Part shown: in pieces, positions 1 to 64,000 of the stretch | Layout of the letters: the number at the start of each line of letters is the position of its first letter | Position numbering within the stretch: the stretch's first letter is position 1 | Origin: Nocardioides jensenii JCM 1364 = NBRC 14755 | GTDB taxonomy: Bacteria; Actinomycetota; Actinomycetes; Propionibacteriales; Nocardioidaceae | Assembly: GCF_001552535.1 (NCBI RefSeq) | Contig: NZ_BCRJ01000004.1 | Coordinates: forward strand, 124,001 to 188,000 | Reading direction: 5' to 3' | DNA: 64,000 nucleotides | The notes under the pieces: model-generated | The model's database searches: none | Told to the model about the DNA's origin: nothing | What the model saw: the letters and a program-made list of their open reading frames with translations, nothing else | Position numbers and translations under genes: made by a program

Positions 1-433
1 CATGGCCGGGAATCGATGACCAGCAGAGGGCAAACTGCATGGGTGAGGACGGTGCGCGTCACCGAACCCAGGTGTGAACCCAGAGGCAGCACCTGATCGT
101 GACGCTCCACCGCGAGCAGCCAAGCCTGCTCGGAGTTCGCGAGCTCGGGATGGCCTACCGCAAGCCACTCAGGCTGCGTTCGAGGGCTCGCTGAGCGCGC
201 TCGGCCCATTGTGCTGACGCCCGGTCACAATGAGGGACGCCCAGCACACCCCCGCCACGGACATCGAGAGCCAGTACTGCAACAGGCGCCGAGCGGCCAC
301 ATCGCGTGGTCCAGCACTGACGACTCCGCGCGGGCGTCCACCAGGAACGGAAGGCTGCCGTACTCGACAGCCGCCACTGTGAGCACCACCGCCCCGGCAC
401 CGCGAAGCCATCTCCACGTGACCGAGACGGCAC
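1..433 (-). pseudogene. Universal stress protein remnant, frameshifted and cut by window edge
   Basis: Read on the minus strand, about 179 down to 1 encodes the end of a universal stress protein: a GSHLGSVTRTVLTHAVCP stretch followed by LLVID, which matches the family's C-terminal ATP-binding loop and last strand. The preceding part (an alpha-helical AERAQRALE-like segment, about 433-155) lies in a different frame, and stop codons interrupt every frame between 155 and 227. At least one frameshift is needed to join the halves, so I read this as a decayed copy. Four intact universal stress proteins occur further right. The upstream domain is too degenerate to place. The true 3' end lies outside the window, so a longer gene with one error cannot be excluded. 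Confidence 0.5.
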
Positions 434-511
434 GCCGAGCAGAGGACAAGGAACCTTCGGGGCGGGAGGTATTGCCTGACCCCCGAGAGATGTCGAGCGG
501 CCCGGTACCTC

Positions 512-526
512 GGGACCTTCGCCCCT
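512..526 (+). promoter_or_regulatory. DosR-like box upstream of the arc operon
   Basis: GGGACCTTCGCCCCT lies 57 bases before the arcA start. It matches the element RGGACCTTNGNCCCY that recurs upstream of the dormancy-type genes in this window and resembles the mycobacterial DosR box, whose core is GGGAC-N-GNCCC. A weaker copy, GGAACCTTCGGGGCG, is at 450-464. The binding protein is inferred to be the response regulator at 5498-6163. Confidence 0.6.
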
Positions 527-582
527 CTCAAGAAGGCGGCCAGCGGCGCCACGCTGGCAGCACCACTACGAGAGGGAACATC

Positions 583-1806
583 GTGAACCTGCACGTCGAC
601 TCGGAGGTCGGCCGGCTCCGGCAGGCCATCCTGCACCGTCCGGACCTCGAGCTGAAGAGGCTGACCCCGACCAACCATGACGACTACCTCTTCGATGACG
701 TGCTCTGGGTCAAGCACGCGAAGCAGGAACACGACGCCTTCGCCGACACGCTGCGCGACAGGGGCGTCCAGGTGCATCTGCTCGACCAGCTCCTCACCGA
801 GACCCTGGCAATCCCGGAGGCACGCAAGCACGTGCTCGAGTCGACCCTGGACGAACGGGTCTACGGGCCGATGGCGCTCGATGCCCTGCACAGCCTCTTC
901 AGCGCCATGGACCCTGCCGAGCTGACGACGTACCTGATCGGCGGCATGACCAAGCACGAGCTTCTCCAACGCATCGACGAGCCGTCCTCGGTCGTCGTAC
1001 GCGCGATGGCTCCCGGCGACTTCCTGCTGCCCCCGCTGCCCAACCACCTGTTCACCCGGGACACGTCCGCGTGGATCTACGACGGCGTGTCCATCAACGC
1101 GATGCGCAAGCGGGCACGCATGCGCGAGACCATCCACTACGAGGCGATCTACCGCTGGCACCCCAGCTTCGTGACCGACGACTTCCACATCTGGGCCGAC
1201 GGCACGTCGAGCGGTGCCGCCACCACCGAGGGTGGGGACATCCTGGTGCTCGGCAGGGGCGCGGTCCTGGTGGGGATGAGCGAACGAACCACACCGCAAG
1301 GGATCGAGCGCCTCGCCCGCCGCCTCTTCGACGCCGGACGAGCCACCAGGATCGTGGCCCTGGCGATGCCCCAGAAGCGCGCCTTCATGCATCTCGACAC
1401 CGTGATGACGATGGTCGACGACCACACCTTCACCAAGTACGTCGGGCTCGGGATGCTGCCGTCGTACACGATCGAGCCGGGCGACACTGAGAAGGAGCTG
1501 AAGGTGACGCCGCACGAACCGGACCAGATGCATGCCGTGATCGCCGCCGCGCTCGGCATCGACTCGATCAACATGCTCACCGCGACCCAGGACGTGCATG
1601 CCGCCGAACGGGAGCAGTGGGACGACGGCTGCAACGTGCTCGCCGTCGAGCCGGGTGTCGTGGTCGCCTACGAGCGCAACGTCACCACCAACACCCACCT
1701 GCGCAAGAACGGCATCGAGGTGATCACCATCCAGGGCAACGAACTGGGTCGTGGCCGCGGCGGACCGCGGTGCATGACCTGCCCGATCGAACGAGAAGGG
1801 ATCTGA
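583..1806 (+). CDS. arcA: Arginine deiminase
   Basis: Converts L-arginine to citrulline and ammonia, the first step of the cytosolic arginine deiminase pathway. The GTG at 583 follows an AGAGGGA ribosome site by five bases and gives 407 residues, the family's usual length; a longer open frame upstream lacks such a site. Family motifs are in order: FTRD at 157-160, EGGD at 216-219, HLDT at 270-273 and the catalytic cysteine at 397 in RCMTCPI near the C-terminus. The ornithine carbamoyltransferase gene starts three bases after its stop, so arcA, arcB and arcC form one operon. A DosR-like box lies 57 bases upstream, suggesting induction by hypoxia. No arginine/ornithine antiporter gene (arcD) is seen in the window. 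Confidence 0.95.
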
Positions 1807-1809
1807 GTC

Positions 1810-2811
1810 ATGGCCTTCAACCTGCGCAACCGCAACTTCGTCAAGGAGCTCGACTTCACCCCGAAGGAGTGGAGGTTTCTGCTGGACCTGGCCGCGGAGC
1901 TGAAGATCGCGAAGTACACCGGCTCCGAGCAACCGCTGCTGGTCGGCAAGGAGCTCGCGTTGATCTTCGAGAAGGCGTCGACCCGCACCCGGTGCGCGTT
2001 CGAGGTGGCGGCCTTCGACCAGGGCGCCCAGGTGACCTACCTCGGGCCGAGCGGATCCCACATCGGGCACAAGGAGTCGATGAAGGACACTGCCCGGGTC
2101 CTGGGCCGGATGTACGACGGCATCGAGTACCGCGGTCATGGGCAGGCCGACGTCGAGACGCTGGCGACGTACGCCGGGGTGCCGGTGTGGAACGGCCTGA
2201 CCGACGAGTGGCACCCGACCCAGACCCTGTGCGACATGCTCACCATGCGCGAGCACTCGGGCAAGCAAGATGGCGAGATCGCGTTCGCCTATCTGGGCGA
2301 TGCCCGCAACAACGTCGGCAACTCGCTGCTCGTCGCCGGTGCCCTGATGGGCATGGACGTGCGGATCGTCGCGCCGCAGGCGCTGTGGAATGACCCCGAC
2401 GTGATCTCCGCTGCTCGTCAGATCGCCGAGGAGACCGGCGCTCGCATCAGTCACACCGAAAACGTCGAGGACGGCGTCGACGGCGTCGACTTCCTCTACA
2501 CCGACGTGTGGGTCTCGATGGGCGAACCCGAGGAGGTGTGGACCGAGCGGGTCGACCTACTGCTCCCCTACCGGGTGGACATGGCCGTCGTGAAGGCGAC
2601 CCACAACCCGACGGTGAAGTTCATGCACTGCCTCCCCGCGTTCCACGACCGGCACACCGAGGTCGGTGAGCAGCTCTTCCAGAGCACCGGACTGGACGGC
2701 CTCGAGGTGACCGACGAAGTCTTCGAGTCACGCCACTCGATCGTCTTCGACCAGGCCGAGAACCGCATGCACACCATCAAGGCCGTGCTCGTGGCCACGT
2801 TGGGCGGCTGA
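1810..2811 (+). CDS. arcB: Ornithine carbamoyltransferase, catabolic type
   Basis: Interconverts citrulline plus phosphate with ornithine plus carbamoyl phosphate. In this setting it should run in the catabolic direction, feeding carbamate kinase. The 333 residues carry the carbamoyl-phosphate loop STRTR at 57-61, HPTQ at 135-138, the ornithine-binding SMG at 236-238 and HCLPAFHD at 273-280. The length fits catabolic enzymes, which are slightly longer than many biosynthetic ArgF proteins. The gene lies three bases after arcA and two bases before arcC. By sequence alone it could serve arginine biosynthesis, but position argues for the deiminase pathway. Confidence 0.93.
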
Positions 2812-2812
2812 C

Positions 2813-3823
2813 GTGCGCATCGTGGTCGCACTCGGCGGCAACGCGCTGCTGCGCCGCGGCCAGCGGCCCGACGCCACGACGCAGCAGGAGAACGTACGCC
2901 GCGCTGTCGATGCCCTGGCACCGCTGGCCGAGGAGCACGAGCTGGTCCTCACCCACGGCAACGGGCCCCAGGTGGGCGTGCTGGCCCTGCAGAGCGCCAT
3001 GGACCCCCACCTGACCACGCCGTACCCCTTCGACGTGCTGGGCGCCCAGACCCAGGGGATGATCGGCTACTGGCTGCTTCAGGCCATGCAGAACCGGCTG
3101 CCCGGCCGTCAGGTCGCCGCCATCATCAACCAGACCCTGGTCGAGGCCGCCGACCCGGCATTCGCCGACCCCAGCAAGTTCGTCGGCGAGATGTACGGCC
3201 GTGACGAGGCAGCACGCCTCGCCAGGGAACGGGACTGGGTGGTCAAGCCCGACGGCGAGGGGTGGCGCCGCGTCGTCGGCTCACCACGACCGCAACGGGT
3301 GGTGGAGACCAGGCTGATCCGACAGCTCCTCGAGAGCGGGGCGGTCGTGGTCTGCGCCGGTGGCGGCGGTGTACCCGTGATCCGCGACGCCGAGGGGCAG
3401 CTCCGAGGCGTCGAGGCCGTGGTCGACAAGGACCTGACCAGCGCGGTGCTGGCCGAGGCCCTTGACGCCGACATGCTGCTGGTGCTCACCGACGTGTCCT
3501 GCGTCTTCCGCGACTTCGGCACGCCCGGTCAACAGCCGGTGCACCGGGCCACGCCGAGTGGGCTGCGTGCCCTGGGGTTCCCTGCCGGGTCCATGGGACC
3601 CAAGGTGGATGCGGCCTGCCGTTTCGCCGAGCTCACGGGTGGAGCAGCCGGCATCGGTGCCCTCGAGGACGCCGTGGCCATCCTGCGTGGCGAGGCCGGC
3701 ACGCTGGTCACCCCCACGGGGCACTACGGCGAGGCAGTCCCCGGAATCGGGAGGCCGGACCAAGTGCCCCCGCCCATGGGTCTCCCGGCACCAGTCCTGA
3801 CCGCGCTCTCGCAGGAGGCTTGA
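2813..3823 (+). CDS. arcC: Carbamate kinase
   Basis: Transfers phosphate from carbamoyl phosphate to ADP, giving ATP, ammonia and carbon dioxide: the energy-yielding end of the arginine deiminase pathway. The protein opens with the amino-acid-kinase loop VALGGNAL, followed by THGNGPQVG near residue 43, GGGGVPVI near 182 and VVDKDLTSA near 203. The GTG start is one base after the arcB stop, indicating translational coupling. At 336 residues it is about 30 longer than common carbamate kinases, because the usual end (GTLVTP) is followed by a proline-rich tail of about 34 residues of unknown role. Confidence 0.93.
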   Translation: MRIVVALGGNALLRRGQRPDATTQQENVRRAVDALAPLAEEHELVLTHGNGPQVGVLALQSAMDPHLTTPYPFDVLGAQTQGMIGYWLLQAMQNRLPGRQVAAIINQTLVEAADPAFADPSKFVGEMYGRDEAARLARERDWVVKPDGEGWRRVVGSPRPQRVVETRLIRQLLESGAVVVCAGGGGVPVIRDAEGQLRGVEAVVDKDLTSAVLAEALDADMLLVLTDVSCVFRDFGTPGQQPVHRATPSGLRALGFPAGSMGPKVDAACRFAELTGGAAGIGALEDAVAILRGEAGTLVTPTGHYGEAVPGIGRPDQVPPPMGLPAPVLTALSQEA

Positions 3824-3875
3824 GGCAAGAGACCGAGCCTCTCCGCACGGTCCGGCACGGGAAGGAGATGTGGTG

Positions 3876-4424
3876 ATGAGCACGAGGAAGGGTCTTCGGG
3901 CCCAGGTGGTCCACGAGTCGCTGTTCGGCAACACCGCATGGATAGCGCTGGCGGTGGCGGAGGGACTACGTCTCGAGGGCTTCGACACGTCGGTCGTCGA
4001 CGTGCGCTTCGCCGTACGCGCCGAGGACCTCGATCTGCTCGTGGTCGGCGCCCCCACACACGCGTTCTCGCTGAGCCGGCCGTCAACCCGGCAGGACGCG
4101 GTCCGGAAGGGCGCACCACCGGACGCGGTAGCGGCCGGACTGCGCGAATGGATCGAGGCCTCCTCTCCCCCGGCAGACCAACACCGGCTGGCGGCCGTGT
4201 TCGACACTCGGGTGCGCAAGGTGCGGCACCTGCCGGCCACTGCCTCGCACACTGCGACCCGCCTGCTCCGCAGGAAGGGCTACCACCTGGTGTCCCCACC
4301 GCGCGGTTTTCTCGTGGAGGACGTGGCCGGCCCACTGAGCGAGGGGCAACTCAAGGAAGCGACCCGCTGGGGACGACTGCTCGGCGTCGAGACCCGGAAC
4401 CGGATCGCCGCCGCGGCGCACTGA
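3876..4424 (+). CDS. Flavodoxin-like protein
   Basis: The N-terminus reads VVHESLFGNTAWIALAVAEGL, the FMN-phosphate loop of flavodoxin-fold proteins (here with SLFGNT), and LLVVGAPTHAFSLSRP near residue 50 fits the second flavin loop. It is probably a soluble FMN-binding protein or electron carrier of about 180 residues; partner and substrate are unknown. The ATG at 3876 is eight bases after a GAAGGAG site; GTG codons at 3870 and 3873 are less well spaced. The gene is 52 bases after arcC on the same strand, so it may be transcribed with the arc operon, and it converges with the kinase gene to the right. Confidence 0.75.
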   Translation: MSTRKGLRAQVVHESLFGNTAWIALAVAEGLRLEGFDTSVVDVRFAVRAEDLDLLVVGAPTHAFSLSRPSTRQDAVRKGAPPDAVAAGLREWIEASSPPADQHRLAAVFDTRVRKVRHLPATASHTATRLLRRKGYHLVSPPRGFLVEDVAGPLSEGQLKEATRWGRLLGVETRNRIAAAAH

Positions 4425-4432
4425 CGTGCACT

Positions 4433-5185
4433 TCAGCCCGAGGGCACCGACCATTCCACGGTGGTGCCGTCGTCCGATCGGGACGTGATCGCACAGTGGC
4501 CGCCGAGCCGTTCGGCCCGCTGCTTCATGTTCAGGAGACCGCTCTCGGTCACGCCCTCGGGCAGACCACGACCGTCGTCGCGCACCCGGAGCAGGATCTC
4601 GTCACCGGCAGCGACACGTACGTCGACAGTGTCCGCCTCGGCGTGCCTGGCGGCGTTCGACAGCGCCTCCCCCAGAACGGCCAGGAGATCCGGGACGACC
4701 GCGGGCCGGATCCTGGTGCGCACGGGCCCCTCGAACCGCAGACTCGGGCGGAAGCCGAGAGTCTCGGCGGCGCGGTCGACGATGCGCTGGACCTCTACCT
4801 GAACGTCTGTTGAGTCATCCATCGAGCCGAGGGCGAAGATCGTGCGCCGGATGTCCTTGATGGTCGCGTCGAGGTCATCGACGGCCGTGGCTAGGCGGGT
4901 GGCGATCTGCGGATTGTCGGCCAGGCGGCTCAGGCTCTGCAGTCCCAGTCCCACGGCGAAAAGCCGCTGGATGACCAGGTCGTGCAGGTCACGTGCGATC
5001 CGGTCGCGGTCCTCGAAAAGGGTCAGACGGTGCTGGTCCTCACGGACCCGGGTGATCTCCATGGCGAGGGCGGCCTGCTCGGCGAAGCTGGCCGGCAGCG
5101 CGGTGTCGAGCTCGTGGAACTGCTGCGCGTGGGCTGGCTCCCAGCCCAACGCCAACGCACCAGTGATACCGCGTGACGTGCTCAT
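4433..5185 (-). CDS. DevS/DosS-like histidine kinase, C-terminal part
   Basis: This frame encodes the end of a GAF-like domain (ITGALALGWEPAH, then a helix AEQAALAMEI), a HisKA_3 dimerisation helix with phospho-accepting histidine (DRDRIARDLHDLVIQRLF) and a HATPase domain (GEALSNAARHA, then VRDDGRGLPEG). The arrangement matches the back half of DosS/DosT-type kinases. The ATG at 5185 overlaps the stop of the preceding fragment as ATGA; an in-frame TTG at 5209 is the alternative. The response regulator gene lies on the same strand with its end about 60 bases upstream of the N-terminal fragment. Without the sensory GAF domain, haem-based oxygen or NO sensing is unlikely. It may be the live half of a split kinase or part of a broken gene. 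Confidence 0.65.
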   Translation of the reverse strand: MSTSRGITGALALGWEPAHAQQFHELDTALPASFAEQAALAMEITRVREDQHRLTLFEDRDRIARDLHDLVIQRLFAVGLGLQSLSRLADNPQIATRLATAVDDLDATIKDIRRTIFALGSMDDSTDVQVEVQRIVDRAAETLGFRPSLRFEGPVRTRIRPAVVPDLLAVLGEALSNAARHAEADTVDVRVAAGDEILLRVRDDGRGLPEGVTESGLLNMKQRAERLGGHCAITSRSDDGTTVEWSVPSG

Positions 5186-5436
5186 CGGAACGACCACCAC
5201 CGGGCCCAACCGCGGCCAGCCGACTCGACGATCCGGCTGAGCAGCGTGTCCAGGTCGAGATCGGTGCCCATCGTGACCACCGCATCAAGGAGGAGCTTCC
5301 ACCGCGACTGCTCGTCGAGAACGCTGTGCGTGCGGTCGGCCACCTCGCGCAGCAGATCGTCGAAGCTGGTCTCCGCCAAGGACGACGAGCCTGATCGTTC
5401 GTCCGGTGACGGCACGTCTTTCGCCTCGTTGTCCAT
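5182..5436 (-). pseudogene. N-terminal fragment of the DevS/DosS-like kinase
   Basis: Starting from an ATG at 5436 behind a GGGAG site, about 84 residues read like the opening of a DosS-type kinase: DLLREVADRTHSVLDEQ, then LDLDTLLSRIVESA, where the first GAF domain should begin. After about 12 unrelated residues the frame stops at 5182, and kinase-like sequence resumes in another frame. Compared with full-length DosS proteins (about 550-580 residues), most of both GAF domains is missing, so an internal deletion with frameshift is the simplest reading. The stop overlaps the ATG of the kinase part (ATGA), so coupled translation of two pieces is possible. A sequencing error alone would not restore the missing domains. 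Confidence 0.6.
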
Positions 5437-5497
5437 GCTCGCTCCCACGCCTCTGTCCACTCCCCCATAGGACGCTAGCAGCAAGATGAACCGAGGC

Positions 5498-6163
5498 TCA
5501 GTCCTTCAAGTGCTTGGTGGCGAAGATCGCCGCCTGGGTGCGACTCTGCAAGGACAGCTTCGCGAGCAACGACGACACATAGTTCTTGACCGTCTTCTCG
5601 GCCAGGAACATGGCGCCAGCGATCTGCCGGTTGGTCATGCCCTCACCGATCAACTCGAGGATTCGCTGCTCCTGCTGGGTCAACTGGTCCAGGGACGGAT
5701 CCTTCTTGGGGCCGCTGCGCAGCCTTTCGAGCACCTGGGCGGTCACACCGGGGTCGAGCATCGACTGGCCGGCCGCCACCCGACGCACCGTGTTGATGAG
5801 GTCGTTGCCGTGCACCTGCTTGAGGACATAGCCGGCGGCTCCGGCCATGATCGCCGAGAACAACGCGTCGTCGTCGTCGTACGACGTCAGGATCAGCGCA
5901 GCAATGCTTGCGTCCCGCGACCGGATCTCGCGACACACGTCGATGCCGGAACCGTCCGGCAGCCGGCCGTCGAGGATGGCCACGTCGGGACGCAGTGCGG
6001 GAATCCGCCGCGAGGCCTCCTGGGCCAGGCCGGACTCGCCGACGACGACGATGTCGCCCTCGGCCTCCAGCAGCTCCCTGATCCCCCGGCGGACGATCTC
6101 GTGGTCGTCGAGCAGGTAGACCTTGATCGGTCCGGGCGTCTGGGCAGCGCTGTCTTCACTCAC
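5498..6163 (-). CDS. devR: DosR/DevR-like response regulator (NarL/FixJ family)
   Basis: Likely the transcriptional activator of the surrounding dormancy island. Its 221 residues hold a receiver domain with the acidic pair at 19-20, phospho-acceptor D65 in AILDGRLPDG and K115 in YVLKQ, then a LuxR-type helix-turn-helix at about 160-215. The recognition segment FLAEKTVKNYVSSLLAKL followed by RTQAA is nearly that of mycobacterial DosR, in which the equivalent lysine and asparagine contact the box. It starts at GTG 6163 and is divergent from the CBS gene, with a perfect GGGAC/GTCCC box between them, implying autoregulation. It is probably transcribed with the split kinase gene downstream. The name follows sequence resemblance; function is inferred. 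Confidence 0.85.
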   Translation of the reverse strand: MSEDSAAQTPGPIKVYLLDDHEIVRRGIRELLEAEGDIVVVGESGLAQEASRRIPALRPDVAILDGRLPDGSGIDVCREIRSRDASIAALILTSYDDDDALFSAIMAGAAGYVLKQVHGNDLINTVRRVAAGQSMLDPGVTAQVLERLRSGPKKDPSLDQLTQQEQRILELIGEGMTNRQIAGAMFLAEKTVKNYVSSLLAKLSLQSRTQAAIFATKHLKD

Positions 6164-6222
6164 ATCTTCACTCTACGGCGCCCATCGGCTGGCGTGCAGG
6201 TGTCGACGGTCCCCGTGTCCAC

Positions 6223-6237
6223 GGGACCTTCGTCCCT
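6223..6237 (+). promoter_or_regulatory. DosR-like box between devR and the CBS gene
   Basis: GGGACCTTCGTCCCT is the best palindrome of the series: GGGAC and GTCCC are exact inverted arms around CTTC. It lies 60 bases before the response regulator start on one side and 91 bases before the CBS gene on the other, so it could serve both divergent promoters. Confidence 0.65.
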
Positions 6238-6327
6238 GTGCGCATCGGAGCGGCGGGACAAGCCTGAGAGTGACGCACGACCGCCGGCACTACCGGGTGA
6301 CGGGGCACAGACCAGAGGAGCAGGACG

Positions 6328-6918
6328 ATGTTCGTGAAGGACGTGATGACCGAGAACCCGGTCACGGTGGAGGCGGGAGCATCGTTCAAGACGGGCCTGA
6401 GGCTGCTTGCTCGCTACGGCGTGACGTCGCTCCCTGTGGTCGCCACGGACGGCCGGATCTGCGGCGTCGTCAGCGAGTCGGACCTGATCCGCGAGTCGAT
6501 CCGACCCGATCCGCGGATGGACGTGTGGCTGACCGAGCGCGAGACCATCGCGCCACCGCACACGGTCGACGAGGTGCTCACCGCGCACCCGATTGTCGTG
6601 CATCCGGAGGACGATCTAGCCGTCGCCGTGGAGCTCATGACGTCGACGAGGGTGAAGAGCCTGCCGGTGGTGGACCACCATGATCGGCCGATCGGCATGG
6701 TGAGTCGAAGTGACGTCGTCCGGTCACTCGCCCGCGCCGACACCGACATCGAGGGCCAGGTCGACGATCTGCTCCGCACCCTCGGCGGACCCGACTGGCT
6801 GGTCGAGGTGAATGACGGCATCGTCGAGATCAGCGGCCCGGCCAGCCCCGGCGAGCTGCATCTGGCCCGGGCGGTGGCTGGCATGGTGCCGGGAGTGATC
6901 GACGTACGCATCGTCTGA
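6328..6918 (+). CDS. Tandem CBS-domain protein with BON-like C-terminus
   Basis: Two CBS motifs cover residues 1-60 (opening VKDVMTENPVTV, then ITSLPVV-type core) and 75-135 (MTSTRVKSLPVVD, MVSRSDVVRSLA). Such pairs bind adenine nucleotides and often act as energy sensors. The last 55 residues (WLVEVNDGIVEISGPA, then VPGVIDVRIV) resemble a shortened BON domain. The ATG at 6328 follows a GAGGAG site. It is divergent from the DosR-like regulator with a box between them. Comparable CBS proteins belong to the mycobacterial DosR regulon. Ligand and partner cannot be deduced. Confidence 0.85.
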   Translation: MFVKDVMTENPVTVEAGASFKTGLRLLARYGVTSLPVVATDGRICGVVSESDLIRESIRPDPRMDVWLTERETIAPPHTVDEVLTAHPIVVHPEDDLAVAVELMTSTRVKSLPVVDHHDRPIGMVSRSDVVRSLARADTDIEGQVDDLLRTLGGPDWLVEVNDGIVEISGPASPGELHLARAVAGMVPGVIDVRIV

Positions 6919-6943
6919 TCCCGCGGCCAGCGCCAACGGACAG

Positions 6944-9664
6944 TCACAGGCTTCGTCTCAACCGGCGCGGGACGCCGGCGTCGAGGGCCACAGGGGTGGC
7001 CAGGCGAACCTTCACGTCCACCAGCGCGCAGCCGTTCGGACCGGCGAGCACCGGGTTGAGGTCGATCTCGGCCACCTGCGGAACATCCTCCGCGAGCTGT
7101 CCCAGGCGCACGATGACCGTCTCCAGTGCCGCCACGTCGGCCGGGAGCCCTCCGCGGAACCCGTTCAGCATCGGCCAGATCCGGAGCGACTTGAGGGCCC
7201 GGGCGGCATCCCCGGTGGTCACCGGAGGGAGCAGGAAGGCGCGGTCAGCCCAGAGGTCGGTGGCAACGCCACCCGCACCCACCATGACCAGGGGGCCGAA
7301 GCCCGGGTCACGAACGACGCCGACCACCATCTCGACTCCGCTCCCCATCGGTTGCACGAGCACAGACGCTCCAGGGTGCCCGAGCTCCACCTCGAACTCC
7401 CGCACGGCTGTCATGACGGCGGTCGTCGAGGTCAGTCCGACGCGAACAAGACCTCTGTCGGTCTTGTGCACAACGTCCCGGTCGGCCACCTTGATCGCCA
7501 CCGGGAATCCGATCGCCTCAGCGACCGCTGCCGCCGCGTCGGGGTCGGCCACCACCGTGCCGACGGGGGCGAGGTCGTAGTCCGCCAGCAGCGCGACCAT
7601 CTCGCCAGCATCGAGCCAGCCCGGTTCTCCGCCCCGTTGGGCGAGCAAGGCCTCGGCCGTGTGCCGCGCACGCTCGGCGCGGTCCCGATCGACCGGAGTG
7701 AGGGGCTCGGTCGGCTGCGCGAGCCATGCGAAGTAGCGCGCGGCCCGACCGAGTGCCCGGACCGCCGCAGACGCGCTGCGGAACGTGGTGACCCCCGGCA
7801 GCTCAGCGGAGGTGACGGACAGCCCTCCCATCGGCACCACGACCAGGGGCTTGTCCGTATGCGCAACGCTGGCCAGGCCAAGCAACGCAGTGTCCGCATC
7901 ACTGACTCCGGTGGCGACGATGATCACCACCACCGCATCGATTTCGTCGGACGACACGAGAAGTGAACAGATGGCGGCCAGTGCGCGCGCGTCGGCGCCC
8001 GGCCCGGCATCGATCGGATTCCCCGTGCCCATCGTGCCGGCGACGTGTGAAGCGACCCGCGCGCGCAGGGAAGCGGAGAGCTCGGGCACCCGCAGGCCGC
8101 AGGTGTCGGCGCTGTCGGCGGCGAGCACGCCCATCCCCCCGGCGTTGCTGACGATGGCGATCCGGTTGCCGGCCGGGAGCGGCTGCTCGCTGAGCAGGAG
8201 CGCGGTCTCCGCCATGTCCTCGGCACCGCTGCACGCGATCACTCCGGCCTGGGCGAAGAGCGCATCGACACCGACGGACGACGACGCCGCCGCAGCAGTG
8301 TGGGACGCACCGGCCCGTTGTCCCCCGGCGGACCGGCCACCGACCACGGCGAGCAGAGGCTTGCGCTCGGCGAAGCGGCGGGCGAACCGGGCGAACTTCG
8401 GAGCGTTTCCAAATGACTCGAGATACAGCGCGGCGGCGGTCACCCGCGGGTCGTCGCGCCAGGCGGCGAGCAGGTCGTTGCTGGACACGTCGGCCTTGTT
8501 GCCCAGCGACACGAAGGCTCCGACGCCGAGCCCCAGCTCCCGAGCCAGGTCACTGAGCGCGATGCCGACGCCACCCGACTGGGAGGCGATGGCCAGTCCG
8601 CCGGACGGTGGCACGGAGCCGCTGAACGTCGCGTCGAGGGAGATGTCGGGGTAGTTGCTCATCAGGCCGAGGCAGTTGGGCCCCACGATCCGGATGCTCC
8701 GGCGCCGAGCCAGCGCGAGCATCTCGTGCTGCATCCTCGCGCCTTCGACACCGAACTCCTCAAAACCAGACGAGACGACCACCGCGGCGTGCACCCCGGC
8801 GTCTGCGGCGTCCTCGAGGGTTGCCAACACCCGCTTTGCCGGCACCGCAACCACGACCAGGTCGACCTCCCCGGGTATGTCGACCAGACTGGCGTACGCC
8901 GTGACGCCACCGACCTCATCGGCCGTCGGGTGTACGGCGTACACGTCACCGGTGAAGCCGCCCGTGAGCACCGAGCGCAGGACGGTCGCTCCGACACCGC
9001 TCCCATCCCGGCGAACACCCGTCACCGCGATGCTCCGCGGGTAGAGCAGCGGCCGGAGCGACCGCGCCTCTGATCGGCATTCACGTTCGTCAGCCGCCAG
9101 GAGCGCCGCAGCGGAGTTGATCGTGTCCATCTCCAGGTGGACGTCACCGTGGTCGGCGTGTCGTGAAATGGCGAACCCGGCATCGGCGAAGACCTGGAGC
9201 ATGCCGCGGTTCTCGGCCAAAATCTCGGCGACGAAACGGCGTACGCCGAGTGTGCGACCCGCGGCGGCCAGGTGCTCAAGCAGGAGACTGCCCAGACCGA
9301 GACCATGCTGCGAGTCGTCGACCAGGAACGCCACCTCGGCGACGTCGGGGCCAACGGGCTCCGCGGTGCCGACCGCGACGAGCGATCCCGCGCGCTCCAC
9401 GACGAGGGTCAGCGTGTCGCTGCTGGTGCCCAGGTGATCGACGTACGCCTGCGCCGCAGCACGGTTGGAGCTGAAGAACCGCAACCGCAGATTGTCGTCG
9501 CTGACCCTGGAGTGAAGGCCACTGAGTGGCGCCAGGTCGTCCGTGGTCGCCGGACGGATCGTAGCGACCGAGCCGTCGGCCAGGAGAACGTCCGCCGGGG
9601 CCGGTCCTGCCGCCACGAAGGCGGCATCGGCCGCTTTCCTCGTCCTGCTCACGTCTTGGCTCAC
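6944..9664 (-). CDS. GNAT acetyltransferase fused to ADP-forming acyl-CoA synthetase-like domains
   Basis: A 906-residue protein from GTG 9664, directly behind AGGAGG; a longer open frame upstream lacks a better site. The N-terminal 190 residues are a GNAT domain (ATIRPATTDD; acetyl-CoA loop QHGLGLGSLLLEHLA). A CoA-binding domain, a succinyl-CoA-ligase-like domain and an ATP-grasp domain follow. The synthetase part keeps a histidine in the ASHTAA motif where ADP-forming acetyl-CoA synthetases have their phosphohistidine; as I recall, E. coli PatZ lacks it. This domain order is known from actinobacterial lysine acetyltransferases. It may acetylate metabolic enzymes or make acyl-CoA; the sequence does not decide. 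A DosR-like box lies about 90 bases upstream. Confidence 0.85.
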   Translation of the reverse strand: MSQDVSRTRKAADAAFVAAGPAPADVLLADGSVATIRPATTDDLAPLSGLHSRVSDDNLRLRFFSSNRAAAQAYVDHLGTSSDTLTLVVERAGSLVAVGTAEPVGPDVAEVAFLVDDSQHGLGLGSLLLEHLAAAGRTLGVRRFVAEILAENRGMLQVFADAGFAISRHADHGDVHLEMDTINSAAALLAADERECRSEARSLRPLLYPRSIAVTGVRRDGSGVGATVLRSVLTGGFTGDVYAVHPTADEVGGVTAYASLVDIPGEVDLVVVAVPAKRVLATLEDAADAGVHAAVVVSSGFEEFGVEGARMQHEMLALARRRSIRIVGPNCLGLMSNYPDISLDATFSGSVPPSGGLAIASQSGGVGIALSDLARELGLGVGAFVSLGNKADVSSNDLLAAWRDDPRVTAAALYLESFGNAPKFARFARRFAERKPLLAVVGGRSAGGQRAGASHTAAAASSSVGVDALFAQAGVIACSGAEDMAETALLLSEQPLPAGNRIAIVSNAGGMGVLAADSADTCGLRVPELSASLRARVASHVAGTMGTGNPIDAGPGADARALAAICSLLVSSDEIDAVVVIIVATGVSDADTALLGLASVAHTDKPLVVVPMGGLSVTSAELPGVTTFRSASAAVRALGRAARYFAWLAQPTEPLTPVDRDRAERARHTAEALLAQRGGEPGWLDAGEMVALLADYDLAPVGTVVADPDAAAAVAEAIGFPVAIKVADRDVVHKTDRGLVRVGLTSTTAVMTAVREFEVELGHPGASVLVQPMGSGVEMVVGVVRDPGFGPLVMVGAGGVATDLWADRAFLLPPVTTGDAARALKSLRIWPMLNGFRGGLPADVAALETVIVRLGQLAEDVPQVAEIDLNPVLAGPNGCALVDVKVRLATPVALDAGVPRRLRRSL

Positions 9665-9751
9665 TGCATCCTCCTGGGGCCGCGACGGCGGCGCTGGTAT
9701 GGCCCGCTCGGGCCGCTCCATCGAACGTACGGCGGGCGGGCACGCGCACAC

Positions 9752-9766
9752 AGGGTCCAAGGGCCG
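9752..9766 (-). promoter_or_regulatory. DosR-like box upstream of the GNAT fusion
   Basis: On the minus strand the site reads CGGCCCTTGGACCCT, agreeing with RGGACCTTNGNCCCY at most positions. It is about 90 bases before the GTG start of the fusion gene and 125 bases before the divergent DoxX-like gene. A weaker half site, GGGACCATC, is at 9774-9782. Confidence 0.45.
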
Positions 9767-9890
9767 CTGGATAGGGACCATCTGCCTGCCCTGCCGATGA
9801 CCCGGGACCCTGCTCGTCACCGCCGTGAGCCGCGACGCTGAGGACATCACAACCCATTCATCATCCATCGCAAGGAAGAGGAGGTCAGCC

Positions 9891-10475
9891 ATGATCACGC
9901 TCCATCGCCGTCATCACGACATGACGGACACGGTCCACACGGCCGATGACACCCAGACGAATACTTTTGCGCGAGGGGCGCTTGCCGTGCTCCGGATTGG
10001 TTTCGGGCTCACGTTCCTGTGGGCCTTCTTCGACAAGTTGCTTGCCCTGGGATTCCACACCGGCTACGACCAGGCGGGGAATCTGGACCGCTACGGTGAC
10101 GCCGCCTGGATCAACGGCGGCAGCCCCACCGAGGGATTCCTGAAGTTCGGCGCCGACGGCCCGTTCCAGAGCTTCTACAACGACATCGCCGGGGCCGCTT
10201 GGGCGGACTGGCTGTTCATGCTCGGCCTTCTCGGCATCGGCGCTGCACTCACCTTCGGCATCGGAATGCGGTTCGCCGCGGCCGCCGGGGCCCTGCTCTA
10301 CGTGTTGATGTGGTCGGTCGTGCTTCCTCCGGAGAACAACCCGGTGATCGACGACCACCTCTTGGGCGCCGTCACCCTGGTGGTTCTCGCGGCATTCAGC
10401 GCCGGCGACACCTGGGGCCTCGGCAGGGTCTGGGCAAGGACCCGGGTGGTCAGGGACAACCCGATCCTCCGATAG
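9891..10475 (+). CDS. DoxX-like membrane protein
   Basis: A 194-residue integral membrane protein with four likely membrane helices (about 27-47, 100-122, 124-146, 152-172). The first contains the RIGFGLTFLWAFFDK signature typical of DoxX and thiosulfate:quinone-type small subunits. The ATG at 9891 follows a strong GAAGAGGAGG site. It is divergent from the GNAT fusion. It may take part in quinone-linked redox chemistry, but no partner subunit is adjacent. Comparable genes accompany hypoxia regulons in related bacteria; that link is inference here. Confidence 0.7.
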   Translation: MITLHRRHHDMTDTVHTADDTQTNTFARGALAVLRIGFGLTFLWAFFDKLLALGFHTGYDQAGNLDRYGDAAWINGGSPTEGFLKFGADGPFQSFYNDIAGAAWADWLFMLGLLGIGAALTFGIGMRFAAAAGALLYVLMWSVVLPPENNPVIDDHLLGAVTLVVLAAFSAGDTWGLGRVWARTRVVRDNPILR

Positions 10476-10499
10476 GCGACCACGAGTTGGAGGAGCGCC

Positions 10500-11163
<664 letters not shown>

Positions 11164-11203
11164 CGGTCTGCCTCCTGCGTGGATGGTGTGATCGGAGACC
11201 AGG

Positions 11204-11253
11204 ATACCCCCCGGGGTGTTTATCTTTCAAGGATGCATACCCCCTAGGGTAGG
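11204..11253 (-). promoter_or_regulatory. Twin CsoR-type operators
   Basis: Two G/C-tract palindromes of the CsoR class precede the DUF302-csoR pair: ATACCCCCCGGGGTGT at 11204-11219 and ATACCCCCTAGGGTA at 11237-11251, centred about 32 bases apart. They lie 41-90 bases upstream of the DUF302 start, where a promoter would be, fitting negative autoregulation. Confidence 0.7.
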
Positions 11254-11254
11254 C

Positions 11255-11374
11255 ATGACTCCTTCCCGGCCGTCGGATCCCCGTGGCCGCGACGCGTTCG
11301 CCGAGATGCTGCGAGGGTCGCTCGCGCAGGAGGCGCTTCACCGGGTCGCGTGCCCCGTGGTCGTCGTCAGGTGA
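11255..11374 (+). pseudogene. Universal stress protein C-terminal remnant
   Basis: A 39-codon open frame whose second half, MLRGSLAQEALHRVACPVVV, is the conserved end of a universal stress protein (family form: GLLLGSVSQAVLHHAPCPVVVV). The first half is unrelated, the nucleotide-binding N-terminus is absent, and the left side abuts the CsoR operators. I read it as the tail of a deleted universal stress gene rather than a functional peptide. Confidence 0.6.
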
Positions 11375-11375
11375 C

Positions 11376-11405
11376 TGGCCCCGCACGACCTGGCCCCGCA
11401 CGACC
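11376..11405. repeat. Two tandem copies of a 15-bp unit
   Basis: TGGCCCCGCACGACC occurs twice without a break, directly after the universal stress remnant. It lies in a 186-base stretch without a gene before ppdK. Replication slippage is a sufficient explanation; no function is evident. Confidence 0.7.
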
Positions 11406-11509
11406 TGAACCGTCAATGGCTGGAAGGCTTGGTCTCGAGCTCCGGCTCTCGAGGCGGCAGCTCGAGCGGTTGGCGAACCCAACGGCCAAAGAGGACTTTG
11501 CCTGCACTC

Positions 11510-11524
11510 GTGACCTTCGACCCC
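11510..11524 (+). promoter_or_regulatory. DosR-like box upstream of ppdK
   Basis: GTGACCTTCGACCCC matches the island's RGGACCTTNGNCCCY element except at the second position. It ends 35 bases before the ppdK start. A partial copy, GGACTTTGCC, lies at 11493-11502. Confidence 0.5.
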
Positions 11525-11559
11525 TGTCACCGGCTGCACCAGGTCGCCATGATCGATCC

Positions 11560-14220
11560 ATGAGCCCCTACGTGTTCGACTTCGCCGACGGCAGCATGGA
11601 TCAGAAGGACCTCCTGGGCAGCAAGGGCGCCAACCTCGCCGAGATGACCAACCTGGGGCTTCCCGTGCCGCCCGGGTTCACCATCACCACCGAGGCATGC
11701 CGCGCCTACTTGCAGGAGGGCGGAGAGCCCGACGCACTCGCGGCCCAGGTGAGCGACCATCTGGCCACACTCGAGAATGCCATGGGCCGTCGACTCGGCG
11801 ACCCCACTGACCCATTGCTGGTCAGCGTGCGCAGCGGCGCCCGGTTCTCCATGCCCGGAATGATGGACACAGTCCTCAACGTCGGTCTCAACGACCAGTC
11901 GGTCGAGGGGCTCGCCCTACAGAGCGACGACGAACGGTTCGCGTACGACTCCTACCGTCGGCTCCTCCAGATGTTCGGGGCCACGGTGCTGGGCATCAAG
12001 GACGAGGTCTTCTCCCGCGCGCTGAATGCGGCGAAGCAGGCCCGTGGGTCCGAACTTGACCTCGACCTCGAGACTCACGATCTGCGCGCTGTCGTCTCGA
12101 CCTACAAGGACCTCATTCAGGAGCACGACGGTCACCCGTTCCCGCAGGACCCGCGCGAGCAGCTCGACCTCGCCATTCACGCGGTCTTCGGCTCCTGGAA
12201 CACCGACCGCGCGGTGCTCTACCGCCGCCAGGAGCAGATCCCCGAGGACCTCGGCACCGCGGTCAACGTGCAGGCGATGGTGTTCGGCAACCTCGGCACG
12301 GACTCCGGCTCAGGCGTCGCCTTCACCCGTGACCCGGCCACCGGCAACCGGGGTGTGTACGGCGACTACCTGCAGAACGCACAAGGCGAGGACGTGGTTG
12401 CCGGCATTCGCAACACCGTGTCGCTGGCGGACATGGCAGACCTCGACCGTGCCTCTCACGACGAGCTGCTGGCAATCCTGGAGACGCTCGAGAAGCACTA
12501 CCGCGACATGTGCGACATCGAGTTCACCGTCGAGCACGGACGGCTCTGGATGCTTCAGACCCGCATTGGCAAGCGCACCCCCGAGGCGGCGTTCCGGATT
12601 GCCGGGGACATGGTCGACGAGGGCCTGATCGATCTCGACGAGGCACTCCGCCGGGTGACCGGCGGCCAGTTGGCGCAGTTGATGTTCCCCCGGTTCGACT
12701 ACTCCGCTCCTCGCACGTTGCTGGCGAAGGGGATGAACGCCTCACCCGGCGCGGCAGTCGGCAAGGCGGTCTTCGACTGGCGAACCGCCGTGGAGTGGGT
12801 CGAGCGCGGTGAAGACGTCATCCTGGTCCGCAAGGAGACGAGCCCAGACGACCTGCACGGCATGATGGTCGCGAAAGGCATCCTGACCAGCCGAGGTGGC
12901 AAGACCTCGCACGCGGCCGTGGTGGCACGCGGGATGGGTCGCACCTGCGTGTGTGGGGCCGAGTCTCTGGACGTCGACGCGAGAAACGCGCAGTTCACGG
13001 TGCGCGGCGGCCCGACGATCCGAGAGGGCGACGTGATCTCGATCGACGGCACCACGGGGGAAGTCTTCGCCGGCGCCGTGCCGGTGACCGACTCCGCGGT
13101 CGTACGCTGGTTCGAGGGCGACGACATCGACGCCCCACTCGTGCACGCGGTGGCGCGACTGATGGAACACGCTGACACCATGCGCCGACTGCTCGTCCGG
13201 GCCAACGCCGACACCGTGGACGACGCGGCCCGCGCGCGGCGGTTCGGAGCCCAGGGCATCGGCCTGTGTCGCACCGAGCACATGTTCCTCGGCGAGCGAC
13301 GCGAACTCGTCGAGCACCTGATCGTCGCCGAAGACCAGGAGGGCCGGGACACAGCCTTGGCGGCACTGCTGCCGCTGCAGAAGGCCGACTTCGTCGAGAT
13401 CCTCGAGGCGATGGACGGCCTGCCAGTCACCATCCGGCTGATCGACCCACCTCTGCACGAGTTCCTGCCCGACCTCACCGAGCTGTCGGTGACACTCGCC
13501 CTCGCTGAGGCCAACGGACATCACAAGACGCGTCAGCGCAAACTGCTTGAGGCCGTCCGGCGACTGCACGAGCAGAACCCGATGCTCGGCCTGCGCGGCG
13601 TCCGTCTGGGCATCGTGATCCCCGGGCTCTTCACCATGCAGGCCCGGGCGATTCTCGAGGCCGCGGCCGAGCAGATCCGGGCGGGCGGCGACCCGCACCC
13701 GGAGATCATGATTCCCCTGGTCGGCTCGGTCCGCGAGCTGGACCTCGTCAAGGGTCGAATCCTCGAGGTCGCCGCGGACGTCCGCTCCGAGACAGGGGTG
13801 GAGGTTCCCTTCCTCGTCGGCACCATGATCGAGCTGCCACGTGCGGCCCTGACCGCCGACGCGATCGGCCGCTCCGCAGACTTCTTCTCCTTCGGCACGA
13901 ACGACCTCACCCAGATGACCTGGGGATTCTCGCGTGACGACGTCGAGGCGTCCTTCTTCTCCACCTACCTGGAGCAGGGAGTCTTCCGGGTGTCACCATT
14001 CGAGTCACTCGACACCGAGGGGGTCGGTGCCCTGGTGCGCATCGCCGCCGCACAGGGCCGCGCAGCCAATCCCGAACTGCACCTCGGCGTGTGCGGTGAG
14101 CACGGAGGCGACCCCGAATCGATCCACTTCTTCGACGACCTCGGTCTCGACTACGTCTCGTGCTCTCCGTTCCGGGTCCCGGTGGCACGTCTGGAGGCCG
14201 GTCGCTCGACCCTGGGCTGA
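11560..14220 (+). CDS. ppdK: Pyruvate, phosphate dikinase
   Basis: Interconverts pyruvate, ATP and phosphate with phosphoenolpyruvate, AMP and pyrophosphate. The 886 residues match the family's length. From the N-terminus there is an ATP-grasp domain (GSKGANLAEM near 20), a phosphohistidine domain with H451 in GGKTSHAAVVARG and a C-terminal PEP/pyruvate barrel with the catalytic C845 in HLGVCGEHGG. The ATG at 11560 begins the conserved YVFDFADG sequence; its ribosome site is weak, and upstream in-frame codons look non-coding. A DosR-like box just upstream suggests hypoxic induction, where the enzyme could supply PEP or, in reverse, save ATP using pyrophosphate. Confidence 0.95.
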   Translation: MSPYVFDFADGSMDQKDLLGSKGANLAEMTNLGLPVPPGFTITTEACRAYLQEGGEPDALAAQVSDHLATLENAMGRRLGDPTDPLLVSVRSGARFSMPGMMDTVLNVGLNDQSVEGLALQSDDERFAYDSYRRLLQMFGATVLGIKDEVFSRALNAAKQARGSELDLDLETHDLRAVVSTYKDLIQEHDGHPFPQDPREQLDLAIHAVFGSWNTDRAVLYRRQEQIPEDLGTAVNVQAMVFGNLGTDSGSGVAFTRDPATGNRGVYGDYLQNAQGEDVVAGIRNTVSLADMADLDRASHDELLAILETLEKHYRDMCDIEFTVEHGRLWMLQTRIGKRTPEAAFRIAGDMVDEGLIDLDEALRRVTGGQLAQLMFPRFDYSAPRTLLAKGMNASPGAAVGKAVFDWRTAVEWVERGEDVILVRKETSPDDLHGMMVAKGILTSRGGKTSHAAVVARGMGRTCVCGAESLDVDARNAQFTVRGGPTIREGDVISIDGTTGEVFAGAVPVTDSAVVRWFEGDDIDAPLVHAVARLMEHADTMRRLLVRANADTVDDAARARRFGAQGIGLCRTEHMFLGERRELVEHLIVAEDQEGRDTALAALLPLQKADFVEILEAMDGLPVTIRLIDPPLHEFLPDLTELSVTLALAEANGHHKTRQRKLLEAVRRLHEQNPMLGLRGVRLGIVIPGLFTMQARAILEAAAEQIRAGGDPHPEIMIPLVGSVRELDLVKGRILEVAADVRSETGVEVPFLVGTMIELPRAALTADAIGRSADFFSFGTNDLTQMTWGFSRDDVEASFFSTYLEQGVFRVSPFESLDTEGVGALVRIAAAQGRAANPELHLGVCGEHGGDPESIHFFDDLGLDYVSCSPFRVPVARLEAGRSTLG

Positions 14221-14600
14221 CCCGCGCCCGTGGCGGCCGCCCAGGCTTCGACGAGCCAACCCCGGACCTCGTCATCGATGTCGGTCACGTCACGGAGCTC
14301 GAGGTGGTGCATCCATGTCCCAGCTGAGGGTTTCACCACCTGTTTCAGCCGCGCCGATTGCAGTGCCCTGGGCAGCGCCACGGACAGCACAACGGGCACG
14401 TCGGAGGCGACGTACCGGCCCGGACGCCACAGCATTGCGAACGCCCGGTCTCGACGGAACCCGACTTGTGACCTGGTGACTCGCACCCTGACTCCGTCCA
14501 GGCGTAGCAGTGTGCGTCGGATCTCGTCATGGATTGCGAGAGCGACCGGGTCGTGATCGAACACCTCCTCGGGAGTCAGCGCCTCCGAACTGCCAGCCAC
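14151..14600 (-). CDS. DUF5655-like protein
   Basis: A 149-residue protein with the DUF5655 pattern: RVRVTRSQVGFRRDRAFAML, a VALPR strand, then WMHHLELRDVTDIDDEVRGW. GTG 14600 follows CGGAGG by eight bases and overlaps the end of the upstream DUF4389 gene by 25 bases, so the two are probably one operon. Its last 23 codons overlap the 3' end of ppdK on the other strand by 70 bases; the DUF5655 homology ends before the overlap. Some DUF5655 proteins have been suggested to bind DNA, but I claim no function. Confidence 0.75.
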   Translation of the reverse strand: MAGSSEALTPEEVFDHDPVALAIHDEIRRTLLRLDGVRVRVTRSQVGFRRDRAFAMLWRPGRYVASDVPVVLSVALPRALQSARLKQVVKPSAGTWMHHLELRDVTDIDDEVRGWLVEAWAAATGAGQPRVERPASRRATGTRNGEHET

Positions 14601-15988
14601 AGGCCGACACCTCCGCCACACAGGAGAACCAAGCCGGCCCAGATCAACCCGGTGGCGACGTCGTCCAGTACCGGGAGCGTCGCGCCCACCCGCACCGAGG
14701 CCCGCACAGGCGCAGATCCGTCCGCATTCATCACCACCACAGACCACGAACCCTCTCGCGGGGAGAAAGTGATCTGCTGCGTGCCGGGCCCAACCGCCGA
14801 GGCCGCCCAGATCCGGCTGTCGACCGGGGACGTTCGCGGTGCACCACCGTGGGTGAACCGGTAGTCCCGGTCGCCGTATGCGTCAATCGGGTCACCCACG
14901 GTGGACAACGCCACCCCTGCGAGGCACGCCGCCACATCGTCGTGCTCGGCGATCCCGACGAAGAGGTCTTCGTCGTCCGGCGCCCACGCCTCAATCCGAA
15001 CCCTGCCGATCAGGCGCGCCGGCAGGTCGACGACGGTTTTGTCGTTGCGTATCTGCGCTTCTCGGGAGACCAGTGCGTGTCCCCGTGTCCGGAGCTCCAC
15101 GGGCGAGTTCGTGACGTAGCCGTCGTCGGCGCGACCGACGTCGTCGACGACCTTCAGCGTGGCTCCCCCACTCAACAGGCCCAATGAAGCGATGAATGCC
15201 AAGCTCGCCACGACCACGGCAATGATGCGACCGGCCCCCCAGCGACGCCGGTCACCGGCCGACGGCACTGGATCGGGATGCTGCATGGCAGATGCGAAGC
15301 GCCCTTCCAGCGGGGTCCCACCCCGTCCGCCTCCACCACCCGCGGTCTCAACGCCCAGGTCCAACCGGAACGGGGGGTAGCGATCGGTCATCAGGCCGAC
15401 GTACGCCACTGCTCGCAGAACCCACCTGTTGAGACCGAGGACCAGATCGAAGATGTCCCTCGGGTATCGGCCCGTGAAGAGAAGTGCGACACCGGCAATC
15501 AGGACGAGGAGCGGAATCAGCCCGAGTGCCGCAGCACCGTTGTGCCCGTGGACGGCATACCCACTGCCGCCGAGGAAGAGGCTGAGCACGAGGTAGTGGG
15601 GAATCGCCAGCAACCACCACTTCACCAGCGCAAGGCCCCGAGAAAGACGCTCCGGATAGACCACCTCGAGGCGGGCCGGGTCGTCGACCCGCTCGGCCAG
15701 GCTGAACGGTGGGTAGCTGTCGGAGCCCAGCCCGCCGTAGGAGTAGTAGGCGACGCGCCACGACCAGCGAAGCACCCCCACATTGAAGTCGAAGATCGGA
15801 CGCGGATATCGCCCCGTCACCACGATGGCCACCATGGCCACGACCGTCAGTACCAGGAAGGCGAGCCACAGCAACGCCAGTACGACGTAGTGAGGGATCA
15901 CCAAGATCCACTTCACGAGCCACAGCCAGCGACTCAGTGGCTCCTGCAGGGTCGCATCCACGCGGACGGGATAGGCGAGACTGTCCAT
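14576..15988 (-). CDS. DUF4389-type multispanning membrane protein
   Basis: A 470-residue membrane protein with two repeats of a DUF4389-like unit. Each has a WLVKWIL/ALVKWWLL-IPHY segment, a following hydrophobic pair and a TGRYPR-IFDF/IFDL motif, at about 17-80 and 118-200. A third part (about 250-440) has one more helix, a soluble extracytoplasmic-looking domain and a last helix (GLIWAGLVLLCGGGVGLWLA). ATG 15988 follows GAAGGAG. It is divergent from the small membrane protein and nitroreductase genes, with a DosR-like box between them. No known substrate; the duplicated core implies internal duplication. Confidence 0.75.
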   Translation of the reverse strand: MDSLAYPVRVDATLQEPLSRWLWLVKWILVIPHYVVLALLWLAFLVLTVVAMVAIVVTGRYPRPIFDFNVGVLRWSWRVAYYSYGGLGSDSYPPFSLAERVDDPARLEVVYPERLSRGLALVKWWLLAIPHYLVLSLFLGGSGYAVHGHNGAAALGLIPLLVLIAGVALLFTGRYPRDIFDLVLGLNRWVLRAVAYVGLMTDRYPPFRLDLGVETAGGGGGRGGTPLEGRFASAMQHPDPVPSAGDRRRWGAGRIIAVVVASLAFIASLGLLSGGATLKVVDDVGRADDGYVTNSPVELRTRGHALVSREAQIRNDKTVVDLPARLIGRVRIEAWAPDDEDLFVGIAEHDDVAACLAGVALSTVGDPIDAYGDRDYRFTHGGAPRTSPVDSRIWAASAVGPGTQQITFSPREGSWSVVVMNADGSAPVRASVRVGATLPVLDDVATGLIWAGLVLLCGGGVGLWLAVRRR

Positions 15989-16103
15989 CGGTTCTCCTTC
16001 GGGAGAGCCCGTTGCACGGGCGTGCCAGGCCGGTCCTGGTCGGCATGACGCCATGCAACCCCGTTTTGCCGCACCCGGCAGGGGCCGCCGTACTCGCAGA
16101 GCC

Positions 16104-16118
16104 GGGACCAACGGCCCT
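16104..16118 (+). promoter_or_regulatory. DosR-like box in a divergent region
   Basis: GGGACCAACGGCCCT lies 116 bases before the DUF4389 start on the minus strand and 54 bases before the membrane protein/nitroreductase pair on the plus strand. Both arms match the island consensus, with AA instead of TT in the spacer. Confidence 0.55.
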
Positions 16119-16171
16119 GTGCTGTCCCCCAACCCGTGCTGGATTCTTGGATGTGACGAAGGGAAACTTTG

Positions 16172-16627
16172 ATGACCACCGCGACCCGCGCCGTTCCCAG
16201 AACGGCTCTCCCCGAGGATCCACTCGGCCCGTTCCCGATCCGCCACTCCGTGGGCCGCAACATCGTCGGCGGCTTCTTCCTCGTCATGGGCGGCGTGCAC
16301 CTCGGTCTGGTCTCCGCCGATCCCGAGGCCTACTCCGGTTTCGCCGACCGCGGACTGTTTCCCTTTGTCCGCGACGGTTGGGACCAGATCGTGATGGCCG
16401 AACCTGTCGTCTACGGTCTCCTGCTGATGGCCGCCGAAATTGCCATGGGCGCCGCCCTGCTCGTCGGGGGTCATGCGGCCCGGTACGGCTGGCTCGGGGT
16501 CATCGCCTTCCACCTGTTGCTGCTGCTGTTCGGCTGGGGAGCCTGGGTGTGGTCGATTCCCGCGCTGGCCGTCCTGGTGCCGCTGGCAATGCGTGACCTG
16601 CGTACGTCGAAGGAGCCACTGTCATGA
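16172..16627 (+). CDS. Small four-helix membrane protein
   Basis: A 151-residue protein with four predicted membrane helices (IVGGFFLVMGGVHLGLV, VVYGLLLMAAEIAMGAALLV, WLGVIAFHLLLLLFGWGAW, IPALAVLVPLAM). ATG 16172 follows GAAGGGAAA; a TTG three bases earlier is less likely. Its end overlaps the nitroreductase start as ATGA, so the two are translationally coupled. I do not recognise the family. The short loop between helices 1 and 2 is rich in acidic and aromatic residues. A DosR-like box lies 54 bases upstream. Confidence 0.7.
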   Translation: MTTATRAVPRTALPEDPLGPFPIRHSVGRNIVGGFFLVMGGVHLGLVSADPEAYSGFADRGLFPFVRDGWDQIVMAEPVVYGLLLMAAEIAMGAALLVGGHAARYGWLGVIAFHLLLLLFGWGAWVWSIPALAVLVPLAMRDLRTSKEPLS

Positions 16628-17613
16628 CCACCGATGAAGCCTCTGCGAGCTTGATCGTTCCGGCGCGCGCATTGCGCGACATCGTCGGGTACGCGTGCAT
16701 GGCCCCCAGCGTCCACAACACCCAGCCCTGGTCGTGGCATGCCTCCGGAAACAGGCTTGAGCTGTCCGCCGATCCTTGGCGACGGCTCCCCTTGGCCGAC
16801 GCTCGGGGACGCAACCTCGTGATCAGTTGCGGTGCCGCACTGCACCATGCCCAGATCGCGGCCGCTGCCCTGGGCTGGGAACCCATCGTCAACCGCCTTC
16901 CCGAGGGTGACGACTCCACGCTACTGGCCAGCATCGAGCTGACCTCCACGGAACCATCGCCGGACTCAGGCGAGGAGCTCCAGGCAATCCGAGATCGCTG
17001 CACCGACCGGAGACGTTTCACGTCGTGGCCGGTGCCGGAGGAGCGCCTGCGCCACCTGGCAGCCACCGCCGAGGAGTCGGGCGCTCATGTGATGCTGCTG
17101 CAGGATCCGTCCGACCGGGTTCGTACCGAGCTGCTGGTCGGTCGCGCACTCGACCTTCAATCAACCGATGAGCCGCTCGCCGCCGAGCAGCGCCGCTGGG
17201 TCGACCACAGCGTTCGTGACGGCGTCCCAGGCGTGGTCATCCCCGCGAACGCACCGAACGAGGTACACCTCCGCACGCGCTTCGGCAGCGGTCACCTTGC
17301 CGAGCCGGATCGAGACCTCGAGGGATCAGACGGACTGTTGGTGATGCGGGGTGCCGCCGACGACAAGCTGGCTTGGCTGCGGACCGGTGAGGGGCTGAGC
17401 GCCCTGTGGCTGAGGGCGACCCGGGAGGGACTCTCGGTGGTCCCGCTGAGTCAGGTGATCGAGGTCGACGAGACACGCGAACGCCTGCGCGCAGAGGTCC
17501 TCCAAGGCATGGGCACGCCGCACCTGCTGGTCAGGGTTGGTTGGCAGGCGATCAGCCGAAGTGCTCTCCCCCGGACACCACGCCGACCGCAGGACGACGT
17601 ACTCACGCTCTGA
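16624..17613 (+). CDS. Acg-type nitroreductase-fold protein
   Basis: The 329 residues resemble the Acg/Rv3131 family of mycobacterial DosR-regulated nitroreductase-like proteins: ACMAPSVHNTQPW near 24-36, the typical FMN-contacting start, CGAALHHAQIAA near 70, RCTDRRRF near 125, LWLRATREGLSVVPLSQ near 265 and GTPHLLVRVGW near 300. Acg itself is reported to sequester FMN rather than reduce substrates, so enzymatic activity is uncertain. It overlaps the preceding membrane protein gene by four bases. The C-terminus is a short basic, proline-rich tail. Confidence 0.85.
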   Translation: MTTDEASASLIVPARALRDIVGYACMAPSVHNTQPWSWHASGNRLELSADPWRRLPLADARGRNLVISCGAALHHAQIAAAALGWEPIVNRLPEGDDSTLLASIELTSTEPSPDSGEELQAIRDRCTDRRRFTSWPVPEERLRHLAATAEESGAHVMLLQDPSDRVRTELLVGRALDLQSTDEPLAAEQRRWVDHSVRDGVPGVVIPANAPNEVHLRTRFGSGHLAEPDRDLEGSDGLLVMRGAADDKLAWLRTGEGLSALWLRATREGLSVVPLSQVIEVDETRERLRAEVLQGMGTPHLLVRVGWQAISRSALPRTPRRPQDDVLTL

Positions 17614-17687
17614 ATGCGACACGCGCCGCACGATGGCTGGTCTTCCTCGCGGCGGGCCTGGGCAGAGCAGTGGCTCCCGGACAGTCC

Positions 17688-18125
17688 TCAGCTCGTCGCC
17701 GGACGGCGGAGCACGAAACGTCGCCCGGTGACCGCGGAGGGACTCAGCTCGACGACGTCGCGCTTCAGTGTGGGCAGCCACGACTTCGGTGAGTTCGCTC
17801 CGAGGAGGCGCGTCTCATCCTCACCCAGACGCCGAAGGGTGCCACGGACGACGACGGACCAGGCCGACTGGTCGTCGTACCAGTCGATCTCGAAGGCCAC
17901 CTCGGAATGCATGGCCGCGGCCAGCAGCTTGTTGCCGGAGGTCGTGGGGAAGAGCAGGACACGGTGCTCGACCGAGTAGTTGATCGGCACGATGTGCACC
18001 TCGGAGACCAGTCGGAAGGCCAGTCGGCCGAACTCCTCGCCCTCGAGCAGCGCCCAGCACTGCTCGGGCGTCAGCTCCGTGACGACGTCGTCAAGGTCGT
18101 CGTCGGTGTAGTCGGTGTGGTTCAT
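17688..18125 (-). CDS. Pyridoxamine 5'-phosphate oxidase-fold protein
   Basis: A 145-residue split-barrel flavin/F420-binding fold (PPOX family). It begins with a helix (LTPEQCWALLEGEEFGRLAF), then HIVPINYSV, VLLFPTTSGNKL, VAFEIDWYDD and GWSV-type SAWSVVVRGTLRRL. These small proteins are frequent DosR targets; some reduce or bind F420 or haem, but the substrate is unknown. ATG 18125 follows AGGAGG and overlaps the stop of the universal stress gene (TGATG), so the two form an operon driven from the box at 19100. Confidence 0.8.
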   Translation of the reverse strand: MNHTDYTDDDLDDVVTELTPEQCWALLEGEEFGRLAFRLVSEVHIVPINYSVEHRVLLFPTTSGNKLLAAAMHSEVAFEIDWYDDQSAWSVVVRGTLRRLGEDETRLLGANSPKSWLPTLKRDVVELSPSAVTGRRFVLRRPATS

Positions 18126-19042
18126 CACTCCTCCTGGGTCCGCGTCTCGCCGGCAGGTGCCGCTTCAGGGACTACCGCGACCGTGCTGCCTGACCGCTCG
18201 AGCACTGCCGTGGCCATCGTGCCGGTCACCCACCTCAACAGCGGTGTCACCGGATGACGGCCGACGACCACGAGGTCACAGGATCGTGAACCGCTGGTCA
18301 GGCACTCCTCGACGGGGCCCCGAGCAACCTGGAGCGTGACCTGCACGTCCGGGAACTTCTCGGACAGACCCGCGACTGACTCCGACAGGAGCATGTGAAG
18401 CGCCTGGTCGTCGGGCGCGATTGAGGACTCGGGAAGGGAGGTGCGGGCGACGGGGCGCGTCGCGCAGTGCACCACGGCCAGCGGCAAGCTTCGAACGGAG
18501 GCGAGCCGGTAGGCGAATTCGAGCACCGGCACTGATTCAGCAGATCCGTCGGCTCCGACGAGGACGCCGTGCTTGGGGGCATCGAGGTGCCCGGGCCGGC
18601 ACACCACGACGGTGCAGCGTGCCGATCGGACCACGCCAGCGCTCACCGATCCGAGGACCGTGCTGCGAAAGGGGCCACGGCCCCGTGATCCCAGGACGAC
18701 CATGTGCGCCGAAGCGGACATCTCGACGAGTCGTTGTCGGGGAGGACCCAGCAGTGGCACGCTGTGGATGCGTATGCCGGGTTGCGTCGACAGAGCGAGC
18801 GTCACGGCCTCCTGCACCAGCTCACGGGACGTCGCGAGGACATCCGGCAGTTCTTGCGAGCACCCCCCGTCCAACCCTGCCCAGGCAATGGTCCTGATCT
18901 CACCCTCCCCGCCGGCGTTCACGATGGTGAGGGGGCGACCGTCCAGGGCCGCCTGCTCGGCGGCCCAGGTGACCGCCTGCCTGGCGGAGTCGGAGCCGTC
19001 GTACCCGACGACGATGGTGCCCGGTGCGCTGTGTGTGTTCAT
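18125..19042 (-). CDS. Tandem universal stress protein
   Basis: Two UspA domains in 305 residues. The first (9-145) has IVVGYDGSDSARQAVTWA and a complete nucleotide-binding loop GSRGRGPFRSTVLGS. The second (155-290) has VLVGADGSAESVPVLEFA, but its loop, VVVGRHPVTPLLRWVTG, lacks the canonical glycines, so only one ATP site may be active. It starts at ATG 19042 with a weak ribosome site, 58 bases from a DosR-like box. It is coupled to the PPOX gene downstream. Tandem Usp proteins of this type regulate persistence or entry into dormancy in mycobacteria; here the role is inferred. Confidence 0.88.
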   Translation of the reverse strand: MNTHSAPGTIVVGYDGSDSARQAVTWAAEQAALDGRPLTIVNAGGEGEIRTIAWAGLDGGCSQELPDVLATSRELVQEAVTLALSTQPGIRIHSVPLLGPPRQRLVEMSASAHMVVLGSRGRGPFRSTVLGSVSAGVVRSARCTVVVCRPGHLDAPKHGVLVGADGSAESVPVLEFAYRLASVRSLPLAVVHCATRPVARTSLPESSIAPDDQALHMLLSESVAGLSEKFPDVQVTLQVARGPVEECLTSGSRSCDLVVVGRHPVTPLLRWVTGTMATAVLERSGSTVAVVPEAAPAGETRTQEE

Positions 19043-19099
19043 GTTTTCAGCGTGCCGAGCACCAAGGACATGCCACACCGTCCATGGGCCCGAACAGCG

Positions 19100-19114
19100 A
19101 GGACCAAGGGCCCG
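19100..19114 (-). promoter_or_regulatory. DosR-like box upstream of the USP-PPOX operon
   Basis: The plus strand reads AGGACCAAGGGCCCG (minus: CGGGCCCTTGGTCCT), 58 bases before the universal stress gene start. A second GGGCCCGAA half site lies at 19086-19094, so two regulator dimers could bind side by side. Confidence 0.55.
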
Positions 19115-19125
19115 AAGTCGAGGAC

Positions 19126-19658
19126 TCAGACTCCCCCGACGGAGATCGCCAGGGCGAAGTAGACGCCAAGGGACAGCAGGTCCTGGATCACAGTGGCCAA
19201 CGGTCCGGACCCGAGGGCCGGGTCCTTGCCGAACCTGGCGAAGACGTGGGGCAGGCCCAGCGCCACGAGGGTGGCCGTGGCACAGCTGACCACCAACGCG
19301 AGCGAGATCGCACACGCCAGCCGCAGGTCCCCGCCGACCATGAATGCGAAGGGCAGGAACAGGCCGGCCAGGACGATCCCGATCAGAAGGCCGGTCGCCA
19401 GCTCACTGGCCAGGATGGCGCCGCGACTGACAGCGACTCGACGGGCACCAGTCCGACGAGGTGCTTGCCGTCGAGGACGGCAAGATGGCCTGCGTAGGAG
19501 AACCGGCCGGCAGCCAACAGGGCGCGCGCGTCGATGACCAACGCGTCCGGCCCGACCTCGGGCACCCGTGCCTCGATGCGGCTGGCCACCCGTCGGCGAT
19601 GCCCCGGGGCGTCATTGGCGCGATGCACCCTGCCGCTCGTGGTCTCCAGCGTATTCAC
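19126..19658 (-). pseudogene. MgtE-type magnesium transporter remnant
   Basis: From GTG 19658, overlapping the upstream PPOX stop as GTGA, about 80 codons resemble a CBS-type segment (ALLAAGRFSYAGHLAVLDGK, then LVGLVPVESL). The frame ends at 19383, while membrane-domain sequence continues in another frame: ASELATGLLIGIVLAGLFLP, then ALVVSCATATLVALGLPHVF, then FGKDPALGSGPLATVIQD, ending at 19126. The last motifs match the MgtE channel domain. The amino-terminal domain, a CBS domain and part of the pore are missing, so this is a deleted, frameshifted relic. A short membrane-only product from ATG 19341 is possible but unlikely to be functional. Confidence 0.65.
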
Positions 19659-20065
19659 TCGGGAAGGAGTCGGCGTCCGGTCACCAGACGGGGGCGGATG
19701 CGCACCACGAGGTTCCGGGTTCCGTCCGCCCAGGGAGCAGGCCGATCTTCAGGAACGCTCACGTCGGAGTCGTCGTACTCGGCCGACCCGCGCACGAGCA
19801 CGCTCCAACCGGTGCGCTCGGTCTCGTCGAGCTGGTCGACCTGGAAGGCGACGTGGCCGGAGATCATCCTGCGGCCGAGCTCACTGTGCGGTGAGGTCCG
19901 GAAGAGAATGTCGCCGCCGTCGAGCACATGGTTCACCGGGAGGACCACCGGGCCACCCTCGACCGAGTAGGCGATGCGCCCGACCGAGCAGGCTCCCAGC
20001 AGCTCCATGCACTCGTCCGAGGACAGCTCCCTGAAGTGGTTCGCATACCAGCGCTCGTTGTTCAT
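19655..20065 (-). CDS. Pyridoxamine 5'-phosphate oxidase-fold protein
   Basis: 136 residues of the same PPOX group as the genes at 17688, 22067 and 26856: FRELSSDECMELLGACSVGRIA, then VVLPVNHVLDGGDILFRT, VAFQVDQLDETERTGWSVLV and a C-terminal VRIRPRLVTGRRL. ATG 20065 follows GAGGGAG. It overlaps the start of the MgtE remnant by four bases. A DosR-like box lies about 107 bases upstream, inside the end of the next membrane protein gene. Cofactor (FMN, F420 or haem) and substrate are not evident. Confidence 0.8.
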   Translation of the reverse strand: MNNERWYANHFRELSSDECMELLGACSVGRIAYSVEGGPVVLPVNHVLDGGDILFRTSPHSELGRRMISGHVAFQVDQLDETERTGWSVLVRGSAEYDDSDVSVPEDRPAPWADGTRNLVVRIRPRLVTGRRLLPE

Positions 20066-20152
20066 GTCGTCTCCCTCGTCGGAGTGGTGGGGGCCCGGGT
20101 CGTCGACCCGTTCGCATCCGAGTCTTCTGCGCACGTGGCCGTGGCCGCAGAG

Positions 20153-21055
20153 TCACGAGTCATGCCCGGCCGGGACCAAGGACCCGGTGGGTCGCAGAAG
20201 CCTTCGGAACGTGTGCCAGGCGAACCAGCCGAACACCACCGAGGCAGCACCCAACAGGAGCGTTGTGGGAACTGAGGCATGCGGATCGTCCTTGACCACC
20301 ATGACGACAGCCATCGCGGTCACTGACGGGGGAACCAGCGCGAACCAGCCGATCACCGCGTACAGGGCACGACCCCCGGCCCCAGCACCGGAGACGAGCG
20401 CACAGCCGGCGGCGACCGTGCAGGGCACCACGATCCCCAGATCGAGCAGGAAGATGGACCAGTAGAAGGTTCGCTCCCCCGCGAACTCGTCTCCGATCCC
20501 GGCGCCGGTGAACGAACCGCCGATGGCGCCGGCGTAGCGGAGAGTCACGAAGGCACCCAGCGCGAACAGGATCAGCCCGTGCCGTCGCGAGCCACGACGG
20601 TCGCGCGACGGCACGGGCGTGTACGCCGACAACGTCCATGACCAGATCATCAGGCCCGCTGCCAGGACGAAGAGCAGCAGCTGACCCAGAACGACGACCG
20701 AGTAGTGGTCGTACTCGGGACCGAGGATGTACTGAACGAGCATGTAGGCCGCGTAGGCGGACGGTGCGAATCCGAAGAGGGGTGACGCCCGGGCTCCCCT
20801 GACCCCTGCCACGCCCGCGAGCGTCGCCCACGGGACGACGATGAAGACAGTCACGAGCTCGAGTCCGAGGAGCTGGTTCGTCACGGTTTCGGAGACGGGG
20901 TAGGTCACGAGCCCCCGGAACAACGGGCCGGCCAGAGAGTTGGCGAGCAAGCTGCCGGCCAGGACCAACAGGAGCACGCCGTACGTGCGCGGTGGTGGAC
21001 TCGCTTCGACCATGCCGGACTCACCTGACGTCGACCCGGCCTCTCCATACCCCAT
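20153..21055 (-). CDS. Multispanning membrane protein
   Basis: A 300-residue protein with about seven hydrophobic helices, beginning GVLLLVLAGSLLANSLAGPL and including LVTVFIVVPWATLAGVAGV and ALYAVIGWFALVPPSVTAM. ATG 21055 follows AAGGTGG; ATG 21013 in the same frame is the alternative. I do not recognise the family. It is divergent from a universal stress gene, with a DosR-like box in the shared region. Its 3' end contains the box serving the next gene. Confidence 0.65.
   Translation of the reverse strand: MGYGEAGSTSGESGMVEASPPPRTYGVLLLVLAGSLLANSLAGPLFRGLVTYPVSETVTNQLLGLELVTVFIVVPWATLAGVAGVRGARASPLFGFAPSAYAAYMLVQYILGPEYDHYSVVVLGQLLLFVLAAGLMIWSWTLSAYTPVPSRDRRGSRRHGLILFALGAFVTLRYAGAIGGSFTGAGIGDEFAGERTFYWSIFLLDLGIVVPCTVAAGCALVSGAGAGGRALYAVIGWFALVPPSVTAMAVVMVVKDDPHASVPTTLLLGAASVVFGWFAWHTFRRLLRPTGSLVPAGHDS
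20172..20186 (+). promoter_or_regulatory. DosR-like box upstream of the PPOX gene at 19655
   Basis: GGGACCAAGGACCCG lies inside the last codons of the membrane protein gene, 107 bases before the PPOX start on the minus strand. It matches the island element, with A instead of T in the spacer. Confidence 0.5.
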
Positions 21056-21091
21056 GCCAGCCACCTTGTGCCCTCCACACCCGTGGCGGCA

Positions 21092-21106
21092 GGGACCTTG
21101 TGCCCC
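21092..21106 (+). promoter_or_regulatory. DosR-like box in a divergent region
   Basis: GGGACCTTGTGCCCC lies 37 bases before the membrane protein start (minus) and 83 bases before the universal stress gene (plus). A near copy of the right part, CACCTTGTGCCCT, is at 21062-21074. Confidence 0.6.
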
Positions 21107-21188
21107 ACCAGCGGAGACCTCATTCCCTGTCGAGCCCAGGTGCACCCCGGGTTGGCTGGAGACACCAGACGCGACCGGAAGGAACCCC

Positions 21189-22142
21189 ATGCACACGACC
21201 CACGAGCCGCTCGTAGGGCACGAGGACCCGCCGTGGACCGAGCCCGACAAGGCGGTGGTCGTAGCGGTCGACGGCTCCCGACGCAACCGGGCGGCGCTCG
21301 AGTGGGCCACTGCCACGGCGGTCGGAAGCGGCCGCCCGCTCATCTTGTTGCACGTCCTCGACGAATCGGAGACTGCGACGCCCTTCCATCCCATGGACAC
21401 CGACGACGAGCTCGGAAGACGCCTGCTCTCCCGGGTGACGACAGGCATCCTCCAGGAGCACCCGGATGCCCAGTTGGGCACGGAGGTGACGATCGGCCGA
21501 GTCGCGGACGCACTGGTCGCGCGTTCCTCGGGACAGTCGACGCTCGTGGTCGGCCGACGCGGCCACGGAAGCTTTCTCCGGCAGCTCATCGGCTCCACCT
21601 CGATCAAGGTGACCAGCAGGGCCCGAGTTCCCGTGATCGTGGTTCCGCAGCACTGGTCCACAGGTCAGCACCTCCGGGAACCGGTCGTCGTCGGAGTCGA
21701 TCATCGAGACCTGCAGCACGAAGCGCTCCTCTACGCGTTCCTGGAGGCACGGCGACGGGGAGTGACGTTGATCGCGGCGCACGGTCGCGAGGTTCCGGCC
21801 CGAGACTGGGCCCACGGCTCCCCGCCCGAGCCCAGTGCCGGGGAGGCAGCCGATCATGCCTCACCAGAGGCGCTCGCTCGCGCAGTCGCGCCGCTACGCG
21901 AGCGGTTCAGCGACGTGCCCGTCGAACTCTTCCATGGCTCCGAACACCCACTGACAGTCCTGCTCGACCGGATCGGCCCCACGCAGCTCCTCGTGCTCGG
22001 CAGACATGGCAGCCGAGGCCGCACGGGCGACTTCCAGTTCGGCTCCGTCGCCCAGGCTGTTCTTCACTATGCCGAGGTGCCGGTGGCAGTCGTGCCACCG
22101 ACCGAGCGGCCGGTGAGAGAGACCCACGGCAGCCGGATGTAG
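21189..22142 (+). CDS. Tandem universal stress protein
   Basis: 317 residues with two UspA domains. Domain one has VVVAVDGSRRNRAALEWA near 22 and the nucleotide loop VVGRRGHGSFLRQLIGSTS near 118; domain two has PVVVGVDHRDLQHEALLYAF and LVLGRHGSRGRTGDFQFGS. Both loops keep GxxG-like spacing. ATG 21189 follows AAGGAA. Its last 76 bases overlap the PPOX gene on the opposite strand. A box at 21092 implies hypoxic control. Confidence 0.88.
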   Translation: MHTTHEPLVGHEDPPWTEPDKAVVVAVDGSRRNRAALEWATATAVGSGRPLILLHVLDESETATPFHPMDTDDELGRRLLSRVTTGILQEHPDAQLGTEVTIGRVADALVARSSGQSTLVVGRRGHGSFLRQLIGSTSIKVTSRARVPVIVVPQHWSTGQHLREPVVVGVDHRDLQHEALLYAFLEARRRGVTLIAAHGREVPARDWAHGSPPEPSAGEAADHASPEALARAVAPLRERFSDVPVELFHGSEHPLTVLLDRIGPTQLLVLGRHGSRGRTGDFQFGSVAQAVLHYAEVPVAVVPPTERPVRETHGSRM

Positions 22143-22489
22143 AGATGACGGCTGCCTCCGGCCCATGGCTGGAGGTCGGCAAGGCCGGCGATGGTCGACA
22201 GCGCGTCCGGGTCCGTGATCGTCTCGCCATGGCCCGTGGCGACCACGCTCCACCCGCGTCGGAGCTCGTGGTCGAGGTGGTCGACCTCAAGGGCGAGCGG
22301 CGACGACCAGCCCACTGTCCCCAACACCGAGTACGGCGCCGTACGGAACACGATGGCGTCGTCCACGACCACGTAGTTCACCGGCACGATGTGAGGGCCT
22401 GTGGGCGTGCACACCGCCACCCTGGCCACCTCCTCGTGCGAGAGCAGTTGGAGGCACTCCTGCTGGGAAAGCTCCCGCGGCATGTCCAT
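22067..22489 (-). CDS. Pyridoxamine 5'-phosphate oxidase-fold protein
   Basis: 140 residues: MPRELSQQECLQLLSHEEVA, VAVCTPTGPHIVPVNYVV, IVFRTAPYSVLG, LALEVDHLDHELRRGWSVV and IRLPWVSLTGRSVGG. It is the closest paralogue in the window of the protein at 26856, sharing the PRELxxxxC start and VAVCTPxGPxIVPVNY. Start ATG 22489 follows GAGGAGAGGAG. It converges on, and overlaps by 76 bases, the universal stress gene, and diverges from another one at 22692 across two or three DosR-like boxes. Confidence 0.82.
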   Translation of the reverse strand: MDMPRELSQQECLQLLSHEEVARVAVCTPTGPHIVPVNYVVVDDAIVFRTAPYSVLGTVGWSSPLALEVDHLDHELRRGWSVVATGHGETITDPDALSTIAGLADLQPWAGGSRHLYIRLPWVSLTGRSVGGTTATGTSA

Positions 22490-22572
22490 GATGGTCGGCT
22501 CCTCTCCTCAACGGGCCAGAGGGACTTCGGGTGTCCCTGACTCCACGCTACGAGCCGGGCCGGGTCAGGCGA

Positions 22573-22587
22573 AGGGGCGAAGGTCCC
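22573..22587 (-). promoter_or_regulatory. DosR-like box, first of a pair
   Basis: The minus strand reads GGGACCTTCGCCCCT, identical to the box before arcA. It lies 84 bases before the PPOX gene (minus) and 105 bases before the universal stress gene (plus). Another imperfect palindrome, GGGACTTCGGGTGTCCCT, is at 22522-22539. Confidence 0.62.
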
Positions 22588-22642
22588 GGCTCCACGCGCG
22601 TCCGGCCAGGATCAGTGCCAGGACACGAGGCCCGCGCGTGGA

Positions 22643-22657
22643 GTGACTTTCGCCCCT
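22643..22657 (+). promoter_or_regulatory. DosR-like box, second of a pair
   Basis: GTGACTTTCGCCCCT lies 35 bases before the ATG of the universal stress gene at 22692. Its distance from the first box is 70 bases centre to centre, close to seven helical turns, which would place both on the same face of the DNA. Confidence 0.55.
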
Positions 22658-22691
22658 GCCCCCGAGGACCTGTCCACGACAGGGTGGGGAC

Positions 22692-23558
22692 ATGCCCGAT
22701 CGCATCGCCGACCTGCCCCTGCGCCGCCCCGTCGTCGTGGGGGTGGATGGCTCGAGAAACAACCAGGCAGCCGTCCGGTACGCAGTCGAGGAGGCTGCCG
22801 GGACTCGGCGCCCGCTGCTCCTGGTGGCCGTGCTCGACGACACCGGCGATCCCTCGGTTCCCCAGCAGTCGCCGCCCGACTGGACGCTGCTCAACGCCAT
22901 CGGTCGAAGGGCCACGAGGCAGCATCCCGACCTGAGGGTGCGCAGCACCCTGGAGTTCGGCGACGTCCCCGCTCGGTTGTTGGACCGGGCGAGGCGCGCG
23001 GATCGCCTGGTGATCGGGCAACGTGGGCTCGGCACCTTCGGCCAGCCGATCCTGGGCTCGACCTCCACCGCTGTCGCGGCCCGGTCCGACCGTCCGGTCC
23101 TGATCGTTCCGGCCGGTTGGCGCCACGAGGATCGCAGGCGTCACCCCGTGGTGGTGGGCATTGATCCGACTGACCCGGACGATTCCGCAGTGTGTTTTGC
23201 CTTCGAGGAGGCCGCGAGACGGGAGTCCGCTCTCGTGGCGGTGCACGCGTTCGACACCGAGCCCCGGTTGCTCTGGGATCCGGTTCTTGCCGGCCCTGCC
23301 CACCGGACCACACAGACGTTGGGCGCTCGACACCTCGAAGACGTCGTGGCCACGTTCAGTTCCGTGTTCCCCTCGGTGCCGGTCACCCTCTGCGACGAGA
23401 GGAGCGACCCTGCGACGATGCTGCTGCGTCGCTCACGCGCGGCCCAACTGCTGGTGCTGGGGAGAGGCCAGCGTCGAACCTTCGGACCTGGGCTCGGCTC
23501 CACCTCCCGAGCGGTGCTCCACTACGTCGAGATACCCGTCGCGGTCATCCCGGGCTGA
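22692..23558 (+). CDS. Tandem universal stress protein
   Basis: 288 residues. Domain one (12-142) has PVVVGVDGSRNNQAAVRYA and the complete loop VIGQRGLGTFGQPILGSTS. Domain two (152-288) has PVVVGIDPTDPDDSAVCFAF and a modified loop, VLGRGQRRTFGPGLGSTS. ATG 22692 is preceded by GGTGGGGAC. It is divergent from a PPOX gene with boxes between, the same layout as the pair at 26856/27479. Confidence 0.88.
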   Translation: MPDRIADLPLRRPVVVGVDGSRNNQAAVRYAVEEAAGTRRPLLLVAVLDDTGDPSVPQQSPPDWTLLNAIGRRATRQHPDLRVRSTLEFGDVPARLLDRARRADRLVIGQRGLGTFGQPILGSTSTAVAARSDRPVLIVPAGWRHEDRRRHPVVVGIDPTDPDDSAVCFAFEEAARRESALVAVHAFDTEPRLLWDPVLAGPAHRTTQTLGARHLEDVVATFSSVFPSVPVTLCDERSDPATMLLRRSRAAQLLVLGRGQRRTFGPGLGSTSRAVLHYVEIPVAVIPG

Positions 23559-23619
23559 CCTCGAGGTCACGCCCGACCACGCCCACTCGGCGTCACCAGG
23601 CCCACGGACAACCCCGGAC

Positions 23620-24990
23620 TCAGTCCACCAGCACCTTCTCCTGATAACCGGGGACCACGGCGTTCCAGGCGAGTTCTTCTCGTAGACGCGTCGCGAGTGC
23701 CTCGGCCGAGTGCGGTTCACCGTGGACCACGAAGACTGTGCGGGGCGGCGGAGACGGCCGTAGCCAATCGATCATCTGGGTGGCATCCGCGTGCGCGGAG
23801 AAACCCTGGACGTTGACGATCTCGGCGCGCACCGGGATGTAGCGACCATGGATCTTGACGGATCGGGCACCGTCGGCGAGCAGCCGCCCACGTGTCCCGG
23901 CAACCTGGTACCCCGTGAGCACGACACTGTTGCGCTGCAGCGGCAACTGATGCTCCAGGTGGTGCAGGACTCGGCCACCCGTGGCCATCCCGGAAGCCGA
24001 GACCAGGATGCACGGGTGGCTCGGATCGTTGAGCTTTCGCGACTCCTCAGTCCCTGCCACGAGCTGCAGCTTGCCAGGGTCGAACGGCTCCGGATCGCTG
24101 GCGGCCTCATCGCGGAAGTCGGTGTCCGTGGCGGTCAGTGCTGCCTGATAGACCCGGAGTGCGCTCAGCGCCATGGGGCTGTCGACGTACACGGGCACGT
24201 CCGGCACCTTGCCGGTCCTGATGAGCCTCTGGATCTCGTGCAGGACCATGGGCGTACGGTCGACGGCGAACGCCGGGAGCAGGGCGACACCGCCACGCCG
24301 CAGGGTCCGATCGAGCGCCCCGGCCAGCTCATCACCGCCGTGACCGTGATGTTGCCGACTGCCGTACGTCGACTCGACGACGAAGTGGTCTGCCCGGCCG
24401 GGGTGCTCCGGCGCACGCAACAACGGGTGATCCGTGCGGCCGAGATCGCCGCTGAACACCAGACGCGTGGAACCTCTAGTGATGGCTGCGAACGATGATC
24501 CCAGGATGTGGCCGGCGCGGAACAACTCCGCCGAGAACTCACCGCCCAATGGGATCACCTGGTGGCGCACCACCGGTCGGAAGAGCGCGATCGCCTGCTC
24601 CGCGTCGGCGCTGTCGAAGAGCGGCCGGGGGCGTTCATGCTTGGAGAGCCCGGTCGACCGCACCCACCGTGCCTCTTCCTCCTGGAGGTGCGCCGCGTCG
24701 CGCAGCACGATCTCAGCCAGACGCGCCGTGTCCGCCGTGCAGATCACCTGCCCGGCGAAACCCTCGCGTGCCAGGACGGGGAGATACCCGCAGTGATCCA
24801 AGTGGGCATGCGTCAGCACAACTGCGTCGACCGTGGAGGGATCCAGCGGAGGCGGCTCCCAGTTTCGCCGACGCCAGGCGGCCTCACCCTGGAACAGGCC
24901 GGCGTCGACCAGGATGCGGTGGTCGTCGGCTTCGAGCAGGAACTTGCTCCCGGTGACCGTGCCGGCCGCACCCAGGAAGGACAACGTCAT
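23620..24990 (-). CDS. Metallo-beta-lactamase/beta-CASP ribonuclease-like protein
   Basis: 456 residues with the zinc motif HAHLDH at 61-66, further metal ligands in AGHILGSS and FSGDLGR, a beta-CASP insertion (VYVDSPMA, then LVSASGMATGGRVLHHLEH) and a C-terminal RMMBL-type region (VQGFSAHADATQMIDWLR, FVVHGE). The family includes RNA endonucleases and 5' exonucleases of the CPSF-73/YSH1 type. ATG 24990 is used; an in-frame ATG at 25002 is also possible. It is divergent from an ABC transporter operon with a DosR-like box between. RNA decay under hypoxia is a reasonable guess but not shown. Confidence 0.88.
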   Translation of the reverse strand: MTLSFLGAAGTVTGSKFLLEADDHRILVDAGLFQGEAAWRRRNWEPPPLDPSTVDAVVLTHAHLDHCGYLPVLAREGFAGQVICTADTARLAEIVLRDAAHLQEEEARWVRSTGLSKHERPRPLFDSADAEQAIALFRPVVRHQVIPLGGEFSAELFRAGHILGSSFAAITRGSTRLVFSGDLGRTDHPLLRAPEHPGRADHFVVESTYGSRQHHGHGGDELAGALDRTLRRGGVALLPAFAVDRTPMVLHEIQRLIRTGKVPDVPVYVDSPMALSALRVYQAALTATDTDFRDEAASDPEPFDPGKLQLVAGTEESRKLNDPSHPCILVSASGMATGGRVLHHLEHQLPLQRNSVVLTGYQVAGTRGRLLADGARSVKIHGRYIPVRAEIVNVQGFSAHADATQMIDWLRPSPPPRTVFVVHGEPHSAEALATRLREELAWNAVVPGYQEKVLVD

Positions 24991-25060
24991 GGAGCTTCTC
25001 ATGTGCCGATGTTGCTCCAGGGTCTTGATGGCTCGGCAGCGGCGATGGTCAGGGATGCAC

Positions 25061-25075
25061 AGGACCTTGGGCCCT
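25061..25075 (+). promoter_or_regulatory. DosR-like box in a divergent region
   Basis: AGGACCTTGGGCCCT is 71 bases before the nuclease start (minus) and 50 bases before the ABC transporter start (plus). It fits the RGGACCTTNGNCCCY element at every defined position. Confidence 0.6.
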
Positions 25076-25124
25076 CCCCGGCACAGGTCGCTGTTCCATA
25101 TCGTGACGTGGGAAGGGAGGCACC

Positions 25125-26090
25125 GTGGACAAGACCCCTGCCATTGCGACACACGGCCTGACCAAGGACTTCGGGAAGCGGCGTGCGGTGCACGTCCTGG
25201 ACCTCGTCGTCCCACCTGGCATCGTGTTCGGCTACCTCGGCCCCAACGGCGCAGGGAAGACAACGACCATCAAGCTCCTCGCCGGGCTCTACCGCCCTAC
25301 CGCGGGCCAGGCCCTTGTCTTCGGCCACGAAGTCACGTCCGATCGCGATCGCGTCCAAGGGATGATCGGCTACCTTCCCGGGGACTTCACCGGGTACGCC
25401 GACCAGACAGGCGGACAGTTTCTCCACCTGATCGGGTCACTTCGCGGAGGTGTGAACCCAGCCCGGGTCTTGCAACTCGCAGAACGATTCGAGGTCGACC
25501 TCGGGCGACGTCTTGGCACGCTGTCTCATGGCAACCGGCAGAAGATCGGGATCATCCAGGCCTTCATGAACCAGCCACCACTCCTTGTCCTGGACGAACC
25601 CACCCAGGGCCTGGATCCCCTCATGCAGCGGGAGTTCCTGGCGCTCGTGCGAGAGGTTCGCGCCCAAGGACAGACGGTGCTGCTCTCCTCCCATGTGCTG
25701 GCCGAGGTGGAAGCCGTGGCCGATCAGATCGGCATCCTGAAGGACGGCCGACTGCTGACCACGCTCACGATGGAAGAGCTCCACGCGGGTGCGCGTCGCA
25801 GCATTGATCTCACGTTCGAACGCTCGGTTCCCGAAGCCGACCTCCGACGCACCACCGGGGTCAAGGATGTACAGGTCCACGACCGGACCGCCCACCTGTC
25901 CGTCACCGGTTCGACGGCCGACCTCCTGCGGGTGGCCGCACCCCACGGCATCGTCCGCCTCGTGACCCATGAGACAGACCTGGCCGACACCTTCCTCGAC
26001 TTCTACGAGAACGGATGGGAGGACTCTGATGCGCAACGTCTTTCAGAAGGCGCTGTGGGACCAACGCCGCAACCTTCCGTTCTGGGCTAG
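25125..26090 (+). CDS. ABC transporter ATP-binding protein
   Basis: 321 residues with Walker A GPNGAGKTT at 39-47, a signature in the variant form LSHGNRQK near 133, Walker B LLVLDEPTQGLDP near 158 and an H-loop in SSHVLAE, then a C-terminal domain of about 100 residues usual for ABC-2 export ATPases (CcmA type). It starts at GTG behind GGGAAGGGAGG. Its last 62 bases overlap the permease gene. The substrate is unknown; the pair looks like a drug or lipid exporter. A DosR-like box lies 50 bases upstream. Confidence 0.88.
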   Translation: MDKTPAIATHGLTKDFGKRRAVHVLDLVVPPGIVFGYLGPNGAGKTTTIKLLAGLYRPTAGQALVFGHEVTSDRDRVQGMIGYLPGDFTGYADQTGGQFLHLIGSLRGGVNPARVLQLAERFEVDLGRRLGTLSHGNRQKIGIIQAFMNQPPLLVLDEPTQGLDPLMQREFLALVREVRAQGQTVLLSSHVLAEVEAVADQIGILKDGRLLTTLTMEELHAGARRSIDLTFERSVPEADLRRTTGVKDVQVHDRTAHLSVTGSTADLLRVAAPHGIVRLVTHETDLADTFLDFYENGWEDSDAQRLSEGAVGPTPQPSVLG

Positions 26091-26823
26091 CGGCGTCGCG
26101 TTGGTCGTCCTGCTGGAGGCGGCGCTGTGGCCGTCGATGTCAGACATGGCCAGCCTCGACGACTACCTTCAGGACCTCCCGCCGGCCCTGCGTGAGGTGT
26201 TCTCCCTTGACCAGATGGCCACCGGCTCAGGATTCCTCAACGCCGAGCTCTTCACTTTGGTCCTGCCCATGATCTTTCTTGTCTTCGCGATCAACCGCGG
26301 GGCGCGCATGGTTGCCGGTGAGGAGGAGGCGGGAACGCTCGACCTGCTCCTGGTCACCCCGCTCTCGACCACGCGCCTGCTGGTGCAAGAGGCAGCTGCC
26401 CTCACCCTCAGCATCATCGCACTCGGAGCCGCGGTCTTCGGCGCAACCATGGTTGGCGGCCGGCTCTTCGGCCTCGGCATCTCCGTCGCCGCTGCGGTTG
26501 TGGGCGCAACGGCTCTGGTACTGCTCGGTGTGGAGTTCGGAATTCTCGCACTGGTGATCGGTGCCCTCACCGGGCGGCGAGGACTGGCGATCGGCGCGCC
26601 CACAGCGCTGGTCATGGCGGCCTATCTCCTGTTCGTCGCCGGTGCACTTGTCGACGGGCTCGCCGCCTGGCGCGGGTTCTCTCCCTTCGACCAGGCCCTG
26701 CACTCCGGGCCGCTGTCACCTCAGGTCCCTGCGTCCTTCGCGTGGCTGGTGCTGCCGCCTCTCCTGGCGCTCCTCGTTGCACTGCCCCTCTGGTCGCGCC
26801 GCGACATCGGCACGGCCCGCTGA
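26029..26823 (+). CDS. ABC-2 type permease
   Basis: A 264-residue membrane protein with about six helices (for example FWASGVALVVLLEAALWPS, LFTLVLPMIFLVFAI, LVLPPLLALLVALPLW) and a cytoplasmic GEEEAGTLDLLLVTPLSTTRLL segment typical of ABC-2 permeases. ATG 26029 has GGGAGG eight bases upstream, inside the ATPase gene, giving a 62-base overlap. It is the membrane partner of the preceding ATPase; a homodimer or a single fused unit is likely because no second permease follows. Confidence 0.82.
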   Translation: MRNVFQKALWDQRRNLPFWASGVALVVLLEAALWPSMSDMASLDDYLQDLPPALREVFSLDQMATGSGFLNAELFTLVLPMIFLVFAINRGARMVAGEEEAGTLDLLLVTPLSTTRLLVQEAAALTLSIIALGAAVFGATMVGGRLFGLGISVAAAVVGATALVLLGVEFGILALVIGALTGRRGLAIGAPTALVMAAYLLFVAGALVDGLAAWRGFSPFDQALHSGPLSPQVPASFAWLVLPPLLALLVALPLWSRRDIGTAR

Positions 26824-26855
26824 ACCGCATGCCACTCATACGGTCAGTGGGCGAG

Positions 26856-27296
26856 TCAGACGGTGCGACGAACCGGCGCTTCCTCCTGCGGGGTCCAGTG
26901 GACCCCGATCCGTCGACCGGTCACGGAGACGGGGTACAGCCGTATGTGGAGCAATCGGGTGCCTCCGGCCCACGGCCTCGGCTCCCACACTCGGCGGATG
27001 GCCTCCAGGGTCTCGGGGTCATCGATGGCCTCCCCCGTCCCGACCGCGACCACGCTCCACCCCCGGTGGCGTTCATAGTCGAGCTGGTCGATCTCGAAGG
27101 CCAGGGACGCCAGCGGGGCCAGCTGGCCCAGGATCGAGTCCGGGTCGGTTCTGAAGACGATGTCGCCTTCCACCACGGCGTAGTTCACCGGGACGATGCG
27201 CGGCCCGTCGGGCGTGCAGACGGCCACCCGGCCGACCACCCCCGCCGCCAACAGGTCCCGGCACTTCTCCGTGGTCAGTTCGCGGGGCACGTTCAC
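26856..27296 (-). CDS. Pyridoxamine 5'-phosphate oxidase-fold protein
   Basis: 146 residues from GTG 27296 (AGGAGGAG upstream): VPRELTTEKCRDLLAAGVVG, VAVCTPDGPRIVPVNYAV, IVFRTDPDSILGQLA, LAFEIDQLDYERHRGWSVV and IRLYPVSVTGRRIG. It is a close paralogue of the protein at 22067. It is divergent from a universal stress gene across an imperfect DosR-like box. Cofactor is uncertain. Confidence 0.82.
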   Translation of the reverse strand: MNVPRELTTEKCRDLLAAGVVGRVAVCTPDGPRIVPVNYAVVEGDIVFRTDPDSILGQLAPLASLAFEIDQLDYERHRGWSVVAVGTGEAIDDPETLEAIRRVWEPRPWAGGTRLLHIRLYPVSVTGRRIGVHWTPQEEAPVRRTV

Positions 27297-27377
27297 TGGG
27301 TGGCTCCTCCTGCAGGGGTCGGCACACCTGAGCCCGACCTGGCCTTTCCACGGTAGGAGCGTTCGTGTGTCCCGAGC

Positions 27378-27392
27378 AGTGTCGAAGGTCCC
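27378..27392 (-). promoter_or_regulatory. DosR-like box, imperfect right arm
   Basis: The minus strand reads GGGACCTTCGACACT: the left arm is perfect, the right arm is ACACT instead of NCCCY. It lies 82 bases before the PPOX gene (minus) and 87 bases before the universal stress gene (plus), the rightmost site I could find. Confidence 0.42.
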
Positions 27393-27478
27393 GGGAAGCG
27401 GGACGGCCGGCCCTGCCCCGGGTGGGCCGCAGGCAGACATGCTGAAGCCGAGACACCGCACCCTGCGAGGAGACCACC

Positions 27479-28375
27479 ATGGACGTCAGTTCCACACGAC
27501 AGGCACACGCGCGCTCGGCCCTCGAGGCCCGTCCCCTCCTGGTCGGCGTCAGCCCCGACGGCCGCTCGGCATCGGCCGTGGTCTGGGCCGTCCAGGAGGC
27601 GGAACAGACCGGACAGCTGGTGCGGCTCGTGACCGCCGTGGACGCGAGCGAGGTCGAGCCCGTGGAGCAGTCCGGCCACGACCTCTCCGTCCTGGCCCGG
27701 CGCCTCGCACTGGGTCAGGTGCAGTCACAACGCGTGGTCGGCCCGGTTGCGGCGACACTCCTCGCGGCCACCGCGGACGCCGAACTGCTGGTCATCGGCC
27801 ACCGCGGCCTGGGACGGGTGGCGCGGGCGATCACCCGCGGCACCTCGGCCCAGGTCGCAACCGGCTCCCCGGTGCCGGTGGTGGTGGTCCCCGAAGCGTG
27901 GATACAACCGCGATTCGCGGCGGCGCCGATCGTGCTCGGGCTGTCTCCCGACGTGGGCGAGGGCCAGGACCCGGAAGCTCCGGCACTCGCGTTCGCCTTC
28001 GCTCGTGCGGACAACCTGCAGGTGCCGTTGACGATCGTCTGCGCCTGGCAGGTTCCGCCCGTGCTGGCGTACGACGCAGAGGCGATCTCCCTGTACGAGC
28101 AGGCGACCAGGGAAGCCCTGGAGACCAGGCTGGAACCGTGGCTCGAGCGTTTCCCGGAGGTGAGGACGACCCTGTCCTGCGGCGACGTCACACCGGAGAC
28201 GGCCCTGCTCCGCGCCGCGCGCCACGCCCAGTTGACCGTCGTCGGACGCACTCGTGCCAGCGGTCTCGGTCGTCATGGACTCGGCGCGACCGTGCGAGGG
28301 CTCCTGCAGCACACGGAGTGCCCGGTTGCCGTCGTGCCCTGGCTCCGATCCGGCACCTCTCCCGGTGTCGGCTGA
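27479..28375 (+). CDS. Tandem universal stress protein
   Basis: 298 residues with two UspA domains, both diverged. Domain one has PLLVGVSPDGRSASAVVWA (serine where VDGS has aspartate) and VIGHRGLGRVARAITRGTS; domain two has PIVLGLSPDVGEGQD and VVGRTRASGLGRHGLGAT. It may therefore bind nucleotide weakly. ATG 27479 follows GAGGAG. It forms the last PPOX/USP divergent pair of the island. Confidence 0.85.
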   Translation: MDVSSTRQAHARSALEARPLLVGVSPDGRSASAVVWAVQEAEQTGQLVRLVTAVDASEVEPVEQSGHDLSVLARRLALGQVQSQRVVGPVAATLLAATADAELLVIGHRGLGRVARAITRGTSAQVATGSPVPVVVVPEAWIQPRFAAAPIVLGLSPDVGEGQDPEAPALAFAFARADNLQVPLTIVCAWQVPPVLAYDAEAISLYEQATREALETRLEPWLERFPEVRTTLSCGDVTPETALLRAARHAQLTVVGRTRASGLGRHGLGATVRGLLQHTECPVAVVPWLRSGTSPGVG

Positions 28376-28477
28376 CCGCCACCCGAGCGGGGTCGCAAGG
28401 TCACGGGCGCCCGTGCTCGACGGAGAACAGCGGCACCGCCTGGGTTTGATCCCCGAGGACGAGGCAACACTGGCGCC

Positions 28478-29425
28478 ATGGACGCCTCGAAACCCGCCGT
28501 CTCCGACCACGAACGAGTCATGGACCCCGTCGCAAGACAGCTCAACGCGGCGTTCCTCGCCGGGCTGGTGCTGCTGGTCCCGGTCCGTGGCGCCCTGGGC
28601 ACGACGACGTACAACGCCCTGTTCTACTGGTTCGTCGGTGGAGTCGTCGTCATCGTCGCCTACGCGTTCGTGCTGCGAGCCTCGAAGGTTCCGCAGGCCG
28701 TCGGCACCGCGCTGACCATGTCCGGTGTGTTCGCGGTCGCCGTCGTGATCGCACTGGCGATCGTGGGCAGCCTCGGAGACCCCGGCAGCGACACCACGGT
28801 GTCACTGATGGCGGGGCTCCCGGCTGCTGCCGTTGCCGCTCCCCTGTCCACCGCAATGATCGGACGCACCGGGGAGCATGCCGGAGGGACCGCCTTCGGC
28901 GTCGTTGCCTGCGTCCTCGGCTTCACCATCGCGTTCAGTGCCGGCCCGTCCATCGGGGAGCAGCTCGACGACGCCCGCGACGACGCTGCGGACATCAAGG
29001 CATTCGAGGACTCGGGCCTGTCGCCGTACGTGCCTGAGCTCGACGGCATGGTTCCTGAATACGAAGGCACCACCGTGCGGACGTCCCAGGGCGGCGGACG
29101 AGAGGTGGTGGGCTACAACGTGAGGTACGAGCAGGAGTCCAGCAGCAACTGGGATGCCGCCTACATCACCCTCAGCGTCAGCCATCCGCAGGGACCGGCC
29201 TGCGAAGAGATCGAGGGTCACCTCGAGTGTCGTGAGGGTGACGGGTACGTCGTCACCGAACGGGACGGCGTCGCCGACACGGTGAGCGCCGAGCGCGACT
29301 ACGTGCGCCTGACGGCGAAACTCCGTGAGGGCACCGGTGACGTGCCCGACGTGGAGGCGATCGGTGAGGCGCTCGCCTCCGCGGATGAGGTCGAGTGGGA
29401 CGACGTCGTCGACCTCAGGAAGTAG
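28478..29425 (+). CDS. Membrane protein with C-terminal soluble domain
   Basis: 315 residues. Four hydrophobic helices lie in the first 160 residues (AAFLAGLVLLVPV, FVGGVVVIVAYAFVL, GVFAVAVVIALAIVG, AFGVVACVLGFTIAF). A soluble, acidic domain of about 140 residues follows, containing the only two cysteines (CEEIEGHLEC), which could form a disulfide if exported. I do not recognise the family. The gene converges with, and overlaps by 11 bases, the next membrane protein gene. No DosR-like box was seen upstream, so it probably lies outside the dormancy island. Confidence 0.65.
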   Translation: MDASKPAVSDHERVMDPVARQLNAAFLAGLVLLVPVRGALGTTTYNALFYWFVGGVVVIVAYAFVLRASKVPQAVGTALTMSGVFAVAVVIALAIVGSLGDPGSDTTVSLMAGLPAAAVAAPLSTAMIGRTGEHAGGTAFGVVACVLGFTIAFSAGPSIGEQLDDARDDAADIKAFEDSGLSPYVPELDGMVPEYEGTTVRTSQGGGREVVGYNVRYEQESSSNWDAAYITLSVSHPQGPACEEIEGHLECREGDGYVVTERDGVADTVSAERDYVRLTAKLREGTGDVPDVEAIGEALASADEVEWDDVVDLRK

Positions 29426-30401
29426 CGGGTGCCTGGCTGGTCCTGATCTCACCCAGCCGACGACGCTCCCGATAGTTCAGCGCGGCCATCGCGAGCGCGA
29501 AGGCCCAGAGGGGCCACAGCAGCTGCGGCAGGAAGATGAGTGGGGCAGCCAGCAGGTCGGTTCGCTCCTCCTTGTCCATGAGGGCCACGCCGACGAAGAT
29601 CGCCCGCGAGGCCACCGCGACGAGTGCGGCGACCACGAGAGCGGGGATCACCGCGAAGCCGACCGGCACGCGACGGTCCGCCAGTCCCGGCACCCATCGC
29701 GGGAATCGTTCGCCCCAGGGGCGCACCAGCCCGATCGTGAGCCAGGCGCCGCCGGTGGACGCGGCGGCGAGCCCGAGACCGGCCCACAGGATCGCGCCCT
29801 CGAACCCGTCGAAGCCCGGCACCTGGAGGAACATGAAGACTCGAGAGAGCGCGTAGGCCAGTGGCGCCTCGACCGCGATCATCGTCCACTGGTGGGTACG
29901 CCGAGCGACGCCGGCCAGCGGATCCTCGCCAGGCCGCACTGCCGGTCGCCAACTGCGCAGCACGGTCCACGCGAGCACCATGGCGGCGCTGGCCGTCAGC
30001 CCCTGCACGAGCAACCCTGGAGAGAGCAGGATGTCCAGCTTGTCCAGGTCGCCCATCGCCACGAAGACCAACCCGACGGGCAGATAACCGGCCACCATGA
30101 GCAGGGTGTGGTCCAGGGTGAGCAGGCCGAGTACGGCGCCGACGGTCATCACCCGACGAGCCGGCCTCGGGTCCGTGCCGGGGCGCCCCAGGGCCGCCCC
30201 GCCGGCCAGCAGCAGTCCGAAACCCACCAGCACGCACCAGACGTTGGCCCACGTGCTGCTCATCGGGAGCAGGCTCTCGCCGAGGTTGTCCGAGTCATCG
30301 GCCAGCGGGTTCACCCGGTCGGCCAGCCAGGGCACCACGCCCGACGTGATGAGGGCTGCGCCGCCGAAGAAGGGAGTGAGTCGAGTCAGAGTTCGTTTCA
30401 T
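29415..30401 (-). CDS. Multispanning membrane protein
   Basis: 328 residues with about eight hydrophobic helices, for example ALITSGVVPWLA, WCVLVGFGLLLAGGAAL, VMTVGAVLGLLTLDHTLLMV and LLWPLWAFALAMAAL. ATG 30401 is chosen; an in-frame ATG at 30425 would add eight residues, and neither has a clear ribosome site. No family recognised. It lies 87 bases downstream of the response regulator gene on the same strand, so transcription by read-through is possible, and a role connected with that two-component system is a guess. Confidence 0.62.
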   Translation of the reverse strand: MKRTLTRLTPFFGGAALITSGVVPWLADRVNPLADDSDNLGESLLPMSSTWANVWCVLVGFGLLLAGGAALGRPGTDPRPARRVMTVGAVLGLLTLDHTLLMVAGYLPVGLVFVAMGDLDKLDILLSPGLLVQGLTASAAMVLAWTVLRSWRPAVRPGEDPLAGVARRTHQWTMIAVEAPLAYALSRVFMFLQVPGFDGFEGAILWAGLGLAAASTGGAWLTIGLVRPWGERFPRWVPGLADRRVPVGFAVIPALVVAALVAVASRAIFVGVALMDKEERTDLLAAPLIFLPQLLWPLWAFALAMAALNYRERRRLGEIRTSQAPATS

Positions 30402-30488
30402 GTCTCGATCGTTTCCCGGCGACATCGCCCGGGGCGTCCGGCAAAGGTGCCGTCCGACTCCACCGAATGGTGGAATCCGCCGAGCTGC

Positions 30489-31139
30489 TCAGACGGCCCC
30501 GTGCTGATAGGCCCACACCACGATGTGGAGACGGTCGCGCACGCCGAGCTTGCGGATCAGACTGCCGACGTGGGTCTTCACCGTCGACTCGGCGACGTAG
30601 AGCACGCCGGCGATCTCGGCGTTCGAGAAGCCGCGTGCGAGCAGGGCGAGCACCTCACGCTCGCGTGCCGTCAGTCCGTGGCGCTCCAGCGGGTCGCCAC
30701 CTGGGCCCAGCGGGACCCGGGCGGCGACCTCGTCGACGAGCGCACGGGTTGCTCGGGGCGAGACCACCGACCGGCCCGCGTGCACCTGTCGGATGGCCGC
30801 CACGATCTCGGTCGCCGGCGTGTCCTTCGTGAGGAATCCGGCCGCGCCGGCCGCCAACGACCGGAAGAGGTAGTCGTCCTCGTCGTAGGTGGTGAGGATG
30901 AGCGTGCGTACGCCGCCCCGGTGCCTGCGGATGCGGGAGCTCGCAGTGATGCCGTCGGTGGCCCCCATCCGGATGTCAAGCAGGGCCACGTCGACACGAC
31001 GGGCCAGCGCCTGCGTGATCGCCTCGTCACCGTCGGCCACCGAGGCGACCACCTCCATGTCGTCCTGCAGGTCGATGACGGTCTCGAGGGCCGACCGGAT
31101 CAGCTCCTGGTCGTCGGCCACCAGCACCTTGATCGTCAT
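30489..31139 (-). CDS. NarL/LuxR-type response regulator
   Basis: 216 residues: receiver domain with DD at 9-10, phospho-acceptor D55 in ALLDIRMG and K in FLTKDTPA, then a LuxR-type DNA-binding domain from about 150 (LTAREREVLALLARGFSNAE, ESTVKTHVGSLIRKL). It overlaps the histidine kinase gene by four bases (ATGA). The operon order is permease, ATPase, kinase, regulator, resembling LiaSR/BceRS-like cell-envelope stress modules; the signal is unknown. Confidence 0.9.
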   Translation of the reverse strand: MTIKVLVADDQELIRSALETVIDLQDDMEVVASVADGDEAITQALARRVDVALLDIRMGATDGITASSRIRRHRGGVRTLILTTYDEDDYLFRSLAAGAAGFLTKDTPATEIVAAIRQVHAGRSVVSPRATRALVDEVAARVPLGPGGDPLERHGLTAREREVLALLARGFSNAEIAGVLYVAESTVKTHVGSLIRKLGVRDRLHIVVWAYQHGAV

Positions 31140-32344
31140 CGGACCGGCAACCTGACGACGAGGGTGGTGCCATCGGCTCCACTGGTGATGTCGAGACCGC
31201 CACCCAGCTGACGGGCACGCTCCCGCATGCCGACGAGCCCCAGCCCCGTCTGTCGTGCGTCTGTCACGAACCCCGGGCCGTCGTCGGTCACGGTGAGTCG
31301 CACGAGCCCGGGCAGGTGTTCCAGTCGCACGACGCAGCCCACCTCGGGCCCGCCGTGCTTGAGCGCATTGGTGACCGACTCCTGCACGATGCGGTACGCC
31401 GCCCGGGCAAGGTCGGTGGACACCGGCACGGGTTCGCCGATCACGTCGAGGGTCACCCTGAGCCCCTTCTCCTGCATGGATGTGACGAGTTTCGCCACGT
31501 CGGCCAGGGACTGCACCGGTGCCGTGTCGAGCTGGCCGCCCTTGAGCACGGCCAAGGCCGTGCGGATCTCTCCCATGGCGTCCCGTCCGGTCTGCCGCAC
31601 CGCCTCGAGCATCGGGCGAGCCCGGGCCGGATCGCGCTCCATCACCATCAGCGCGGCGTCCGACTGAGTGACCACCACGGCCAGGGAGTGCGCGACCACG
31701 TCGTGCACCTCGTGGGCGATGCGTTCGCGTTCCCGCGCCACTCCCTCGCGGACGGACTGTGCTCTGAGGGCGTCCGCCTGCCGGGCGCGCTCCTCCAGCG
31801 ACTCGACGTACCGACGTCGGGTCCGGTGATAGGCACCCATTGCCGCACTGAGTCCGATCGCCAACCCGGCCGCCGGCGCGAAGGCGAGGACGGCGCGCCA
31901 GTCGTCCTGCACGGGCTGGTCGAGCAGCATCCTGAGCAGGACCAGCACCAGCCCGGCCACCGAGACCACGAGTGGCACGACGGTACGCCGGGTCTCGGCG
32001 ATCACCGAGTGGAGATTCACCAGGTAGGCCAACGACAACGGAACCATTGCCACCGGGGCGCCCTCGGGCAGACTCGGCAGCGCCGTCAGGACGAGCATCG
32101 CCGTGCCGGAGCCCCAGAAGGTCCACCAGGGCCACTCCCGTCGGCCCGCGACACAACCGAGCAGCACCACCGACGCCACGGCGAACCCGGCCCACACCAC
32201 GGCCGTCGAGCCGATGACCAGGCCGATCGAGACCGGTGCCAGCACCGCAGCCAGGACGGCCGCGACGGTGAGGTCCACCAGCCGGCGGCGGCGCAGTGAC
32301 GGGTTCATGGCGCTCATCATTGCGGGAGCGTCGAACTCGCGCAT
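31136..32344 (-). CDS. Sensor histidine kinase (HisKA_3 type)
   Basis: Up to 402 residues. An N-terminal membrane part of about five helices (residues 22-160) has little outside loop, so it probably senses within the membrane. A coiled segment follows, then the phospho-accepting histidine in ERERIAHEVHDVVAHSLAVV, and a HATPase domain with QESVTNALKHGG and VTDDGPGFV. The start is uncertain: ATG 32344, 32317 and 32308 are in frame and none has a strong ribosome site. It is cotranscribed with the regulator (ATGA overlap). Confidence 0.88.
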   Translation of the reverse strand: MREFDAPAMMSAMNPSLRRRRLVDLTVAAVLAAVLAPVSIGLVIGSTAVVWAGFAVASVVLLGCVAGRREWPWWTFWGSGTAMLVLTALPSLPEGAPVAMVPLSLAYLVNLHSVIAETRRTVVPLVVSVAGLVLVLLRMLLDQPVQDDWRAVLAFAPAAGLAIGLSAAMGAYHRTRRRYVESLEERARQADALRAQSVREGVARERERIAHEVHDVVAHSLAVVVTQSDAALMVMERDPARARPMLEAVRQTGRDAMGEIRTALAVLKGGQLDTAPVQSLADVAKLVTSMQEKGLRVTLDVIGEPVPVSTDLARAAYRIVQESVTNALKHGGPEVGCVVRLEHLPGLVRLTVTDDGPGFVTDARQTGLGLVGMRERARQLGGGLDITSGADGTTLVVRLPVR

Positions 32345-32419
32345 CCACCAAGAGGTGGAGCCGCCTCCCCGGCAGCCCCCACACCAGCGGTTCGGATGTG
32401 ACCCGGGCGCTGGGGTGGC

Positions 32420-33109
32420 CTACCGCCCGACAGGAACCCGCGCGAGCAGCCGACCGTCGCGACACTCCACCACCCGGTCGTGCCCCGTGAGGTGGCCGGT
32501 GTCGTGGGTGACCAGCACCGTGCCCACGTTGCGCTCGACCGTCATCCGGCGGATCAACGCCATCACCTCGGCGCCGCGCTCGTGGTCGAGTGCCGAGGTC
32601 GGCTCGTCGACGAGCAGCAGGGCCGGGGAGCCCATCAGCGCCCGGGCGATGTTGACCCGTTGGCGCTGGCCGCCGGAGAGCTGAGCCGGCAGTCGTGACT
32701 CCTGGCCGTCGAGCCCGACCGAGGCGAGCAGCGCCCGCGCCTCCACGATCGCCGACCGGCGTGACCGGCCGGCAAGCAGTGCCGTGACCGTCAGCTGGTC
32801 GAGGGCGCTGAGCGAGTCGATCAGGTTGGGTTGCTGGAAGACCAGGCCCACGTGGTCGCGACGCAACGCCGTACGCGCACTGCGGCCCAGCGTCCCGGTC
32901 TCGATGCCGTCGACCAGCACGCGGCCGGAATCGGGCGTGATCAGGGTGGCCGCCACCGCCAGCAGCGAGGACTTGCCGGAGCCGGAGGGACCGACCAGGG
33001 CCACCAGCTCGCCACGGGCAACGGTGAGACCAGCTCGGTCGACGGCGATCAGCCGTGAGGCGCCGTCGGGGTAGGTCAAGGTCACATCGGTCATTTCCAG
33101 CGCATTCAT
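32420..33109 (-). CDS. ABC transporter ATP-binding protein (MacB/LolD type)
   Basis: 229 residues with Walker A GPSGSGKSS near 40-48, Q-loop VFQQPN, signature LSGGQRQR, Walker B LLLVDEPTSALD and H-loop VTHD. It belongs to the FtsE/LolD/MacB group that powers FtsX-like permeases by mechanotransmission. Its ATG overlaps the permease stop (ATGA). It lies 75 bases upstream of the kinase gene in the same direction. In similar loci the two-component system controls the transporter and responds to peptide antibiotics; here that is inference. Confidence 0.9.
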   Translation of the reverse strand: MNALEMTDVTLTYPDGASRLIAVDRAGLTVARGELVALVGPSGSGKSSLLAVAATLITPDSGRVLVDGIETGTLGRSARTALRRDHVGLVFQQPNLIDSLSALDQLTVTALLAGRSRRSAIVEARALLASVGLDGQESRLPAQLSGGQRQRVNIARALMGSPALLLVDEPTSALDHERGAEVMALIRRMTVERNVGTVLVTHDTGHLTGHDRVVECRDGRLLARVPVGR

Positions 33110-34113
33110 CGGGCACTCCCCAGGGCAGTCAGTGGATCGACGGAGGTGACACGGCGTACGGCGAGCGCGGCGCCGGCGAGACCCAACAGCACGAGGGCCA
33201 CGAGAGGCAGTCCGACGGTGGCCGCGTCGCTGACGAACGGAACGGCGTCACCCGCCAGCCCGCCAACCAACCAGACGACGGCGGCACCGAGGCCGACACC
33301 GGCGGTCAACAGCAGCAGTGCTTGGCCGAGGGCGTCACGGACCAGGAACGCCGTGGAGGCACCCAGGGCCTTGAGGACGGCGATGTCGCGCGAACGTTGC
33401 ACGGTCCAGACCGTGAAGAACGCACCGACGACCAGCGCAGAGATCGCGAAGAGGAAGCCGCGGATCAGTTGCAGCGACCCGTTCTCGGAACTGAAGGCAC
33501 CGATCCCGGAGAGCGAGTCGTCGAGCGTCACGTTCGTGTACCCATCGGGTGCCCGGGCGTTGTCGGTCGCCAGCACGGTCGCGGACTCCTCCGCACCCGT
33601 GATCGCCTGCCAGTCCGTGAGCGACAACCAGACGACCGGCACGTGCGAATACGACGCGTCGCCGCGAACCTGCGCGATCACGAGCGACTTCGTGCCGAGG
33701 CGCACATGGTCCCCCGCCACGAGGTCCAGCTCGGCGCCCAGCGGCTCGCTCAGCACGACGGACCCTTCACCGACGCCGGACGCGTCCGGGGCCAGTCCGG
33801 AGCCGGGCCGCACCCCCATCAGGGTGACCGGCTCCGTGTGGTCCGGGCCGCTGGCCCGGCTGGTCGCGACCCCCAGAGGGTCTCCGGCCAGGCTGCCGTC
33901 CGTGGGCACCCGGGACGACGAGAAGTCGGGAGCGTCTCCGGAGAAGACCAGCCGCGACGTGTGCAGCCCGGTGATGGCCGAGGTGCTCTCGTCGGCCAGC
34001 CCGCGGGTCAATCCGCTGAGCAGCCCGACCAGCACGGCGATCAACATCACCACCCCGGCCATCAACGTGAAGCGACCCTTCGCGTGGACCAGGTCCCGCC
34101 ATCCGACGTACAC
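33106..34113 (-). CDS. FtsX-like ABC permease
   Basis: 335 residues in the MacB-like layout: one helix near the N-terminus (LMAGVVMLIAVLVGLLSGL), a periplasmic-type domain of about 180 residues, and three helices near the C-terminus (GFLFAISALVVGAFFTVW, ALLLLTAGVGLGAAVVWL, VGLPLVALVLLGLAGAALAV). The SRDIAVLKALGAST coupling segment lies between. GTG 34113 follows GGAG by about ten bases; the longer open frame is less likely. First gene of the permease-ATPase-kinase-regulator operon. Confidence 0.85.
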   Translation of the reverse strand: MYVGWRDLVHAKGRFTLMAGVVMLIAVLVGLLSGLTRGLADESTSAITGLHTSRLVFSGDAPDFSSSRVPTDGSLAGDPLGVATSRASGPDHTEPVTLMGVRPGSGLAPDASGVGEGSVVLSEPLGAELDLVAGDHVRLGTKSLVIAQVRGDASYSHVPVVWLSLTDWQAITGAEESATVLATDNARAPDGYTNVTLDDSLSGIGAFSSENGSLQLIRGFLFAISALVVGAFFTVWTVQRSRDIAVLKALGASTAFLVRDALGQALLLLTAGVGLGAAVVWLVGGLAGDAVPFVSDAATVGLPLVALVLLGLAGAALAVRRVTSVDPLTALGSAR

Positions 34114-34262
34114 CGTGTGACTCCTGACTCTCCGGGTCGTCCTTGCGACGACCACACCTCGAGTCTCGTGGTCGCCGGCGGGTCACACGTCGCCCGTGAG
34201 CACGCACCTCGCTCCATCTTTTGATTGATGGCCGCGCCGCCGCTGATGCCTATGCTGGGCCG

Positions 34263-35336
34263 GTGCCCTCCCCCCTGCGCCGCGCTCTTCCTCTGGTGCG
34301 GTTGGTCACCCATCTGCTGGTCGTTGCCCTGTTGATCGTCACCGCCGCCTCGGCCCTCACCGACAGGCCCGACGTCCCCGTCCTGCTGGTCACGGTCCTG
34401 CTCGCACTCGCCTATGCCGCAGGGCTGAGCCTCGGTGACCGTCCCACCCTTCTTCGGGTCTGGGGCGCCGCGCTGTCGGTGCTCTGGGTCGTGCTGGTCG
34501 TGCTCACCCCGATGGGCGTCTGGCTCGCCTTCCCTCTGTTCTTCCTGGCCCTCAACGTGCTCCCCGCCCGGGTGGCGATCCCGGTCGTCGGCGGCCTGAC
34601 CGTGGTCGCCGTCGTGGGCTTCGCGCACCATCGCGGTGCATGGGAGTTCGGCGCGGTCCTCGGGCCGGTGATCGGGGCCGGCGTTGCGATCGCCGTGGTG
34701 CTCGGTCTCCGGGCGGCCGACCAGGAGAGCGAACGTCGGGGGCAACTCGACGAGCGGGAACGGTTCTCCCGGGAGGTGCACGACACGCTGGCCCAGGGCC
34801 TGAGCAGCATTCACCTGCTCCTCGGGGCCGCCGAGCGCCACCTCGTCTCCCGTCCCGACCAGGCGGCCCCACTGATCGCCCAGGCCCGGGAGGTCGCCGC
34901 CTTGAACCTGGTGGAGGCACGGCGACTGGTCCGTTCCCTGGGACCCGCCGACCTCGCCGAACGCTCGCTGCCCGAGGCACTCGCCCGTCTGACCGCGCGA
35001 ATCGAGGGCACCACCACCTTCCGCGTCGACGGCGAACCACGCGCCCTGCCCGGTGGACACGACGTGGCGTTGTTGCGGGTCGCCCAGGAGACCGTGGCCA
35101 ACGCGGTGCGTCATTCCGGAGCGGGTCACATCGCGCTCACACTCTCCTACCTCGACGACGAGGTGGCGCTCGACGTCGTCGACGACGGCAACGGCCTCGC
35201 CGTGGAGAACGGCGGGTTCGGGCTCGACTCCATGCGCACCCGCATCAGCGAGCTCGGCGGATCCTTCGCCCTCGAGTCCCGTCCCGGCCACGGCACAGCG
35301 CTGGCCGCCCGACTTCCCGCAGGGGACGACGCGTGA
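34263..35336 (+). CDS. Sensor histidine kinase (HisKA_3 type)
   Basis: 357 residues with about six membrane helices in the first 150 residues (LVTHLLVVALLIVTAA, LLVTVLLALAYAAGL, VLWVVLVVLTPMGVW) and little outside loop. The phospho-accepting histidine is in ERFSREVHDTLAQGLSSIH, and the HATPase boxes are ETVANAVRHSG and VVDDGNGLA. GTG 34263 is preceded by TATGCT with a six-base gap, so the transcript may be leaderless. It overlaps the next regulator gene as GTGA and is divergent from the permease operon. Confidence 0.87.
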   Translation: MPSPLRRALPLVRLVTHLLVVALLIVTAASALTDRPDVPVLLVTVLLALAYAAGLSLGDRPTLLRVWGAALSVLWVVLVVLTPMGVWLAFPLFFLALNVLPARVAIPVVGGLTVVAVVGFAHHRGAWEFGAVLGPVIGAGVAIAVVLGLRAADQESERRGQLDERERFSREVHDTLAQGLSSIHLLLGAAERHLVSRPDQAAPLIAQAREVAALNLVEARRLVRSLGPADLAERSLPEALARLTARIEGTTTFRVDGEPRALPGGHDVALLRVAQETVANAVRHSGAGHIALTLSYLDDEVALDVVDDGNGLAVENGGFGLDSMRTRISELGGSFALESRPGHGTALAARLPAGDDA

Positions 35337-35953
35337 TCCGGGTGATCCTGGTCGACGACCACCCCGTGGTCAGGGCCGGACTGGCGGCCGTGCTGGCCCT
35401 CGAGGACGATCTCGACGTGGTGCGCCAGTTCGCCGTCGCCGACGAGGCGGTGTCGTTCTGTGCGGTCGACCCGGTGGACGTGGTGCTGATGGACCTCCAG
35501 TTCGGCGGCCGGGTCGACGGCATCGATGCCACGCGCCGCATCCGGGCCCTCCCCGATGCGCCCCAGGTGCTGGTGCTGACGACGTACGACGTGGAGAGTG
35601 ACGTGCTCGCCGCCGTGGACGCGGGCGCGGTCGGCTACCTTCTCAAGGACGCCGATCCCGCAGCACTCGCCGCGGGGATCCGCGACGCCGCTCGCGGGGA
35701 GACCGTGCTCGCCCCGTCGATTGCTCAGCGGCTCGTACGACGAACGCTGCGGCCGGACACATCCCTGTCTGCCCGCGAGCTGGAAGTGCTCGAGCTGGTT
35801 GCGGCGGGACTGTCCAACCAACAGGTCGGCGAACGCCTCTTTCTCAGCCAGGCCACGGTGAAGTCCCATCTCGTGCACGTCTTCGGCAAGCTCGGCGTGG
35901 ACTCCCGGACCTCGGCCGTCGCGACCGCCAGGAGCACCGGTCTGATCAGGTGA
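35333..35953 (+). CDS. NarL/LuxR-type response regulator
   Basis: 206 residues from GTG 35333 within the GTGA overlap with the kinase. The receiver has DDH at 8-10, phospho-acceptor D54 in VVLMDLQFGG and K in YLLKDADP; the LuxR-type DNA-binding domain begins near 143 (LSARELEVLELVAAGLSNQQ, QATVKSHLVHVFGKL). Partner of the preceding kinase. Targets are not evident; the nearby ABC operon is a candidate. Confidence 0.9.
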   Translation: MIRVILVDDHPVVRAGLAAVLALEDDLDVVRQFAVADEAVSFCAVDPVDVVLMDLQFGGRVDGIDATRRIRALPDAPQVLVLTTYDVESDVLAAVDAGAVGYLLKDADPAALAAGIRDAARGETVLAPSIAQRLVRRTLRPDTSLSARELEVLELVAAGLSNQQVGERLFLSQATVKSHLVHVFGKLGVDSRTSAVATARSTGLIR

Positions 35954-35965
35954 GCCAGCCCTTCC

Positions 35966-35984
35966 CTAGGTTTGCCAATCCTTC
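35966..35984 (+). promoter_or_regulatory. IdeR/DtxR-like iron box upstream of ferritin
   Basis: CTAGGTTTGCCAATCCTTC matches 14 of 19 positions of the IdeR/DtxR consensus TWAGGTTAGSCTAACCTWA, with both AGGTT and CCT arms kept. It lies 38 bases before the ferritin start. In mycobacteria IdeR with iron activates bfrB from such sites. No IdeR gene is in this window. Confidence 0.45.
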
Positions 35985-36021
35985 AATGATTTGTCCCCGC
36001 CCAGTCCCTAGAGTTGAGGCC

Positions 36022-36534
36022 ATGAAGCTCACTGACACGCTCGAGAAGGCATTCAACGAACAGATCACCCTGGAGTTCGAGGCATCGCTGGTCTACCGCC
36101 AGCTCGCCATCGAGCTCGAGCTGAAGGACCTTCCCGGCATGGCCGCCTGGCTGCGGCACCAGGCCGACGAAGAGATCGTGCACGCCAACAAGTTCATCGA
36201 CCACGTCGCCGACCGTGACAACCACCCGTGCATCGGTGCACTGAAGGCCCCGAAGGTCGAGGGCACCTCCGTGCTCGACGTGTTCCGGGCCGCCTATGCC
36301 CACGAGCAGAAGGTCTCCGAGAGCATCCGCGAGCTCTACCGTGCCGCCGAGCAGGAAGGTGATCTCGACTCCCGCCCACTTCTGAACTGGTTCCTCTCGG
36401 AGCAGATCGAGGAGGAGGCCACGGTCAGCGAGATCGTCGGCCGCGTCGAGCTGATCAACGAGGACGGCCCCGGTCTGCTCCGCCTCGACGAGGAGCTGGG
36501 CGCCCGCCCGACCAGGTCCACCGAGGCCACGTGA
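36022..36534 (+). CDS. Ferritin
   Basis: 170 residues forming the four-helix ferritin fold that stores iron as a 24-mer. The ferroxidase ligands are present: E18 in LEFEAS, E51 and H54 in EEIVHAN, E95 in AHEQKV and E131 in EQIEEEA. No haem-ligand methionine was identified, so it is non-haem ferritin rather than bacterioferritin. ATG 36022 follows TTGAGG; the longer open frame upstream overlaps the regulator stop and is unlikely. A DtxR-like box precedes it and a strong terminator follows. Confidence 0.92.
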   Translation: MKLTDTLEKAFNEQITLEFEASLVYRQLAIELELKDLPGMAAWLRHQADEEIVHANKFIDHVADRDNHPCIGALKAPKVEGTSVLDVFRAAYAHEQKVSESIRELYRAAEQEGDLDSRPLLNWFLSEQIEEEATVSEIVGRVELINEDGPGLLRLDEELGARPTRSTEAT

Positions 36535-36548
36535 CACAGCGCTCCACC

Positions 36549-36592
36549 CGAGAACGGCGCCGCACCCCACCAGGGGTGTGGCGCCGTTCTCG
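36549..36592. terminator. Strong hairpin terminator after ferritin
   Basis: An inverted repeat pairs CGAGAACGGCGCCGCACCCC (36549-36568) with its complement at 36574-36592 around a five-base loop, allowing one unpaired base. It lies between the convergent ferritin and PPOX genes and can serve both strands. No U-tract is needed in such GC-rich genomes. Confidence 0.8.
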
Positions 36593-36607
36593 TTCAGTCT
36601 GGCTGGT

Positions 36608-37018
36608 TCAGCTCGCTTCCGGCGCCTTGCCCAGGACCCGGTTCAGCGTGATGCGCAGGGCCACCCGTTGCGGGTTCGGCCGGGGCACCTTGTAGCGGAC
36701 CGCGTAGCGCTCCTCGGCCTCGCGCACCGACGCCTCGTCGCCGAGCACCTCCGCGACACCTTCGAGTGATGCCCAGTGCCGGCCGTCGATCTGGCACACC
36801 GCGACCGGCGCCCCCGCTCCCGCCGCCATCAGGTTGCGCGCCTTGACCGACGTGCGGCTGGTGATGCCCCAGGCACGGCCGGCGTCCGGATCGAGCACGA
36901 TCCCCATCGGGGTGACGTGCAGCGTGCCGTCGGGGCGCGGCGTGCTGACGGAGCAGAGGTGACGGGCCCGCCAGAACGCGAGGTAGGCCGGATCGCTGAG
37001 CAGTTCGAGTCGGGGCAT
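36608..37018 (-). CDS. F420-type pyridoxamine oxidase-fold protein
   Basis: 136 residues of the PPOX class that tends to bind F420: FWRARHLCSVSTPRPDGTLH, VTPMGIVLD, SRTSVKARNL and PVAVCQIDGRHWASLEGVAEV. The SVKARNL segment suits binding of the cofactor's phosphate. It is more distant from the four PPOX proteins of the dormancy island, and no DosR-like box was seen nearby. ATG 37018 follows GAGG. Probable FMN- or F420-dependent reductase; substrate unknown. Confidence 0.82.
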   Translation of the reverse strand: MPRLELLSDPAYLAFWRARHLCSVSTPRPDGTLHVTPMGIVLDPDAGRAWGITSRTSVKARNLMAAGAGAPVAVCQIDGRHWASLEGVAEVLGDEASVREAEERYAVRYKVPRPNPQRVALRITLNRVLGKAPEAS

Positions 37019-37040
37019 GACCTCATTCTCCCCGAATTGC

Positions 37041-37078
37041 GAAGAACCCCCGCAGCCCGAAGGCTGCGGGGGTTCTTC
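37041..37078 (-). terminator. Hairpin terminator after the cold-shock gene
   Basis: GAAGAACCCCCGCAGCC pairs exactly with GGCTGCGGGGGTTCTTC around a CGAA tetraloop. It begins 13 bases after the cold-shock gene stop (minus strand), followed by a CGCAATT stretch. Confidence 0.85.
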
Positions 37079-37090
37079 GAGTGAGAAGTC

Positions 37091-37291
37091 TCAGAGACCG
37101 CGCACGTTGGTCGCCTGGGGGCCCTTGGGACCCTGGGCAACCTCGAACTCGACCTTCTGGTTCTCTTCGAGGTTCTTGAAGCCGGTGCCCTGGATCTCCG
37201 AGTAGTGCACGAAGACGTCGGGGCCCTCAGCCTGCTCGATGAAGCCGAAGCCCTTTTCGCCGTTGAACCACTTGACGGTTCCCTGTGTCAT
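37091..37291 (-). CDS. Cold-shock protein
   Basis: 66 residues, a single cold-shock domain binding single-stranded RNA/DNA. It has [14 protein letters not shown] with RNP1 (KGFGFI) and RNP2 (VFVHYSEI), and ends [13 protein letters not shown] 37291 follows GGGAG. The upstream 300 bases are gene-free and may hold a long cold-shock leader. A clear terminator follows. Confidence 0.95.
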
Positions 37292-37609
37292 GTTGCTGCT
37301 CCCTTCTGGAGCGTAAAGCGGGGCCCTGCATGATGCGAAAGTCCCAATAAACTGATGATGCGTTCTGCCCGGGGCGGATCGTTGTCCGCAACACACGGTC
37401 ATTGACGCTGATTCGGTCGGGCACCGACAGAACAACGCGGCCCGACAAACGACAACGTTACGGGCATCGGGGGCGAATAGCGAATTTCGCCACGCACAAG
37501 TTCTGGCGTGTCGCACATCACGCGAGGTGTAGGAGCCTCCCGTCCGGGGAACAACGTGTTCCATCGGCGGGCCCACGGGGGAGCTCACCGCAACGACAGG
37601 AGGAACACC
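37292..37609. other. Intergenic region between the cold-shock gene and a small membrane protein
   Basis: 318 bases without a convincing gene. It is less GC-rich than its surroundings near 37340-37510 (for example AATAAACTGATGATG), which fits a promoter and leader for the cold-shock gene on the minus strand. The right end holds the AGGAGG site of the small membrane protein. No clear hairpin or known riboswitch was recognised. Confidence 0.5.
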
Positions 37610-37720
37610 ATGCTCGTCTGGGCAACCATCATCGGCGGCATCGCCGTGCTCCACGCGATCGGCCTGCTGCTGCCGCAGGAAGAAGAGCCGCAGCCCCAGC
37701 CCATCCGCGTCCACGACTGA
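37610..37720 (+). CDS. Small single-helix membrane protein (36 aa)
   Basis: A 36-residue open frame with a strong AGGAGG site before ATG 37610. One hydrophobic helix ([20 protein letters not shown]) is followed by an acidic, proline-rich tail ([10 protein letters not shown]). A terminator hairpin follows about 60 bases later. The good ribosome site and isolated setting support it as a real small protein of unknown role. Confidence 0.5.
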
Positions 37721-37780
37721 CGACTCGCGGGTCCGTGCTGCCCGGCCTCGCAGCCTGATCCCACGCACCACCACGACAGG

Positions 37781-37803
37781 AGGCCCCGCCGTCGGCGGGG
37801 CCT
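37781..37803. terminator. Bidirectional hairpin terminator
   Basis: AGGCCCCGCC pairs exactly with GGCGGGGCCT around GTC. It lies between the small membrane protein gene (plus) and the convergent M23 peptidase gene (minus) and is followed by TTCGT. Confidence 0.75.
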
Positions 37804-37822
37804 TCGTCACGTGCGCTGCGGG

Positions 37823-38416
37823 TCAGGGCGCCAGACCGTGCTCGGTGAGCGCCGTGTAGGGATCCACCGGCACGTCTGGAGTCGGACGCACCTCGAGGTG
37901 CAGGTGCGGGCCCGTGACATTGCCGGTGGCACCGACATAGCCGAGCAGCTCACCGGCCGCGAGCTGCTCCCCCACGCCCACGGTCAAGGTGTTCTGGTGG
38001 CAGTACCAGAGCTGGGTTCCGTCCGGAAGCTCCACGACGGTCTTGTTGCCGTAGGCGCCGTCCCATCCGGACTCGGTCACGACGCCGGCGGCCACGGAGC
38101 GGATCGGCGTACCGGTCGGTGCGGCGAAGTCCAGCCCTGTGTGCGTGGACGACCACAGGGAGCTGCTGGCCCCGAAGGTGCCGGTGAGGTGATAGCCGGA
38201 GACCGGGAGCACCCAGGCAGGCGGAAGCTCCTCGAGGGTGATCGGCTTGGCGACGGTCTTGGGCTGGGCCTCGACGTCGGTGTCGACTGAGGTCGCGGCG
38301 ATCTGCTCCGGGCCGGCGTGGGCCTCGGAGGGGGCGGCCAGCGCGGTGGCGGCGAGCAGGACGCCGAGGGCGGCGGAACGCGCGACAGTGCGTCGCAGGG
38401 GCAAGCGTGAAGACAT
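37823..38416 (-). CDS. M23-family (LytM) cell-wall peptidase
   Basis: 197 residues with a signal peptide (basic start, hydrophobic SAALGVLLAATALAA, cleavage near AHA-GP). The M23 domain keeps the zinc ligands H92 and D96 in THTGLDFAAP and H173 in GPHLHLEV, and the catalytic-type H171, so it should be an active peptidoglycan endopeptidase. It is secreted; no anchoring or binding domain is visible. The 317-base leader is described separately. Confidence 0.9.
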   Translation of the reverse strand: MSSRLPLRRTVARSAALGVLLAATALAAPSEAHAGPEQIAATSVDTDVEAQPKTVAKPITLEELPPAWVLPVSGYHLTGTFGASSSLWSSTHTGLDFAAPTGTPIRSVAAGVVTESGWDGAYGNKTVVELPDGTQLWYCHQNTLTVGVGEQLAAGELLGYVGATGNVTGPHLHLEVRPTPDVPVDPYTALTEHGLAP

Positions 38417-38733
38417 GGGTTCGTGGTGTCACTCGCCGATCGGGGCACGTCGTGGCGCCGCTGGACCTGCCCGGTGATTCGCGTTCGGTGACATGGACGG
38501 CTCCGGGTTGGGCAGTGTTCGGCGACCCGGGCCGGTGAGGCATGCTGCTTGCCAACTCCTGGAAGCAGCGGAGGTTCCAGTGGGCCATCCACGCCTCGCG
38601 CGGTTCAAATCCGGACAAAGCGGCAGGTAACGCCCGTCACAGGATCTGCCGGGAACCACGCGTGACCCGACCCGAAATGGCGAGGCAGATCACAGCTCGG
38701 GCATCGCCTGACTGGGCCGACTAACCTGAGCGG
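38417..38733. other. Leader and intergenic region upstream of the M23 peptidase gene
   Basis: 317 bases between divergent genes. On the minus strand a 21-codon open frame (ATG 38494, stop at 38429; MSPNANHRAGP start) precedes the peptidase gene. It is embedded in GTCGCCGAACACTGCCCAAC-like sequence reminiscent of actinobacterial leaders of cell-wall hydrolase genes, some of which are c-di-AMP riboswitches. I could not identify the later riboswitch core, so this stays a suggestion. The left end contains the possible promoter of the plus-strand gene. Confidence 0.3.
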
Positions 38734-39543
38734 GTGACTGACCCCGACTCCGCCGACCAAGCCCCGATGCCTCTGCGGATCGGGTTCGTGCCCGGCGTGA
38801 CCCCCGACAAGTGGTCGCGCACCTGGCGGGAACGGTTTCCGCGACTCCCCCTCGAGCTCTTCCTCGTCGACGAGGACAACCAGCGCGCAGTTCTCGACGA
38901 CGGCGAGGCAGACATGGTCTTCGTGCGGCTCCCCGTCGACCAGGACGGGCTGCATCTGATTCCGCTCTACGAAGAGCAACCCGTCGTCGTGGTCGAGAAG
39001 GAGCACCCGGTCGCGGCGTACGACGAGGTGACGCTCTCCGATCTCGCCGGGGAGCAGCTGGTCCTCGGCGACGTGCCCGGCTGGGGTGACATCGCGACCG
39101 CCACGCCACTGCTCTTCCCCGAGATGACGGTGAAGGAGGCCTTCGAGGTGGTCGGTTCCGGGACCGGCATCGCGATCGTGCCGATGTCGGTGGCCCGGCT
39201 CCATCACCGCAAGGACGTCGTGCACCGGCCCGTGCACGGTGTGCCGACCACACGCGTCGGCCTGGCCTGGCCCCAGGACACCGACGACCCGCGCCTGGAG
39301 GAGTTCGTCGGTGTCGTGCGGGGACGGCGGGCGAACAGCTCCCGTGGGCAGACCGGCCTGCAGCCCGCCGCGGCGAAGTCAGCGGCGAAGAAGAACCCGG
39401 TCGGGAAGGCGTCGGCCAAGCCCGCGGCGGGCAGGTCAGGGTCGGGCAGGTCGGCGGGCACGTCGGGGTCGGCCAGGAAGCGGTCGGGCCGGTCGGGCAG
39501 TGCGGCGGCGAAGAAGGCGGGAGCTCGCAAGCGCCGCCGCTGA
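38734..39543 (+). CDS. LysR-type substrate-binding domain with a basic, histone-like tail
   Basis: 269 residues. Residues 14-200 resemble the effector-binding domain of LysR regulators (LRIGFVPGVTPDKWSRTW, ADMVFVRLPVD, GLHLIPLYEEQPVVVVEKEH, VGSGTGIAIVPMSVARL), but no helix-turn-helix precedes it. The last 65 residues are almost only A, K, S, G, R and P (AAAKSAAKKNPVGKASAKPA, ending KKAGARKRRR), like the tails of histone H1 or actinobacterial HupB. The tail may supply non-specific DNA binding in place of the HTH. It starts at GTG 38734. Confidence 0.8.
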   Translation: MTDPDSADQAPMPLRIGFVPGVTPDKWSRTWRERFPRLPLELFLVDEDNQRAVLDDGEADMVFVRLPVDQDGLHLIPLYEEQPVVVVEKEHPVAAYDEVTLSDLAGEQLVLGDVPGWGDIATATPLLFPEMTVKEAFEVVGSGTGIAIVPMSVARLHHRKDVVHRPVHGVPTTRVGLAWPQDTDDPRLEEFVGVVRGRRANSSRGQTGLQPAAAKSAAKKNPVGKASAKPAAGRSGSGRSAGTSGSARKRSGRSGSAAAKKAGARKRRR

Positions 39544-39565
39544 TCGTCGGGCAGGACAGCCACCC

Positions 39566-40114
39566 TCACGGCAGGGTGCTGCGCAACCACTCCCCCAACG
39601 CGCGAGCGCTGAGGTCGACCATCGCCGGCCAGTCGAAGGCGCTCTCGTCGGCATTGTCCGAGACATGCTTGACCAGGCGCACGGGCACCTCGAACTGCCG
39701 GGCGGCCCACACCACGGCGTACCCCTCCATGTCGACCAGGTGCGCCCGCCCCGCCAGGCGCGCACGGGTCAGCGGGTCGGTGACGAAGACGTCACCGGTG
39801 GCCAGCACGACCTCGCCCTCGCTCACCCGGAGCTCGTCCTCCGGGTCGTAGCCCAGCGCCCGGATCGCGTCCGCGTTGATGTCGTGGTTGCAGACCAGAC
39901 CCGGCTCGTGCAGTCCGGTCATCCCCTCCCGCAGCGCGCCGGCGGTGCCGATGTTGACCACCACGAGATCGTCCGAGGTCCTGCGACCGGCCAGGGCGCG
40001 AGTCGTCACCGCAGCAGCCGCGGTCTTGCCTATCCCGGTCACCACGACCGGCAGGCTGGCGGGGACATGGGAGGCTTCCGCGGCCGTCGCGGCCACGATC
40101 AGGTAGGAGGTCAC
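39566..40114 (-). CDS. Nucleoside phosphorylase/nucleosidase-like protein
   Basis: 182 residues of the MTA/SAH nucleosidase-phosphorylase fold: VVVTGIGKTAAAAVTTRAL, VVNIGTAGALREG, the base/ribose motif DMEGYAVVWAA and KHVSDNADESA. The DMEGYA and SDNAD motifs hold the ribose-binding glutamate and catalytic aspartate of the family. It is shorter than MtnN (about 230 residues). GTG 40114 has only a weak GGGAC site. Probable nucleosidase; substrate unknown. Confidence 0.8.
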   Translation of the reverse strand: MTSYLIVAATAAEASHVPASLPVVVTGIGKTAAAAVTTRALAGRRTSDDLVVVNIGTAGALREGMTGLHEPGLVCNHDINADAIRALGYDPEDELRVSEGEVVLATGDVFVTDPLTRARLAGRAHLVDMEGYAVVWAARQFEVPVRLVKHVSDNADESAFDWPAMVDLSARALGEWLRSTLP

Positions 40115-40124
40115 GTCCCGCAGG

Positions 40125-41495
40125 CTACGAGGCGGGGAGGGCTTCCGGGTCGGCGGGAGCCGAGGTGCCGGGATCGGTCGGCTCCTCGGAGTCGACCTCG
40201 ACCGGGTGGCAGGGGTCGCTTCCCGGCTCGGCGGTCTCGAGCGCGAGCTCGGCGGCGGCAATCTCCGAGTCCGTGAGCGGCTCTCCGGTGGTCGGGTCGA
40301 TGACCACCAGGGTGACCGAGTCGACGGGCAGACCCGAGGCCGGATCCACGACACAGGCGGGTGCCTCCGGCTCGGCGGGTGCCTCCGGCTCGGCGGGTGC
40401 CTCCGGCTCGGCGGGCGTGCCGGGATCCGTCGGCTCGGCGGGATCGGTCGGCTGGACCGGGTCAACCGGGTCAACCGGGTCAGCCGGGTCAGTCGGGTCA
40501 GCCGGCTCGGTCGTGCCACCCCCGGGCGGCGTTGACGGGGCGGTCAAGCCGTGGATGGCGGCTGGGTCGGGTTCGGCGCCGGTCTGCTGGCCCTGCGCCA
40601 CCCGAGCGGCCCGGTCGTCACGTGAGGCCGCGGCATTCGAGGGGGCGACCGGTCGCTTGACGGCCTGGCCCACCAGACGCGTCTGCATCGACGCGCTCAC
40701 GTTCGAAGTCGTCGGCACGGCGGTGAGGTTGCCGTCGACGTACTGCTGCATCAGGCCCAGCACCAGGGACACGTATTCCGGCGAGTGGTTGTAGCGGAAG
40801 ACCGCCGAGCGGCGCCCCGCGTCGGAACTGAGGTCGTCGCTGCCCTGACAGAGGTAGACGGCCGCGGCGAGAGCGGCGTCGTCGATGTCCTGCGGATTGC
40901 GGTTTCCGTCGCCGTCTGCGTCGACACCCACCACGGACCAGGTCGCCGGGATGAACTGCAGCGGACCCACGGCCCGGTCGTGGACGGTGTCACCGTCGAG
41001 CTGGCCGGCGTCGGTGTCAGAGATGAGGGCGGTACGACGACCGTCGAGGGCGACGCCGATGATCGAGGGCCTGGCCACACCGTCTGCCCCGAGCCGGCTG
41101 CCGGCGAAGGTTCCGTGGGCCGACTCGACGCGCCCGATGGCGGCCAGCAGCTCCCAGTCGAGGTGACAGGTGGAGTCGGAGGAGTTCAGCACCGCGGCGG
41201 CACGCTGGTAGGCGCTCAGCGCCGCGGACGGGATGGCGGTCGAGGCGTTGGTCGCAGCCACGCTCACCGTGGCCGAGCCACCGGTCGCGCTGAGCGGCGT
41301 GGTCACACTGGCCGGTGCCTCGAGTGCCACCTCGGGCGGTGGGGCCTGGGTGCTGTCCTCGGCGGCCTGCGCAGGGCTGGCCGTGCCCGGCGTCTGGAGC
41401 GACCCGCCCAGGCCCGTCAGGAGCGCCACCCCGAGAATCGCAGCAGGCAGTGCGCGCGCGGACATCTGGACCATTCGTGACCGTGAACCGTTCAT
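40125..41495 (-). CDS. Secreted lytic transglycosylase with proline-rich C-terminus
   Basis: 456 residues. A signal peptide (MSARALPAAILGVALLTGLG) ends near AQA-AE. The catalytic domain (about 100-260) has the SLT/MltB-like pattern: WELLAAIGRVESAHGTFAG, where E is the likely acid, then DRAVGPLQFIPATW and VYLCQGSDDL. The C-terminal 150 residues are low-complexity P/D/E/T repeats (DPADPVDPVDPVQPTDP; APAEPE three times). It should cleave peptidoglycan glycan strands outside the membrane. It starts at ATG 41495; ribosome site weak. Confidence 0.85.
   Translation of the reverse strand: MNGSRSRMVQMSARALPAAILGVALLTGLGGSLQTPGTASPAQAAEDSTQAPPPEVALEAPASVTTPLSATGGSATVSVAATNASTAIPSAALSAYQRAAAVLNSSDSTCHLDWELLAAIGRVESAHGTFAGSRLGADGVARPSIIGVALDGRRTALISDTDAGQLDGDTVHDRAVGPLQFIPATWSVVGVDADGDGNRNPQDIDDAALAAAVYLCQGSDDLSSDAGRRSAVFRYNHSPEYVSLVLGLMQQYVDGNLTAVPTTSNVSASMQTRLVGQAVKRPVAPSNAAASRDDRAARVAQGQQTGAEPDPAAIHGLTAPSTPPGGGTTEPADPTDPADPVDPVDPVQPTDPAEPTDPGTPAEPEAPAEPEAPAEPEAPACVVDPASGLPVDSVTLVVIDPTTGEPLTDSEIAAAELALETAEPGSDPCHPVEVDSEEPTDPGTSAPADPEALPAS
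40359..40412. repeat. Three tandem 18-bp units in the transglycosylase gene
   Basis: GGGTGCCTCCGGCTCGGC occurs three times in a row. On the coding strand each encodes one APAEPE/EAPAEP step of the proline-rich tail. Such repeats expand and shrink by slippage, so length variation between strains would be expected. Confidence 0.85.
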
Positions 41496-41691
41496 GGCAT
41501 GTCGTCTCGTCTGTCTCGTTGGCCCCCGAACCTCGAACGAGGTGGCCGCTGCACTGATACTTGCACCGAATCGTGGCCCACAAACAGGATCCACCGGGAA
41601 TTTGGCGCAGATTCGGTATCTGCATGGCAAGAAATCCCCGAACCGACCACGACTGCCTGCGTTCTGCCCGGTTCGGGACACCTCGGCCAGG

Positions 41692-43590
41692 TCAGGCCAG
41701 TGACTCCAGCCAGGCATCGTGGAGGTCGGAGAACCGACCGTCCCCGCTGGCGACCAGCTGCTCCGGCGTGCCGTCCTCGACGACCTCGCCGTGCTCCATC
41801 ACCAGCACCCGGTCCGCGATCTCCACGGTCGAGAGCCGGTGGGCGATGATGATCGCGGTGCGGTCCTTGAGGATCGTCTTCAGGGCTCGTTGCACCAGCC
41901 GTTCGGACGGGATGTCGAGCGACGAGGTGGCCTCGTCGAGGATCAGCACCGCCGGGTCGGCCAGGAACGCGCGGGCGAAGGCGACCAGTTGCCGCTGACC
42001 GGCGGAGAGCCGGCCGCCACGGTTGGCCACGTCGGTGTCGTACCCCTGCGGCAGCGCGGCGATGAAGTCGTGGGCCCCGATCGCCGTGGTCGCGGCGACC
42101 ACCTCGTCCATGCTCGCTCCAGGTCTGCCGAACCGGATGTTGTCGGCGACGGTGCCGCTGAAGAGGTAGTTCTCCTGCGTCACCATCACCACGGCCCGGC
42201 GCAACGTGTCGTCGTCGAGGTCGCGCAGGTCGACGCCGTCGAGGCGCACCGCCCCCTCGACCGGGTCGTAGAACCGCGAGACCAGCTTGGCCAGCGTGGT
42301 CTTGCCGGCCCCGGTCGTGCCGACCAGGGCGACGGTCTGTCCCGCGGGGACGTCCAGGTCGAGCCCCGGCAGCACGGCCACCCCGTCGACGTACTCGAAC
42401 CGGACCCGGTCGAAGGTGAGCTCGCCGTGGGCCTGGTCGAGCGGAACCGGGCTGGCGGGCTCGGCGACCGTGGGCTGCTCCTCGAGCACTCCGGAGAGCT
42501 TCTCCAGGGCGGCCGAGGCGGACTGGAAGGTGTTGTAGAACTGCGAGATCTCCTGCATCGGCTCGAAGAACTGGCGCAGGTAGAGCAGGAACGCGGCCAG
42601 CACCCCGACCGTGACCTCGCCGTGGAAGGCCAGGTAGGCGCCGTAGAGCAGGGTCACGCCGATCGTCACGTTGCCGATCAGCTTGATGCCCGGCATGAAC
42701 CAGGCGACCAGCCGAAAGGCACGCAGGTTGGCGCGACGGTACTGGTGGTTGACGTCGTCGAAGATCTCCTGGTTGCGGGCCTCGCGGCGGAACGCCTGCA
42801 CCGCGCGGATGCCGCCCATCGACTCCACGAAGTGAACGATGACCAGGGCCACCTTCTCGCGGGTCACCCGGTAGGTCTTCGCCGACTCCTTGCGGAACCA
42901 GTTCGTCAGTAGCATCAGGAACGGGAAGCAGAGCAGGGCCACCAGGCCGAGCTTCACGTCGAGCACCAGCAGCAGCACCGACGTGCCGAGCAGGGTCAGG
43001 AACGCGGTGACCAGGCCGTCGAAGCCGGTCTCGAGCATCTCGTAGATCGCGTCGACGTCGGAGGTCTGCCGCGAGATCACCCGGCCGGAGGTGTAGTCGT
43101 CGTGGAAGGCCGGGCTGAGCTTCTGGAAGTGGCCGAAGACCCGGCGGCGCAGCTCGAACAGGATGTCCTGGCCGATGCGTCCCGACACCACCAGGAAGAT
43201 CTGGCGGGTGATCGCCTGGGTGACCGTCGCGAACAGCACGATGCCGACGATCAGATAGAGGGTGCCGGTCGACCCGGTCTCCCGGATCGGCGGGATGCCC
43301 TTGTCGATGCCCTCCTTGACCAGGAACGGGATGGAGAGGCGGGCCGCGTTCTCGACCAGGACGATGCCGACCACGATCCACAGCCACCTGCGGTGCGGGC
43401 GCAGCAGCTGGCCGAGCAGCCTGCGCGAGCGGTCGCGCAGCTTGATGCTGACCGCCTCGGTGATCTCGTCGGAGCGACCGTCGGCCGCGACGCCGCGCCA
43501 GTCGAGCTGGGTGGCTCGCTCGAACGGCTCCTCCTCGGTGCCGGGGTCCCGTGGGTCGGGCGTCGAGGTGTGCACAGGGGTGCTCGTCAT
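41692..43590 (-). CDS. ABC exporter half-transporter, catalytic subunit
   Basis: 632 residues: six membrane helices (about 70-330) fused to a nucleotide-binding domain. Walker A is GTTGAGKTT, Walker B is LILDEATSSLD with the catalytic glutamate, and the H-loop is IIAHRLST. Its signature is LSAGQRQ rather than LSGGQ. The start overlaps the stop of the partner gene by one base. The paired subunit at 43590 has a changed Walker B, so the two should form a heterodimeric exporter of the TM287/288 type. Substrate unknown (drug or lipid). Confidence 0.92.
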   Translation of the reverse strand: MTSTPVHTSTPDPRDPGTEEEPFERATQLDWRGVAADGRSDEITEAVSIKLRDRSRRLLGQLLRPHRRWLWIVVGIVLVENAARLSIPFLVKEGIDKGIPPIRETGSTGTLYLIVGIVLFATVTQAITRQIFLVVSGRIGQDILFELRRRVFGHFQKLSPAFHDDYTSGRVISRQTSDVDAIYEMLETGFDGLVTAFLTLLGTSVLLLVLDVKLGLVALLCFPFLMLLTNWFRKESAKTYRVTREKVALVIVHFVESMGGIRAVQAFRREARNQEIFDDVNHQYRRANLRAFRLVAWFMPGIKLIGNVTIGVTLLYGAYLAFHGEVTVGVLAAFLLYLRQFFEPMQEISQFYNTFQSASAALEKLSGVLEEQPTVAEPASPVPLDQAHGELTFDRVRFEYVDGVAVLPGLDLDVPAGQTVALVGTTGAGKTTLAKLVSRFYDPVEGAVRLDGVDLRDLDDDTLRRAVVMVTQENYLFSGTVADNIRFGRPGASMDEVVAATTAIGAHDFIAALPQGYDTDVANRGGRLSAGQRQLVAFARAFLADPAVLILDEATSSLDIPSERLVQRALKTILKDRTAIIIAHRLSTVEIADRVLVMEHGEVVEDGTPEQLVASGDGRFSDLHDAWLESLA

Positions 43591-45383
43591 CAGCGCACCC
43601 CTTCGAGGGCGTCGCTGTCGGAGACGTCGGCAGCCAGGAGCTGGCGGTACGCCGGCACGGTGGCCATCAGCTCGCTGTGTTTCCCGACATGGGTGATGGT
43701 GCCGTCCTGGAGCAGGGCGACCTTGTCGGCGAGCATGACCGTGGACGCCCGGTGGGCCACCACGATGCCCGTCGCGTCGGAGAGCACGTGCTTCAACGCC
43801 GCCTCGACGAGCTTCTCGGTGTGCACGTCGAGAGCGGAGAGGGTGTCGTCGAGCACGAGGATCTTGGGCCTGGCCACGACCGCACGGGCCAGCGCGAGGC
43901 GTTGACGCTGCCCGCCGGAGAGCGACATGCCCTGTTCGCCGATGCGGGTGTCGAGCCCCCAGGGCAGGTCGTGCACGAAGCCGGCCTGGGCCACCCGGAC
44001 CGCCTGATCGACCTCGTCGTCGGTGGCGTCGCTGCGGCCGAGGGTCAGGTTCTCCCGGGCACTCATCGAGAAGAGCGTGGGCTCCTCGAAGGCAGTCGCG
44101 ACGATCGTGCGCAACGACGGCAGGGTCAGGTCCCGCACGTCGACTCCGTCAACGGTCACCCGGCCGCCGCTGACGTCGTACAGGCGCGGGACCAGGGCAG
44201 TGATCGTGGTCTTGCCCGACCCCGTGGCACCGACGATCGCGACCGTCTCGCCCGGCGCGACCTCGAGGTTCACGTCACGCAGCACCAGCTCGTCGTCGGG
44301 CTGGTCGGGGAATCGGAAGTCGACGTGCTCGAAGCGCAGGTGCCCGCGGGGCTCGGCGATGGACCGGGTGCCGGAGACGATCGCCGGCTCGGTGTCGAAG
44401 ATCTCGAGCACCCGGGCCGAGGCCGTCATCGCCTCCTGGGCCATCGCCAGGATCACGCCCAGGGAGGCGATCGGCCAGACCAGCGACAACATCAGGATGA
44501 TGAAGGCGACGAGGGTGCCGGGGCTCAGGTCACCGCGTCCCACGCCGAGCGCACCGAGCAGCAGCACCAGGGTGACCGCAAGGTTCGGGATGACCTCGAG
44601 GAACGTCCAGAAGCGGGCCGAGAGACGCACCTTGTCCATCGAGGTCTCATACAGCCTGCGGGCGGCGTCGTCGTACTGGTCGGACACGTGACGACTGCGG
44701 CCGAAGGACTTGATCACCCGGATGCCGAGCGCACCCTCCTCGGCCAGGGTGGCCAGGTCGCCCTGCTCGTCCTGGACTCGGCGGGAGACCACGACGTAGG
44801 CCTTCTCGAAGCGCATCGAGAGATAGATGATCGGCACGGCGGCGGCGGCCACGACCAGACCCAGCGGCCAGTACATGTGCAGCAGCACCCCGGTCACCAC
44901 CACCAGTTGGGTGATGTTGATCAGCAGGAACAGCAGGCCGAAGCCGCTGAACCGACGGATGCTCGACAGGTCGGTGGTGACGCGGGAGAGCAGCTGCCCG
45001 GACTGCCAGCGACTGTGGAAGGCCATCGGCAGCTGCTGGAGGTGCTCGTAGAGGTCGTGGCGGATGTCGGTCTCGACACCGAGGACTGCGTTGGACTGGA
45101 TCCAGCGGCGCCAGAAGATCAACGCTGCCTCGAGGATGCCGAGGCCGAGCGCGAGCAGCCCCAGCGGCAGCACCGGGTCGATCTCGCCGTCGGTGATCGG
45201 GCCGTCGATGATCGCCTTGGTGACCAGCGGGATCGCGATGCTCAACCCGACGCCGGCCAACGAGGTGCCAAGCATGACCGACAGCGCTGGGATGTGACGT
45301 TTCAGGTAGCCGCGTAGCCGCCACAGGGAGTGGATTCCGGCAGGTGGGTGGTTCGACGGCAGGGTGCTGGCGGTGGACGTCAT
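43590..45383 (-). CDS. ABC exporter half-transporter, degenerate-site subunit
   Basis: 597 residues: six membrane helices (about 30-310) and an ABC domain with Walker A GATGSGKTT, a canonical LSGGQRQ signature and H-loop VVAHRAST. Its Walker B is LVLDDTLSALD, with aspartate replacing the catalytic glutamate. In heterodimeric exporters this change marks the non-hydrolysing site, made by this Walker pair and the partner's signature, here the altered LSAGQ. Upstream gene of the pair. Confidence 0.92.
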   Translation of the reverse strand: MTSTASTLPSNHPPAGIHSLWRLRGYLKRHIPALSVMLGTSLAGVGLSIAIPLVTKAIIDGPITDGEIDPVLPLGLLALGLGILEAALIFWRRWIQSNAVLGVETDIRHDLYEHLQQLPMAFHSRWQSGQLLSRVTTDLSSIRRFSGFGLLFLLINITQLVVVTGVLLHMYWPLGLVVAAAAVPIIYLSMRFEKAYVVVSRRVQDEQGDLATLAEEGALGIRVIKSFGRSRHVSDQYDDAARRLYETSMDKVRLSARFWTFLEVIPNLAVTLVLLLGALGVGRGDLSPGTLVAFIILMLSLVWPIASLGVILAMAQEAMTASARVLEIFDTEPAIVSGTRSIAEPRGHLRFEHVDFRFPDQPDDELVLRDVNLEVAPGETVAIVGATGSGKTTITALVPRLYDVSGGRVTVDGVDVRDLTLPSLRTIVATAFEEPTLFSMSARENLTLGRSDATDDEVDQAVRVAQAGFVHDLPWGLDTRIGEQGMSLSGGQRQRLALARAVVARPKILVLDDTLSALDVHTEKLVEAALKHVLSDATGIVVAHRASTVMLADKVALLQDGTITHVGKHSELMATVPAYRQLLAADVSDSDALEGVR

Positions 45384-45501
45384 CGGGTGGCGGCGGATCC
45401 CCTCGTGTTGTTTGTAAGAGCCAGATTAGCCCGTGCCTCTGACCGCCAGCGAGTGATTTACCTCCGCTGGTCGGAGCCGCCGGCCGACCCGCGAGGAGCT
45501 C

Positions 45502-48149
<2,648 letters not shown>

Positions 48150-48183
48150 CACCCGGCCCGCCGGCCCGGTCGTGGCGTGGGCC

Positions 48184-48795
48184 TCAGTGGCCGGGCGGGG
48201 GCTCGAGCCCGCAGTCGCGCAGCTCCAGGTGGGCCAGGGCACGGATCACCGCCGGGTCTCCCTGACGCCACGCCCCCGCCGGGTCGTCACTGATCTGTGC
48301 CAGTCGGTGCAACGGCTGGTTGGCCAGGGCCCGCATCGCGAAGAGGTCGATGTCGTGCGTGGAGTCGACGAACCGACGCCCGGCCGTCGCGTTGCGGATG
48401 AACCGCAGCCTGGGCGGCAGGTAGAACGCGGCGAGCAGGACACCGGGGCCGAGTGCCAGGGAGAGACCGAGCTTCCAGGCCAGCACTCTCAGCGAGTGCT
48501 CGGTGCGGTCACCGGCATCGGCCAGGTTCTGGGCCGACTCCTCGGCCTTGAGGAACGGCGACGACGCTGCCTGGCCGAGCAACGGGATGCCACCCAGGGA
48601 GTCGGCTGCCTCCCCCATGTTGTCGGCCAGCGAGGTGGCCGCCTGCTGGGTGCGCTCGGTGGGCTCGGTCAGCTCCATCGTGGACTGGAACGTGCTGATC
48701 CCCTGCCAGATCCAGAACCCGATCCAGACGATGAAGACGACGTCGGCGGCGATCTGCCGGGTCCTTCGCTGCTGGTGGTCGGCGTACATCTTCAT
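48184..48795 (-). CDS. Membrane protein of unknown function
   Basis: About 203 residues with one helix near 15-38 (VVFIVWIGFWIWQGISTF), a mainly helical soluble stretch, a second helix pair (ALGPGVLLAAFYLPP) and a histidine-rich region (THDIDLFAMRALANQPLHRL). Start uncertain: ATG 48795 is taken, with 48813 and 48789 also in frame. Family not recognised. It is divergent from the YiaAB-like gene. Confidence 0.6.
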   Translation of the reverse strand: MKMYADHQQRRTRQIAADVVFIVWIGFWIWQGISTFQSTMELTEPTERTQQAATSLADNMGEAADSLGGIPLLGQAASSPFLKAEESAQNLADAGDRTEHSLRVLAWKLGLSLALGPGVLLAAFYLPPRLRFIRNATAGRRFVDSTHDIDLFAMRALANQPLHRLAQISDDPAGAWRQGDPAVIRALAHLELRDCGLEPPPGH

Positions 48796-48887
48796 GGACG
48801 TATCCGACCACATGGGTGCGGGTACTCAGGGCAACTCGGGTAGCCGGGCGGGTACGCCGGCCCGTCGCGCTGGGCAGAGTTGTCGTC

Positions 48888-49175
48888 ATGAGCAACGAAC
48901 TCCCCTCCAAGTCCACCAACGCCTTCTTCCTCCAGGCCGGCATCTCCTTCGGCATCGCCTTGATCACGATGATCCTGGCGGTCTGCTACCTGCCGGTCGA
49001 TCCCTGGATCCGGGCCTTCCTGGCGCTCGGCACCCTGTTCCTGACCACGTCGTCGTTCACCCTCGCCAAGTGCGTGCGTGACGCCCAGGAGAACCAGGCG
49101 GTCTACGCCCGTCTCGACCAGGCTCGGGTCGACAAGATCCTCGCCGAGCACGACCCGTTCCGGCCCGCCGTCTGA
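48888..49175 (+). CDS. YiaA/YiaB-like small membrane protein
   Basis: 95 residues with two helices (FFLQAGISFGIALITMILAV and WIRAFLALGTLFLTTSSFTL) followed by CVRDAQE, the pattern of the YiaAB two-helix domain, then a charged cytoplasmic tail. ATG 48888 begins the homologous part. Function of the family is unknown; a terminator hairpin follows 50 bases later. Confidence 0.72.
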   Translation: MSNELPSKSTNAFFLQAGISFGIALITMILAVCYLPVDPWIRAFLALGTLFLTTSSFTLAKCVRDAQENQAVYARLDQARVDKILAEHDPFRPAV

Positions 49176-49224
49176 GCCGCGGACTCCCACGATCTGTCCC
49201 GGTGCGGGGGTCCGGGACAGGAAA

Positions 49225-49254
49225 ACGCCCCGACCACGTGAGTGGTCGGGGCGT
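49225..49254. terminator. Hairpin terminator
   Basis: ACGCCCCGACCAC pairs exactly with GTGGTCGGGGCGT around GTGA, preceded by AAAA. It lies between the YiaAB-like gene (plus) and the acyl-CoA dehydrogenase gene (minus) and can serve both. Confidence 0.82.
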
Positions 49255-49292
49255 CTCCATGTCCCTGTCAGAGACAGGCACTGTTCACCGGG

Positions 49293-50504
49293 TCACTTCA
49301 GCTCGGCGCTCGAGAGACCCAGGAGGCGGCGGGCGACGATCAGCTGCTGGATCTGCTGCGTGCCCTCGAAGATGTCGAGGATCTTGGAGTCGCGCGACCA
49401 CTTCTCGAGCAGCTCGGTCTCGCTGTAGCCCACGCCGGCAGCCAGCTCGACGCAGCTGAGCGTGATGTCCGAACCCACGCGGCCGGCCTTCGCCTTGGCC
49501 ATCGAGGCCTCCAGCGAGTTGGGCAGCTGGTTGTCGGCCATCCAGGCGGCCTGCATGGTGAGCAGCTGTGCGCCCTCCCAGTCGGCCTCCATCTGCAGGA
49601 ACTTCGCGGCGGCGGCGGACTGGAGCTGGGCGGGGCGGTCGTAGTCGATCTCGACGCCGGCCTCCTCGAGCAGCCCACGGGTGAGGTCGAGTGAGGCGCG
49701 GGCACAGCCCACGGCCATCGCGGCGACCAGCGGGCGCGTGTTGTCGAAGGTCGCCATGGCACCGGCGAACCCCTGCTTGACGTCCACCTCGGGCGAACCG
49801 AGGAGGTTGGCGGCCGGCACCCGGCAGTCGGTGAAGGTGATCACCGCGGTGTCGGAGGCCCGGATGCCGAGCTTGTGCTCGAGGCGCTCGACGTTCATGC
49901 CGGGCGTGCCCTTGGTGACCACGAACGACTTGATCGCAGCGCGGCCGAGGGACTTGTCCAGCGTTGCCCAGACGACCACGCTGTCGGCGCGCTCACCCGA
50001 GGTGACGAAGATCTTCTCGCCGTTGAGGACGTACTCGTCGCCGTCCTTGCGGGCGGTCGTCGAGAGGTTGGCGGAGTCGGAGCCCATGCCGGGCTCGGTG
50101 ATCGCCATCGCCGCCCAGGTGCCTTCGAAGCGCTTGAGCTGCTCGTCGTTGGCGACCGAGGCGATGGCCGAGTTGCCGAGGCCCTGGCGGGGCATCGACA
50201 AGAGCAGGCCGGTGTCGCCCCAGCACATCTCGGCGACGGAGAGGACGGACGCGAGGTTCGCCCCGTTCTTCACGGTCTTGTTGGTGTCGGCCTCCTCACG
50301 GCGTACGCCGGTGGCGCCGGCACCCTCGGAGGCGCCGGACTCGGAGAGCCCGTCGATCATCGCGGCCAGCATGTCGAGTTCCTTGGGGTACTCGTGCTCG
50401 CCGAGGTCGTACTTGCGGGAGATGGGGCGCAGCATGTTCATCGCGACCTGGTGGGCCTGGTCGATGAGGGCGCGGTGCTTCTTGGGGGTTTCGAGATTGA
50501 TCAT
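49293..50504 (-). CDS. Acyl-CoA dehydrogenase
   Basis: 403 residues of the FAD-dependent acyl-CoA dehydrogenase family: FAD region MAITEPGMGSDSANLSTTA, a central VTKGTPGMNVERL sheet and the C-terminal IFEGTQQIQ that carries the catalytic glutamate. It should oxidise an acyl-CoA to the enoyl-CoA, passing electrons to ETF. Cotranscribed with a second dehydrogenase 30 bases upstream; such pairs in actinobacteria can assemble as heteromers. Substrate unknown. Confidence 0.92.
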   Translation of the reverse strand: MINLETPKKHRALIDQAHQVAMNMLRPISRKYDLGEHEYPKELDMLAAMIDGLSESGASEGAGATGVRREEADTNKTVKNGANLASVLSVAEMCWGDTGLLLSMPRQGLGNSAIASVANDEQLKRFEGTWAAMAITEPGMGSDSANLSTTARKDGDEYVLNGEKIFVTSGERADSVVVWATLDKSLGRAAIKSFVVTKGTPGMNVERLEHKLGIRASDTAVITFTDCRVPAANLLGSPEVDVKQGFAGAMATFDNTRPLVAAMAVGCARASLDLTRGLLEEAGVEIDYDRPAQLQSAAAAKFLQMEADWEGAQLLTMQAAWMADNQLPNSLEASMAKAKAGRVGSDITLSCVELAAGVGYSETELLEKWSRDSKILDIFEGTQQIQQLIVARRLLGLSSAELK

Positions 50505-50534
50505 GGTCGTGTGTGTCCAGTCGTGAGCCGAGGC

Positions 50535-51911
50535 TCAGACCAGCACGCCTCCTTCCACGAGGCCGATTGCCCGCAAGTCGCGGTACCAACGCTCCACCGG
50601 GTGCTCCTTGACGAAGCCGTGGCCGCCGAGCAGCTGGACGCCGTCGAGACCGATCTGCATGCCCTTGTCGCCGCAGGCCTTGCGGGCCAGGGCGACCTCA
50701 CGGGAGAAGTCCTTGCCCTGGGCGGCACGCGAGGCGGCCTTGTAGGTCAGCAGCCGCATGGACTGCAGCTCGATCGCGATGTTGGCGACCATGAACGCCA
50801 CGCTCTGGCGGTGGCTGATCGGCTCACCGAAGGCCTGACGCTCGTTGACGTACGTCGTGACGTAGTCGAGCACGGCCTGAGCGGTGCCGACGGCGAGCGC
50901 GCACCAGGCCAGCCGGGAGAGTCGCACGGCCTCGAGGTACGTCGACCCGTCGGTCTCACCGAGGATCGCCTCGGCCGGGACCGTGACGTCCTCGAGGGTG
51001 ATCTTGGCCAGGCTGGCGGCACGGACGCCCATGGCCGGGTCGCCCTCGACGAGCAGGCCCTGGGCCTTGGACTCGACCAGGAACAGCACGTTCTTGCCGT
51101 CGAGGTCGGCGCCGATGATGAACAGCTCGGCCTGCGCACCGCGCGGCACCAGGGTCTTCACACCGTTGAGCACGTAGCCGCCGTCGGTCTTGGTGGCCAA
51201 CGTCCCGGGCTTGAGCACGTCGAAGAGCACCTTCGACTCGTTGAGGGCCAGAGCCGCGGCGGGAACGTCGTCGCCGGTGAACTCGGGGAGGTAGGTCGAC
51301 TGCTGCTCGTCGGTGCCCCACAGGGAGAGTGCGGTGGCGACCGCGCCGGGCGCGAGCGCGGCCACAGCCAGACCCATGTCGCCCTTGGCGAGAGCCTCGG
51401 CGACCAGGGTGCCGGCCATCGCCGAACGCTCCTCGGAGATGCCGCCGAGCTTCTCGGGGACCCCGAGGATGGGCAGGCCGATCTCGAGGGAGGACTTGAG
51501 CAGGTCATCGGGGGCGAGGCAGGTCTCGTTGGCCTCGGCAGCCGCGGGGCGAAGCGCCTCGGCGGCGAACTCGGAGACCACGTCGACGAGCATCTGCTCG
51601 TCCTCGGTGGGCGTCAGGTCGAAGACTCCGGTGGGGTTCGCCGTGGGCACGCGGACGCCGTCGGCGCCCTTCTTGCCCTTCTTCGCGAAGGCGCGACCTG
51701 CCTGACCGGCCACCTTGAATCCACTGCGGGTCACGGTGAAGACGGTCTGCTCGGTCTGCTTGCGCAGGCCCATCCGGTCGATGAGCTCACTCTGGGCGAG
51801 CTTGTTCAGCGCGAGGACGGCGTAGCCGATCGGGTCTCGCGACTCGCGGTTGGACAGGCCGTGCTTGCCGCCCGGCGAGACCGCGTTCTTGGTTGCTTTG
51901 ATCAGGGACAT
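50535..51911 (-). CDS. Acyl-CoA dehydrogenase, N-terminally extended
   Basis: 458 residues. About 80 extra residues (including AFAKKGKKGAD) precede the acyl-CoA dehydrogenase domain, and the protein ends VEGGVLV right after the position of the catalytic glutamate, so the usual C-terminal helix is short. FAD motifs include ALALNESKVLFDVL and GVKTLVPRG. ATG 51911 lies nine bases from a 17-bp palindrome. Partner of the downstream dehydrogenase; it may be the less active subunit of a heteromer, which is inference. Confidence 0.88.
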   Translation of the reverse strand: MSLIKATKNAVSPGGKHGLSNRESRDPIGYAVLALNKLAQSELIDRMGLRKQTEQTVFTVTRSGFKVAGQAGRAFAKKGKKGADGVRVPTANPTGVFDLTPTEDEQMLVDVVSEFAAEALRPAAAEANETCLAPDDLLKSSLEIGLPILGVPEKLGGISEERSAMAGTLVAEALAKGDMGLAVAALAPGAVATALSLWGTDEQQSTYLPEFTGDDVPAAALALNESKVLFDVLKPGTLATKTDGGYVLNGVKTLVPRGAQAELFIIGADLDGKNVLFLVESKAQGLLVEGDPAMGVRAASLAKITLEDVTVPAEAILGETDGSTYLEAVRLSRLAWCALAVGTAQAVLDYVTTYVNERQAFGEPISHRQSVAFMVANIAIELQSMRLLTYKAASRAAQGKDFSREVALARKACGDKGMQIGLDGVQLLGGHGFVKEHPVERWYRDLRAIGLVEGGVLV

Positions 51912-51919
51912 AAGGAAAA

Positions 51920-51936
51920 TGTAACTCGGAGTTACA
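51920..51936 (-). promoter_or_regulatory. 17-bp perfect palindrome, operator of the dehydrogenase operon
   Basis: TGTAACTCGGAGTTACA is a perfect inverted repeat with a single central base, lying 9-25 bases before the ATG of the first dehydrogenase gene. Size and form are those of TetR-family operators for lipid catabolism genes. No TetR gene is seen in the window, so the regulator is elsewhere. Confidence 0.7.
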
Positions 51937-52028
51937 CATGGCGCCACACTTACTTCCCGTGGCGCAGGTCACAGGCTCTCGCGCCGGTAGGCTGATCTCC
52001 TCAGCACAGCGTTCGTGGAGGGGTTTCG

Positions 52029-52847
52029 ATGGCCGAGTGGCGCCACCGTCAGAGGGCGGCCGAACTGGTCGGCGCTCTCATCGAGGGCGGCAACCGGCTG
52101 ATCCGGCGCCGGCCCGGCGACCTGGGCACCTTCCTGCTCGCCCTCGACGGCACCGAGGCAGGACACCTGCTGGCCAGCCCGGAAGGGCGGCGCGACGCAC
52201 TCGTCCATCTCGGCACGGCCTGGCAGGCAACCGTCACGGTGCTGGCTCGCCCCGACACGCTGCCCGAAGTGGTGGAGCACCGGACCAGGGTGCGCGTCCA
52301 TCCCGCTGCGCCGTGGCTCACCGCAGGTGTTGCCGCCGCCGGATCCGGCGCGGTGGTGGCCGGCTCCGCGCCGGTGGCACTCGAAGCGCTCGGTGCCGCA
52401 GCAGTCGCCGCGGTCACCGCACTCGGGGCCGGATGGCTGTGGCGTCCTCGACCCTCCAGGTCGGACCGACGGTTCGTGATCGGCGGTGCCGCGGCGCTCA
52501 CGGCACGAGCCCAGGCCCTCGTGTCCCGCCAGACGGGTCACGGATCGGAGCTGAGAGGCGCGCATCGCCTGCTCGCCCTGATCGAGGGCGGTAGCGAGGA
52601 GGTCGCACACGCCGAGCACGCCGCCGCCGAGGCCGGACTGATGGATGAGAGCCACCAGCTCGTCGTCGGCACCGCGATGCCACCGTCGCATCACGCACTG
52701 GTGGACGACGTGCTGCTCCAGCGCGCCGAGCTGGTCCGGTCGCTGCTCGGGCTCCAACAGCTCGTCGTGCGCGTCGACGAGGATGCCCGCCGGTCCCGAC
52801 GAGATGCCTACCGCCGGCTGCTGGACGACCCGCTCGACGACCTATGA
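52029..52847 (+). CDS. Protein of unknown function with two hydrophobic helices
   Basis: 272 residues. The N-terminal half is helical and charged; two adjacent hydrophobic segments at about 97-138 (LTAGVAAAGSGAVVAGSAPV and LGAAAVAAVTALGAGWLW) could form a membrane hairpin; the C-terminal half has alternating acidic and basic helices, with SHHALVDDVLLQRAELVR. I do not recognise the family. Its stop overlaps the peptide deformylase start as ATGA, so the two are probably cotranscribed. Confidence 0.65.
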   Translation: MAEWRHRQRAAELVGALIEGGNRLIRRRPGDLGTFLLALDGTEAGHLLASPEGRRDALVHLGTAWQATVTVLARPDTLPEVVEHRTRVRVHPAAPWLTAGVAAAGSGAVVAGSAPVALEALGAAAVAAVTALGAGWLWRPRPSRSDRRFVIGGAAALTARAQALVSRQTGHGSELRGAHRLLALIEGGSEEVAHAEHAAAEAGLMDESHQLVVGTAMPPSHHALVDDVLLQRAELVRSLLGLQQLVVRVDEDARRSRRDAYRRLLDDPLDDL

Positions 52848-53452
52848 TCTGGCCCATGTCGGCCACCGAACCCGCACCCCTCACTCCTCACGGACCACTG
52901 CCCGAAGGCGGCACCGTCCGACCGATGACGCGGTGGGGCACGCCGGTCATGCACTCCCCCCAGAAGAAGGTGACCACCTACGACGACGAGCTACGCGCGC
53001 TGGTCGCCGACATGGTGGCCACGATGTACGCCGCCGAGGGAGTCGGACTGGCCGCCTGTCAGATCGGCGTCGACCTGGCCGTCGTCGTCTTCGACTGCCC
53101 CGACGAGAGCGGTCGTCGTACGGTCGGGGTGGTCTGCAACCCCGAGGTGACGCTGCCCGAGGGCAAGGACCGCGTGCTCGACGTCGCCGACGAGGGATGC
53201 CTCTCGTTCCCCGGAGCATTCGTCGAGTGCGGGCGCCCCGACTTCGCCTCGGTCACCGGCACCGGCCTGGACGGCGAGCCCGTCACCTTCGAGGGCGACG
53301 GGTTGTTGGCCCGTTGCCTCCAGCACGAGACCGACCACACACACGGCACCGTCTTCGGTGACCGCATCAGCGACCGCAACCGCAAGAAGCTCACCAAGCA
53401 GCACGACAAGCTCGCCGAGGACTACCCGGAGAACTGGCCCGTGGAGGACTGA
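52844..53452 (+). CDS. def: Peptide deformylase
   Basis: Removes the N-formyl group from new proteins. 202 residues with all three family motifs: GVGLAACQIG near 65, EGCLSFPG near 121 with the metal-binding cysteine, and QHETDH near 163 with the two metal histidines and catalytic glutamate. TDHTHG replaces the more common DHLxG. The ATG in the ATGA overlap (52844) is used; an ATG at 52856 is nearly as plausible. Extra C-terminal KKLTKQHDKLAEDYPENW. Confidence 0.93.
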   Translation: MIWPMSATEPAPLTPHGPLPEGGTVRPMTRWGTPVMHSPQKKVTTYDDELRALVADMVATMYAAEGVGLAACQIGVDLAVVVFDCPDESGRRTVGVVCNPEVTLPEGKDRVLDVADEGCLSFPGAFVECGRPDFASVTGTGLDGEPVTFEGDGLLARCLQHETDHTHGTVFGDRISDRNRKKLTKQHDKLAEDYPENWPVED

Positions 53453-53488
53453 GCCGGATCCAGGCTGAGGTGCACCCGGGCGCGCTCG

Positions 53489-54196
53489 TCAACGCCCGAG
53501 CACGACGGCAAGCTGCACGCCCACCCGCTGGAAGCCCAGTCGCACGGCGACCTCCTCCGACGCGGTGTTGCCGATGCGACAGCGCCACTGCGGCACGAGC
53601 GCCTCGTTCTGGGCGACCTGCGCGGCGCGGGCGGCTGCCACCGCCGCATAGCCCATCCCGCGCCACTCGGGATCGGTGAGCACACCGAGCTGGGCCAGGT
53701 TGCGTCCCCACCGCTCGTAGCCGGCCACGGCCGCCACCCGCCCGTCGGGACGGCGCGCCGCCACCCGTGCGGGCATGTCGATCAGCCCGCTCTCCTCCCA
53801 CTCCTCGAGCGTGCAGCGATCACGCAGCATGTCGACGTTCTGCACCGGACCGACGGCCACCTCGATGCCGGTCGGCACCTCCACACGGTCGACGTACGAC
53901 AGGCTGGCCGCCGCAATCGGATCGGGGTGCAGGCCCCCGAGCGCTGACGTCACCGCGTCGAGGTCGCACCGCCGCTCGGGCGCGAGGCGCTCGAGGCGAT
54001 CAATGGCCGCCGCCGGGCCGACGGCTACGTGGGCTCCCCACAGCTCGACCATCACCAGGGCGTGCGTGTCATCACGCGTGAACGTCGTGAATCCGGACGT
54101 GGAGAAGGCCTCGACCGGGATCTCGAACTCCTCGGCCCAGCCTTCGCGGACCTGCGCAAGCGTGGTGTCGTTCAGGGACGGGCTCATCGTCGCCAT
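53489..54196 (-). CDS. GNAT-family N-acetyltransferase
   Basis: 235 residues. The GNAT domain occupies the second half: VAAVAGYERWGRNLAQLGVL, the acetyl-CoA loop DPEWRGMGYAAVAAARAAQ and a C-terminal RIGNTASEEVAVRLGFQRVG. The N-terminal half (LAQVREGWAEEFEIPVEAF) is less conserved. ATG 54196 is used, with 54187 also in frame. Substrate unknown. It ends 36 bases from the convergent def gene. Confidence 0.85.
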   Translation of the reverse strand: MATMSPSLNDTTLAQVREGWAEEFEIPVEAFSTSGFTTFTRDDTHALVMVELWGAHVAVGPAAAIDRLERLAPERRCDLDAVTSALGGLHPDPIAAASLSYVDRVEVPTGIEVAVGPVQNVDMLRDRCTLEEWEESGLIDMPARVAARRPDGRVAAVAGYERWGRNLAQLGVLTDPEWRGMGYAAVAAARAAQVAQNEALVPQWRCRIGNTASEEVAVRLGFQRVGVQLAVVLGR

Positions 54197-54245
54197 CGTG
54201 CCATGACGCCAAAGTGACCAGCGATGGCAACCCATTCGGCGCCCC

Positions 54246-54785
54246 GTGCGTCGTAGGGGCATGGTGCAACGACTTGGCGCGGCGATCGGCGTGATCGTGC
54301 TGGCTCCTCTGCTCGCGGTGGTGGCGTTGGTGATCCGCCTGATCGACGGCGGGCCGGTGCTGTTCCGGCAGCCACGTCTTGGTCTGGGACGTCGGCCCTT
54401 CACGATCCTGAAGTTCCGCACGATGCGCGACGGGAACGTCACCCGGGTGGGCCGGCTGTTGCGCCGGACGGGGCTCGACGAGCTGCCACAGCTGGTCAAC
54501 ATCGCGCGGGGCGACATGCGCTTCATCGGCCCGCGCCCCCTCACCGATGCCGACGTGACGCGTCTGGAGTGGGACTCCCCCAGGCAAGACACGCGCTGGC
54601 AGGTGCCGCCGGGGCTCACCGGCTACGCCCAGTTGGCACCGACCTGTGACCGGCAGCTGTCGTGGTCGCTCGACGAGGACTATGCGCAACACCGCTACCC
54701 GGGGCTCGACCTCCGGATCCTGCTCGCGTCGTTCACGGCGCTGGCACTGGGCAAACAACGCGCGAAGGACTGGTTCTGGCGATGA
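54246..54785 (+). CDS. Bacterial sugar transferase (initiating glycosyltransferase)
   Basis: 179 residues of the family that moves a sugar-1-phosphate onto a lipid carrier: one N-terminal membrane helix (AAIGVIVLAPLLAVVALVIR), then GGPVLFRQPRLGLGRRPFTI, LKFRTMRD, RRTGLDELPQLVNIARGDM and FIGPRPL. It is shorter than most PglC-like members. GTG 54246 is used, with ATG 54261 also in frame. It overlaps the following dehydrogenase gene as ATGA, so the two work together, but no other polysaccharide genes are adjacent. Confidence 0.87.
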   Translation: MRRRGMVQRLGAAIGVIVLAPLLAVVALVIRLIDGGPVLFRQPRLGLGRRPFTILKFRTMRDGNVTRVGRLLRRTGLDELPQLVNIARGDMRFIGPRPLTDADVTRLEWDSPRQDTRWQVPPGLTGYAQLAPTCDRQLSWSLDEDYAQHRYPGLDLRILLASFTALALGKQRAKDWFWR

Positions 54786-55795
54786 AGGTCTTGGTCAACG
54801 GCGTCGGCAACATCGGTACGACGCTGCTTCAGGTGCTCTCCACCCACCGCGACCTGCTCGGCATCGACGAGGTCCTGGCCCACAAGTCGACGGTGCGTCC
54901 GTGGGACGTCCCGCAGCTCGAACGCCTCAAGGACTCCGGCGTCGTGCTGGTCGGCGACGCCTACACCGCGCAGGCGACCCTCGACCAGGTGGCCCACGAC
55001 ATCGACTACGTCTTCGATGCGGGCCGCAACGGGTTCGGCATCGAGCGCCGCTCGCTCTACGAGACGTTCCCACGGCTCCTCGGGGCGTCGGCGCAGGGCA
55101 CCGAGACCACCTTCGGCACTCCCTACGTGCTCGGTCTCGGCATGGACGCCTCGGCCCAACGGTGGACGCACATCCCCTCCTGCAACACGCATTCGGCTCT
55201 CGCGGTGCTGCGCACCCTGACCGACGGTGACCTCGACGACGTGGCCTTCGGTGACTTCGTGGTCGCGCGACGCAGTGAGGACGTCGGCAACCACGAGCGC
55301 CTCGTGGCCGGCAACGTCGTCGCCCGCCACCTCGACCCGGTGCTCGGCACCCACCACGCGATCGACGCCGACAAGGTGCTCGCGGTCCTGGGCAGGCGGC
55401 TGCCCATCCAGTCCTCCGACATCACCACGCCGAGCCAGTTCCTGCACAGCACCCGGTTCTCGCTGCGACTGCGGTCGGCTCCGTCCGCGTCCGAGGTGCG
55501 CGACCGCATCGCGCGGTCGTCGTACGTCACGAGCACGCAGGTCTTCGACACGAACAAGGTCTTCGAGATCGGCCGTCGCTTCGGGTTGGGCGGGCGACTG
55601 TTCAACCAGGCGATCTTCGTGGCCGACAACCTCCTGGTCAACGACGACCTGGTCAGCGGCTGGGCCATGGTGCCGCAGGAGGGCAACACGATCCTCTCGA
55701 CGTGCGCGGCGTTCCTCCAACGCTCGTGCGGCGTCACCGAGGCCGAGGTGCGGACTGCGGCGCTGGCGGAGAAGTTGCTGATCGGCCCCCTGTAG
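54782..55795 (+). CDS. GAPDH-like NAD(P)-dependent oxidoreductase
   Basis: 337 residues. A Rossmann start VNGVGNIGTTLLQVL is followed by the catalytic-type IPSCNTHSALAVL near residue 135, resembling SCNTT of archaeal and classical GAPDH. The downstream layout (VVARRSED, then FDTNKVFEIGRRFG and GRLFNQAIFVADNLLVNDD) is closest to the archaeal-type GAPDH. It is not a standard glycolytic GAPDH. The ATGA overlap with the sugar transferase suggests action on a sugar-phosphate aldehyde in glycan synthesis, which is inference. Confidence 0.65.
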   Translation: MKVLVNGVGNIGTTLLQVLSTHRDLLGIDEVLAHKSTVRPWDVPQLERLKDSGVVLVGDAYTAQATLDQVAHDIDYVFDAGRNGFGIERRSLYETFPRLLGASAQGTETTFGTPYVLGLGMDASAQRWTHIPSCNTHSALAVLRTLTDGDLDDVAFGDFVVARRSEDVGNHERLVAGNVVARHLDPVLGTHHAIDADKVLAVLGRRLPIQSSDITTPSQFLHSTRFSLRLRSAPSASEVRDRIARSSYVTSTQVFDTNKVFEIGRRFGLGGRLFNQAIFVADNLLVNDDLVSGWAMVPQEGNTILSTCAAFLQRSCGVTEAEVRTAALAEKLLIGPL

Positions 55796-55848
55796 GCCGC
55801 CGGCAGAACGTCCTGGGTCGAGGTCGCCACAACGACCGGGTCCAGGGG

Positions 55849-56652
55849 TCAGCGGCGGACGGTGATGTAGCAGGCGACCGCAGATGCGGCGGCGACGTTG
55901 AGCGAGTCGATGCCCTCACGCATCGGAATGATCGCGCGCCGGTCGGCCGACTGCTCCCAACGAGTGGAGAGTCCGTGGCCCTCTCCCCCCAGGACCAGGG
56001 CGACCTTCTCCTGGCCCGAGACCGCGTCCTCGATGGGAGTGGCGTCGTCGGCCAGGGTCAGTGCGACGGTGGTGAACCCGCGTGCGGACAGGGACGGCAG
56101 GGCGTCGTACCAGTCGTCGAGGCGGGTCCACGGCGTGGTGAAGACCGCGCCCATGCCGACCTTGATCGAACGGCGGTAGAGCGGGTCGGCGCACCGGGGC
56201 GCCAGCAGCACGGCGTCGAAGCCGAGGGCCGCACCGCTGCGGAAGATGGCACCGACATTCGTGTGGTCGACGATGTCCTCGAGCACCAGCACCGACCGGG
56301 CCTGGGCGAGCACCGCATCGATCGTGGGCAACGGCTTGCGGTGCAGTGACGCCAGGGCGCCTCGGTGAACGTGGAAGCCGGTGACCTCCTCGGCGGCGCG
56401 CTCCCCCATCACGAAGCAGGGCGCGTCGCTGTGCCCGAGAACGTCACCCAGACCGTCGAGCCACTTCGGCGCCATCAGGAACGAGCGCGCCGCGTAGCCG
56501 GCCTCGACCGCGCGGCGGATGACCTTCTCGCCCTCGGCCAGGAACAGCCCGTTCTCGGCCTCGAGGTTCTTGCGCAGCTGGACGTCGCGCAGGTCGCGGT
56601 AGTCCGCCAGCCGAGGGTCGGCCGGGTCGTCGATCGTGAGGAGCTCAGCCAC
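55849..56652 (-). CDS. SpoU/TrmH-family RNA 2'-O-methyltransferase
   Basis: 267 residues with an N-terminal substrate-binding part (LFLAEGEKVIRRAVEAG) and the SPOUT knot motifs: DHTNVGAIFRSGAALGFDAV, VALVLGGEGHGLS and IPMREGIDSLNVAAASAVA. It methylates ribose in rRNA or tRNA using S-adenosylmethionine; the exact target is not clear. It overlaps the end of the siroheme gene by eight bases. Confidence 0.9.
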   Translation of the reverse strand: MAELLTIDDPADPRLADYRDLRDVQLRKNLEAENGLFLAEGEKVIRRAVEAGYAARSFLMAPKWLDGLGDVLGHSDAPCFVMGERAAEEVTGFHVHRGALASLHRKPLPTIDAVLAQARSVLVLEDIVDHTNVGAIFRSGAALGFDAVLLAPRCADPLYRRSIKVGMGAVFTTPWTRLDDWYDALPSLSARGFTTVALTLADDATPIEDAVSGQEKVALVLGGEGHGLSTRWEQSADRRAIIPMREGIDSLNVAAASAVACYITVRR

Positions 56653-57862
56653 GCCCGAAATGCTCCGGGCGGGCCACCGCCACCACCTCGCCGATCACGA
56701 TGATCGCCGGCGGCGTGACGGACTGGGCCTCGATGTCGGCAGCCAGGGTGCCCAACGTCGAGAGGACCGTGCGCTCCTCGGGCATGGTGCCGTCCATGAT
56801 CACGGCCACCGGGGTGGCGACGTCACGACCCTCGGCGACCAGGGTCTCGGCGATGGCCGGCGCGTTCCGCACGGCCATCAGCAGCACCACCGTCCCCTGC
56901 ATCTGCGCGACCGCGGACCAGTTGACCAGCGAGTCGGCGTGACCGGGCGGCAGGTGACCGGAGATCACCGTGAACTCGTGGGTCACGCCGCGGTGGGTGA
57001 CCGGGATGCCGACCCGGGCAGGCACGGCGATGGACGAGGAGAGACCCGGGACCACCTCGACGGGTACGCCGGCAGCCTTGCAGGCGATGACCTCCTCGAA
57101 GCCACGGCCGAAGACGAAGTTGTCGCCACCCTTGAAGCGCACCACTCGCTTGCCCTCAAGAGCGCGCTCGACGATCACCTGGTTGATGAACTCCTGGCTG
57201 GCCGAACGACCGCGCGGCAGCTTCGCCACGTCGATCAGCTCGGTCTCCGGGGAGAGCTCGTCGAGCAGCTCGCGCGGGGCCAGGCGATCGGCCACCACCA
57301 CGTCGGCCGAGGCCAGCGCGTTGCGGGCGGCCAGGGTGACCAGCTCCGGGTCGCCCGGGCCGCCACCGACCAGGACGACCCCCGGGGTGTGGTCGTGGTT
57401 GGCGGTGATCAGCCCTTCGCGCAGGGCGTGCATGATCTCGTCACGCACCTGGGCCGACTGCCTGGGCTCGCGATTGCCCAGCACGGCGACGGTGACGGTG
57501 CCGTGGTGACCGGTGGCCGGCGTCCAGGCGGTCGCCTCGCGGGCATCGTCGGAGCGCACGCAGAAGATGCGGCGCACCTCGGCCGCGGCCGCCACGGCGG
57601 CATTCGTTGCCGGGTCGTCGGTGGCTGCGATCGCGTACCACGCCTCGTCGAGGTCGGTCTCGACGAATTCGCGCAGCTCGATGCTGATCTCGTTGCCAAG
57701 CCCCTCGATCGCGGGCGTGACCTCGGGAGAGACCAGGTGTACGTCGGCCCCTGCGGCGATCAGCGGTGGGACCCGACGCTGGGCGACGTGCCCGCCACCG
57801 ACCACGACCACCTTGCGGCCGGCCAGCCGCAGCCCGGACGGGTAGGGAACGAAGTCGCTCAT
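56645..57862 (-). CDS. cysG: Siroheme synthase-like: precorrin-2 dehydrogenase plus uroporphyrinogen-III C-methyltransferase
   Basis: 405 residues in two domains. The N-terminal 160 residues are the Rossmann dehydrogenase (KVVVVGGGHVAQRRVPPLI; YAIAATDDPATNAAV) that oxidises precorrin-2. Residues 165-400 are the S-adenosylmethionine-dependent methyltransferase (VVLVGGGPGDPELVTLAA; GDNFVFGRGFEE; VVPGLSSSIAVPARVGIPVTHRG in part). The product feeds siroheme and cobalamin. ATG 57862 overlaps the cobT stop by one base, linking it with cobalamin assembly. Confidence 0.9.
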   Translation of the reverse strand: MSDFVPYPSGLRLAGRKVVVVGGGHVAQRRVPPLIAAGADVHLVSPEVTPAIEGLGNEISIELREFVETDLDEAWYAIAATDDPATNAAVAAAAEVRRIFCVRSDDAREATAWTPATGHHGTVTVAVLGNREPRQSAQVRDEIMHALREGLITANHDHTPGVVLVGGGPGDPELVTLAARNALASADVVVADRLAPRELLDELSPETELIDVAKLPRGRSASQEFINQVIVERALEGKRVVRFKGGDNFVFGRGFEEVIACKAAGVPVEVVPGLSSSIAVPARVGIPVTHRGVTHEFTVISGHLPPGHADSLVNWSAVAQMQGTVVLLMAVRNAPAIAETLVAEGRDVATPVAVIMDGTMPEERTVLSTLGTLAADIEAQSVTPPAIIVIGEVVAVARPEHFGRG

Positions 57863-58932
57863 CAGTTGTCCTTGTTCGCCACGCCGGCGGAGTCGAAGGT
57901 GGCCATCTCGTCGAGGATCAGAGCAGCTGAGCGGACCAGCGGGAAGGCGAGGGCGGCACCACTGCCCTCACCGAGACGCAGGTCGAGGTCGACAAGGGGT
58001 CGCAGGCCCAGCTTCTCCAGCGCGGTGCGGTGGCCGGGTTCGACACTGCGGTGCCCGGCGAAGCAGTGGTCGACGGCGTCAACGGAGAGAGCCTGGGCGA
58101 CCAGGGCGGCCGAGCCGGCGATGACGCCGTCGAGGATCACCGGCGTACGCCGCGCAGCGGCACCGAGGATGAACCCGACGAGCCCGGCGTGCTCCAGTCC
58201 GCCGACCTCGGCCAGCACGTCGATCGGGTCGGCGTCGGCGGACAACCGGGCCACCGCCTCGGCGACGACCCGGGTCTTGAGAGCCAGCGTCTGGTTGTCG
58301 ATGCCGGTGCCGCGGCCGGTGACCACGTCGGCCGGCGTACCGGTGAAGGCGGAGAGAAGGCAGGCGGACGGCGTGGTGTTGCCGATGCCCATGTCGCCGG
58401 TGAGGAGGACGTCGTACCCGTCGTCGACGAGCTGGTCGGCGACCTCGATGCCCACCGCGATCGCCTGCTCGGCCTCGTCGCGGGTCATGGCGGGGCCGAT
58501 GGAGAGATCCGCGGTGCCGCGACGGACGTTGCGGGCCAGGACGGTGTCGTCGCCGACCACCTCGGAGGCGACTCCGATGTCGATCACGCGGACCACGGCG
58601 CCGCAGGCCCGAGCCAGGACGTTGACCGCCGCTCCTCCGGCGCGGAAGTTCTCGACCATGCCGACGGTGACCTCCTGCGGCCACGGCGACACACCCTGGG
58701 CCAGCACCCCGTGGTCACCAGCGAAGACAGCCACTGCAGGGGCGGCGGGTGCCGGTGCCGGGCAGGCCCCGGCAATCCCGGCCAGGCGGATGGAGACCTC
58801 CTCGAGCACGCCCAGGGCGCCGGCCGGCTTGGTCAGCAGCGCCTGACGCTCGCGAGCCAGCTGCATGGCCTCCGTCGAGAGGGGGCGGATCGCAGCGAGA
58901 GTGGAGTCGAGGAGTTCACGTGGCGAGGTCAC
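57862..58932 (-). CDS. cobT: Nicotinate-nucleotide-dimethylbenzimidazole phosphoribosyltransferase
   Basis: Makes alpha-ribazole phosphate for the lower ligand of cobalamin. 356 residues with family motifs FAGDHGVLAQGVSPWPQEV, LTGDMGIGNTTPSACLL, VTGRGTGIDNQTLALK, EVGGLEHAGLVGFILGAAA and a C-terminal RLGEGSGAALAFPLV holding the catalytic glutamate. GTG 58932 is used. Operon with the siroheme/cobalamin gene and the RNA methyltransferase. Confidence 0.94.
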   Translation of the reverse strand: MTSPRELLDSTLAAIRPLSTEAMQLARERQALLTKPAGALGVLEEVSIRLAGIAGACPAPAPAAPAVAVFAGDHGVLAQGVSPWPQEVTVGMVENFRAGGAAVNVLARACGAVVRVIDIGVASEVVGDDTVLARNVRRGTADLSIGPAMTRDEAEQAIAVGIEVADQLVDDGYDVLLTGDMGIGNTTPSACLLSAFTGTPADVVTGRGTGIDNQTLALKTRVVAEAVARLSADADPIDVLAEVGGLEHAGLVGFILGAAARRTPVILDGVIAGSAALVAQALSVDAVDHCFAGHRSVEPGHRTALEKLGLRPLVDLDLRLGEGSGAALAFPLVRSAALILDEMATFDSAGVANKDN

Positions 58933-59014
58933 CGGGCCATTCTTCCGGACAACCGAGTCCGGAAGTGACCCGGCCACGTGGCGGACGCATCGATCGCCGG
59001 TTAGGTTCGGAGGT

Positions 59015-59536
59015 ATGAGCATCGAGCGCCCCGTCAGCCCGAACCCCTACGACCTGCTCCCGGCCACGGCCGCCTTCACGGTGACCAGCACCGACGTCAC
59101 CGACGGCCAACCACTCAAGGACGACCAGGTGGCCGCCGTGGGCAACACGTCACCGCAGCTGTCCTGGAGCGACGCCCCGCAAGGCACGAAGTCCTTCGTG
59201 ATCACCTGCTTCGACCCGGATGCGCCCACACCCAGCGGCTTCTGGCACTGGGTGCTGGTCGACGTCCCGGCCGAGGTCACCTCCCTCGACACCGGTGCCG
59301 CAGCAGGAGACCTGCCCGGTGCGGCGTTCCACGTGCGCAACGACGGCGGTGACGCCGGCTTCATGGGTGCCGCTCCCCCGCAGGGCGACCAGGTGCACCG
59401 CTACTACTTCGTCGTCCACGCGGTCGGCGAGGAGTCACTCGGCGTCGACGCCGATGCCTCACCCGCGGTGGTGTCGTTCAACCTGGCGTTCAAGACGCTG
59501 GGCCGGGCGATCATCCACGGCACCTACCAGCACTGA
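59015..59536 (+). CDS. YbhB/YbcL-type phosphatidylethanolamine-binding-like protein
   Basis: 174 residues of the PEBP family: LSWSDAPQGTKSFVITCFDP, FWHWVLVDVPAEV, GAAPPQGDQVHRYYFVVHA and a C-terminal RAIIHGTYQH. The DPDAPTP and GDxxHRY motifs form the anion pocket. ATG 59015 follows TAGGTT at a leaderless spacing; GGAGG abuts the ATG and is too close to act as a ribosome site. Biochemical role unknown. Confidence 0.9.
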   Translation: MSIERPVSPNPYDLLPATAAFTVTSTDVTDGQPLKDDQVAAVGNTSPQLSWSDAPQGTKSFVITCFDPDAPTPSGFWHWVLVDVPAEVTSLDTGAAAGDLPGAAFHVRNDGGDAGFMGAAPPQGDQVHRYYFVVHAVGEESLGVDADASPAVVSFNLAFKTLGRAIIHGTYQH

Positions 59537-59549
59537 TCCCTCGACTGGT

Positions 59550-60437
59550 TCAGCGGGCTGCGTAGGCCCGTGGAGACATGCCGACCAGGTCGGTGAAGTC
59601 GCGGGTGAAGTGGGCCTGGTCGAACCACCCGAGCCTGGTGGCGAGGTCGGCGAGGTCGGCGTACTCCCCCGCGTCGATGAGCGTCACTGCGTCGTGCAGC
59701 CGATGGCGCTGCAGCACCCACTTGGGACCCACGCCGACGTAGCGACGGAACAGACGCTGCAGGGTGCGGACCGACATGGCGTGGCGCGATGCGACCTGCT
59801 CGACGGTGACCAGGGCCGGGTCGGCGACCAGATCGGCCACGATCGCGAGCACCCGGTCGTACGTCGGATCCGGTGCCGGCAGGCGGGACAGCAGGAACTC
59901 GTCCATCACTCCGGCGCGTCCGAGATCGGATGCCTCAGCAAGCACGTCGTGCAGCAAGGTCGCGGCATCTGCGCCGAACACCATCTCGAGTGGCTCGATG
60001 CGATCGGTCCAGGCACCGACGTCCTCTCCGGTCCAGGCGCCGAAGCCACCGGGTCGGAACTTGATCCCGAAGGACCTGCCCTCCCCGCTCACGTCGATCG
60101 AGAACCGACGAGTCACCACACCGTGCACCAGCGCGGCGGGCATGGCGAGCCCGTGGTGCGGTTCGCTGCCCGACTCGACCGTCACGTGCACCGCGGGGTG
60201 CGGCACCACCTCCGAGAGGTACGACGACCCGACGGGAAGGTCCCAACGGACGGTCCAGTAGTGCTCGATCCAGCGGTCCAGCGCCGGGTCGGGCGCCGGC
60301 CGGTCGAGCTCGACGTACTTGGCGAACTGGTCGGGGCGCAGGATGCCCGCATCGGTGCTGGTGCTCGGTCGCCGGGCATCGGGCGGAAGGCTGCGACGCG
60401 CGGGTCGTGATGCTGTCGCGTTTGTCCAAGAGCCCAT
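59550..60437 (-). CDS. AraC-family transcriptional regulator
   Basis: 295 residues. The N-terminal 190 residues contain ALDRWIEHYWTVRWDLP, FGIKFRPGGFGAW and a HHGLAMPAALVHGVV stretch, the DUF6597-type sensory part. The C-terminal AraC helix-turn-helix pair is at about 200-295: TVEQVASRHAMSVRTLQRLF, GWFDQAHFTRDFTDLVGMSP. ATG 60437 is preceded by TAGGCT at leaderless spacing. It is divergent from the VOC gene, a likely target. Confidence 0.9.
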   Translation of the reverse strand: MGSWTNATASRPARRSLPPDARRPSTSTDAGILRPDQFAKYVELDRPAPDPALDRWIEHYWTVRWDLPVGSSYLSEVVPHPAVHVTVESGSEPHHGLAMPAALVHGVVTRRFSIDVSGEGRSFGIKFRPGGFGAWTGEDVGAWTDRIEPLEMVFGADAATLLHDVLAEASDLGRAGVMDEFLLSRLPAPDPTYDRVLAIVADLVADPALVTVEQVASRHAMSVRTLQRLFRRYVGVGPKWVLQRHRLHDAVTLIDAGEYADLADLATRLGWFDQAHFTRDFTDLVGMSPRAYAAR

Positions 60438-60464
60438 GGCCCCAGCCTAGGGAGACTCGGTGAC

Positions 60465-60956
60465 ATGACCACTGAACAGAAGACCCAGAACGTCGCCCCG
60501 ATCCCCGCCGGCTACACCAGCCTCACGCCGTACTTCTGCTGCCGGGACGCAGCGAGGGCCATCGACTTCTACACTGCCGTGCTCGGCGCGAACGTCCTCA
60601 GCCGCATGGAGGCACCCGACGGCACGATCGCGCATGCCGAGCTCGAGGTGGCGAACGGGCGCATGCAGCTCAGCGACCCCGCCCCCGACCACAACCTGGC
60701 CGCACCCGACGGTGGCGACGTGGTCAGCCGGAGCACGGTGTTCTACTGCGAGGACGTCGACGCCGTGCACGCGGCCGCGGTGGCCGGCGGCGCGACGTCG
60801 TACGGCGAGCCCGACACGTTCGTGACCGGTGACCGCTACGCCGCGTTCCTCGACCCCTTCGGCCACCGCTGGGCCGTGATGACCCGGGTCGAGGACGTCG
60901 CCCCGGACGAGGCCGAGCGCCGGGTCAACGCGTGGCTCGAGGAAGAGGGCCGCTGA
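60465..60956 (+). CDS. VOC/glyoxalase-family protein (PhnB-like)
   Basis: 163 residues: LTPYFCCRDAARAIDFYTAV, LGANVLSRMEAPDGTIAHAE, STVFYCEDVDAVHAAAVAGG and YAAFLDPFGHRWAVMTRVED. The fold of paired beta-alpha-beta-beta-beta units binds a metal in many members; of the usual ligands H54-type and E-type residues are present but not proven. Divergent from the AraC regulator. Substrate unknown. Confidence 0.88.
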   Translation: MTTEQKTQNVAPIPAGYTSLTPYFCCRDAARAIDFYTAVLGANVLSRMEAPDGTIAHAELEVANGRMQLSDPAPDHNLAAPDGGDVVSRSTVFYCEDVDAVHAAAVAGGATSYGEPDTFVTGDRYAAFLDPFGHRWAVMTRVEDVAPDEAERRVNAWLEEEGR

Positions 60957-61128
60957 TCTGCCGCGCCTGAGCAGACCGAGATTGCCAAACGCCCACACCC
61001 GCGGCCCAGTGAGCGAAGCGTCCATCGGAAAAGCGCCGCAGTCGCGGAGGAGCATCACGAGGTGCATGCCGAGGAGAGCAGTACCCACTGTCTCGGGGGA
61101 TGCCCCTCTCAGTCGCCGTGATTGGGGA

Positions 61129-61764
61129 TCAGCGGGACGCGGCGGCCAGCATCGACGCGAAGTCAGGGGTGTCCTCGGGGTTGTCGATGGTCACCTTGAC
61201 CGGGCGCTGTGCCCGGCTCGGCGCCTCGTCAGCGAGCAGCGCCACGAGTTGACGCGCCGCACGCTGCACCCGGCCGGTCAGCGCCCCGCCGTTCGTGCTG
61301 CCGAAGTCCTCGCTGGCCGCGAACACCCCGGTGGGTACGACGACCGCCTTGAGGTAGGCGAACATCGGCCGCAGGGCGTGCTCGAGAACCAGCGAGTGCC
61401 GGGCCGTTCCGGCGGTGGCCGCGATCAGCACCGGCGTTCCGTCGAGCGCGTCGTTGTCGAGCGCGTCGAAGAACATCTTGAACAGCCCACTGTAGGAGGC
61501 GGTGAAGACCGGCGACACCGCGATCACGGCATCGGCATGTGCCACCGACGCCAGAGCTCCCTCGAGATCGCCCGAGGCGAACCCGGTGAGCATGAAGTCG
61601 GCCAGGTTGTGCGCCAGCGGCCGCAGCTCGATGACGTCGACATCGACCTCACGACCGCTCGACTCGAGCCGGCGTACCGTCTCGGCGGCCAGCTGGTCGG
61701 CCAACAGTCGGGTGGACGACGGGTCGCTCAGCCCGGCGGTGACGACGGCGATCTTCAGGGTCAT
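61129..61764 (-). CDS. LLM-partnered FMN reductase (CE1759 family)
   Basis: 211 residues of the NADPH-dependent FMN reductase fold: IAVVTAGLSDPSSTRLLADQ, the flavin loop VSPVFTASYSGLFKMFFDAL and VLIAATAGTARHSLVLEHAL. This family is usually encoded beside a CE1758-type flavin monooxygenase, as here (61 bases downstream of it), and probably supplies it with reduced FMN. Confidence 0.9.
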   Translation of the reverse strand: MTLKIAVVTAGLSDPSSTRLLADQLAAETVRRLESSGREVDVDVIELRPLAHNLADFMLTGFASGDLEGALASVAHADAVIAVSPVFTASYSGLFKMFFDALDNDALDGTPVLIAATAGTARHSLVLEHALRPMFAYLKAVVVPTGVFAASEDFGSTNGGALTGRVQRAARQLVALLADEAPSRAQRPVKVTIDNPEDTPDFASMLAAASR

Positions 61765-61825
61765 GACTCTTCCTTTCCTTGGTTTCGAGACGGGCGCTGC
61801 ACGCCCTCCTCAACCGGTGGCGACT

Positions 61826-62965
61826 TCAGACGGTGGCGGGTGACTTGCCAGTGACGTCGTCGACGCCGTGGACCGTGCTCTCGCGGGGGCCGCCCGCGGC
61901 GTCGACCAGCGACGCGTGAGTCGGGGCGTCTGGCACGTGGGCCGGCTTCAGCGCGGCGAACTCCTTGCGGAGCACCGGCACGACCTCCTCGCCGAGGATG
62001 TCGAGCTGCTCGAGCACGGTCTTCAACGGCAGGCCGGCGTGGTCGACCAGCCACAGCTGGCGCTGGTAGTCGCCGGCGTAGTCGCGGAAGCCGAGGGTCT
62101 GCTCGATCACCTGCTGGGGCGAGCCGACCATCAGCGGCGTCTGCTGCATGAAGTCCTCCAGCGACGGGCCGTGTCCGTAGACCGGGGCGTTGTCGAAGTA
62201 GGGCCGGAACTCGTTGACGGCGTCCTGGCTGTTCTTGCGCATGAACACCTGTCCACCCAGTCCGACGATGGCCTGGTCGGCGGTGCCGTGGCCGTAGTGC
62301 TCGAAGCGCTGCCGGTAGAACCGCACCATCTTCGCCGCGTGCGAGGCGGGCCAGAAGATGTGGTTGTGGAAGTAGCCGTCGCCGTAGTAGGCGGCCTGCT
62401 CGGCAATCTCGGGAGACCGGATCGAGCCGTGCCAGACGAACGGCGCCACCCCGTCGAGCGGGCGCGGGCTGGAGGTGAAGCCCTGCAGGGGCGTGCGGTA
62501 CTTGCCCTCCCAGTCGACCGACTCCTCGCGCCACAGCTTGTGCAGCAGCGCGTAGTTCTCGATCGCCAGCGGGATGCCGTCGCGGATGTCCTTGCCGAAC
62601 CACGGGTAGACCGGGCCGGTGTTGCCGCGCCCCATCATCAGGTCGACGCGGCCCTCGGCGAGGTGTTGGAGGTAGGCGTAGTCCTCGGCGAGGCGCACCG
62701 GGTCGTTGGTGGTGATCAACGTGGTCGAGGTCGAGAGCACGATGCGCTCGGTCTGCGCGGCGATGTTGGCCAGCAGCACCGTCGGGTTGGCGGGTGCGGC
62801 GAACGGCGGGTTGTGGTGCTCGCCCGTCGCGAAGACGTCGAGACCGACCTCTTCGACCTTCTTGGCGATCTCGACCGTGGCCTTGATCCGCTCGTGCTCG
62901 GACAGCGTGCGACCCGTGGTCGGGTCGGTGGTGACGTCGCCGACGGTGAAGACTCCGAACTGCAT
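61826..62965 (-). CDS. LLM-class flavin-dependent oxidoreductase (CE1758 family)
   Basis: 379 residues of a luciferase-like TIM barrel: GLDVFATGEHHNPPFAAPAN, VLSTSTTLITTNDPVRLAED, GRVDLMMGRGNTGPVYPWFG and WHGSIRSPEIAEQAAYYGDG. ATG 62965 follows GAGGAG; ten upstream codons are not needed. Uses reduced FMN, probably from the reductase downstream, to oxidise an unknown substrate. Confidence 0.92.
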   Translation of the reverse strand: MQFGVFTVGDVTTDPTTGRTLSEHERIKATVEIAKKVEEVGLDVFATGEHHNPPFAAPANPTVLLANIAAQTERIVLSTSTTLITTNDPVRLAEDYAYLQHLAEGRVDLMMGRGNTGPVYPWFGKDIRDGIPLAIENYALLHKLWREESVDWEGKYRTPLQGFTSSPRPLDGVAPFVWHGSIRSPEIAEQAAYYGDGYFHNHIFWPASHAAKMVRFYRQRFEHYGHGTADQAIVGLGGQVFMRKNSQDAVNEFRPYFDNAPVYGHGPSLEDFMQQTPLMVGSPQQVIEQTLGFRDYAGDYQRQLWLVDHAGLPLKTVLEQLDILGEEVVPVLRKEFAALKPAHVPDAPTHASLVDAAGGPRESTVHGVDDVTGKSPATV

Positions 62966-63097
62966 CACTGACTCCTCAAGTAGTTGAATATGCAATCACC
63001 CGGCACAACGACACTCCCCTGCCGACTATTCCCACGCCGCATCCAGCCTGACAACCAGACCCGGGAACCGCGCCGGCGTCGCGGCCGTCGTACTGCC

Positions 63098-63592
63098 ATG
63101 AAGACGCTCACGACGATCCTGACGGCCGGGCTGCTGCTCCTCACCGGCTGCGGGTCCGGCGAGGACACCGACGACCACACCACCGGCCGCGACCGGCCCA
63201 CCGAGGGCATCACCGAAGTGAGCACACCGCACACCCGACTGCTCGAGGCCAAGGAACGCTGGGCGGACTCCGACACCACCCGCTACGAGTGGACCTACGA
63301 GCGACAGTGCTTCTGCCCGGCGCTCACGGCCCGCATCGACGTGGACGGCGACACGGTCGTGTCGTGGAAGAACCTCGCCGACCGCTCCGACGACCACCCA
63401 CCCGAGATCCTCACCATGGACGACCTCTTCGACCAGGTGGAGACCGCACTGAACGAGTCCGAGAAGGTGACGGTCACCTATGACCCCGAGACCGGCGCCG
63501 TACGCCGACTCTCGGTCGACCACCTGATGAACGCGATGGACGATGAGTACAGCTATCGGGTCAAGCGAGTGGTGCCGCTGGCTGTGCGATGA
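63098..63592 (+). CDS. Lipoprotein, DUF6174-like
   Basis: 164 residues. A signal of the lipoprotein type (TLTTILTAGLLLLTGCGSG) ends in the lipobox LTGC, so the protein should be lipid-anchored outside the membrane. The mature part (RYEWTYERQCFCPALTARID, VDGDTVVSWKNLAD, VTVTYDPETGAVRRLSVDHL) follows the DUF6174 pattern with its CFC motif. No function is known. Confidence 0.85.
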   Translation: MKTLTTILTAGLLLLTGCGSGEDTDDHTTGRDRPTEGITEVSTPHTRLLEAKERWADSDTTRYEWTYERQCFCPALTARIDVDGDTVVSWKNLADRSDDHPPEILTMDDLFDQVETALNESEKVTVTYDPETGAVRRLSVDHLMNAMDDEYSYRVKRVVPLAVR

Positions 63593-63634
63593 TCGGTCGC
63601 CCCGTTCTTCCGTTCGGCCCGCCGGAGGTCTCCG

Positions 63635-64000
63635 ATGCTCCACGTCGCCATCGCGACGCGAGCGTTCCGGCGCTACTCGACGTACGGCGCCGCGACCCTG
63701 GCCGGCATCTTCACCAACAGCGTCTTCGGCATCATCATGTGCTTCGTCTACGTCGAGGTCTGGAACCAGCGCCCTGACGCCGGTGGGTACGACGTCTCGG
63801 ACGCCCTGACCTACGTCTGGCTCGGTCAGGCGATGCTGATGACGATGGCGATCTTCGGCGGCGGCTCCCCCGACGACCTGGCCACCCGGATCAAGTCCGG
63901 CGACGTGGCCATCGACCTCTACCGACCGGTCGGGCTCCTCGGCTGGTACCTCGCGGCCGACCTGGGCCGGGCGGCGTACCACCTGTGCACGCGCGGGCTC
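63635..64000 (+). CDS. ABC-2 family permease, 5' part (cut by window edge)
   Basis: From ATG 63635, six bases after GGAGGT, at least 122 codons remain open to the end of the window. They read like an ABC-2-type permease subunit: FRRYSTYGAATLAGIFTNSV, a first helix SVFGIIMCFVYVEVW, DALTYVWLGQAMLMTMAIFG and the coupling segment RIKSGDVAIDLYRPVGLLGW. Such proteins usually occur in pairs with an ATPase; the partners lie outside. Confidence 0.82.
   Translation, partial: MLHVAIATRAFRRYSTYGAATLAGIFTNSVFGIIMCFVYVEVWNQRPDAGGYDVSDALTYVWLGQAMLMTMAIFGGGSPDDLATRIKSGDVAIDLYRPVGLLGWYLAADLGRAAYHLCTRGL

Follow-up and report, generated by a model that had tools for sequence, protein, structure and literature searches.

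Does a heme-GAF sensor kinase whose gene has been split, and whose sensors are gone, persist as a working half, or is it dead? The question is raised by a DevS-like gene in the window, by which we mean the whole stretch of 64,000 nucleotides of Nocardioides jensenii DNA that was analysed. DosS/DevS and DosT of Mycobacterium and OsdK of Streptomyces coelicolor are heme-GAF HisKA_3 kinases of DevR/OsdR. The source genome (G000) is a Nocardioides draft of 5.1 Mb in 187 contigs, with a completeness of 99.89%. An earlier note on this DNA proposed that either the kinase is dead and the regulator is driven by another kinase, or a sensor-less kinase half still works. The relevant features of the window are the following.

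5182 to 5436, minus strand: 84-codon remnant of the N-terminus of the DevS-like kinase, comprising the lead sequence, approximately 12 residues from the start of GAF-A, and out-of-frame codons up to TGA
5223 to 5224, minus strand: deletion junction, at which 727 bp of Root140 and G003 are missing
5182 to 5185, minus strand: ATGA overlap of the remnant stop and the kinase-half ATG, the ATG being a native Met codon (Root140 kinase residue 327)
4433 to 5185, minus strand: kinase half of 250 residues, with the end of GAF-B, a linker helix, the HisKA_3 DHp domain and HATPase_c
4982 to 4984, minus strand: codon of the phosphoacceptor His of the HisKA_3 family, H68 in the kinase half, which does not vary among 26 sequences
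5498 to 6163, minus strand: DevR/OsdR-like response regulator (receiver and GerE), under strong purifying selection
6223 to 6236, plus strand: DevR-box-like site upstream of devR, with both half-sites perfect in the window, Root140 and G003

On the minus strand, the kinase gene begins 61 bp downstream of the regulator (6163-5498), in which Pfam recognizes a receiver (8.2e-22) and a GerE domain (4e-18). As described in the earlier note, the gene is split into two frames, 5436-5182 and 5185-4433, that meet as ATGA. The remnant frame starts with the ATG at 5436 and ends in the TGA at 5184-5182. The kinase-half frame is stop-free to 4433. In the list of open reading frames it starts at TTG 5209 (258 aa), and the alternative start ATG 5185-5183 (250 aa) overlaps the remnant TGA. 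In this second frame, HisKA_3 (6.7e-13) and HATPase_c (1.3e-13) both exceed the Pfam cut-off, which bears out the claim of intact DHp and HATPase domains. Pfam finds no domain in the remnant frame, and no GAF match in either frame. The reported loss of the GAF sensors is thus correct, with the refinement that about 12 residues from the start of GAF-A are left in the first frame and about 55 from the end of GAF-B in the second, 43 of which come after the ATG. The reading frame is broken relative to the orthologues, as in a pseudogene. At the same time, an ATGA overlap is followed by an open downstream frame, as in a termination-reinitiation pair.

The origin of the split is clear from comparison with relatives. 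Nocardioides sp. Root140, the nearest relative found, has a single intact kinase gene of 576 residues at the same place (locus L039; L119 of G153 represents this gene too), with GAF-A at residues 60-201, GAF-B at 233-369, HisKA_3 at 386-446 and HATPase_c at 492-574 (Pfam). The window matches residues 7-74 and 313-576 of this kinase. In the BLASTN alignment with Root140 the break is at 5224|5223, with 727 bp of Root140 unmatched, and the same 727 bp lie between the two matching blocks in the more distant relative G003, which also has an intact gene at this place. Because the same break is seen against both genomes, the window gene is a once-whole gene that carries one internal frameshifting deletion, and chance resemblance is excluded. 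The lost segment corresponds to residues 72 to about 313 of the Root140 kinase. It comprises GAF-A, apart from approximately 12 residues at its start, together with most of GAF-B, and includes the heme-histidine segment of GAF-A. The junction has microhomology of a few bases at most, and the 29-base junction sequence is unique in the window. With so little microhomology, no mechanism more specific than illegitimate recombination or slippage is proposed. Among the matches listed from a search of 215 Nocardioides genomes, the deletion is present in no genome other than G000. The same matches include no genome of the same species that could date it, and the closest has 86-87% DNA identity.

The kinase half itself is undamaged in sequence and in its predicted fold. 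It keeps all 49 columns that are invariant in 25 relatives, and all 70 that are at least 92% conserved, among them those of the phosphoacceptor His and of the N and G boxes; H68, N177, G205 and G207 are invariant in 26 sequences. A DHp domain with its His and a HATPase domain with its N and G boxes, as in a HisKA_3 (DesK/NarL-type) core, are thus present, and the core is 86-87% identical to that of Root140. The AlphaFold model of the half (mean pLDDT 80.8, pTM 0.51) predicts a single helix (29-88) that links the end of GAF-B to the DHp domain, with a further DHp helix at 92-119 and a HATPase fold. In VIA-align comparisons the model matches the DosS HATPase domain with a Z score of 17.4 (2.1 Å over 120 residues), and the kinase domains of VraS, DesK and DosS with Z scores of 16-18. 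The rmsd of these matches is around 2 Å for the HATPase domain alone, and much higher when the two domains are aligned together.

The ATGA could be taken as a sign of design or selection, but this view was rejected, since the ATG is a native codon and simulated deletions often yield ATGA. Half of the simulated frameshifting junctions in Root140 with the right end at residues 215-320 do so (315/630), because from the GAF-B region onward the +1 frame of Root140 first stops at a TGA that overlaps the Met327 codon. For right ends at 300-330 and at 60-320, the counts are 79/180 and 593/1560, respectively. The Met is native in Root140 and G003 (VPM) and is found in 3 of the 57 distinct relatives, the rest having mostly Leu or Phe. 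The 20 nucleotides upstream of ATG 5185 have a pairing energy with the 16S tail of -9.9 kcal/mol, among the best 4.8% of random 20-mers of the window, compared to -3.8 at the equivalent place in Root140 and -7.4 in G003. We therefore describe the ATGA as a usable restart and, for a single locus, make no claim of selection. Reinitiation at overlapping stop/start pairs has been demonstrated in E. coli and in an archaeon (PMC6728339).

The regulator and its putative sites are kept as well. The window was searched for DevR boxes with GGGACNNNNGTCCC, allowing at most one mismatch (GGGACN4GTCCC-like), and 6 sites were observed where 9.4 are expected by chance, so that the count alone shows nothing. 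All six align with a Root140 site that scores at least 8 of 10. Less of the island is shared with G003. There, the site upstream of devR is the only one that aligns; a 9-of-10 site is found near two of the others, and none near the remaining three. The genes around the kinase are, judged by their sequence, presumably of the USP type. With its DevR-box-like sites and USP-type genes, the region resembles the OsdR and DevR neighbourhoods (PMC5069765).

Other parts of the island vary between relatives. A gene for a protein with two CBS domains next to devR (6328-6918, plus strand) is also present in G032, and is absent at this place from Root140 and G003, in which the flanking matches lie only 4-5 bp apart. 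Root140 has nothing at the corresponding position that matches 10477-16069 (approximately 5.6 kb), a stretch that includes a gene resembling pyruvate phosphate dikinase (11350-14220). Near the devR of G032 there is a segment 76% identical to this stretch. The segments 22107-22402 and 26866-27308 cross-match a single G003 region, and partly Root140, and are probably diverged USP-type duplicates within the island.

The best reading, to which we give an even chance, is that the locus encodes a gas-blind, probably constitutive DevR kinase half. Ribosomes that end the 84-codon remnant would restart at the overlapping ATG and produce a soluble kinase of 250 residues. The kinase half would autophosphorylate and feed its DevR partner without control by O2, NO or CO, like the isolated DosS kinase domain, and the nearby DevR-box genes would be driven constitutively, or by the amount of kinase made. 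Published work offers precedents (PMC4082495): DosS201, which is devoid of both GAF domains, is reported to autophosphorylate and to phosphorylate DosR, and a construct of M. smegmatis DosS with GAF-B and kinase is active under all gas conditions. Loss of heme is not always equivalent to an "on" state, since a heme-less point mutant of full-length M. smegmatis DosS has no autokinase activity (PMC4082495). By analogy with the published truncations, a free DHp-HATPase half would most likely phosphorylate DevR regardless of oxygen.

The strongest alternative, a substantial possibility if below an even chance, is a very young pseudogene: a recent deletion would have destroyed the kinase, its fragments would not yet have decayed, and the DevR regulon would be silent, basal or fed by small phosphodonors. 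A frameshifting deletion is a classical sign of a dead gene, observed null deletions tend to be young, and the confinement of this one to G000 among the matches listed agrees with such an age. The codon models limit how much room there is for this alternative. In a 15-taxon model, the kinase half has w = 0.053 on the G000 branch and 0.045 elsewhere, and both w = 1 (2dlnL 21.6) and w = 0.5 (2dlnL 17.9) are rejected for this branch. When the branch is split into a selected and a neutral part, the best neutral fraction is 0; 5% costs 1.68 lnL and 10% costs 3.65. A neutral stretch thus fills at most about 6% of the G000 branch, and at least about 94% of it was under purifying selection. These tests replaced a three-taxon branch test with too little power: there, fixing w = 1 on the G000 branch cost the kinase half only 0.73 lnL relative to a free w and was not rejected, and the 45-codon GAF-B tail tended towards a high w, an improvement of 0.93 lnL over one ratio. 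The neutral-fraction test is itself blunt, as the intact Root140 gene, on a shorter branch, tolerates up to about 30% neutral evolution as a control, and for this reason only upper limits are quoted. For devR the neutral fraction is below about 2% (26 taxa), and for the N-terminal remnant (52 codons) the likelihood is flat.

The limits bound the time since selection ended; they are no proof that it continues, and the deletion itself could be younger. Synonymous divergence between G000 and Root140 is 0.41 (0.414), of which about 61% falls on the G000 branch. For a neutral fragment, this gives an upper age limit of roughly 0.014 synonymous substitutions per site (0.414 x 0.61 x 0.056), a strain-level age with which a young pseudogene is compatible. 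A dead fragment nevertheless requires a deletion within roughly the final 6% of the branch, and the 250 codons of the kinase half have acquired no further frameshift or stop. Because neutrality over the whole branch is rejected and any neutral stretch is this short, either the kinase half is still functional or the deletion happened very recently, and the present data cannot separate the two. Of the original pair of options, a working half thus fits the selection data and may be right, and a dead kinase survives only in combination with a very young deletion. In the latter case, the locus would be an instance of ordinary loss.

Alternatively, DevR may be activated by another kinase, or without phosphorylation, so that the state of the fragment would be irrelevant. 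Overexpressed M. tuberculosis DevR induces its regulon without DevS/DosT or phosphorylation (PMC4973870), and the devR of the window is still under strong selection. We nevertheless regard this explanation as improbable, because the genome offers no obvious substitute. A search with the full Root140 kinase gave a DevS-like match at this locus only, the 11 further matches being kinase cores of at most 36% identity. The GAF-A query (E <= 1) returned the 27-residue remnant (7.8e-6) and a single other match at E 0.27. The second DevS-like kinase envisaged in the earlier note was therefore not found, nor was a GAF-A-like domain elsewhere in the genome. Among 20 HisKA_3 matches, 18 of the 19 others have an adjoining NarL-type regulator on the same strand, and the exception (C79:8892) is a different kinase that is apparently membrane-bound. 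The idea that another kinase drives the regulator is thus left with no obvious candidate, and cross-talk from other kinases is possible.

An assembly error, or a deletion that arose in laboratory culture, is similarly doubtful. The assembly is a draft of 187 contigs, but the junction microhomology of a few bases is far below assembler k-mers, and the missing segment is found nowhere else in the assembly; both points bear on an assembly error and not on a deletion in culture. Finally, programmed or spontaneous frameshifting that fuses the remnant and the kinase half into a protein of about 334 residues is very improbable, for although both frames stay open across the roughly 100 nt that lie upstream of 5182, visual inspection of this overlap revealed no slippery heptamer, and the ATGA restart is simpler.

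If the gas-blind kinase half does work, it would be a natural counterpart of the laboratory DosS truncations, in which one deletion has made a hypoxia switch constitutive or dose-controlled. It would make it testable, in a soil genus that is harmless, whether the GAF domains mainly restrain an intrinsically active kinase core, and the dormancy-type regulon of this lineage may be on in air. Among the papers listed by a literature search for natural sensor-less relatives, none is on a natural GAF-less DevS kinase.

Judged from the sequences of relatives, sensor loss with a surviving core has precedents in Nocardioides. Alignment of 67 loci to the Root140 kinase gave 57 distinct relatives. The proximal-His position, at which the DosS and DosT GAF-A structures align, is kept in 54 of them, and three are without much of GAF-A. 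G030 (L022/L151) has 478 open codons without GAF-A, with a devR-like gene (64.5% identical) 0.8 kb downstream. In G183 (L120/L149) the open frame without GAF-A has 439 codons, and the 20 kb examined there contain no devR match. Both have mostly lost GAF-A and have an open kinase core, like the window gene, but unlike it they keep GAF-B in frame with that core. For the G183 kinase core the limit on the neutral fraction is about 4%, so that this core is under selection too; the test gives no informative limit for G030, nor for the intact sister L021. G187 (L135/L181) is in two frames, in a genome that is only 70% complete, so that a sequencing error is possible. In 11/57 relatives, among them the Pimelobacter-like L017, L048, L053 and L057, GAF-B is in frame and retains under half of its core (Root140 245-320). 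In a score-ranked search of the genus, 68 of the 73 matches of at least 417 bits, among the matches listed, span from residue 49 or earlier to residue 535 or later. The exceptions, again among the matches listed, are G000, G183, G187, G030 and G092; relatives whose match is split into pieces rank lower and are outside the 73 counted.

Some further DevS genes deserve mention. In G183 (L149:7785-10576) the GAF-A-less gene lies divergently beside bd-oxidase-like genes, which look to us like cydA and cydB. DevS paralogues in L176-L179 (G036, G167, G067 and G219) have a GAF-A without the heme-histidine segment of Root140, are apparently heme-less, and adjoin devR-like genes that are 70-76% identical to the window DevR. 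In L180:1532-4291 (G092), DevS goes out of frame inside the DHp domain, and in L062:7125-8282 (a Pimelobacter MAG) it has an in-frame stop in this domain; each may be a real mutation or a sequencing error.

Tentatively, and with some doubt, these relatives may hint that loss of the heme sensor has occurred repeatedly among the DevS kinases of Nocardioides, with retention of the core and of a DevR-type regulator, and that here the frameshifting deletion was immediately rescued by a latent ATGA restart. If so, natural gas-blind DevR drives, probably active at all times, would recur as an adaptation in which a hypoxia switch becomes a constitutive programme.

The window kinase shares with DosS and DosT the kinase core (1e-21 to 9e-17 to their HATPase entries), and the intact Root140 orthologue matches the DosS and DosT GAF-A structures over that domain. 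As in DevS, DosS and DosT, an orthologous core is found beside a DevR-like regulator, with DevR-box-like sites and USP-type genes around it, as for DosS, DosT and OsdK. Unlike these kinases, the window gene is split, and has lost GAF-A, with its proximal-His segment, and most of GAF-B. The N-terminal tandem GAFs and the proximal heme His (His149 of DosS) that define DevS, DosS and DosT are therefore absent. DesKC of Bacillus subtilis is comparable in its predicted DHp and HATPase fold (Z 16-18), but it is a laboratory core construct of another sensor kinase, and differs in signal and partner. The closest working models are DosS201 and the M. smegmatis construct of GAF-B and kinase, as kinases without a heme sensor (PMC4082495). 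In contrast to these laboratory truncations, the one in N. jensenii is genomic, and the kinase half would be expressed, if at all, by a restart behind the remnant.
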